A stretch of DNA of 34,036 nt from Verrucomicrobiota bacterium (lineage in GTDB: Bacteria; Verrucomicrobiota; Verrucomicrobiia; Limisphaerales; JACQFS01). The notes beneath the pieces are model-generated. The model had not been told where the DNA came from. It did not search any database and saw only the letters and a list, made by a program, of their open reading frames with translations. Positions 1 through 34,036 of the stretch are shown here, piece by piece. The first letter of the stretch is position 1. Each line of letters opens with the position of its first letter. Position numbers and translations under genes: made by a program. Location of the stretch: positions 1 through 34,036 of the forward strand of contig JACQFS010000086.1 of assembly GCA_016199935.1 (NCBI GenBank). The letters run 5' to 3'.

Positions 1-133
1 GCTCGGGGCCCACGTCGCCGAAGTGCGGCCAGACAAAAAAATAGTTCAGAACCAGAAACGCCGCGACCGCGACGACGACGACGAGCCGCTGCTCGCCGGG
101 GCGCAGGTTCAGCTTGTCGAGCGGGTTCGTCAT
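1..133 (-). CDS. GspM/PilO-like secretion or pilus protein, partial
   Basis: Only the first 44 codons are visible; the rest lies beyond the left edge. The peptide starts MTNPLDKLNLRPGEQRL and runs straight into one hydrophobic segment (about residues 17-37), the layout of a bitopic inner-membrane GspM or PilO protein with a short cytoplasmic tail. The ATG overlaps the TGA of the upstream PilM/PilN-like gene (ATGA), so it belongs to the same operon. In type II secretion and type IV pilus machines, the protein after GspL/PilN is GspM/PilO, and the assignment rests mainly on that order. The periplasmic domain that would confirm the family is not in the window. Confidence 0.6.
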   Translation of the reverse strand, partial: MTNPLDKLNLRPGEQRLVVVVAVAAFLVLNYFFVWPHFGDVGPE

Positions 134-1503
134 TCGACCTCCGAGCGTTTGATGTCGGCGGAAAAGCTCCACGTGACCTTGTCGGCGCGGATCGCCTGCT
201 GCGGCGGGTTGACCTTCTGGAAAAACGCCGCGCCATTCGTGTCCGATGAGGCGCCGACCATCGCGCGGTTGTATTCGGTCACCTTGCCGACCGCGTCGGA
301 ACCGGCGTCGCCGTAGAGCATCACGCTCTTGCCGCGCGAAATGGAGAACGAGGTGAGCCGCAGATCCTCCGGCAGCAGCCCGGCGGAAATTTTCCACGCG
401 TCGAGCGCGGCATACTTGAGGTTCAACTGCTCCTGCAGCACCTGCACCTTGGCCTTCAACTGGACGGCGTTGGTGTAGCTGCCGCTCAACGCCGCCATCT
501 TCGCCTCGACACCGCCGCGCTGCCACTGGATCACCTGGCTCCAGCCGAGATAGAGCGCCACGAGCACCACATACGCCACGACCACCGCGCCGAGGCCGCG
601 CATCCAGACGCGGTCCACGAGTTGTTGGCGGTAGCGCGTGACAAACTCCGGCGGCAGCAAATTCGCGCGCGCGCCCTCGCCGGCCGCGTGGCGCGCGGAC
701 GCCTCGGCCAGTTCCCGGCCGGCCGGCGGCGCGACGATGTTCGTCGCGGCATCAAGTCCGGCGAGCGATCGGAAATTTTCCGCGAGCGCGTCCTCCGCCA
801 CGAGGTGCAGCACGGGCGGCGCGGTGAGCCAGCCCTCGAGTTCGCCGCTCCAGGCCATGTTGCCGAGCTGCTCGCGCAGGACCGGCCCGGCCTGTTCGGT
901 CTTCGGCAGGTGGATGAGGATCAGCTCGCGCAGCACGCCGCCATACCACCACGCGGTGAAGCAGTGAAATTTTTCCCCGACCGCACTGGGGTAGAGCCAC
1001 ACGCCATCGCCGGAAATTTTCGTCGCGAGCAGCTCGTGGAGGAACGGCAGCTCGAGCCGGTCGGCGAGGTAGCCCTTGGCCTCGAGCTTGCCGAGGAACT
1101 CCTCGACGAGCGGGCGCGCGACGAGGATGACGATGGCGGGCTGGAGATTGTCCGGCGTGCGCGGCAGCAGCTCGAAGCTCCACACGATCTGGTTGACGGG
1201 CAGTGGCGAAACTTTTTCCAACTGCAACTCGATCATCGCCTGCGCCTCGGCGGCGTCCGCGGCGGGCAGGTGCAGCACGCGCAGAAAAACCTGCTCGGGC
1301 GGGAGCCACGCGACGTTGAGCCGCGGCTGAATGAGCGTGCGCCAGTCCTTCGCGATGGTCTTCGCGGGCAGCGCGCCGGCGACGGGACCGGCATGCTCGG
1401 CGTTGAGGGAAAGCTTCTGGCTGCCGGTGGCGAACTGCCACAGCTCCTGGCGTTCCTCGCCGAGGTTCAGCACGTTGCAGGAATGGGGGCGCGCCTGCTT
1501 CAT
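130..1503 (-). CDS. PilM-PilN-like fusion (GspL-type) assembly protein
   Basis: Predicted inner-membrane platform component of a type II secretion or type IV pilus system, linking the cytoplasmic ATPase to periplasmic parts. Residues 1 to about 260 resemble the cytoplasmic actin-like PilM/GspL domain. A PilN-like NLLPPEF motif follows at about 281-287, then one membrane helix at about 303-325, a coiled segment rich in K/Q/L (335-365) and a small periplasmic ferredoxin-like region. At 457 aa it is longer than PilN (about 200) or PilM (about 350) alone, which fits a GspL-type fusion. ATGA overlaps join it both to the ATPase gene upstream and to the GspM/PilO-like gene downstream. The N-terminal half is divergent, and no actin-fold ATP-binding motif was identified with certainty. 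Confidence 0.7.
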   Translation of the reverse strand: MKQARPHSCNVLNLGEERQELWQFATGSQKLSLNAEHAGPVAGALPAKTIAKDWRTLIQPRLNVAWLPPEQVFLRVLHLPAADAAEAQAMIELQLEKVSPLPVNQIVWSFELLPRTPDNLQPAIVILVARPLVEEFLGKLEAKGYLADRLELPFLHELLATKISGDGVWLYPSAVGEKFHCFTAWWYGGVLRELILIHLPKTEQAGPVLREQLGNMAWSGELEGWLTAPPVLHLVAEDALAENFRSLAGLDAATNIVAPPAGRELAEASARHAAGEGARANLLPPEFVTRYRQQLVDRVWMRGLGAVVVAYVVLVALYLGWSQVIQWQRGGVEAKMAALSGSYTNAVQLKAKVQVLQEQLNLKYAALDAWKISAGLLPEDLRLTSFSISRGKSVMLYGDAGSDAVGKVTEYNRAMVGASSDTNGAAFFQKVNPPQQAIRADKVTWSFSADIKRSEVE

Positions 1504-3251
1504 GCGGGTTTGGTCCAGATTTCCGTCCGATCACCGACGAGCGACTTGAGATGCTCCTCGGTCTGCGTGACGCGCAAAACTTCCTCGATGGTCGTGATGC
1601 CGAGCTTCACCTTGTTCCAGCCGTCCACGCGCAACGTGCGCGTCCCCTGCTCCACCGCCTTGGCCATGAGCGTCGAGGCGGGGGCGCGGTTCATGATGAG
1701 CGGGCGGATGGATTCGTTAACGACCAGCAGTTCGTAAATGGCGAGCCGGCCCTGATAGCCGAGCATGCGGCACTCCTCGCACCCGGCGCCGCGATAAAAT
1801 TTCGTCGTGGCGATTTCGTCCGCGGGGAAACCGATCTTGAGCAGGTAGGTCGGCTCCACCATTTGCTCCACCTTGCAGTGCGGACAAATGGTGCGCACGA
1901 GGCGCTGCGCGAGGATCGCCTCGACCGACGACGCGACGAGGAACGGCTCGATGCCCATGTCAATGAGCCGCGTGAACGCGCTCGCGGAGTCGTTCGTGTG
2001 GAGCGTGGAGAAAACCAGGTGGCCCGTGAGCGCGGCGCGGATGGCGATCTCGGCAGTCTCGAGGTCGCGGATTTCGCCGACCATCACGACGTTCGGGTCC
2101 TGGCGGAGAATGTGGCGCAGGCCCATCGCGAACGTCAGCCCGATGTCCGAGCGCACGGAGATCTGGTTGATGCCCTTGAGCTCATATTCGACCGGTTCCT
2201 CAATGGTGATGATGCGCTTCTGCACCGAGTTGATCGTCGAGAGCGCGGCGTAGAGCGTGGTGGATTTGCCCGAGCCGGTCGGGCCGGTGACGAGCAGGAT
2301 GCCGTGCGGCTTGATGATGAGCTCGCGCAAGGCCGCCTCGTCGCGCGGCGCGAAGCCGAGCTTGTCGAGGCTCATGAAAATTTTCCCACGTGTCAGCAGA
2401 CGCAGCGAGACGCTTTCGCCATAGACCGTCGGCACGGTCGAGACGCGGATGTCGAGTTCCTCGCCCTTGATGCGGACGTTGATGCGGCCGTCCTGCGGCA
2501 GGCGCTTCTCGGCGATGTTCATCCCCGACATGACCTTGATGCGCGAGATGATCGCGGCCTGAAAACGTTTCAACTGCGCCGGCATCGGCGTCTGATGCAG
2601 GATGCCGTCAATGCGGTAGCGGATGCGCAGCTCGTCCTCGGACGGCTCGAAGTGAATGTCCGTCGCGCGATCCTTGAACGCCTCCCACACGACCTGGTTC
2701 ACGAACTTGATGACGCTGGCCTCCTGGTCGTCCTCGGTGATCTCCTTGTCGTTGGCGATCTCGAGTTCCATCGTCTCCTCGCCGGCCATCTCGTCGAGGG
2801 TCTCGGCGCCGACGCCGTAGTATTTCTTGAGCGACTTCTCGATCTCCGCGGCGGGAGCGAGCGCGAACTTCACCGGGGACCGGGCGTCGAACTGCACGGC
2901 GTTGAGCAGCGCGTTGTTGAACGGATTGGAGACGGCGACGGTGAGCGTCTCGTTTTCAAAACTGATCGGCAGCGCGCCGAACTGGAAGGCGACCTTGGTG
3001 GAAATCTTGTTCCGCACGGCCGGCTCGACGGTGACTTTTTTCAGGTCGAGAAACGCCCAGCCGAGCGTGGCGGCAAGCTGCTGGAGAAAAATATCCTCGG
3101 CCACGCCGCGCTCGCGGCACATGAAGGTGAAAAGGGATTCGGGGGAGCCGCTCTCGGCGGCGACGCGCCACGCTTTCAGCCATTCGTCGAACTGGCCGGA
3201 CGTGGCAAGCTGGGCGCGTTCAAAGACGCTTTTGATGGATGGCAACGCCAT
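1500..3251 (-). CDS. type II secretion / type IV pilus assembly ATPase (GspE/PilB family)
   Basis: Hexameric cytoplasmic ATPase that powers pilus or pseudopilus extension. Residues 1-145 form an N-terminal GspE/MshEN-like domain. The catalytic half shows Walker A GPTGSGKST (323-331), an Asp box near IITIEEPVEY (347-356), Walker B VVMVGEIRD (388-396) and the His box STLHTNDSASA (415-425). A four-cysteine zinc site typical of PilB/GspE is present (C456, C459, C491, C494). The length of 583 aa is normal for the family. It is the first visible gene of the operon and overlaps the next by 4 bp. No strong Shine-Dalgarno sequence precedes the ATG. Whether the machine is a pilus or a type II secretion system cannot be settled without the pilin and secretin genes. 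Confidence 0.95.
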   Translation of the reverse strand: MALPSIKSVFERAQLATSGQFDEWLKAWRVAAESGSPESLFTFMCRERGVAEDIFLQQLAATLGWAFLDLKKVTVEPAVRNKISTKVAFQFGALPISFENETLTVAVSNPFNNALLNAVQFDARSPVKFALAPAAEIEKSLKKYYGVGAETLDEMAGEETMELEIANDKEITEDDQEASVIKFVNQVVWEAFKDRATDIHFEPSEDELRIRYRIDGILHQTPMPAQLKRFQAAIISRIKVMSGMNIAEKRLPQDGRINVRIKGEELDIRVSTVPTVYGESVSLRLLTRGKIFMSLDKLGFAPRDEAALRELIIKPHGILLVTGPTGSGKSTTLYAALSTINSVQKRIITIEEPVEYELKGINQISVRSDIGLTFAMGLRHILRQDPNVVMVGEIRDLETAEIAIRAALTGHLVFSTLHTNDSASAFTRLIDMGIEPFLVASSVEAILAQRLVRTICPHCKVEQMVEPTYLLKIGFPADEIATTKFYRGAGCEECRMLGYQGRLAIYELLVVNESIRPLIMNRAPASTLMAKAVEQGTRTLRVDGWNKVKLGITTIEEVLRVTQTEEHLKSLVGDRTEIWTKPA

Positions 3252-3503
3252 TTAGTTTCGCGGACAACTCAACACGGACAACCGCAGCAATTACTACGGC
3301 GCAAGCTAGGGAAAGTTGCGGTGCGGGTCAAAGGTTTATCCGGCGGCATTCGCGTTTGCCGCCGCAAAGGGATCAGTCGCAGATTTCTTTTGCGCTTCGG
3401 AAAACGATTGCGCCAACGCGCTGCTTGCGCTTCACTTCACCCGTTCGGAAAGAAGACTATGTAAAACTCACCCAAAAACAAATTTGCGGCTTCGGCTGCT
3501 GTT
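3252..3503. other. intergenic region upstream of the pilB/gspE-like gene
   Basis: This is the left part of the roughly 430-bp gap between the divergent ATPase and secreted-protein genes. It should hold the promoter of the secretion/pilus operon, but I could not identify convincing -35/-10 boxes. No RNA gene or small ORF with a good ribosome binding site was found. The right part of the gap is occupied by the palindromic elements described separately. Confidence 0.5.
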
Positions 3504-3605
3504 CAACTCGAAACTAGCACTTTCACTCAGCGGACAGCTTTCGAGGCACGCCCCATCGGGCGTGCCTGAAAGCGTTCCGTTGAGGGCATGCTAGTGCCTG
3601 AGTTG
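3504..3605. repeat. long imperfect palindrome (about 102 bp)
   Basis: The two arms can fold into one long hairpin. The core is a perfect 10-bp stem AGGCACGCCC (3544-3553) / GGGCGTGCCT (3558-3567) with a CATC loop. Outwards, GCTTTC (3537-3542) pairs with GAAAGC (3568-3573) after a one-base bulge, ACTAGCA (3513-3519) pairs with TGCTAGT (3589-3595), and CAACTC (3504-3509) pairs with GAGTTG (3600-3605), with short mismatched stretches between. It lies upstream of the exported 795-aa protein. It looks like a mobile or REP-type palindromic element rather than a terminator, as no gene ends here. Confidence 0.75.
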
Positions 3606-3627
3606 GGGCGTGAGTAGGTCACGCCCC
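3605..3627. repeat. short hairpin adjoining the long palindrome
   Basis: A perfect 9-bp inverted repeat, GGGGCGTGA (3605-3613) / TCACGCCCC (3619-3627), with a 5-nt loop. It directly abuts the larger palindrome and ends 54 bp before the ATG at 3682, so it falls in the probable 5' leader of the secreted-protein gene. Its core GGCGTG is shared with the first hairpin. Confidence 0.65.
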
Positions 3628-3681
3628 TATTGTTTGAGCAGCTCGTTCCGCGAATGAGATCCAAGAAAGGACCAGTTCAAA

Positions 3682-6069
3682 ATGAAACCGAATCGAATTA
3701 AGCTTCTTTACCTTGCGGGCTTTGTCGCCCTGGCCGTGGCAGCCGGCAAATCAATGGCCGGGACCGTTGCGCCGTATCAGAATGTCACCCCTGCCTCCGA
3801 TCTGCCCACCAATTACAGCATCGGAAAACTGGTTCCGTATCCGTCTTCACCTGCTACGTTTTCGCCTTCAGCTTCGCCAAGCCCTTTGACAAGTTTTCAG
3901 GGCTTGGACGACGACAACACTCAGATCCCTCCGGATACTCAAGGGGCGGTCGGGCCGAACCATGTGATGACAATGTTGAACACTCAGGTTCGAATCCAAA
4001 ACCGAACGGGCACCACGAACTTCCTAACGCAATCACTGGCGAGCTGGTGGTCGAGCTTGGGAACGTTCAATTTTATCACGGACCCCAGAGTGCTCTATGA
4101 TCCTTACCGGCAACGGTGGATTGCGATGACAATTACCGAGCCGCCGCCCTTTGCCGCAAATGCGTCTATTCTTGTCGGCGTCTCGCAAACCAGTGACCCA
4201 ACCGGCGGATGGTATCGTTTCAGAATTGCGGTGGACCCAACTACGGCGCTTTGGGCGGACTATCCCTCGGTGGGCTTCAACAGCAATTGGATTGTCGCCA
4301 CGGTTAATATGACCACAAATCGAGTCACGAATTCCGGTGGATTTGCAAACGCGCGAGTTTACGCATTCAACAAGACGAACCTTTACGCAGGTGGCACGAA
4401 TTATTCCGTTACAAATCTTTCCCCGAGCTTGGGAGGAACACTCGTTCCGGCCACAACTCAAGACCCAAGCCTGACGACGATGTATCTCGTCCAGACGTGG
4501 GCGACCAACTTGGTGATTAGCGGGAGCACCAATGGTTATCTTAGGCTTTATACCATCACCGGCAACCCTGGAAGCGAACTGCTTACCGCTACACTGTTTT
4601 TTCCGTCTGGGCAGCCTTGGGCGGATGTGCCGCCAACGGGCATCTCCGGGCCACAATCAAATTCGACAGTCAAAATTCACTGTGGCGATTCGCGCATGCA
4701 GAACGTCGTGTATCGAAATGGTTATCTGTGGTGTGCGCAGACCGTGTTTCTGCCATTCAACGCCGCGACTCATTCGGCTGTCCAGTGGTGGCAGATCGGT
4801 CCGGGCGATGGATCCGTGAGCCAAGTCGGCCGACTCGAAGACACTGCCGCAACGCTGTTTTATGCTTTCCCTTCAATCGCCGTTAATCGCTTCGGCGACG
4901 CCCTCATTGGTTATTCGACTTTCTCCACCAACCAGTATGCGAGCGGAGCCTATTCCTACCGGGAATTCAATGACCCACCGGGCACGCTGAGGCCAAGTGT
5001 CGTCCTCAAATCCGGGCAGGGAGTTTATTACAAAACTTTTGGAGGCGGTCGAAACCGGTGGGGAGACTTAAGTGCGACCGTAACAGACCCGTTGAACGAC
5101 GCGGACTTTTGGACCGTGCAGGAATACGCGGCCACGCCGAACGGAACCGGCGCAAGTGACGGAGACGGGCGCTTTGGAGTCTGGTGGGGCAACGCCGTCA
5201 TCACTCCAACCAATGACAATTTTGTCGGGAGTGCCTTAATCTCCGGCGGGGAAGTCTTCGTGCCCGGAACCAACACCAAAGCAACGCCAGAAACCGGCGA
5301 GCCAAGCCATGCCGGTGTCAACAACCCGCCCTCGGTCTGGTATCGGTGGGTCGCTCCCACCAACGGCAGTGTTTCCTTGGATATTCGGACGAACACTTTC
5401 GACACGGTGCTTGCCGTTTATGCCGGCTCGTCGTTGACCAACCTCACTGCGCTCGCCTCGGATCACGGCAGCGCCGGAAGCGGAGCCAGCAAGCTCGTGT
5501 TCACGGCGACCAATGGCGTGACCTATCAAATTGCGGTGGCTGGCTTCGCCAACGCTTCAGGTAGCTTCACCCTGCATCTGATTCAGCCGACGGCTCCGAT
5601 GTTCGCCAATAACCCGGCCAGCACCAACGCCGTGGTCGGCGAAAACGTGACCCTTTATTCACTGGCGGTCGGCATCCCAACGCCCGCCTACCAGTGGCGT
5701 TTTCAGGGAACAAACATTTCAGGAGCGACTTCCAGCAACTTCACCAGAACCAATGTTCAGACCAATCAGGCGGGCGATTATCTCGCTGTGGCCACGAACA
5801 CTTCTGGGGCTGCTACGAGTTCTGTCGCCACCCTGCTCGTGTTCACCAACGCCCAGGCCAAACTCAGTGCGTGGGGCGTCGTGACCAACACCTATCAGTT
5901 CACCGTCACGGGAATCACCAACCGCAGCTACGTCGTGGAGGCGAAGACCAACATCGCGACGAACTTCACCTGGCTGACCTTGAAAACTAACATCTCGCCC
6001 TACATCTACATTGACCTGGACCTGACCAATTTCCCGATGCGCGTTTATCGCGTGAGATTTCTGCCCTGA
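3682..6069 (+). CDS. secreted Thr/Asn-rich protein with pre-peptidase-like and Ig-like domains
   Basis: Function unknown. An N-terminal signal peptide (K/R at 3-7, hydrophobic 8-22, cleavage near SMAG at 24-27) marks it for export. Residues of about 60-500 form a large beta-rich region with no recognised catalytic motif. Residues of about 510-625 resemble the pre-peptidase C-terminal fold (NDNF...SVWYRWVAP...TFDTVLAVYAG). About 630-720 is an Ig-like domain (YQWRFQGTNISGA ... AGDYLAVATN). It ends VYRVRFLP without a sorting helix. The gene has an AAGGA ribosome site 10 bp before the ATG. Its codon use is visibly less GC-rich than that of the flanking genes. It lies 18 bp upstream of a PEP-CTERM gene, probably in one transcript. 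Confidence 0.85.
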   Translation: MKPNRIKLLYLAGFVALAVAAGKSMAGTVAPYQNVTPASDLPTNYSIGKLVPYPSSPATFSPSASPSPLTSFQGLDDDNTQIPPDTQGAVGPNHVMTMLNTQVRIQNRTGTTNFLTQSLASWWSSLGTFNFITDPRVLYDPYRQRWIAMTITEPPPFAANASILVGVSQTSDPTGGWYRFRIAVDPTTALWADYPSVGFNSNWIVATVNMTTNRVTNSGGFANARVYAFNKTNLYAGGTNYSVTNLSPSLGGTLVPATTQDPSLTTMYLVQTWATNLVISGSTNGYLRLYTITGNPGSELLTATLFFPSGQPWADVPPTGISGPQSNSTVKIHCGDSRMQNVVYRNGYLWCAQTVFLPFNAATHSAVQWWQIGPGDGSVSQVGRLEDTAATLFYAFPSIAVNRFGDALIGYSTFSTNQYASGAYSYREFNDPPGTLRPSVVLKSGQGVYYKTFGGGRNRWGDLSATVTDPLNDADFWTVQEYAATPNGTGASDGDGRFGVWWGNAVITPTNDNFVGSALISGGEVFVPGTNTKATPETGEPSHAGVNNPPSVWYRWVAPTNGSVSLDIRTNTFDTVLAVYAGSSLTNLTALASDHGSAGSGASKLVFTATNGVTYQIAVAGFANASGSFTLHLIQPTAPMFANNPASTNAVVGENVTLYSLAVGIPTPAYQWRFQGTNISGATSSNFTRTNVQTNQAGDYLAVATNTSGAATSSVATLLVFTNAQAKLSAWGVVTNTYQFTVTGITNRSYVVEAKTNIATNFTWLTLKTNISPYIYIDLDLTNFPMRVYRVRFLP

Positions 6070-6087
6070 GTGCGAAAGTAGGTTCGT

Positions 6088-6609
6088 ATGAAAAAACTTT
6101 TTCTCTTCTGCCTGCTCATCGCTGGCCCTCAGCTGGGCCGGACGCAGGGCACCGTCTTCTTCAATGTGTTCCTGGATGGCCCGAGCATGGTTCCGCCGAA
6201 CGCGAGTTCCAATACTGGATCAGGCAGCCTCAGCCTCAACGGTCTGGTTTTCAGTTACCTAATTCCCCTGCCCGGAGTCGCCGCAACTGCCGCGAGTATT
6301 TTCGGGCCGGCGTTTCCCGGTCAAACCGGCCCGGAACTGGCTGCTTTGAATCGCGTGCTCGTGGCACCGGGAATCAATGGTGAACCCGGCCTGGTAAGTT
6401 TTTCCGGCAACCGGATGTTGAACTCCGGCGAGATTGACCAACTGAACGCGGGCTTGTGGTATGTCGTCGTGAACACAACCGGGTTTCCGGGTGGCGAACT
6501 GCGCGGCCAGATCGTCGGCGTGCCGGAGCCGGGCACCGTGGCGCTGCTTCTCCTCGGATTGCTTTTTACGTGCGCGGTTCGCGGTCGGTTGAAACCGAAT
6601 TTCAGATGA
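6088..6609 (+). CDS. CHRD-domain protein with PEP-CTERM sorting signal
   Basis: Exported protein of 173 aa. It has a signal peptide (MKKLFLFCLLIAG, cleavage near residue 20). The CHRD-like domain at about 23-140 ends with the typical segment WYVVVNTTGFPGGELRGQI. The C-terminus is a PEP-CTERM signal: VPEPGT (about 144-149), a hydrophobic helix, then an Arg/Lys-containing tail. PEP-CTERM proteins are known substrates of exosortase, which cleaves the tail during export; exosortase is not in this window. The gene follows the 795-aa secreted protein by 18 bp and is followed by a strong terminator hairpin. The role is unknown; a surface or matrix protein is the reasonable inference. Confidence 0.9.
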   Translation: MKKLFLFCLLIAGPQLGRTQGTVFFNVFLDGPSMVPPNASSNTGSGSLSLNGLVFSYLIPLPGVAATAASIFGPAFPGQTGPELAALNRVLVAPGINGEPGLVSFSGNRMLNSGEIDQLNAGLWYVVVNTTGFPGGELRGQIVGVPEPGTVALLLLGLLFTCAVRGRLKPNFR

Positions 6610-6650
6610 AAGCCGCGGCGCGTTTCGTTTCACGCGTCGCGGCTTTGCCG
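6609..6650. terminator. bidirectional intrinsic terminator hairpin
   Basis: A 15-bp stem with one mismatch (6609-6623 with 6632-6646, AAAGCCGCG...CGCGGCTTT) and an 8-nt loop. The A-rich left foot and T-rich right foot allow termination on both strands. It sits between the convergent PEP-CTERM gene and fibronectin type III gene. Confidence 0.8.
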
Positions 6651-6669
6651 TTTCACCCCGGCTCCGGCC

Positions 6670-7596
6670 TCACGTCTCCGTCACCGTCACCGTGTTGCTG
6701 AAATGCCCCTCGCCGCTGTCGTTCACCCCGCGCACTTTGTAGGTGTGCAGGCCGGCGGTGACGTTCTCCAGCAGCTTTTCCAACTCACCATCGGTGCGGT
6801 CGAGCAGCGTGAACTCGCTCGCGCCCGGTGCTTTTTCCCAGAGCTGGTAGCGGGCGGAACGCGCGGCGGCGGTCCAACTCAGCTTGTAGCGACGGCTGCC
6901 GAGCGATTGCACGGTGAGGGTCGTGACGCCGTCGGGGCGGTCCTGCGCGCCCGGCGGTTTGAAGCCGAAGGTGATCCAGCGCGGATCGAGCGCGTCGAGT
7001 TTCTGTTCGAGTTCGCCGTGCAGGCCGTGCAGGCGGCGGCGCAAGGCTTCCTCGGTGAGGTTGCGCGTGTTCAACGCGCCGTCCTTTTTCACGATGGTGG
7101 GTTTGACGCCGGTGGTGTCGTCGGTCACGGCGGCATCGAGGGCGTCGAGCAACGCCTGGGCGCGGGCGGCGGTGTATTTGTAACGGTCGTCGGGCACGGC
7201 CAGCGTGGGGTGCTCGGTGAGGTATTTCTTTTGCGCGCGGAGCATGGGCATGAGCTTGTCCTCGCCGTTGGGCACGGCGAGGGTCTGGTCGCTGAAGCCG
7301 GCCTCCGTCCACGCAGCGGAGGGTTTCTTGCCGAGGGTCGGAATGAGGAGTTGCTTGGCGGTCATCAGCCAGGCGCGGGCGTTGTCGCGGGCGATGCGCA
7401 GGTCGCGGTAGGCGTCGCGCACTTTCTTGTCGGCACCGTCGAAGGCGAGGCGCGCGTCGCTGAACGCCTGCGCGTCGGACAAGATGACCGGGTTCCGGTT
7501 TTGCAGGAGGCCCAGGGTGTCCTGAAGCTGCTCGGCCCCGTCGGCGGCGTTGAAGCCGAGCGTTTCGAGGTCGTCGAGGTTTTCGGGGAGTTGCAT
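6670..7596 (-). CDS. fibronectin type III domain protein of unknown function
   Basis: No signal peptide is visible. The first two thirds (from MQLPENLDDLETLGF) are helical and charged, with no recognised motif. The last 80 residues form a fibronectin type III domain (SRRYKLSWTAAARSARYQLWEKAP ... TYKVRGVNDSGEGHFSNTV is its core, split here for length). I chose the ATG at 7596 because GAAAGGAA lies about 11 bp upstream. The frame stays open to an ATG at 7734, which would add 46 residues including DDPRLRWGMPGLRYGRP. That stretch also looks translated and may be a short upstream protein or a genuine N-terminus. FN3 domains generally bind proteins or carbohydrates; the role here is unknown. Confidence 0.7.
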   Translation of the reverse strand: MQLPENLDDLETLGFNAADGAEQLQDTLGLLQNRNPVILSDAQAFSDARLAFDGADKKVRDAYRDLRIARDNARAWLMTAKQLLIPTLGKKPSAAWTEAGFSDQTLAVPNGEDKLMPMLRAQKKYLTEHPTLAVPDDRYKYTAARAQALLDALDAAVTDDTTGVKPTIVKKDGALNTRNLTEEALRRRLHGLHGELEQKLDALDPRWITFGFKPPGAQDRPDGVTTLTVQSLGSRRYKLSWTAAARSARYQLWEKAPGASEFTLLDRTDGELEKLLENVTAGLHTYKVRGVNDSGEGHFSNTVTVTET

Positions 7597-7734
7597 GGAG
7601 TGTATGGTTCCTTTCGGATGATTGAGGTTTGGCGGATTGGTGATGTAAGAGGGCAAAGGGCGGCCGTAGCGCAGGCCGGGCATTCCCCAGCGCAGGCGCG
7701 GGTCGTCAAATCTCGGGTATTCGGGGTCGGGCAT

Positions 7735-7798
7735 GGATCAAAGGCATGGAAAAGTGGGGGTTGGCGGCAAGAATGGCTCTTTTTGACCATTTTCAAGG
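7735..7798. other. left flank of the 41-bp repeat array
   Basis: Gene-free flank between the FN3 gene and the array. The segment 7758-7798 has the unit length and weak similarity to the repeat (TTGGCGGCAAGAAT, then a T-run), and may be a decayed seventh unit. No promoter motif was identified. Confidence 0.4.
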
Positions 7799-8044
7799 TT
7801 CCGGCGCGCAGGAAGCACGATGAAAGGCTTTTGGCGAGGTTCCCGCGTGTCGGGAGCACGAAAAATGGCCTTTTTCGACGTTCCGGCGCGTTGGAAGGAG
7901 GACAAAAGGCTTTTGCCGGCGTTCCGGCGCGCGGGAAGGACGTTGGAGAAGTTTTTTTGGCGTTCCGATTGGCGGGAAGAACGAAAAAGGAGCGCGGACG
8001 AGGTTCCAGCGGGCGGGAACCCCGAAAAAAGGAAAACGACGCGC
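7799..8044. repeat. tandem array, six units of exactly 41 bp
   Basis: Units begin at 7799, 7840, 7881, 7922, 7963 and 8004, with no length variation. Each opens with the dyad TTCC-N8-GGAA (GGGA in unit 2), with N8 mostly GGCGCGCG. It continues with an A-rich piece, then AAAGGCTTTTG-like sequence. Units differ at many positions, so the array is old, yet the period is kept. Because 41 is not a multiple of three, this is not a repeated protein; open frames across it on both strands are by-products. It lies between the divergent FN3 and GDSL-esterase genes. It is not CRISPR-like, as there are no unique spacers. Confidence 0.85.
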
Positions 8045-8272
8045 TGCCGGCGACTGGCCCCCCGGTCGGGTGGCTCCATTTCCCAAGCGGTCGCGGAACA
8101 CCGCAAGGGCGTGACGGTTGGCGAACGTGCCTTCATGGAATGACGCGGACTTTCGCGCCATGCCGGGGGATGTCAATTTTTTATTGGACGGTCGGTTCAG
8201 GCTCGCGCGCCGCCAGCCGGTTGCCGGCGAGAGCATTTCCGCTTTGTCTTCCAATGCGAAGGCGGGTTAAAA
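8045..8272. other. gene-free leader of the GDSL esterase gene
   Basis: 228 bp between the array and the esterase start. It should contain the esterase promoter. I saw no convincing promoter boxes, no RNA gene and no further repeat unit. AAGGCGG just before 8273 can act as the ribosome binding site. Confidence 0.4.
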
Positions 8273-8986
8273 ATGGGCCGCTCCATGAAACCCATCACCA
8301 CGTTCCTCTCGCTCGGCCTCCTGCTCGCCGCCGGAATTTTGCCCGCCGCCGAGCCGCTCCGCCTCGCCATCCTCGGCGACTCGACCGTGTGCGCTTATCC
8401 GGCCGACAAATCGGAGCGCGGCTGGGGCATGTATGTGGCGGAGTGGTTCAAACCGGGCACGGTGACGGTGACGAACTTCGCGAAGAGCGGGCGCAGCACC
8501 AAGAGCTTCATCAAGGAAGGCCTGTGGGAAAAGGCGAAGCAGACCAAGCCAGACTTCGTTTTCATTCAATTTGGCCACAACGATTCGCACGCGAAGGGCC
8601 GGCCGGAAGCGACCGACGCCAGCGGCGACTTCAAGGATTTCCTCCGCCGCTACGCCGACGAAGCGCGCGCGCTCGGCGCCACCCCCATCTTCGTCACGCC
8701 GATGCACCGGCGGGTCTTTCATTCGGACGGCACGCTGGACGACATCCTCAAACCCTACGCCGCCGCGATGAAGGAGGTCGCCGCGGAGAAGCACGCCGCG
8801 GTGATTGACCTGCACGCGTCGAGCGGCGCGCTGGTGCTCAAGCTCGGCGAGCAAGCCTCCGCCGCGCACGCGAACAAGGCCGGCGACCGCACGCATTTCA
8901 ACGAAGCTGGTGCGCGCGCGATGGCGGAACTGGTGCGGAAAGAGTTGCCGAAAGCGGAGCCGCGGCTGGCGGAGCGGCTGAAGTGA
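8273..8986 (+). CDS. SGNH/GDSL hydrolase, rhamnogalacturonan acetylesterase-like
   Basis: Exported serine esterase predicted to remove acetyl groups from plant polysaccharides such as pectin. The signal peptide spans about 5-26 (hydrophobic FLSLGLLLAAGIL, cleavage near PAAE). SGNH blocks are clear: GDST with nucleophile S37 (block I), SGRST with G73 (block II), GHND with N103 (block III), and DRTHF with D205 and H208 (block V). The 237-aa length matches rhamnogalacturonan acetylesterases. The ATG at 8273 has AAGGCGG upstream; the in-frame ATG at 8285 (MKPITTFL) is an equally plausible start. The substrate is inferred from the family and from the nearby sulfatase and hydrolase genes. Confidence 0.88.
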   Translation: MGRSMKPITTFLSLGLLLAAGILPAAEPLRLAILGDSTVCAYPADKSERGWGMYVAEWFKPGTVTVTNFAKSGRSTKSFIKEGLWEKAKQTKPDFVFIQFGHNDSHAKGRPEATDASGDFKDFLRRYADEARALGATPIFVTPMHRRVFHSDGTLDDILKPYAAAMKEVAAEKHAAVIDLHASSGALVLKLGEQASAAHANKAGDRTHFNEAGARAMAELVRKELPKAEPRLAERLK

Positions 8987-9165
8987 ACCGGCGGGAAAAA
9001 ATGTTTGCATCTGCCAACGGCTTCGACCAGTTTCACGCGCAGTCAATCAAAGCTGCAAACTTCTCGACCGGCAAAATCCTCCAGTGAACCCCGTTTCAGA
9101 GACCATTTGAATCCCGACGACCGGGAACCGTCCGAGCAAGTGACAGTCAACCAACCACAACCTCC

Positions 9166-9540
9166 ATGAGCACCAAATTATTCGTCGGCAACCTGCCCTT
9201 CAGCGTCACGCAAAACGATCTTCAAGAACTCTTCTCGGCCCACGGCGTGGTCGTCGAGGTCGCCGTCATGCTCGACCGCGAGACCGGCCGCCCCCGCGGC
9301 TTCGCGTTCGTGACCATGGAGTCCGCCGAGGCCGCCCAGGCCGCGATCGCGGCGCTGGCCGGCAAGAATTTCCAAGGCCGCGACCTCACGGTCAACGAGG
9401 CGCGCCCCCGTGAAGACCGCACGCCCGGCGGCGGCGGAGGTGGTGGTTATCGCGGCGGCGGTGAACGCCGGGGCGGCGGTGGTGGTGGTGGTGGCGGTTA
9501 CCGTGGTGGCGACGGCGGCGGTGGGCGCGATCGCTACTAA
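9166..9540 (+). CDS. glycine-rich RRM RNA-binding protein
   Basis: Small cytoplasmic RNA-binding protein of the bacterial RRM family found in cyanobacteria, Verrucomicrobiota and others. A single RRM spans residues 3-80, with RNP2 LFVGNL (5-10) and RNP1 RGFAFVTM (about 44-51), both with the RNA-stacking aromatic residues. Residues 86-124 are a Gly/Arg/Tyr tail (GGGGYRGG and GERRGGGG units) resembling an RGG box. Such proteins are often cold-induced and may act as RNA chaperones; that role is inferred from relatives. It is monocistronic, with its own terminator just downstream. Confidence 0.93.
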
Positions 9541-9567
9541 TTTCTTCCGCGGACGCGGAATGATTTC

Positions 9568-9605
9568 AAAACGCGGGACGCTGGCAACGGCGCCCCGCGT
9601 TTTTC
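9568..9605 (+). terminator. intrinsic terminator after the RRM gene
   Basis: A 10-bp stem AAAACGCGGG (9568-9577) / CCCGCGTTTT (9594-9603), with the closing T-run TTTTTCTTT. It is placed 28 bp after the stop codon and 93 bp before the next gene. Confidence 0.85.
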
Positions 9606-9696
9606 TTTGCTCACGCGCGACGCGCTTGAATTGACCGGACCATGACTCTCCGCCGTTGACCGAATTTCCCCGCCGGGGCAGCGTCCGCTTCATCGC

Positions 9697-11157
9697 ATGA
9701 AACCCATTCTCCGCCTGCTCGCATTTGCGTTCGCCATTGCCGCGCTGCACTCGGCCCCCGGCCCTCTGCATGCCGCGCCCGCTACCAAGCGTCCCAACAT
9801 TCTCTGGCTGATCGCCGAGGATTTCTGTCCTGACCTCGGCTGCTACGGCACGAAGGAAGTGTGGACGCCGAACCTCGACCGGCTCGCGGCGCAGGGGATG
9901 CGCTACACGCGCTGCTTCACCACCGCGCCCGTGTGCAGCGCGAGCCGCTCGGCGTTCATGACCGGGATGTATCAGACGACCATCGGCGCGCACCATCACC
10001 GCTCACACCGCGACGATGGCTATCGCGTGCCCGAGGGCGTCAAGCCGCTGCCCGACTGGATGCGCGAGGCGGGCTACTTCACCGCGAATCTCGTGGAGAT
10101 GCCGCTGGACTTCGGCTTCAAGGGCACGGGCAAAACGGACTGGAACTTCACCTACGACGCCAAGCCATTTGAATCTTCGCGATGGGACGATTTGAAATCG
10201 CACCAGCCGTTTTACGCGCAGATCAATTTCCACGAGAAGCACCGCGCCTTCAACGGACCCAAGCGCGCGGATCGCGCGAAACTTTTCCTGCCGCCGATCT
10301 ATCCCGACCACCCGGTGGCGCGCGAGGACTGGGGCAAGTATCTCGACGCCGCAACCGAACTCGACCGCAAGGTGGGCCTGATCCTGGCGCAATTGGAAAA
10401 GGACGGGCTCGCGGACAACACGATCATCATGTTCATCGGCGACCACGGCGAGGCGCACGTGCGCGGAAAGCAGTTCGTGTATGACGACGGCCTGAACATC
10501 CCGCTGCTCATCCGTTGGGCGAAAAGTTTTCCGCTCCCGAAAAATTTCACGGTCGGCGGCGTGAGCGACCAGCTCATCCCGGCGATTGACTTCGCGCCGA
10601 CTTTCCTCGACGCGGCCGGCCATGCGAAGCCCGCGAAGATGCAGGGCCGCATTTTTCTCGGCGACCACGCCGAGCCAGCGCGCGAATACGCCTTCGGCGC
10701 GCGCGACCGTTGCGACGAGACGATGTTCCGCTTCCGCACCGCGCGCGACGCGCGCTACCGCTACATCAAAAACTTCATGCCGGAGCGTCCCTTCCTCCAG
10801 GCCAACGACTACAAGGAGCGCAGCTATCCCGTGTGGAACCTCATCAAGGAACTCGGCGCCCAGGGCAAGCTCACCGAGTGGCAAAAAAATTTCTACCTCG
10901 CGCCCACGATGCCGCCGGAGGAGTTGTTCGACACGCAGACCGACCCTTGGTGCATGAACAACCTCGCCGCCTCCACCAGGCCCGAGCACGTCACGGCGCT
11001 GAAACGTCTGCGCACGGAGTTGGAAAAATGGCTCGTCGAATCGGACGATCAGGGTCGCTTCCCCGAACCGCCCGAAGTCACTGCGCGCAAGGGCGCGACT
11101 AAAGCTGGCGGCGATCCGGAAAAGAAACCGAAGAAGGGAAAAAAGAAAGCCGCGTGA
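9697..11157 (+). CDS. secreted sulfatase (formylglycine-type arylsulfatase family)
   Basis: Alkaline-phosphatase-superfamily sulfatase, predicted to hydrolyse sulfate esters on polysaccharides outside the cytoplasm. The signal peptide covers about 1-27 (cleavage near LHAAPA). The metal-binding opening is RPNILWLIAEDFCPDLGCYG (32-51). The formylglycine motif is C80-S-A-S-R84, with Ala in place of the usual Pro of CxPxR. The second metal block is near MFIGDHGEAHVRGKQ (about 246-260). The tail is Lys-rich (PEKKPKKGKKK). The length of 486 aa is standard. Conversion of C80 needs a formylglycine-generating enzyme, which is not in this window. The exact substrate cannot be read from sequence. Confidence 0.93.
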   Translation: MKPILRLLAFAFAIAALHSAPGPLHAAPATKRPNILWLIAEDFCPDLGCYGTKEVWTPNLDRLAAQGMRYTRCFTTAPVCSASRSAFMTGMYQTTIGAHHHRSHRDDGYRVPEGVKPLPDWMREAGYFTANLVEMPLDFGFKGTGKTDWNFTYDAKPFESSRWDDLKSHQPFYAQINFHEKHRAFNGPKRADRAKLFLPPIYPDHPVAREDWGKYLDAATELDRKVGLILAQLEKDGLADNTIIMFIGDHGEAHVRGKQFVYDDGLNIPLLIRWAKSFPLPKNFTVGGVSDQLIPAIDFAPTFLDAAGHAKPAKMQGRIFLGDHAEPAREYAFGARDRCDETMFRFRTARDARYRYIKNFMPERPFLQANDYKERSYPVWNLIKELGAQGKLTEWQKNFYLAPTMPPEELFDTQTDPWCMNNLAASTRPEHVTALKRLRTELEKWLVESDDQGRFPEPPEVTARKGATKAGGDPEKKPKKGKKKAA

Positions 11158-11175
11158 GCTGACGGCGGCGCAGGC

Positions 11176-11544
11176 TCACTGATGATGGGGCGTCAACTGC
11201 GTGCCGTGGCCATCGTCCTCAGATTCATCGGCGTCGTCAACCCGACGCAGCCAGAGATAGAACCGCAACCCCATCGCCACCAGCAGGACGACCGGAAACG
11301 CCGCGATCCAACCCAGGGCCGTCAGCACCGGGCGCCAGTAGTCCTCCACGGCACTGCCCAATTCCGTGGACAGCCACAGGCTGAAAATGGCACACACCAC
11401 CGGCGTGATGGCGAAGGTCAGCGTGGTGAAAACATGCCGGCGCAGGGGCGAATCCGCCGCGGGCGCGTAGTGCATGAAGGCCCACAACGCCAGCCCGTTG
11501 AGCGGGATCAACGTCGCCAACAAGGTGATAATCAGGGCACTCAT
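11176..11544 (-). CDS. small three-helix membrane protein, unknown
   Basis: A 122-aa protein with three hydrophobic segments (about 3-25, 38-60 and 72-95) and an acidic/His tail (DDADESEDDGHGT). I do not recognise the family. It is convergent with the sulfatase gene (18 bp apart) and divergent from the alpha/beta hydrolase. Hydrophobic content and normal codon use support a real gene. The ribosome binding site is weak (GGTGAGG lies about 18 bp upstream). Confidence 0.6.
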   Translation of the reverse strand: MSALIITLLATLIPLNGLALWAFMHYAPAADSPLRRHVFTTLTFAITPVVCAIFSLWLSTELGSAVEDYWRPVLTALGWIAAFPVVLLVAMGLRFYLWLRRVDDADESEDDGHGTQLTPHHQ

Positions 11545-11651
11545 GCGCGTTTGTTGTTTGCCTCACCGACCTCGCCGGTCGGAGAAGCGCAGACAAAAAG
11601 CAGGAATCAGTCCCACCGCGACACCCGGGCGCATCCGGGCACCGGCGGACC

Positions 11652-11670
11652 GCGAGCCGTCCCGGCTCGC
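11652..11670. repeat. palindromic hairpin upstream of the hydrolase
   Basis: A perfect 8-bp inverted repeat, GCGAGCCG (11652-11659) / CGGCTCGC (11663-11670), with a TCC loop. It lies 20 bp before the first usable start codon of the alpha/beta hydrolase, where a signal peptide would be expected. Confidence 0.6.
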
Positions 11671-11690
11671 AGCTGCCCCGCACCGACCTC

Positions 11691-12686
11691 TTGCTTTGGC
11701 GTGACGAGGCGAATGTCATCCGGCCAGTCCGTTCCGTGGCGGACTGGCAGCAGCGGCGCGCGGAAATTTTGCGCGGAATGCAGGCCGTGATGGGGCCGTT
11801 GCCCGGTGCCGAGAAACGCTGCGCGCTCGACGTGAAGGTCGAGGAGGAAGTGGACTACGGCGCTTACGTTCGCCGGCTCATCACCTACCAGGCCGAGCCG
11901 GGCGGACGCGCGCTCGCCTACCTTTGCATTCCGAAGGCGGCGCTGAGTTCGTCGCGAAAATTTCCCGGTGTGCTTTGCCTGCACGGGACCGACAACCGCA
12001 TCGGGCACGGCGTCGTCATCGAAGGCATCGGCACCACGCCCAACCGCCAATACGCGACCGAGCTGGCGCGGCGCGGCTACGTGACCATCGCGCCCAATTA
12101 TCCGCTGCTCGCCAAATACCAGCCCGACCTCAAGTCCCTCGGCTACGCGAGCGGCACGATGAAGGCGATCTGGGACAACGTGCGCGCGCTCGATCTGCTC
12201 GACTCGCTCCCTTCCGTGCGGCGCGGAAAGTTTGGCGCGATCGGTCACTCGCTCGGCGGGCACAACTCGGTTTACACCGCAGTCTTCGACGAGCGCATCG
12301 CCGCGGTCGCGTCGAGCTGCGGGCTGGACTCCTACCTCGACTACATGAACGGCAACCCCAAGGTCTGGCGACTCGAACAAGGCTGGTGCCAGACGCGCTA
12401 CTTGCCGCGACTGGCGGACTACGCGGGCCGGCTGGAGGAAATCCCATTCGACTTCCACGAACTGATCGGCGCGCTCGCGCCGCGCCGAGTCTTCATCGCC
12501 GCGCCGTTGAAGGACGCGAATTTCAAATGGGAGAGCGTGGACCGCATCGCCGCCGCGGCGTCACAGGTCTATCGGCTTTACGGCAAACCGGAGAACCTCC
12601 GCGTCGAACATCCCGACTGCCCGCACGATTTCCCCGACGAGATGCGGCAGATCGCGTATCGGATGTTTGATGAAGTGCTGAAGTGA
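11691..12686 (+). CDS. alpha/beta hydrolase, acetylxylan-esterase/dienelactone-hydrolase-like; N-terminus uncertain
   Basis: Predicted esterase or peptidase-like hydrolase. Features are the oxyanion region LCLHGTD (96-102), the nucleophile elbow GHSLGG with S187 (about 185-190), a probable acid D275 (PLKDANF) and the catalytic H312 (HPDCPHDFP). The family usually begins with a signal peptide followed by LPRTDLL-like sequence. Here the frame is open from 11532 and reads QLPRTDLLLWRDE across the supposed start, but no ATG or GTG exists upstream in frame. TTG at 11691 is the first usable start and lacks a ribosome binding site. The 5' end may therefore have been altered, perhaps by the palindromic element at 11652-11670. 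The catalytic part looks intact. Confidence 0.75.
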   Translation: MLWRDEANVIRPVRSVADWQQRRAEILRGMQAVMGPLPGAEKRCALDVKVEEEVDYGAYVRRLITYQAEPGGRALAYLCIPKAALSSSRKFPGVLCLHGTDNRIGHGVVIEGIGTTPNRQYATELARRGYVTIAPNYPLLAKYQPDLKSLGYASGTMKAIWDNVRALDLLDSLPSVRRGKFGAIGHSLGGHNSVYTAVFDERIAAVASSCGLDSYLDYMNGNPKVWRLEQGWCQTRYLPRLADYAGRLEEIPFDFHELIGALAPRRVFIAAPLKDANFKWESVDRIAAAASQVYRLYGKPENLRVEHPDCPHDFPDEMRQIAYRMFDEVLK

Positions 12687-12700
12687 AGCGGCCGGGGAAA

Positions 12701-12852
12701 ATCCGAAACTCGAAATCCGAAATCCGAAACAAATCCAAATCACCGAAACGGAAATGACCGAAACAGGCGATGCGCGCCGGTTTCGGTCATTCGACCTTTT
12801 GGATTTTGCGCTTGTTTCGGATTTCGGGTTTCGAGCTTCGAGCTTTTGAATC
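12701..12852. repeat. long palindrome of CGAAATCC-type repeats, probable bidirectional terminator
   Basis: The left arm (12701-12764) is built of CCGAAA/ACTCGAAATCC words. The right arm (12780-12852) is its imperfect reverse complement. The innermost stem is perfect: ATGACCGAAAC (12754-12764) / GTTTCGGTCAT (12780-12790), with a 15-nt loop. It fills the gap between two convergent genes, so it may end both transcripts, although its length and internal repetition suggest a dispersed palindromic element. Confidence 0.8.
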
Positions 12853-12854
12853 CT

Positions 12855-13619
<765 letters not shown>

Positions 13620-13625
13620 TCAGAC

Positions 13626-13640
13626 GCCCGGCTGCCGGGC
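13626..13640. repeat. short perfect hairpin between enzyme I and nucleotidyltransferase genes
   Basis: GCCCGGC-T-GCCGGGC, a 7-bp stem with a single-base loop. The T-run is on the side that would terminate plus-strand transcription, so it is unlikely to terminate the minus-strand enzyme I transcript. Confidence 0.5.
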
Positions 13641-13677
13641 AAGTTTTTCGTGCGGAAAAAAGCAGGTGGGGGCCGGT

Positions 13678-15453
13678 TCATTGGTTCTCGAACAGGCTCG
13701 GCGCGATGTCCCGCGCGAGCTGCTGGGCGCGCTTCAACACCTCCGCGCCGTTTTCCGAGTTCAGCGCGAAGGCGGCCAACTCCTTCGCCTCCGCCATTTT
13801 CAGACGGCGCACCAGGAATTTCACCGGCGGCACCAGCGCCCCGGCCGCGCTCAGTTCGTCCACGCCCAGGCCCAGCAGCAGCGGCACGAAGACCGGATCG
13901 CTCGCCATCTCGCCGCACACGCCGCACCAGATGCCGTGCCGGTGCGCGGCCTCCACCGTGAGCTGGATGAGCCGGAGAATCGCGGGATGCGCGGGATCGT
14001 AGAGGTGCGCGATGCGCTCGTTGAGCCGGTCCACGGCGAGCGAATACTGGATGAGGTCGTTGGTGCCGATGCTGAAAAATTTCACCCGCTTCGCGAGCGC
14101 GTCGGCGATCAGCACGGCGCTCGGGATTTCGATCATCACGCCCACGTCCATCGCGTCGTTGAACGCCACGCCCTCGCGCCGGAGTTCCTCCTTGCACGCA
14201 TCGAGCATCGCGTTCGCCTCCGTCAGCTCCTGCAGGCCGGAGATCATCGGATACATTATTTTAACATTGCCGAACGCGCTCGCGCGCAGGATGGCACGAA
14301 GCTGCGCGCGGAAAACGGCCGGCTCCTGGAGGCAATAACGGATCGCGCGCCAGCCGAGGAACGGGTTCATCTCCTTCGGCACGTCCACGTGCGACGCGAA
14401 CTTGTCCCCGCCGAGATCGAGCGTGCGGATGATCACCGGCTGCGGGTTCAGCGCCTCGGCCACCTTGCGGTATTCCTGAAACTGCTCCTCCTCCGTCGGC
14501 GACACGGCGCGGTTGATGAAAAGATATTCCGTGCGAAACAGCCCGACACCCTCGGCACCCGAATCCTTCACCAACTCGATGTCGTCCGCGCCCTCGACGT
14601 TCGCCGAGAGCGTGATGCTTGCGCCGTCGAACGTGACGGCCGGCTTGTCGCGCACGTCCTGCAACTTCGCCGCGAGGTCCACCTGCTTGCGCACGATCTG
14701 GCCATACTCGAAAAGCGTCTGGTCGGTCGGGTTGAGGATGATGATTCCGTTGTAGCCGTCGAGCAGCGCGTATTGGCCGGACTCCAGCGTGCGGCTGGCG
14801 TTCTTCAACCCCACCACCGCCGGAATCTGGAGCGAGCGCGCGAGGATCGCCGTGTGCGAGGTCTTGCCGCCCACGTCGGTCACGAAGCCGAGCACCATTT
14901 TCTTGTCGAGCTGCGCGGTCTTCGACGGCGGAAGATCGTGCGCCACGATGATGCACGGCTCGCGGAGCTTCGGCAGCTCGTGCTCCGAGGCGCGGCCGGC
15001 GAGGTTGGCGAGCACGCGCGACGTCACGTCGCGCATGTCGGTGGCGCGCTCGCGCAAGTAGTCGTCGTCCACGGCCGCGAGGCTCTTCATGTAATGGTCC
15101 GCGACATCGGAGAAGGCGGCCTCGGCGTTGAGGCGCTTTTCGGAAATGAGTTTCATCACCTCGTCGAGCAGCGTCGGGTCCTCAAGCACGAGCAGGTGCG
15201 CGTCGAAAATGCTCGCGTCCTTCGCGCCCATCGCGGACTCGACCTTCGCCTGCACGCCGAGCACCTGCTGGCGCGTGGCCATGAGCGCCTGCTCGAGCCG
15301 GTCAATTTCCGACTGCGTGGCCAGCGCGGGGATTTCGTGCCGGGGAATGCTCGCCGCCGCGTCCGTCATGACGACAAGCCGTCCGCGGCAAACCCCGGCC
15401 GAAACCGGGATGCCGCGGATGACCTTCTCACCAGTCCTCGTCGCGTCGGGCAC
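13678..15453 (-). CDS. ptsI: phosphoenolpyruvate-protein phosphotransferase (PTS enzyme I)
   Basis: Takes phosphate from phosphoenolpyruvate and passes it to HPr. The domain order is normal: an N-terminal HPr-binding helical domain, the phosphohistidine loop GGKTSHTAILAR with H200, then the TIM-barrel PEP-binding domain with RTEYLFINR, FLGWRAIRYCL, FSIGTNDLIQYSLAVDR and the late CGVCGEMASDP block. I chose the GTG at 15453 (591 aa) because the family starts near EKVIRGIPVSAG; the longer open frame to 15555 reads through a palindromic repeat. The start lacks a clear ribosome binding site. HPr and sugar permeases are not nearby, so the system may be regulatory rather than for sugar uptake; that is inference. 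Confidence 0.93.
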   Translation of the reverse strand: MPDATRTGEKVIRGIPVSAGVCRGRLVVMTDAAASIPRHEIPALATQSEIDRLEQALMATRQQVLGVQAKVESAMGAKDASIFDAHLLVLEDPTLLDEVMKLISEKRLNAEAAFSDVADHYMKSLAAVDDDYLRERATDMRDVTSRVLANLAGRASEHELPKLREPCIIVAHDLPPSKTAQLDKKMVLGFVTDVGGKTSHTAILARSLQIPAVVGLKNASRTLESGQYALLDGYNGIIILNPTDQTLFEYGQIVRKQVDLAAKLQDVRDKPAVTFDGASITLSANVEGADDIELVKDSGAEGVGLFRTEYLFINRAVSPTEEEQFQEYRKVAEALNPQPVIIRTLDLGGDKFASHVDVPKEMNPFLGWRAIRYCLQEPAVFRAQLRAILRASAFGNVKIMYPMISGLQELTEANAMLDACKEELRREGVAFNDAMDVGVMIEIPSAVLIADALAKRVKFFSIGTNDLIQYSLAVDRLNERIAHLYDPAHPAILRLIQLTVEAAHRHGIWCGVCGEMASDPVFVPLLLGLGVDELSAAGALVPPVKFLVRRLKMAEAKELAAFALNSENGAEVLKRAQQLARDIAPSLFENQ

Positions 15454-15519
15454 GCGCGGAGAATAGCGGACGCACGCGAAATTGAAAATCAAAATCCCGG
15501 TCGGGGCGGAGAAAATGCC

Positions 15520-15578
15520 AAATGACGAAATCCAAATGACGGGCCCACCCGCCATTCGTCATTCGGATTTCGTCATTC
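15520..15578. repeat. palindromic AATGACGAAATCC element between divergent genes
   Basis: The left arm AATGACGAAATCCAAATGAC (15521-15540) reappears inverted, with small changes, in the right arm at about 15553-15578 (GTCATTCGGATTTCGTCATT). It separates the divergent ptsI and aroK genes and inflates the open reading frames of both, which is why the downstream starts were chosen. Confidence 0.75.
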
Positions 15579-15623
15579 CTTTTGCCGCTGTCCAACTTCC
15601 GCCCGTTCCGCTTAACTCGCCGC

Positions 15624-16163
15624 GTGACCGGCAAACTCCGCAACATCGCGCTCATCGGCTTCATGGGCGTCGGCAAATCCTCCGTCGGGCGCATGGCCGC
15701 GGCCGCGCTCGGCTACGATTTCGTGGACACCGACGAGCTCATCGAGCAGCGCGCCGGGGCGAAAGTGCCGGAAATTTTTCAGCACCAGGGCGAGCCCGCG
15801 TTTCGTGAAATGGAGCGCGCCATCCTGCGCGAACTGGCCGGCTGGAGCCGCAAGGTCGTCGCCACCGGCGGTGGCCTCGCCGCACAACCGGGCAACCTCG
15901 ACGAGCTCAAGCGGCACGCCCTCGTCGTCTGCCTCTGGGCCGCGCCGGAGACCGTGTGGGAACGCGTGCGGCACCAGACGCACCGGCCGCTGCTGAACGT
16001 CCCCGACCCCGTCGCGCGCATCCGCGAATTGCTCGCCGAGCGCGAGCCATTCTACAAACAGGCCGACCTGTTGCTCACCACCGACCAGCGTTCAAGCAAG
16101 CAACTCGCGCAGCTCGTCGTCGCCGAATACCGCCGGCTCCAAGGCGGGCACGCGTCGTCGTGA
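15624..16163 (+). CDS. aroK: shikimate kinase
   Basis: Phosphorylates shikimate with ATP on the way to chorismate and aromatic amino acids. P-loop GFMGVGKSS follows NIALI. Shikimate-binding residues lie in DFVDTDELIE, in FREMERAIL and in ATGGGLAAQ (the GGG motif). The LID region includes RHQTHRPLL. From the GTG at 15624 the protein is 179 aa, the usual length. Longer frames start with TTG at 15582 inside a repeat. Its TGA overlaps the GTG of the queG gene (GTGA), so the two are translationally coupled, although the pathways are unrelated. Confidence 0.92.
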   Translation: MTGKLRNIALIGFMGVGKSSVGRMAAAALGYDFVDTDELIEQRAGAKVPEIFQHQGEPAFREMERAILRELAGWSRKVVATGGGLAAQPGNLDELKRHALVVCLWAAPETVWERVRHQTHRPLLNVPDPVARIRELLAEREPFYKQADLLLTTDQRSSKQLAQLVVAEYRRLQGGHASS

Positions 16164-17287
16164 AGGCGCGGCTCCAGCAGCGCGCGCGCGAACTCGGCTT
16201 CGACGCCTGCCGCGTCACCACCGCCGCCGCGCCCGCCGACGCCGACCATTTTCACGCCTGGCTCGCCGACGGTCGCCACGGAGAAATGACGTGGCTCGCG
16301 CGCAACGCGGACAAGCGCACGGATCCGCAGCGAGTGCTGCCGGGAGCAAGGAGCATCGTGTGCGTGGCCGCGGCTTACTCGGCGGATCGGGCCGAGTCAG
16401 TGGTCAGTGGTCAGTGGTCCGTTGCCAACAACGACGCCGCACGCCCACCACGGACCACGGACCACGGACCACGGACAACTGACCACGGACAACCGACCAC
16501 CGGCGTCGTCGCCCGCTACGCGCGCTTCACGGATTACCACGACGTGCTCGCGGAAAAACTGAAGCAGCTCTCCAATTTCATCTCCACCCTCGCCCCCGAG
16601 TCGCGTTCGCTCTGGTATGTGGACACCGGGCCGCTGCTCGAACGCGACCTCGCGCAACGCGCCGGCCTCGGCTTCATCGGCAAGCACACCAACCTCATCA
16701 GCCGCGGGCTGGGCAACTGGTTTTTCCTCGCCGAAATCCTGACGACGGCGGAGCTGGAGCCGGATGCGCCGGAGAAAAACCGCTGCGGCACCTGCGCGCG
16801 CTGCCTCGCCGCGTGCCCGACGCAGTGCATCACCGCGCCGTTCCAGCTCGACGCGCGCCGCTGCATTTCCTACCTCACCATCGAGCTGAAGGGCAGCATC
16901 CCCGTCGAGCTGCGCCCGCTCATCGGCAACCGCATCTACGGCTGCGACGACTGCCTCGCCGTCTGCCCGTGGAACAAATTCGCGCGCGAAGGCGCGTTGA
17001 TGAAACCGCACGCGCGCGCGGAGTTTTTAACGCCCGACCTGCTGGAGCTGCTCGCGCTCGACAACGCCGGTTTCAAAAAGAAATTCGCCGGCACCCCGAT
17101 GCTGCGGACGAAACGCCGCGGCCTGCTGCGCAACGTCTGCGTCGCCCTCGGCAACGTGGGCGACGCGCACGCACTGCCGGCGCTGCTGAAGGCGACGAGC
17201 GACGCGGAACCGCTCGTTGCGGAACATGCGCGCTGGGCCATGGAGCAAATCGAGGCGAGGGAAAAAGCAGCAAGCGCACGGACGTAG
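16160..17287 (+). CDS. queG: epoxyqueuosine reductase with in-frame repeat insertion
   Basis: Cobalamin- and iron-sulfur-dependent enzyme for the last step of queuosine synthesis in tRNA. The two [4Fe-4S] motifs are CGTCARCLAACP and CDDCLAVCPWNKF, with the catalytic-region blocks GFIGKHTNLIS and WYVDTGPLLERDLA. The C-terminus (about 300-370) looks like a HEAT-repeat segment (LRNVCVALGNVGDAHALPALL). The GTG at 16160 overlaps the aroK stop. Between CVAAAYSAD and VVARYARFTDYHDV, relatives have a short loop. Here about 36 residues (SVVSGQWSVANN ... RTTDHGPRTTDHGQPTTG) are encoded by a palindromic repeat. The frame is kept and all catalytic motifs remain, so the enzyme is probably active. Confidence 0.92.
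   Translation: MKARLQQRARELGFDACRVTTAAAPADADHFHAWLADGRHGEMTWLARNADKRTDPQRVLPGARSIVCVAAAYSADRAESVVSGQWSVANNDAARPPRTTDHGPRTTDHGQPTTGVVARYARFTDYHDVLAEKLKQLSNFISTLAPESRSLWYVDTGPLLERDLAQRAGLGFIGKHTNLISRGLGNWFFLAEILTTAELEPDAPEKNRCGTCARCLAACPTQCITAPFQLDARRCISYLTIELKGSIPVELRPLIGNRIYGCDDCLAVCPWNKFAREGALMKPHARAEFLTPDLLELLALDNAGFKKKFAGTPMLRTKRRGLLRNVCVALGNVGDAHALPALLKATSDAEPLVAEHARWAMEQIEAREKAASART
16396..16503. repeat. palindromic repeat element inside queG
   Basis: About 108 bp made of a left part with three copies of GTCAGTG followed by GTCCGTTG, and a right part with four copies of CCACGGA followed by CAACTGACCACGGAC. The right part is an imperfect reverse complement of the left. The length preserves the reading frame. 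It encodes roughly residues 80-115 of QueG. Confidence 0.85.
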
Positions 17288-17311
17288 CACCCGAGGAGCT
17301 ACTTCCGATGC

Positions 17312-17392
17312 GGTAGCAGCCGACGTAAGCAGGCTCCAATTTCCGCCCCCGCAAGAATACTCAGTCAGAGCCTCCTCAAGTCGGCTGCTACC
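17312..17392. repeat. 25-bp inverted repeat between convergent genes
   Basis: The left arm (17312-17336) starts GGTAGCAGCCGAC and ends AGGCTC. The right arm (17368-17392) starts GAGCCT and ends GTCGGCTGCTACC. The arms match at both ends with a few central mismatches and enclose 31 bp. It lies between the ends of queG and the cytochrome c gene and may serve as terminator for both, or be a dispersed palindromic element. Confidence 0.8.
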
Positions 17393-17401
17393 TCACTGGG
17401 G

Positions 17402-18028
17402 TCACTTCACCGGCACCGCGAGCAGTTCGGGCGCGGTGTATGCGCTGGCCTTGTCGGCGGTCGCCTTGCGGATCGGGGCGACTTCCTCCGGCTTCACGCC
17501 GCCGGCCTTGTGCTCCCACTCGGGGTTGTTGCGGATGAAAGTGATCACGGCGGCGATCTGCTTGTCGTTGAGCGCGTCCTTCCACGGCACCATCGCAAGG
17601 TTGAATTCCTGTCCTTTGACGGTAATGGGGCCCTGCGCGCCGTTGAGCACGATGCGGATGATGCGGTTCGCGCCCTCGGCCAGCACCCACTCGGAGCCGA
17701 CGAGCGGCGGCGCGATGCCGGGCGCGCCGAGGCCGCTGGGCTGATGGCACGGCGCGCAGAAGGTGGTGTAAACGTTTTTGCCTTCCTTGAAGAGCGGGTC
17801 CTCGTCTTTCGGCGGATTCGCGATGGCGATCTGCGCCGTGCTCTTCCACGGACCGTGGATTTTTCCGTCGAAGCCCGCGCCGTGTTCGTCCACGAAGAGG
17901 CAACCGCGATAGCCGAGCGCGCAAATAAGCACCACGGCCCACGGCACCCAGCGCGAGAGCGAACCCGGCTCGTCCGGCGTATCGGTGCCGAGCGGAAAAT
18001 CGGGGAGGTTGGTCTCGTCGGCGTTCAT
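17402..18028 (-). CDS. membrane-anchored monohaem cytochrome c, CcoP-like
   Basis: Predicted electron carrier facing the periplasm. One membrane helix at about 27-45, then a single haem c site C91-A-P-C-H95, with the probable distal ligand M146 (NLAMVPW). The fold resembles one domain of cbb3 subunit CcoP, which normally has two haems; here there is one. The start ATGA-overlaps the stop of the CcoO-like gene, and it is the last gene of the ACIII operon. By position it should exchange electrons with the CcoO-like cytochrome. The downstream acceptor is not known. Confidence 0.85.
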   Translation of the reverse strand: MNADETNLPDFPLGTDTPDEPGSLSRWVPWAVVLICALGYRGCLFVDEHGAGFDGKIHGPWKSTAQIAIANPPKDEDPLFKEGKNVYTTFCAPCHQPSGLGAPGIAPPLVGSEWVLAEGANRIIRIVLNGAQGPITVKGQEFNLAMVPWKDALNDKQIAAVITFIRNNPEWEHKAGGVKPEEVAPIRKATADKASAYTAPELLAVPVK

Positions 18029-18918
18029 TTCGCGGGAGTGTTGGTGGCGGCGGGCGCATTAGTGGCCGCCGGCTTCACGGAGGCGACGCGCGGCAGCGGC
18101 GCGTTCGGCAGCGGCACGTCCTGGCGCAGGCTGAACAGGTAGGCCACGAGCGCCTCGGCGTCGTGCTTCGGAACTTTGCCCTCGGCGCGCTGATCAAAAA
18201 GGAAACGGTAGGCCGGCATCGTGGAGCCGGGCGCAACGGCACGCGGCTCGGCCAGATGCCTGAGCTGCCACGCGCGGAATTCGGCGAACGTGTTGGTCGA
18301 GGTGAACTTCCACGGCGCGGAATATTTCTCCGGCGCGCGCACGCCGACGTTCGCGAGGTCGGGACCGACGCGCGCCGAGCCGGCGAGCACCGGCTGATCG
18401 AAAAGATAATCGGACGCGGTGGACATGCGCACGCCCCAGCCACGGCCGAGATCGGCGCCGAGATTCTTGAACGTGATCTCGGCCTTCGCCTTGTCGTCGG
18501 CGTCCTTCACGGTCCTGACCAGAAATTCGGCGTGGCTCAGTTCCACGTCCGCGCCGAGCGTGAGCGGAAGTTTCGCGAGCTGCGCGTTCGCTCCGGCGAC
18601 GTCCTGCGCGAGGCCGAGCTTCACGAGCGCGGCGGCCAGCTTCGCGGGCGTCTCGCCGGGCGCGGTGAGCTTCGCGCCGAACTCCAGCCCTTCCTGCCGC
18701 ACCTGCTGGCTGTGGCAGTGCTGACAGCCGAGCGCGCGATAAACCTCCGCGCCCTGTTGCGCGAGGCCGTTGCGCGCGGCGGGATAGACGACATTGAGGT
18801 CCTCAATCTTCTGCGGCTGCTCGCCGCCAAACTGGAGCTGCGGCCCGAGCACGAGCCCGAGCCACGAGAGCGCGAGGCTCGCGAACGCACCGAGAAAAAT
18901 GAACGGCCCCTTGTTCAC
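18025..18918 (-). CDS. monohaem cytochrome c, cbb3 subunit II (CcoO)-like
   Basis: An N-terminal membrane helix (about 5-25) anchors a periplasmic cytochrome. The haem site GCQHCHSQQVR (C65, C68, H69) is typical of CcoO, and STMPAYRFLF supplies the distal Met. The Pro/Ala-rich tail (ATNAPAATNTPAK) is unlike CcoO. The GTG at 18918 was chosen because GGAGG lies about 8 bp upstream and because it overlaps the CcoN-like stop (GTGA); the frame also extends upstream to 18990. CcoO normally feeds electrons to CcoN. Since the CcoN-like partner here lacks most cofactor ligands, the pair may have been recruited to another electron path. Confidence 0.85.
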   Translation of the reverse strand: MNKGPFIFLGAFASLALSWLGLVLGPQLQFGGEQPQKIEDLNVVYPAARNGLAQQGAEVYRALGCQHCHSQQVRQEGLEFGAKLTAPGETPAKLAAALVKLGLAQDVAGANAQLAKLPLTLGADVELSHAEFLVRTVKDADDKAKAEITFKNLGADLGRGWGVRMSTASDYLFDQPVLAGSARVGPDLANVGVRAPEKYSAPWKFTSTNTFAEFRAWQLRHLAEPRAVAPGSTMPAYRFLFDQRAEGKVPKHDAEALVAYLFSLRQDVPLPNAPLPRVASVKPAATNAPAATNTPAK

Positions 18919-20402
18919 GCGGCACCCTCCGTGGTTGAAGCGGGCGTCGCACCGCAGCACGAGCCGCAGCATTCGCGGCACACCGCGCACACAAGCAAAC
19001 CAAAGTGGAGCGCGAAGAGCGCGACGCCCGCGAGCGTGAGCAGCGCGCCGAGCGAGGCGAGCACGAGGAAAAGCTGGCCGCCCTTCACGGCGTCGAGGAA
19101 CGGCGCGGCGTGCCGGAGCGCGCGGCCCTGCTGGAGGCCGGCGACCACGAGCGCGAGCGAGGTGAGCGCAACGCCCATCGCGAGCGCCCCGAACTGCGGC
19201 CGGATGAGTTGCGGCTTGGGCCAGTCCATTTCAAACAGGTCAGGCAGCGCGAGGGTGAGGCCGCCGAGCAGCGACATCATCACGAAGCCGCCGAGCAGCA
19301 GCGCGCCCACACCGGCGGAGTAGTGCGTGAGCGCGACGAATTTCGCGACGTAAGGCACCGCGCCGAAAATGTGGAGGCCGTTGCCGAGGATGAACGCGAG
19401 CGCGCCGAACGCGAGGAACGGCACCGCGGGCGAGGCATCCTCGCAAGCCACTTCGCTTTTCAACATCAGTTCCAGATTCACGGCCACGGCGAGGACGGGC
19501 AGCGCGAAGGCGACGGTGCAGGCGTTGCTGAGGCTCACGAGCCACGACGGCACGGGCGCGGTCTGCGCGAGACCGGTCCACGCGCCGAACAGCACGAGCG
19601 TCCAAAAGGCGAACGCCGCGAGGCCGCGGTCGCGCACCGGCCGGCCAAGCGCGGCGGGGAGCAGCGCGTAGATGACCGCGAGCGCGAGCGGCGTGAGCCA
19701 GAGGTTGAGCAGGCCCGCGCGGAACCACGCGCCGGTCGTGATCTGCACGACGCCGCGCACGGGCTCGCAGACGAGCAGCGCGTTGCCGGCGACCCAGAGC
19801 CACGGGAAAAAGAAGAGCGCCGCGAGCAGATACCATTGCGCGACGGAAAGTCCGGGCACTTGCCGCTTGCGGAAGGTGATGAGCGCCGGCATCGCGATGA
19901 GGAAATAGCCGAGCATCATCAGGCCGGACGCGCCGTGCGGAAACTCCAGCCATTCCTGCCCGGAGCCGCCGCTGACGAGCACCTTGCTCACGCCGTAGGT
20001 CACGCCGAGATTCCAGAGCGCCGCGCCAGTGAGCGCGGGGAACCAGCCGCAGAGCGTGACCTTGCCGAGCCGGCAGATGAGCCAGAGCACGAGGCCGAGG
20101 CCGGCCTGCGACGCGAAGCCGAAGATGAACGCGGACGCCGCCGCGGGTTTCACGTGGCCGTAAGTGAACCACGGGCAGGCCCCGAGAAAATCCGGCGCGT
20201 GCAGTTTCACCGACGCGATGAGCGAGAGCAGCGAGGCCGCGACGAGCCAGAGGATTCCCGAACCCATCAGCACCAGGATCGGCCCGCGCGCGACGCAGCC
20301 GCCGCATCCGCCGCCGGCATCCGAAGCCGCCGGCTCCGTCCCGTTCCCCGTCGCGGAGGAAAAGGCGGCTGGCGGAATGGTGGGATTGAGCGGGGCGACC
20401 AT
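18915..20402 (-). CDS. CcoN-like membrane protein lacking most haem/copper ligands
   Basis: A 495-aa polytopic protein (about 12 helices) that aligns by eye with cbb3 oxidase subunit I: YGHVKPAAASAFIFGF matches the CcoN FGRLRPVHTNAVIFAFG block, WFRAGLLNLWLT matches WYGHNAVGFFLT, and LTHYSAGVG matches the GHVHAGALG block. The His of the first two blocks is replaced (A88 and A229). The HH of GPHHLHY is gone (GAWTGLAQT). Of the final His pair only H360 remains, with S362 in place of the second. It therefore probably cannot bind the haem b / haem b3-Cu centre. Unusual Cys clusters occur at both ends (C33, C36; C472, C475, C478, C479, C482, C483). It is coupled by GTGA to the CcoO-like gene and lies 21 bp after the small membrane-protein gene. 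Confidence 0.8.
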   Translation of the reverse strand: MVAPLNPTIPPAAFSSATGNGTEPAASDAGGGCGGCVARGPILVLMGSGILWLVAASLLSLIASVKLHAPDFLGACPWFTYGHVKPAAASAFIFGFASQAGLGLVLWLICRLGKVTLCGWFPALTGAALWNLGVTYGVSKVLVSGGSGQEWLEFPHGASGLMMLGYFLIAMPALITFRKRQVPGLSVAQWYLLAALFFFPWLWVAGNALLVCEPVRGVVQITTGAWFRAGLLNLWLTPLALAVIYALLPAALGRPVRDRGLAAFAFWTLVLFGAWTGLAQTAPVPSWLVSLSNACTVAFALPVLAVAVNLELMLKSEVACEDASPAVPFLAFGALAFILGNGLHIFGAVPYVAKFVALTHYSAGVGALLLGGFVMMSLLGGLTLALPDLFEMDWPKPQLIRPQFGALAMGVALTSLALVVAGLQQGRALRHAAPFLDAVKGGQLFLVLASLGALLTLAGVALFALHFGLLVCAVCRECCGSCCGATPASTTEGAA

Positions 20403-20423
20403 GAACTCAAACGCAACGCCGAA

Positions 20424-20798
20424 TCACTCGAACGCGCTCGGCTTCTCCGGCACCTTCGGGGCGGCGGCGGTGGCCTTGGCGAGCCGGGCCTGCAGATCCT
20501 TTCGCGCGGCCTCGGGGTTCTTCAGGTTCTGGAGCGTGAGTTCCTTCGCGCGCTCGATGGGCAGGCGCACGATCTGGCGCGGTTCGTCCTGCCAGCCGTA
20601 GCTCGTGAGCGCCTTCGTCTCCTCGGCGGTCAATTCGGCACGCGCCTTCATGCGCTCGGCCGCGCGGTCGGCGCCCAACGGAGCGGGCGTCGTGTATTTT
20701 TTCATCAACGACACGAGCGCGGCCATGATGAGCAGCGCGCCGAGCGCGGCGATGACGTAGGCGGCGAGGCCGGATTTTTCTTTGCAGGTCGTGCTCAT
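20424..20798 (-). CDS. small single-helix membrane protein of the respiratory operon
   Basis: 124 aa, with one membrane helix (about 11-33) and a charged C-terminal domain. The segment YGWQDEPRQIVRLPIERAKEL (about 67-87, shown here as the diagnostic block) resembles a motif I associate with small proteins encoded near cytochrome oxidase and ACIII genes in several phyla; this association is from memory and unverified. It starts 29 bp after the actF stop and ends 21 bp before the CcoN-like start. It may be an accessory subunit comparable in position to ActG, but sequence alone does not prove that. Confidence 0.7.
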   Translation of the reverse strand: MSTTCKEKSGLAAYVIAALGALLIMAALVSLMKKYTTPAPLGADRAAERMKARAELTAEETKALTSYGWQDEPRQIVRLPIERAKELTLQNLKNPEAARKDLQARLAKATAAAPKVPEKPSAFE

Positions 20799-20827
20799 GC
20801 GCGTGACGAGTAATGAGTAATCCGTGA

Positions 20828-22048
20828 TCAGTGCGAGGCGGGCGGCACATACACGCCCATCGTCTCCGCCACGCGCGGGTCGCGCTGCGGGAACGGCGGG
20901 TGCGCGTTAAAATATTTTATGAACGCCGTCGCCAGCGCACCGCCGATGAACAGCAGGCTCGCCGCGTCGAACAGCCCGAAGTGGAAGCCGTCCGGATACA
21001 GCACGGGCTGCACGTTGTAGGCCATGTCGGCGTAATGGCAGAGCCACGTCCACGCGCAGAGCGGGATCATCAGCGGCAGGCAGTGCTTGGCGTCAATGCG
21101 CAGCAGCGAGAGGAACGGAACGACGAAGTGCCCGAACACGATGAGCATGCCGATGTCCCACCACGTCCCCTGCTCGCGCAGGTAATACCAGAAGGTCTCC
21201 TCCGGCATCGCGGCGTTCCAGATCAGGAAATACTGCGAGAAGTGGATGTAGGCGTAGAACACCGTGAACGCAAACAGCAGCGTGGCGATGTCCTTGAAGG
21301 TCCGCTTCGTCGCGATCCCCGCCAGCGGGCCGCTGCGCTGGAGATAAAGCGTGATGAGGTAAAGTGTGCCGAGCGTCGCCCACACGGAGCCGGCGAAATA
21401 ATACACGCCATACATCGTGGAGAAGAACTGGTGCTGCAGCGCCTTCATCCAGAAAATCGCGGCCAGCGTGAGCGAGAAGGCGAAGATGAAGATGCCGCTC
21501 GCGGCCCACTTGCGGTTCGACTGCGTGTGCTTCGCCGCGCCGTCCCGGTCCTGCGCGAGCGAGTTCGCGCGGAGCTTGAACGACCAGAGCGTCCACAGCG
21601 CGAAGATGATGACCGAGGTGAGGTAGAACGCGGGAACGGTGAACAGCGGCAGCTTCGCGGCGAGCGCGGGGTCGCTGTGCGGATCGTGGCTCATCCACGC
21701 GTAGAGCGTCTTCGCCTTGAGGCCGATGGGAATCCAGAGCACGGCCATCACCGGCAGCAGACACGCGAGATGCTCGGTGAGCCGGCGCGTGGCGACGGAC
21801 CATTGCGCATCGAAGAGATGGTGCAGCAGCGTGAGAAAAAATCCGCCCAGGCACAGGCTCAGGAAGAACATGTAGGCGGTGAGATACGAGAAGGCGAAGG
21901 CCTTGCCGGCGGCCGCGTCGGGATTGAACAGGCCGGCGAGCACGCCGATCGCGCCGAGCACGAGGGCGGCGAGCGGAAGTTTCTTCGCCCAGCCCGGTGT
22001 GACGAGCGGCGCGGCGGCGGAACCGGCGGTGGCGGCAGTGGCACCCAT
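20828..22048 (-). CDS. actF: alternative complex III subunit ActF (membrane quinol-oxidoreductase subunit)
   Basis: Integral membrane subunit of alternative complex III, 406 aa with about ten hydrophobic helices. Examples of conserved-looking polar residues in helices are HHLFDAQWS and HFSQYFLIWNAAMPEETFWYY. ActF and ActC are the two large membrane subunits; ActC-type subunits are thought to hold the quinol site. The start at 22048 follows the actE stop by one base; the longer frame to 22183 overlaps actE and is rejected. The C-terminal tail ends GVYVPPASH. Confidence 0.9.
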   Translation of the reverse strand: MGATAATAGSAAAPLVTPGWAKKLPLAALVLGAIGVLAGLFNPDAAAGKAFAFSYLTAYMFFLSLCLGGFFLTLLHHLFDAQWSVATRRLTEHLACLLPVMAVLWIPIGLKAKTLYAWMSHDPHSDPALAAKLPLFTVPAFYLTSVIIFALWTLWSFKLRANSLAQDRDGAAKHTQSNRKWAASGIFIFAFSLTLAAIFWMKALQHQFFSTMYGVYYFAGSVWATLGTLYLITLYLQRSGPLAGIATKRTFKDIATLLFAFTVFYAYIHFSQYFLIWNAAMPEETFWYYLREQGTWWDIGMLIVFGHFVVPFLSLLRIDAKHCLPLMIPLCAWTWLCHYADMAYNVQPVLYPDGFHFGLFDAASLLFIGGALATAFIKYFNAHPPFPQRDPRVAETMGVYVPPASH

Positions 22049-22049
22049 A

Positions 22050-22670
22050 TTATTTCTTGAGCAAATCGGCTTTGTGTTCAGCGGGCACGTCGTCGGCCGT
22101 CCCGAGGCGCGCAAGTTGCAGCGCGCGGACGTAGGCGACGATGGCCCAGCGATCCTCGACGGGGACGTTCGCGGCGTAACCACTCATGAGTCCCTTGCCG
22201 TAGGAGATGACTCCGAAAATTTCGCCATCCACGAGGCCGACGATGCGCGGGTCGTGCAGCGTGGCGACGATGGGCATCGCGCCGATCTTCTTGGTGATGC
22301 CGTTGCCGTCGCCGGTTTTGCCGTGGCACGGGGAGCAGTTGATGTTGAACCGCTCCTGACCGCGCTCGATGAGCGCGGGCGTGACGGCGACGGGGATGGT
22401 GTCCACGTAGTTCGTCGTGCCGGGCTTGCGGCCGGTGTTCTCCGGCACGTCGGCGAAGCGCTGGCCGCGGGCGATGGTGCCCTCGACGGGCAACCGCGAA
22501 CTGCGGCCGTCGGGCGAGAGGTTCGCCGAAGTCTGCGGGCGCAGCTTGTATTGGCGATCCATGTCGTCCCACATTTCGATGGGCGGCTTGCGGGACATGT
22601 CGCCGCGTTTGCCCGCGACGATCATCACGGAAGCGACGGCGAGGCCGAGGATGAGGAGAATGTAGCGCAT
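22050..22670 (-). CDS. actE: alternative complex III subunit ActE, monohaem cytochrome c
   Basis: 206-aa cytochrome c subunit of ACIII. It has an N-terminal membrane segment (about 3-20, YILLILGLAVASVMIV), a region starting PPIEMWDDMDRQYK that is typical of the family, and one haem site CSPCHGKTGDGNG (about 120-132). The distal Met is likely in GLMSGYA. ActE in some organisms is a lipoprotein; no lipobox cysteine is present here, so anchoring is by the helix. GGAGG sits just before the ATG, which overlaps the actD stop by one base (TGATG). Confidence 0.92.
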   Translation of the reverse strand: MRYILLILGLAVASVMIVAGKRGDMSRKPPIEMWDDMDRQYKLRPQTSANLSPDGRSSRLPVEGTIARGQRFADVPENTGRKPGTTNYVDTIPVAVTPALIERGQERFNINCSPCHGKTGDGNGITKKIGAMPIVATLHDPRIVGLVDGEIFGVISYGKGLMSGYAANVPVEDRWAIVAYVRALQLARLGTADDVPAEHKADLLKK

Positions 22671-23217
22671 CAGTCCTCCACTATTTCGATGTGCCGGCTG
22701 CCGGCGGCTTCGAGCAGCTTGCGGGTTTCGGTGGGAGAATATTTCGCGTCCGCCGTCTCGACGACGATGACGAACTTGTCGTGCGTCGCGCCGGCGAAGC
22801 GGCGGTTCTTCAGCAGCGGGTGATACAGCCGCGGCAGGCGGTTCAGGAACAGCATCCCGAACAGCGAGCCGAACGCCGAGAGCAGAATCGTCAGTTCGTA
22901 GCACACGGGGAACGGGAACAACGGGCTGAACAACGGCTTGCCGCCGACGACGATGCGGTAGTCGAAGCCGTTCATATACCAGATCATCAGCATGCCACTG
23001 GTGAAACCGGTGATGCCGCCGAGGAAGGTGAAGTAGCCCACCTTCGAGTCCTTGAGGCCCATCGCGTCGTCCATGCCGTGGACGGGGAACGGCGTATGCA
23101 CGTCCCAGCGGCGGAAGCCGGCGTCGCGGATTTTTTCCGCGGCGTGCATCGCAGCGGCCGGGTTGTCGAACTCGGCGAGCAGGGCGAAGGGCGTGGGATT
23201 GGAAACGGGAGCGCTCA

Positions 23218-23218
<1 letters not shown>
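22670..23218 (-). CDS. actD: alternative complex III subunit ActD
   Basis: 182 aa, matching the DUF3341/ActD family: a cytoplasmic N-terminus with FALLAEFDNPAAAMHAAEKIRDAGFRRWD split by a conserved TPFPVHGMDDAMGL segment (about 42-55), then two membrane helices (about 60-82 and 100-128), and a C-terminal alpha/beta part (DKFVIVVET). ActD is a structural membrane subunit of ACIII without cofactors. The start ATGA-overlaps the actC stop and has an AAAGGAGGAG ribosome site. Confidence 0.92.
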
Positions 23219-24653
<1,435 letters not shown>

Positions 24654-24654
<1 letters not shown>

Positions 24655-27600
24655 CAGTGCGCTCCTTTCTTCTCGCCGGCAGCGGCTTCGTGTTTCTCAC
24701 CATGGGATTCAGTCCCGCCATGCGCGCCGTGATGTTCGGCGAACGGGTCGGCGTGATATTTATCCGAATACTCGGTGACCGAGAGCGGCGACTCCGCGAA
24801 GTCCGGCATCGCCTTGTTCGGATTGCGGATGCGCGCGAGGTAGGTCAGGCGCGGCTTGGTGTCGAGGAAGCCGAGCACGGAATAATTGCGGTCGTTGCGC
24901 TTCTGCGCGACCACGCGGGATTTCTCTTCGAGCAGATTGCCGAACTCGATGGCCTCCGCCGGACACGCCTGCTGGCACGCGGTCTGGAGTCCGTCGGCGT
25001 CGGTGATCTGCACGTCGCCGCTCGCGCCGGCCTTGTTCTTCTTCGCGATCTTCGTCTGCTCAATGCGCTGCACGCAGAACGTGCATTTCTCCATCACGCC
25101 GCGCATGCGCACCGTCACGTCCGGATTCTTCGCGAGCTTCATCAGGTCGTATTCGAGCTGATCGCGCTGCGCGAGCACGCCGTTGTAGAGGCGGTTCGGT
25201 CCGACCCACCAGAAGCCCGTGGGCTTGACCACAGCGCCCTCGTTCGGACGCTTGTTGTAGTCGAAGAAATTGAAGCGACGGACCTTATACGGACAATTGT
25301 TCGAGCAATACCGCGTGCCGACGCAGCGGTTGTAGGCCATGATGTTCAGGCCTTCCTCGTCGTGAACGGTGGCGTTCACGGGACAGACACTCTCGCACGG
25401 GGCCGACTCGCAATGCTGGCAGAGCATCGGCTGGTTCGCGACCTGCGGGTTCTCCGCGGCGCCGGTGAAGTAGCGATCAATGCGCATCCACAACATCTCG
25501 CGGCCCTTGTCCACCTGGTCGCGGCCGACGATGGGAATGTTGTTCTCGCTCTGGCACGCGATGACGCACGCGTTGCAGCCGACGCACGAACTGAGGTCAA
25601 TGACCATGCCCCACTGGTTGATCGTGCTCGCCGTCTCCGGGTTCGCGCGATACGGATGCGTGTAAATCTGCCCCTTGAGCGTGTTGCCCATCACGTCCTT
25701 CTGCGCGCTGTCGGGGATGAATGACGCGTGCGATTCGAGATCGAAGTTCACCGCGAACTTCGTATGCGCGCGATACTGCTCCACGTTCGCCTCGCGCACG
25801 ATCGGGCGTCCATCCATCGCGCCGTGCTCCTGCGTCGAGGCGACGCGTGAGTAACGGCCCGTCGCCGTGAGCTTCGCGCCCGCGCCGATGTAGGCGGCGG
25901 ACGAAGTGCGGAGCGCGTAGGCGTTGTAGCCGGACTCGGTGCCGACGCGGCCGGTCTTGTTGCGGCCGTAACCAAGTTCGAGCGCGAGGACATTGTCCGC
26001 CATGCCGGGCTGAATCCACGCGGGGCCGGTGATCTTGCGACCGTTCAACTCCACCTCGACCACGTCGTATTTCTCGAACGGCACGCCCGCGTCGTTGCTC
26101 TTGAACTGCTGGTTCTCGAGGTCCTTGTCCTTGTTCTCGCGGAGCTGCGCGCAACGCAACCCGAGGTCGCGCGCGGTCTTCGCGCTGAGCATGACGACGT
26201 TCTCCCACGTCGCCTTCGTCATCGGGTCGGGCAGTTCCTGGAGCCAGCCGTTGTTGTTGTAACGGCCGTCATCGAGGCTGTAGCTGCGGTGGAAAACCAC
26301 TTCGAGCGCGATGCTGGACGGGGCTTTCGGCAGATCGGAAATTTTCCCGAGCTCGCTCGTGACCGCGCCGGCGTCGAGCGTCGCGCCCACCGCGGCGGGC
26401 GCGCTGTTCGCGACGAAACCTTCGTGGAGGAATTGCTTCCACGCCTCTTCGAGGTTCGCGGGCTTGGCGATTTCGCCAAACGTCGCGCGCACGAGGTCGT
26501 GCGGCTTGACGGTGTCGAGGCCGGCGAGGCGCGCGAGGACTTCGAGTTCGCTGAAGCCGCCGAAGAGCGGCTCGATGAGCGGCTGGACGGACGAGTAGGT
26601 GCCGTCGGCCGTGCGTGCGTCGCCCCACGATTCGAGGTAGTGCGCGGCGGGAATGAAATGATTCGCGCCAACCGCCGACTCATCGTCGTAGTAGCCGAAC
26701 CGGATTACCGTCACCGCCTTCTTCACCGCGTCGGCAAACTTCAAATCCGTCGGCGCGTTGTAAACCGGATTGCCGCCCAGCGAAACCAGCGTGCCGACCT
26801 CGTTCGCATTGAGCGCCTCGACGAGCTTCGCCAAAGGCTCCTCCGTGAGCGCGGGAACGGGCCGCAGCACGACGGCGTTGCCGACCGCGCCGAGCGCGCT
26901 GTTGAGCGCGTGCGCGATCAGATGCACCGCGAGCGGCTGGCCGATGCCGGCCACGACCACGGACGCACCCTTGTGCTCCGCGAGATCCTTCGCGCACTCG
27001 GTCACCCACTTCTTCGCGGTGTCGTCGAGCTTCGTCTGGTCGGAAATTTTTTCACACGCGCTGGCGAGATTGCCGGCGCCGGTGGCGCGCAACACTTCCG
27101 ACGCGAGCGCCGCCGCCAACGGCAGCACCTGGCTCGCCGCCGCACGCAGCCGATGGTCCGCGTTCGCGCCGGTCACGGTCATCATCGCCTCGATGACGTA
27201 GAGGCGGTTCAACTCATCCGCCGCCACCTTCTGCTTGCGCCCGCGCGCGAAGCCGCGGATCGAGCGGTAGGAATCTTCCTCGGAGCCGAGCACGTCCGCG
27301 TCGAGCGACAGGATGCGCTTGGCCTTCTCCAGATTGTAAACGGGCGTGACGCTCTTGCCGAACGCCAGTGTCGTCGCCTGCTGGTTCACCGCGAAATCCA
27401 CCGGCTCATGCACGAACACGCGCGCCTTCGGATACTTCGCCTTCAGCAGACCCAGCACGCGCTCGCGCGACGGCGAACTGCTGCGCTCGACGAGCAGCGC
27501 CAGGCCCGCGCCGCCGTTCGCCGCGAACTTCTTCGCCACTTCACCAAGCTGGTCGGCGATCTTCACCGCGGCGGCCGGACTCGGCAGCATCGCGCGGTCG

Positions 27601-28043
27601 GGATCGTAGAGATCGAGGATGGACGCCTGCGTAAAATGATCCGTGCCCGCGCTCGCGGGATGCTCGGGGTTCGCCTCGACCTTTGTGGGCCGGCCATCGG
27701 TGGACTTCACCAGCAGCGGCACCGCGGTGCCGCGCGTCGGGCGCGCGGTCGCGTAATATTTCGGCACGCCGTGGATGTAGTTCTCCGGCATCTTGGAGAA
27801 CGGCAGAATATTTTCCTCCGGCCGACGGCAGCCCGTCAGACCGATGCCGCCCAGCAGGAACGAGGCGGACATGATCTTGACGAAATGGCGGCGGCTCGGG
27901 GCGTCGGTCCACTCGCTCGCGCCCGCGGGAAACTCGCGCTCCAGCCACGCGTGGAACTCCGGCGTGTCAGCCAGTTGATCGAGGCTGCGCCAGTATTTCG
28001 GCCCGACTTCCGGCTCGGGGCATGGCGGGGGGATCGTTTTCAT
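24654..28043 (-). CDS. actB: alternative complex III subunit ActB (molybdopterin-like + ferredoxin fusion)
   Basis: 1129-aa fusion characteristic of ACIII. Residues 1 to about 780 are a molybdopterin-oxidoreductase-like domain, which in known complexes carries no molybdenum. Residues of about 800-1060 are ferredoxin-like with four cysteine groups: [37 protein letters not shown] and CTFCV...CQQACP, consistent with three [4Fe-4S] and one [3Fe-4S] cluster. A twin-Arg export region is seen near the N-terminus ([17 protein letters not shown] at 50-66), ending GLTGC72, so a lipobox-like cysteine is possible. The N-terminal [15 protein letters not shown] segment is typical. ActB relays electrons from the quinol site to haem subunits ActA/ActE. 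It overlaps actA and actC by 4 and 1 bases. Confidence 0.96.
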
Positions 28044-28690
28044 CGGTGACAGGTCGAGCAGGCTTGCGAGGAATTGACCTTCCAGTCGTGCACAAATTTC
28101 TTGCCGTCCAACTCCTGCTTCTCGGCCGTGACGGTGTATTTCAAATCCGTCACCAGCTTCGGGTCGCGGAGGAACTTCTCCGGCTCGCGATGGCAGTCGA
28201 GGCAGAAGGCCATGCTCAACGGCTTCGCGTGATACACCTCGTCCATCTTGTCAATGCGCCCGTGGCAATGCACACAGCTCACACCGCGGTTCACGTGGAC
28301 CGAGTGGTTGAAATAAACGTAGTCCGGCGTCTTGTGAATCCACACCCAGGGAATCGGCTTGCCCGACTCGAAGCTCTCGCGCACCAGCGCCAGCTTCGGG
28401 TCCTCCTTGAGCACCTGATTGTGGCAGTTCATGCACGTCGAGGTCGCGGGGACGTTCGAGTGCGCCGACTTTTCCACCGTGCTGTGGCAATAACGGCAGT
28501 CGAGGCCGAGCTGGTCCGCGTGGATCGCGTGCGAAAAGGCGACGGGCTGTTTCGGCTGGTAGCCGACGCGCGTGTATTTGGGCGTGAGGTAATACCACAC
28601 GCCCGCCATCGCCGCCGTGCCCGCGAGCGAAACGCCCACGATCACCAGCAGCGGCAGCCGGTTTGTCCATTTGGGAAATACGTCGGACAT
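28040..28690 (-). CDS. actA: alternative complex III subunit ActA, pentahaem cytochrome c
   Basis: 216 aa with an N-terminal membrane helix (about 12-34) and five CxxCH sites: CRYCH, CMNCH, CVHCH, CLDCH and the C-terminal CSTCH. Extra His residues (FSHAIHADQLG, FNHSVHVNRG) provide distal ligands. ActA receives electrons within ACIII and passes them to ActE or external cytochromes. It is the first gene of the operon, so its promoter lies in the gene-poor kilobase to the right. The ATG has no strong ribosome binding site. Confidence 0.95.
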   Translation of the reverse strand: MSDVFPKWTNRLPLLVIVGVSLAGTAAMAGVWYYLTPKYTRVGYQPKQPVAFSHAIHADQLGLDCRYCHSTVEKSAHSNVPATSTCMNCHNQVLKEDPKLALVRESFESGKPIPWVWIHKTPDYVYFNHSVHVNRGVSCVHCHGRIDKMDEVYHAKPLSMAFCLDCHREPEKFLRDPKLVTDLKYTVTAEKQELDGKKFVHDWKVNSSQACSTCHR

Positions 28691-29098
28691 ATTTCAGAGT
28701 TTGCCGTCAACCGAACCATCAGCAGCGGAATCCGGCGCTTATCGGCCCGGAGGCGGAGCAGTTGAAACAAATACGAAGCGGGCTGATGTCCCCGGGCACT
28801 TTGGATTTGGCCCGGACCATCAACCCTTCTTCACTCGCCGCCAAAACGCTTAACCAAGCGGCGAAAAGTGCGCAAGTGTTGATTGTGAAATGTTTCACGA
28901 TTTTGATCTGCTTAATGGCGTGATAAGCCGGCGTGTTCCGCAGCGCGGTGATTCGGAAGGGGGGCGAGGCTCGGCCGGGCCTCTGATTGCCTTGCAGAGC
29001 AAGGCGCGCGCGCCGCGGCCCGCAGGTCTGGCGGCCCAATTTCGTGACGGCGGGGCAAAGGGCGATGGAGAGGCAACCGCCAGCACGCCGATGTTTCG
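28691..29098. other. upstream region of the ACIII operon, no gene supported
   Basis: About 400 bp between actA and the 21-bp array. It probably contains the operon promoter. The only motif I can point to is the TGTGA-N6-TCACG dyad described separately. An open frame on the plus strand from ATG 28890 runs through the array to 29411, but it has no ribosome site and its first half shows no recognisable protein character. Confidence 0.5.
28884..28899. promoter_or_regulatory. CRP/FNR-family-like operator candidate
   Basis: TGTGA-AATGTT-TCACG, a dyad matching the CRP consensus TGTGA-N6-TCACA at nine of ten specified positions. The inner GTGAAA/TTTCAC arms are perfect. It lies about 195 bp upstream of the actA start in an AT-rich patch. 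Whether the organism has a matching regulator is unknown. Confidence 0.4.
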
Positions 29099-29329
29099 GG
29101 ACGCGACCGAAAAAGCCGGTTCCCCGACTGCGGAAGCCCGTTCCTCGACCGGGGACGTGAGTTTTCCGGCAGCGGAAATGAATTCCTCGACCGGGAAAGC
29201 GGGTTCCTCGATGGCGGAAGCAAGTTTCTCGACTGCGGAAACGGCTTCCTCGACAGCGGAAGTCAGTTCCGCGACCGAGGAAATGAGTTTTTCGATCGGA
29301 AAAACGAGTTCCTCGACTGAGAAAATCAT
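28895..29329 (-). CDS. possible heptad-repeat coiled-coil protein encoded by the 21-bp array (doubtful)
   Basis: A 144-aa open frame. The first about 75 residues are eleven seven-residue repeats with hydrophobic a and d positions, which would form an amphipathic coiled coil. The remainder is Pro/Arg/Ser-rich with no family resemblance. GAGGAA lies immediately before the ATG, too close for a good ribosome site, and the ATG sits inside the 48-bp palindrome. Preservation of a 21-bp (3n) period without indels is compatible with coding but also with simple slippage. I consider a non-coding DNA element more likely. Confidence 0.2.
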   Translation of the reverse strand: MIFSVEELVFPIEKLISSVAELTSAVEEAVSAVEKLASAIEEPAFPVEEFISAAGKLTSPVEERASAVGEPAFSVASRNIGVLAVASPSPFAPPSRNWAARPAGRGARALLCKAIRGPAEPRPPSESPRCGTRRLITPLSRSKS

Positions 29330-29362
29330 TTCCTCGATCGAGGAAATGATTTTCTCAGTCGC
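29099..29362. repeat. tandem array, about 12 units of 21 bp
   Basis: Eleven full units start at 29120, 29141, 29162, 29183, 29204, 29225, 29246, 29267, 29288, 29309 and 29330. A decayed unit precedes them (29099) and a partial one follows (29351). The consensus is TTCCTCGACNGCGGAANNNAG, with a TTCC-N8-GGAA dyad. Both strands are open across it. The minus strand reads as heptads such as VEELVFP-IEKLISS-VAELTSA-VEEAVSA (V/I at a, mostly L/A at d), an ideal coiled coil. The plus strand reads SSTAEVS-type heptads. It lies between divergent actA and the 119-aa protein gene. It is not CRISPR, having no spacers. Confidence 0.88.
29314..29361. repeat. perfect 48-bp palindrome at the end of the 21-bp array
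   Basis: Two 24-nt arms with no loop and no mismatch, centred between 29337 and 29338. The left arm begins CGACTGAGAAAATC and ends TTCCTCGA; the right arm is its exact reverse complement. It consists of the last full unit (itself the palindrome TTCCTCGA/TCGAGGAA) flanked by the preceding unit and an inverted partial copy of it. Confidence 0.95.
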
Positions 29363-29541
29363 CCCGCGACCCCTCTCGGCATGGATAATTAACTGCCCAC
29401 CAGATATTTAGGACTGAAAATCCGGTTTTGGCCTCCCGGAGACCCCCGACAGGCCTCCGGCGGCACAGGCTGACGATGGCGGTGCGCGAGCGTGCAGAAG
29501 TTCGGTCAAGAGGCACCCAAGGGCGCATTCGGGCACCGCCT

Positions 29542-29642
29542 CCGGAGCGCGGCCTTTAGGCCGCTTCAGCGTCAGAATGCAGAGATGAAACTTTGGCCGG
29601 TGGGTTTCCGAACGGTGAAGCGGCGTGAACGCCGCGCTCCGG
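29542..29642. repeat. inverted repeat with 27-bp arms
   Basis: Left arm 29542-29568 (CCGGAGCGCGGC...GCCGCTTCA), right arm 29616-29642 (TGAAGCGGC...GCCGCGCTCCGG), matching except for a central 6-nt stretch. Each arm contains its own small hairpin (GCGGCctttagGCCGC on the left). The 47-bp interior includes GATGAAACTTTGGCCGGTGG. This is a composite palindromic element; no ORF in it is convincing. The rest of 29363-29735 holds nothing else I recognise. Confidence 0.8.
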
Positions 29643-29735
29643 CCGCCGCGAATACCCGATGGACGTGAGCCGATGGCCGCGTTAGCGTCGCCGTCGTCAA
29701 TGATGGATTAAGCGGCAAGTTTGCCGCTGACCTAA

Positions 29736-30095
29736 ATGTTAGCCCACTCGACCTCCGTGCATTTCCCGGACCTTACACCTTATTCCTATCACGGGCATCC
29801 CGAGCCGGAGAGTCTCAATGTCGGCTGGTTAGAGAAGTCGCACGCATTTGCTCACGGTGCAGTCCCGGAGGGTTTCGTTGAGCGGTTGGTTGGTCTTTGC
29901 AAGAAGCCAGCAAAGCAACATCGTGGATTTCATGTCTGCGAGTTGTGCGACGCAGGAGCCGTTGGCTCTGCCGAGATACGAGTCGTTGCACGGAGTGGAA
30001 AAGTTTACGCTTCACCTACATTGATTTGTCATTACGTTTCCGCGCATGAGTATCGGCCACCACAGGAGTTTATTGATGCCGTGATGGAGATATGA
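29736..30095 (+). CDS. small conserved uncharacterised protein (FPDLTPY family)
   Basis: 119 aa, no signal peptide or membrane helix. It carries the pattern FPDLTPYSY ... LNVGWLEKSH ... GFHVCELC ... PTLICHYVSAHEYRPPQEFIDAV, which I recognise as a widespread small family of unknown function (possibly DUF7919). The HVCELC pair could bind metal. The ATG at 29736 has no ribosome binding site; GTG at 29757 would give the family-like start (M)HFPDLTPY. The codons are less GC-rich than those of the operon to the left, which hints at horizontal origin together with the toxin-antitoxin remnants next to it. Confidence 0.7.
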   Translation: MLAHSTSVHFPDLTPYSYHGHPEPESLNVGWLEKSHAFAHGAVPEGFVERLVGLCKKPAKQHRGFHVCELCDAGAVGSAEIRVVARSGKVYASPTLICHYVSAHEYRPPQEFIDAVMEI

Positions 30096-30165
30096 CGATG
30101 TGGCCTAATTGATCCTCGACACGTTGTCCGCAGTTCTCGGAAGTTTGGAGGCCAGCGGGAAGTCG

Positions 30166-30300
30166 CGGCCTGATTTCATTGCTTCAACTTTTCGGCGCCT
30201 CGAGCAGCCTTGGCTTGCGCTCGCGGCCGGGGAGCCAGAGGCGGAAGGTCGTCCCCTGCCCCACGCGGCTCTCCACGTCAATGCGCCCGCCGTGGTCGCG
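30166..30300 (-). pseudogene. duplicated 3' fragment of the histidine kinase gene
   Basis: 30185-30300 is a 116-bp copy of 30891-31006 with one difference (G at 30277, A at 30983). It encodes the last about 38 residues of the kinase (GGRIDVESRVGQGTTFRLWL...) plus its stop, without the rest of the gene. A weaker match extends left to about 30160 and includes GAAGTCGCGGCCTGA, nearly the same as the hicB end at 30865-30879. So the copied unit seems to have been the hicB 3' end plus the kinase 3' end. Confidence 0.9.
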
Positions 30301-30348
30301 CCGGAAACCGGAACTTGCGCCGCCCCGGAAGTTGCTTACCGTAGCGCC

Positions 30349-30558
30349 ATGCCGCCAAGCCAATTGACTGAATCGGTGCTCGCGCTCCCGGAAGCGGAGC
30401 GGTTGGAACTCGCCCGCCTCATCGTCGAGAGCCTCCCGGATGATCCCGCCTGCGAGCAGCGCATCGCCGAAGGCGTGCGGCGTCTGGAGGACCTGGCCAC
30501 CGGCAAAGTCGCGGGCCTGACGGCAGATCAATTTCGCAAAGCTTGTGAAGGTCCGTGA
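30349..30558 (+). CDS. addiction-module antitoxin-like protein (orphan)
   Basis: A 69-aa protein, LTESVLALPEAERLELARLIVESLPDD in its first half (shown in two parts: LTESVLALPEAERL, ELARLIVESL), then an acidic helix ending GKVAGLTADQF. This matches the short antitoxins that precede ParE/RelE-type toxins. No ParE/RelE gene follows; instead its end overlaps the start of a hicA gene by 14 bp. It is probably a left-over antitoxin or a hybrid cassette. The start is the ATG at 30349; the longer frame from 30109 runs through the duplicated kinase fragment. Confidence 0.7.
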   Translation: MPPSQLTESVLALPEAERLELARLIVESLPDDPACEQRIAEGVRRLEDLATGKVAGLTADQFRKACEGP

Positions 30559-30724
30559 AGCCATCCGGCTGATCGAAGACGACGGCTGGTATCTCGACCG
30601 CACGCGCGGCAGTCACCGGCAATTCAAGCATCCGACCAAGCCGGGGTTGGTGACGATTGCCGGCAAACCCGGCGACGACCTTGCGCCCGGCACGCGAAAC
30701 AGTATTCTCAAGCAGTCAGGACTG
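30545..30724 (+). pseudogene. hicA: HicA-like mRNA-interferase toxin, stop codon lost
   Basis: The first 60 residues are a full-looking HicA: MKVREAIRLIEDDGWYL, then RTRGSHRQFKHPTKPG with the catalytic His (H24) in GSHRQF, and LAPGTRNSILKQSGL at the end. HicA proteins normally stop within a few residues of this point. Here the frame continues into CPAASPPPRR and on through the antisense of the histidine kinase, with no stop for hundreds of codons. A deletion at about 30722-30726 has fused it, out of frame, to the remains of hicB. The start is GTG at 30545. Confidence 0.8.
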
Positions 30725-30879
30725 ACTTGCCCGGCTGCGTCGCCACCGCCGCGACGCGCGCGAAAGTGGAGCGCGAGATGCACGACGCGATTGAGTTTCA
30801 CCTCGAAGGTTTGCGGCTCGCCGGCGCGGAGGTTCCCCAACCGCGCTCGCAGGCGTCCTATTGCGAAGTGGCGGCCTGA
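30724..30879 (+). pseudogene. hicB: HicB antitoxin, 5'-truncated remnant
   Basis: 51 codons in a different frame from hicA: DLPGCVATAATRAKVEREM, then HDAIEFHLEGLRLAGAEVPQP and RSQASYCEVAA with TGA at 30877. This is the C-terminal two thirds of HicB (family pattern PDLPGC...A..EA..AIEFHLEGL...G..VP.P). The first about 20 residues and the start codon are missing, so it cannot be expressed as a normal HicB. Confidence 0.85.
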
Positions 30880-30889
30880 CTTTGCGGCG

Positions 30890-32140
30890 TCAACTTTTCG
30901 GCGCCTCGAGCAGCCTTGGCTTGCGCTCGCGGCCGGGGAGCCAGAGGCGGAAGGTCGTCCCCTGCCCCACGCGGCTCTCCACATCAATGCGCCCGCCGTG
31001 GTCGCGCACGATGCGCTGCACGATCATCAGCCCCAGCCCCGTCCCCTTTTTCTTCGTGGTGTAAAACGGCTCGAAGATGCGGTTGAGCTGCTCGGGCGAA
31101 ATGCCCGCGCCCGTGTCGCTCACGCTCACCGCCACGCCGTCCGCCGCGCCCGCCGTCTGGAGCGTGAGCACGCCGCCGCGCGTCATGGCCTGGAGCGCGT
31201 TCTTCATCAGGTTCACGAGCACCTGCTTGAGCTGCGCGGCGTCGAGCGGAACGTTGGGCAAATGGCGCGCAAGCTTCGTGCGCAGGTCGAGCCCGCGGTT
31301 CTCGAACTCGGGCCGCAGCAGCGCGGCGGTCTCCTCGACGACGGCGTTGAGCGAGGCGTCCCTGAGCTGCGGCGGCGTAGGGCGGATGGCTTGGAGGAAT
31401 TGCGTGACGATGTAGTCGAGCCGCGAGATCTCGCCCTTCGCCACGTCGAGGTAGCCGGCGAGTTTGTCGAGGCTGGCCGGCGCGTCGTCGGAGGAAACTT
31501 CCACGGTGCCGCGCGCGGTGCGTGGGCGGGGGCGCCTGGCGGGCGCGCGGGTGCCGCGAAGTTTGGCCAGCTCGCGTTCCATGAGCTGGAGGTGGATGTG
31601 GAGGGCGTTGAGCGGATTGCCGATCTCGTGCGCAACGCTCGCGGCGAGCAGCGTGAGCGCCTGCACGCGCTCGCTCTCGATGGCGTCGAAAGTTTTCTGC
31701 CGCGCCTCGGTGGCGTCGTTGAGGATGAGCGCGACGCCGGACGGCCCGCGCGACGCGCCATCAAGCGGCGCGGCGTAGAGGCGGATGAAGCGCGGCCGGG
31801 GGTAATGAATCTCGAACTCCTGCCGCGCGACGCGCGCACCGCCGGCGGCGTCGAGCGCGGCGAGGTGTTTCCAGTCGAGGTCGGGCAGGACGGTGCGGAT
31901 GTTCACCGGCTCGTCGGCGTCAATGCGGACGCCGAGGAGTTTCTGCACGGACTCGTTGGCGTAGAGCACGCGGCCGGATTCGTCCACGACGAGCACGCCG
32001 TCATCGAGGGCGTTGAAGAGCGTTTCGAGAAAGCTGCGCTCGCGCGCGAGGCGCTGGAGGACGGTCTGCAAGCCCTCCTTGTCGAGCCGCCCGATGCGGC
32101 CGAGGACTTTGTCGAGGAAGGTGGATTTGGGAGCGGCCAT
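30890..32140 (-). CDS. PAS-domain sensor histidine kinase, NtrB-like
   Basis: A 416-aa cytoplasmic kinase with no membrane helix. A PAS domain (about 36-150; LDDGVLVVDESGRVLYAN) is followed by the phosphoacceptor H171 in AHEIGNPLNAL, a low-complexity Arg/Pro insert (196-222) within the dimerisation region, and the ATPase domain: N box NLMKNALQAM (310-319), G1 DTGAGI (342-347), F box FEPFYTTKKKG and G2 GTGLGL. This type usually phosphorylates an NtrC-family, sigma-54-dependent regulator. No response regulator gene is adjacent. Its 3' end was duplicated at 30185-30300. Confidence 0.93.
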   Translation of the reverse strand: MAAPKSTFLDKVLGRIGRLDKEGLQTVLQRLARERSFLETLFNALDDGVLVVDESGRVLYANESVQKLLGVRIDADEPVNIRTVLPDLDWKHLAALDAAGGARVARQEFEIHYPRPRFIRLYAAPLDGASRGPSGVALILNDATEARQKTFDAIESERVQALTLLAASVAHEIGNPLNALHIHLQLMERELAKLRGTRAPARRPRPRTARGTVEVSSDDAPASLDKLAGYLDVAKGEISRLDYIVTQFLQAIRPTPPQLRDASLNAVVEETAALLRPEFENRGLDLRTKLARHLPNVPLDAAQLKQVLVNLMKNALQAMTRGGVLTLQTAGAADGVAVSVSDTGAGISPEQLNRIFEPFYTTKKKGTGLGLMIVQRIVRDHGGRIDVESRVGQGTTFRLWLPGRERKPRLLEAPKS

Positions 32141-32144
32141 TTTA

Positions 32145-32244
32145 GAAACGCGGAAGGCGGAACGCGGAGCGCGGAAAGGGAAAACGTCCGGCGCGCGAAA
32201 TGCCGGGGCCGCGTTCCGCGTTCCGAGTTTCGCGTTCCGCGTTG
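32145..32244. repeat. palindromic cluster of GCGGAACGCGGAA words
   Basis: The left half (32145-32180) has AACGCGGAAGGCGGAACGCG; the right half (32210-32244) has GCGTTCCGCGTTCCGAG and a further CGCGTTCCGCG. The halves are inverted relative to each other, with internal direct repetition. It fills the 105-bp gap between the CorA gene and the histidine kinase gene, both on the minus strand. Confidence 0.75.
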
Positions 32245-32245
32245 G

Positions 32246-33244
32246 TCAGAACCATTTTCGCTTTTTGAAATACCAATACGTGATGGCGGTGGAGATGAGC
32301 GTGATGGCAAGCGCAAGCCAATAGCCGTGCTTGAGCTTGAATTCCGGCATGTCCGGGAAGTTCATGCCATACCACGAGCCGACCATCGTGAGCGGCGTGG
32401 TGATGAGCGTGATGAGCGTGAGGAACTTCACCACCTCGCCGGTCTGGTTGGAGGACATGTTGAGGTAGATCTGCAAGATGCCAGTGAGCGTGTCGGTGTA
32501 GCCCTGCGCCATTTCCGAGATGTGGAAGAGCGCGTCGTAAACGTCGCGGTAATACGGGACGAGGTGCGGGCGGATGAGCTTGAACTCGCCGCGCGCGAAT
32601 CGCGCGAGCACCTCGCGCTGCGGGCCGATGATCTGCCGCAGGTGGAGCACCTCCTTTTTCACGCGGATGAGTTTGTTGAGCGTCGCGCGGCTGGGATCCT
32701 GAAGCACGCGATCCTCGAGGTCGGAGATTTCAAAGGACAACTCCTCGAGCGCGGGCTTGTAGCTTTCCACGATGGCGTCCAGCAGCGTGTGGGCGACGCG
32801 GTCGGGCGCGCGCGCGATGTGCATGGTGCCCTTGGTCGCGCGCTCCTCGGTCAGCGCGATGCTCTTGAGCGGCTTCTCGTGGTAGGTGACGAGGAAATTT
32901 TTCCCGAGAAAAAAATTCAGCTCCGTCTTGCCGAACGTTCCCTCGGCGCGGCTGTAGTCCACGGCGTGGATGACCATGAACAGGTAGGGCGCGAAGCGGT
33001 CATCCTCCTTGGGCGTGTATTCCTCGACCTTCGGCGCGTGGCTGACGTTGACGCAATCCTCGATGGAGAGCGGATGAAAATGGAAGATGCCCTCGAGCAC
33101 CGTGCGGGCCTCCTCGGGCGTGGCCGCCTCGAGGTCCAGCCAGAGGAAGAGGCTGGTATCCGCCAGCAGCGTGGGCATCAGGAACGTCTCCACGTCCTGA
33201 CTGTGCAACCGGCCCTGGGTGGTAAAGGCAAAGGAACGAATCAT
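32246..33244 (-). CDS. corA: CorA-family magnesium/cobalt transporter
   Basis: Pentameric channel for Mg2+ (or Co2+/Ni2+). 332 aa, with a large cytoplasmic alpha/beta and helical domain (1 to about 270; the HPLSIEDC motif lies at about 56-63) and two C-terminal helices. The selectivity motif YGMN is followed by FPDMPEF in the loop, and the C-terminus is basic (YFKKRKWF). The helices are at about 272-292 and 306-326. The length is typical. It is monocistronic or co-transcribed with the downstream kinase gene, separated by the palindromic cluster. Confidence 0.95.
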   Translation of the reverse strand: MIRSFAFTTQGRLHSQDVETFLMPTLLADTSLFLWLDLEAATPEEARTVLEGIFHFHPLSIEDCVNVSHAPKVEEYTPKEDDRFAPYLFMVIHAVDYSRAEGTFGKTELNFFLGKNFLVTYHEKPLKSIALTEERATKGTMHIARAPDRVAHTLLDAIVESYKPALEELSFEISDLEDRVLQDPSRATLNKLIRVKKEVLHLRQIIGPQREVLARFARGEFKLIRPHLVPYYRDVYDALFHISEMAQGYTDTLTGILQIYLNMSSNQTGEVVKFLTLITLITTPLTMVGSWYGMNFPDMPEFKLKHGYWLALAITLISTAITYWYFKKRKWF

Positions 33245-33556
33245 TGCTCAAGAACAGGACGCTCACCGGCACCCCGATGGCCGCAACTCTAGGCGGCGAC
33301 CGAAGTGAGGCAAGGCTGGATTCACCCGGCCACCGGCGCACACCCGACCGCCCAGGGACCGTTTCGGCCGGCTCCGGGGAGTGAAGCGATTGGGAATAAT
33401 TTCTTGCTTTTAAGGCTTGGCATTTTTTTTGCGTCTGGCAGATTCGCGGCATACCAGTTGCCCACTCACGACAACTAAATCCAAAATACCGCCGAGTGCG
33501 GTCGTTCGCGAAGATGGCGACCGCTTGAAGCACAACCCAAAAACACCCTGATTCGT
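33245..33556. other. divergent promoter region between corA and the HAF-repeat gene
   Basis: 312 bp without a gene. It contains the sigma-54 promoter candidate at 33417-33432 for the rightward gene. AT-rich sequence is limited to 33395-33435. No RNA gene or repeat was seen. A corA promoter was not identified. Confidence 0.5.
33417..33432 (+). promoter_or_regulatory. sigma-54 (-24/-12) promoter candidate
   Basis: TTGGCA followed by eight T and GC: the invariant GG (33419-33420) and GC (33431-33432) have exactly 10 bases between them, as sigma-54 requires, and flanking bases match the TGGCA...TTGC consensus. The transcript would start about 33443 and give a leader of about 110 nt before the ATG at 33557. 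Confidence 0.6.
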
Positions 33557-34036
33557 ATGAAGCATCCTCTCAGCAACCTCCCCTCCCGCGCGCGGCGCGC
33601 GGCGTTGATCGCGGTGCTTGGCCTCGCCGGCAGCGCCACGCTCGCGCTGGCGCAGACCGGCCAGTTCATCCCGCTCGGCGACCTCTTCACGGGGACCAAC
33701 GCCAACTTCAACAGCTCCGCCAACGGCATCGCCATCGGCGGCAACACCGTCGCCGGCTCCGGCAGCCTCGACGGCTTGAGCGGTGGTTCGGTCTTCGAAG
33801 CGTTTCGCTGGCCCGGCAGCGGCAGCATCATCAGCATCGGCGATCTCTCCGGTGGCATCACCAACGCGGCCGCCCTCGGCGTCAGCGGCGACGGCAGCAT
33901 CATCGTCGGCTACGGCCACGATAACCTCACCGTGGCCCAGCAGAAGCCCTTTAGCTGGACCAGCGGCGGCGGCTTCGTGACCCTCGGCACGCTCAGCGGC
34001 GGCCTCTTCGGCACCGCGCAGGGCATCAGCTCAAAC
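33557..34036 (+). CDS. secreted HAF-repeat protein, 3' end outside window
   Basis: The first 160 codons are visible. A signal peptide (RARR at 11-14, hydrophobic 15-30, cleavage after LALA near 32) is followed by repeats of about 45 residues: FIPLGDLF...GIAIGGNTVAGSG, VFEAFRWPGSGSIISIGDL and PFSWTSGGGFVTLGTLSGG. These match extracellular HAF-type repeats, which alternate a W-containing strand with DLGTL-like turns. Such proteins in this phylum often end in a PEP-CTERM signal, but that end is beyond the window. Function unknown; probably surface or matrix related. Confidence 0.88.
   Translation, partial: MKHPLSNLPSRARRAALIAVLGLAGSATLALAQTGQFIPLGDLFTGTNANFNSSANGIAIGGNTVAGSGSLDGLSGGSVFEAFRWPGSGSIISIGDLSGGITNAAALGVSGDGSIIVGYGHDNLTVAQQKPFSWTSGGGFVTLGTLSGGLFGTAQGISSN

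Follow-up and report, generated by a model that had tools for sequence, protein, structure and literature searches.

The array between gene X and a hydrolase gene

The window, by which we mean the whole stretch of 34,036 nucleotides that was analysed, is an entire contig (C162) of a Verrucomicrobiota genome of 5.0 Mb that is 97.7% complete. Two divergent genes, at 6670–7734 on the minus strand and at 8273–8986 on the plus strand, enclose a tandem array at 7799–8044, an arrangement already given correctly in a first-pass annotation of the sequence. The minus-strand gene, which we call X, encodes a helical bundle with a C-terminal FN3 domain. Its conserved start is an ATG at 7596, which gives a protein of 308 aa and is separated from the array by 202 nt; for a second ATG in the same frame, at 7734, the distance is 65 nt. 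The leader between array and conserved start (7597–7798, minus strand) contains an in-frame N-terminal peptide. By eye, the X proteins of this order, and those of a further family Y described below, seem to have in common a short peptide (RFD..., DSGxRYD) that precedes the conserved start. It was noted at loci L132, L426, L443 and L449 and in the window (7597–7734) and is possibly a tag or leader peptide. The plus-strand gene encodes a GDSL/SGNH hydrolase, whose homologues elsewhere have no array nearby. We therefore take this gene as a bystander and reject the array as its operator. A terminator or a shared divergent promoter was likewise rejected, since the neighbours of TTCC-type arrays show no orientation bias.

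The array consists of six units of exactly 41 bp, starting at 7799, 7840, 7881, 7922, 7963 and 8004. The identity at a lag of 41 is 0.64 over 7799–8044, as compared with 0.20–0.35 at lags 36–40 and 42–46 and with a maximum of 0.40 in 20,000 mononucleotide shuffles, and the mean pairwise identity of the units is 0.61. Tandem Repeats Finder (TRF) reported 7798–7942 with period 41, a score of 143 and 0% indels, and the alignment of the six units likewise contains substitutions and no indels, as the annotation had claimed. Its argument that a period not divisible by three excludes a protein repeat also holds, as the period is 41 throughout without indels.

Each unit contains two palindromes, neither of which is assigned to a strand. 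Palindrome A, TTCC-N8-GGAA, occupies the first 16 bp of each unit (TTCCGGCGCGCAGGAA at 7799–7814 in unit 1, repeated at the five later unit starts). It was said to open every unit and is exact in five of the six, unit 2 reading TTCC-N8-GGGA. Palindrome B, with the consensus AAAAGGCTTTT, lies in unit 1 in the TGAAAGGCTTTT region (7822–7832, dyad at 7827) and is best preserved in units 1–3; the GGCTTTT-like half that had been ascribed to all units has decayed in units 4–6. The dyads of A and B are exactly 20.5 bp apart, and the mirror symmetry of the array has a z of 4.2. A dyad spacing of 20.5 bp repeats only as 41, so that the odd period is explained by the half-unit. The earlier inference that DNA length is constrained is supported, with the qualification that the constraint is a half-unit dyad spacing of 20.5–21 bp.

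In the window's genome, pairs of the TTCC-N8-GGAA motif with period 41 occur solely at 7799–8044, and no second copy of a 451-base piece around the array (7700–8150) was found there. Elsewhere in the window, a second TTCC-N8-GGAA array of period 21 (29120–29356) lies between other divergent genes and terminates in a 48-bp perfect palindrome (29314–29361); its single relative is 73% identical (G000:C247:26466–26758), with about 75 bp shared past the array. Two heptamer arrays, of ACCACGG at 16447–16500 and of CCGCGTT at 32209–32243, resemble intergenic heptamer repeats of unknown function that were noted previously (PMC6344855).

Geometry and distribution of the arrays

Is the half-unit spacing confined to this locus? 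In 48 other distinct 41-bp TTCC arrays the mean complementarity is highest at a distance of 20.5 bp from the dyad of A (z 10.6), and in 60 other distinct 42-bp TTCC arrays at 21.0 bp (z 12.9); the window array fits this half-period rule though it stands outside that set. The stems extend past the fixed ends of A and, in B, comprise about five pairs; the central 3–4 bases and most linkers show little or no complementarity. Complementarity at the two outer pairs of N8 was counted in 61 and 58 of 91 arrays, against 31 and 26 expected. Indeed, the N8 letters vary between arrays with complementarity preserved, and in some arrays entire stems are swapped for other complementary stems. Sequence changes from array to array, also within one genome, and geometry stays constant. 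A periodic sequence with one global mirror necessarily gains a second mirror half a period off. The actual finding is that the arrays possess mirror symmetry at all, and in two separate stems.

Mirror symmetry was also found without any selection on DNA: 56% of 48 non-redundant arrays located via their protein neighbours are mirror-symmetric at p ≤ 0.05. TTCC-N8-GGAA is present in only 5 of these 48 arrays, and as our early searches had selected for the motif, we reject a universal TTCC..GGAA element. The array is not a CRISPR either, as the whole 41-bp unit is repeated with both halves degenerate, without identical repeats and unique spacers. Since sense-strand stems show no wobble excess (32 G-T versus 39 A-C), a reading as RNA is disfavoured, and with no Rfam match in addition we reject an RNA element.

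Similarly spaced palindromes occur at five other places in the window's genome, with spacings of 21 or 42 bp, and repeated palindrome pairs in 196 genomes of the order are dominated by spacings of 21, 41 and 42 bp. A scan of named genomes admitted 40–42 bp only and is silent on other periods. Among the matches listed there, most are from Bacteroidota, and Fibrobacter, Caldithrix, Acidobacteria, Deltaproteobacteria, Symploca, Anaerolinea and Verrucomicrobia labels also appear; period 41 was found at least 122 times and period 42 at least 144 times, about equally often. When 19–49 bp were allowed in 18 of those genomes, the matches listed were nearly all at 21, 41 or 42 bp, and a reversed control pattern gave no match over the same spacings and genomes. 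The class comprises periods of 41 or 42 bp and not 41 alone.

To be independent of the motif, we also considered any self-complementary 4+N8+4 anchor in five genomes and measured periods on genome stretches. In such pattern-free stretches of Segatella maculosa and of a Tannerella bin, palindrome pairs lie 20–23 and 40–46 bp apart and scarcely elsewhere, and in the order relative G005 mainly 40–43 bp apart; the pattern-free sample of the window's own genome was too array-poor to inform on spacing. Tandem arrays occur at 55–172 per Mb in the sampled genomes. In Segatella they have mainly periods of 22–23 and 44–46 bp, and in G005 10 of 14 have a period of 41–43 bp.

Some further observations concern neighbouring forms of repeat. 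In the 400 kb of loci L278–L297 of Segatella maculosa there are 69 tandem arrays; 33 have period 22 and many are palindromic. We regard them as a related form of lattice, in which the spacing differs slightly. In Hoylesella enoeca, locus L346 carries inverted copies of a 22/44-bp array at 4174–4317 and 8998–9118, 95% identical and about 4.7 kb apart. Three genomes of the same phylum as the window (G049, G152, G155) contain, at many loci, TTCC(A/C)AAGCCTTGGGAA-type palindrome pairs about 31–32 bp apart, which are a different family, probably regulatory or dispersed.

Two Carboxylicivirga species share an orthologous 41-bp array in a region of 91% identity; between them it differs by substitutions only, unlike its flanks, which carry indels too. 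In the shared units the A palindromes are unchanged and the B halves have changed; the TTCC/GGAA ends of this array were selected by the search, the N8 was not. Paralogous X genes have the gene and the leader in common, with DNA homology mostly stopping about 300–470 nt upstream, which is where the arrays start, and some arrays are dispersed within one genome with homology barely past the array. We speculate that whole units would be gained and lost by recombination or slippage and that changes that break the spacing would be removed.

Arrays upstream of X and DUF6261 genes

The tie of the array to one of its flanking genes is an addition beyond the first-pass annotation. X homologues are found in 17 of 196 genomes of the order, and all four genomes with repeated 41-bp TTCC pairs (G000, G005, G349, G354) encode X. 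The family found repeatedly next to arrays at Bacteroidota loci is DUF6261 (PF19775). Loci of X and DUF6261 were fetched by protein similarity or by the family model alone and then read for arrays with TRF. An array of 40–43 bp, or its double, lies within 1 kb upstream of 21 of the 31 X genes that have enough upstream sequence, and within 1 kb upstream of 26 of 30 DUF6261 genes (from Bacteroidota and others); none lies downstream in either family, and no TRF-detected array was present upstream of the remaining 10 X and 4 DUF6261 genes. As a background, 9 of 730 genes, one of them a DUF6261 gene, have a 40–43-bp array within 200 nt upstream. This limit is tighter than the 1 kb applied to the families. 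The DUF6261 arrays mostly lie 42–132 nt from the ATG, however, and 21 of these 26, as well as 3 of the 21 X arrays, are also closer than 150–200 nt. We conclude that the arrays are shown to be upstream partners of particular families, of X with its FN3 domain in this order and of DUF6261 in Bacteroidota and some other phyla.

The periods upstream of X and DUF6261 are 41 (24 arrays), 42 (26), 40 (1) and 43 (1), at about 2–14 copies. A variation of copy number at a held period, which had been put forward as a check, is thus met by arrays 5' of X homologues and DUF6261 genes, which is a comparison other than that of the orthologous spacer. In the window's genome, X genes at C149 and C168 also have an array, and at C77 a 21-bp array accompanies a diverged X gene; no DUF6261 gene was found in this genome, and 14 control genomes gave no DUF6261 match. 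The window array satisfies the proposed class, with dyads half a period apart and a position upstream of X, and we state with high confidence that these arrays form a class with shared geometry and gene linkage.

A third family, Y, has an array upstream in three of three cases, at two Bacteroidota loci and at C171 of the window's genome; these cases were found through the arrays themselves. Y proteins (L132, L143, L253) are helical with an 'NNPGG' motif and a beta-rich C-terminus, have no Pfam match and follow 42-bp arrays. The genes directly 3' of 42-bp arrays at L162 and L180 resemble AAA-ATPase_like and PDDEXK_9 proteins by eye.

X has no match in Pfam or NCBIfam, and hence none to PF19775. 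Its model shows long helices followed by FN3 (mean pLDDT 94.1), the FN3 domain being supported by profile and by structure, while the DUF6261 model is all-helical (mean pLDDT 90.9). The two families are alike in being helical and multi-copy and in having a 41/42-bp array upstream; they differ in that no sequence relation is detectable (probability 0.4% in profile comparison) and in that the FN3 end belongs to X. The helices of the two models are similar in order and length by eye, without superposition. A fold search with X matched only via FN3, the helical part never having been a separate query. DUF6261 gave no match to the PDB at E ≤ 0.001 in Foldseek and middling helical-bundle scores in a fold search (Z about 10 at best), such as helical bundles commonly give. 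A DNA-binding domain was not recognised in X or DUF6261, and in the open-access literature we found DUF6261 named in a single, unrelated paper.

Possible roles and relatives of the arrays

What could hold the dyads at this distance? Exact dyad spacing, palindromy and upstream position favour dimers that lie on one face of the DNA and act on the gene. Each palindrome would be the site for one dimer, successive dimers would bind cooperatively on the same helix face two turns apart, and binding would control the downstream gene, whose product would be the likeliest ligand. This mechanism is inferred, without binding or expression data, and we put it forward tentatively, without claiming that it is probable. 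We count in its support the half-period dyads, the palindrome spacings in pattern-free stretches, the nearly exclusive periods of 41 and 42 bp upstream of X and DUF6261, the mirror symmetry found without selection on DNA, and the A palindromes that are unchanged between the Carboxylicivirga species. It is weakened by the lack of a recognised DNA-binding domain in X or DUF6261, by the X and DUF6261 genes without a detected array, by the many arrays that adjoin ordinary genes and by the nearly half of the protein-located arrays that lack significant mirror symmetry. The periods of 22–23 and 43–46 bp in some genomes do not fit a strict helical phasing, which also counts against it, as does the lack of a clear promoter motif between array and gene, where a weak TAnnTTTG was found in 3 of 23 cases versus 0.7 expected. 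The encoded protein as ligand would explain why each gene copy has its own array sequence. By extension, each copy of a multi-copy helical-bundle gene, in several phyla, might recognise its own upstream array, whose geometry is conserved and whose sequence is free; the two would diverge as a pair with every copy and give many DNA-protein pairs per genome, which we consider rather unlikely on present evidence.

A shared host factor, such as a nucleoid-associated protein or silencer, could instead read the dyad spacing, the A-tracts and often the TTCC/GGAA ends, with X and DUF6261 as its most constant targets. Such a reader would account for the arrays next to ordinary genes, for the recurrence of TTCC/GGAA ends in several phyla and for an arrangement common to two helical families unrelated by sequence; TTCC/GGAA also ranks first of 256 anchors for the 41/42 class in two of five genomes, although not in all. 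We nevertheless hold it to be doubtful, as so few protein-located arrays carry the motif, array sequences differ within one genome, and an N8 that varies with its complementarity preserved is needless for a reader of a single sequence.

The mirror symmetry can also be read without any protein: arrays that become single-stranded would fold back, and template switching at the hairpins would perfect palindromes and duplicate units. The arrays themselves may then serve hardly any function. Indeed, whole stems are exchanged within arrays, the unpaired centre of 3–4 nt equals the smallest hairpin loop, the window array folds better than its shuffles (z −2.7 as DNA; −3.2 and −1.8 as RNA), and the period-21 array of the window ends in its long perfect palindrome. 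This process leaves unexplained the constancy of a 41/42 period in different phyla and the position of the arrays, which for two gene families is always upstream and in no case downstream, and we regard it as unlikely.

REP sequences are dispersed palindromic intergenic repeats, some of which adjoin a dedicated RAYT (Y1 transposase) gene. By a similar logic, array and gene might be a dispersing element in which the helical protein acts on the arrays and gene-free arrays are passive copies. The genes occur in many copies: one Hoylesella genome gave 31 DUF6261 matches, a few of which are fragments, and G349 gave 89 first-look X candidates, 10 of them scored. Moreover, gene-free arrays are common and some are dispersed in a genome, and the BrickBuilt repeat of Porphyromonas gingivalis has been described as a MITE (PMC4596501). 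We nonetheless find this very unlikely: no transposase-like domain was found, the homology of recent X paralogues comprises gene and leader and mostly ends near the arrays, and the window array has no second genomic copy. The present system also differs from REP/RAYT in that its gene product is a helical bundle, to which FN3 may be joined, and not a Y1 transposase, and in that array sequence is locus-specific and geometry is what is conserved; the neighbours of the window array, X and the hydrolase, include no Y1-type transposase gene. A viral origin is rejected, since the pattern is found in only 57 stretches of 2.9 million viral contigs, with scattered spacings, and PADLOC returned nothing for X; a PHROGs search with X gave one weak match of unknown function. 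Host factor, hairpin-driven mutation and element spread all remain possible beside the cooperative binding of dimers.

Tandem periods of 41–42 bp, about four helical turns, are also known from chicken satellite repeats, which form very large eukaryotic arrays. They share the tandem period with the arrays described here and differ in host, in size and in having no known gene linkage, and we consider the match likely to be a coincidence of helical geometry. The closest published relative that we found is BrickBuilt, a 23-nt intergenic minisatellite or MITE with a common sequence at 19 loci of one species, whose dyad symmetry is predicted to form long stem-loops, whose copy number varies between strains at a fixed unit length, and which has a leader and a tail with inverted ends and no described protein partner (PMC4596501). 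The window array is likewise intergenic, tandem and dyad-symmetric within its repeats; it differs in its unit of 41 bp instead of 23 nt and in that its region is single-copy, without shared leader or tail copies in the genome.

We found no description of bacterial 41/42-bp palindromic arrays in the open-access literature, an earlier report elsewhere not being excluded. The array taken alone would be a new form of bacterial minisatellite, and the class of array plus gene is apparently new, widespread and undescribed. One geometric rule, a dyad every 20.5–21 bp, thus appears to hold for a large group of intergenic repeats that is common in Bacteroidota and some Verrucomicrobiota. These repeats appear to mark genes of unknown function including DUF6261, for which the upstream array is a first testable handle. 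Many different arrays at equal spacing offer a natural set for studying cooperative DNA binding and, if self-recognition by the encoded proteins were true, would supply many regulators that differ from one another.
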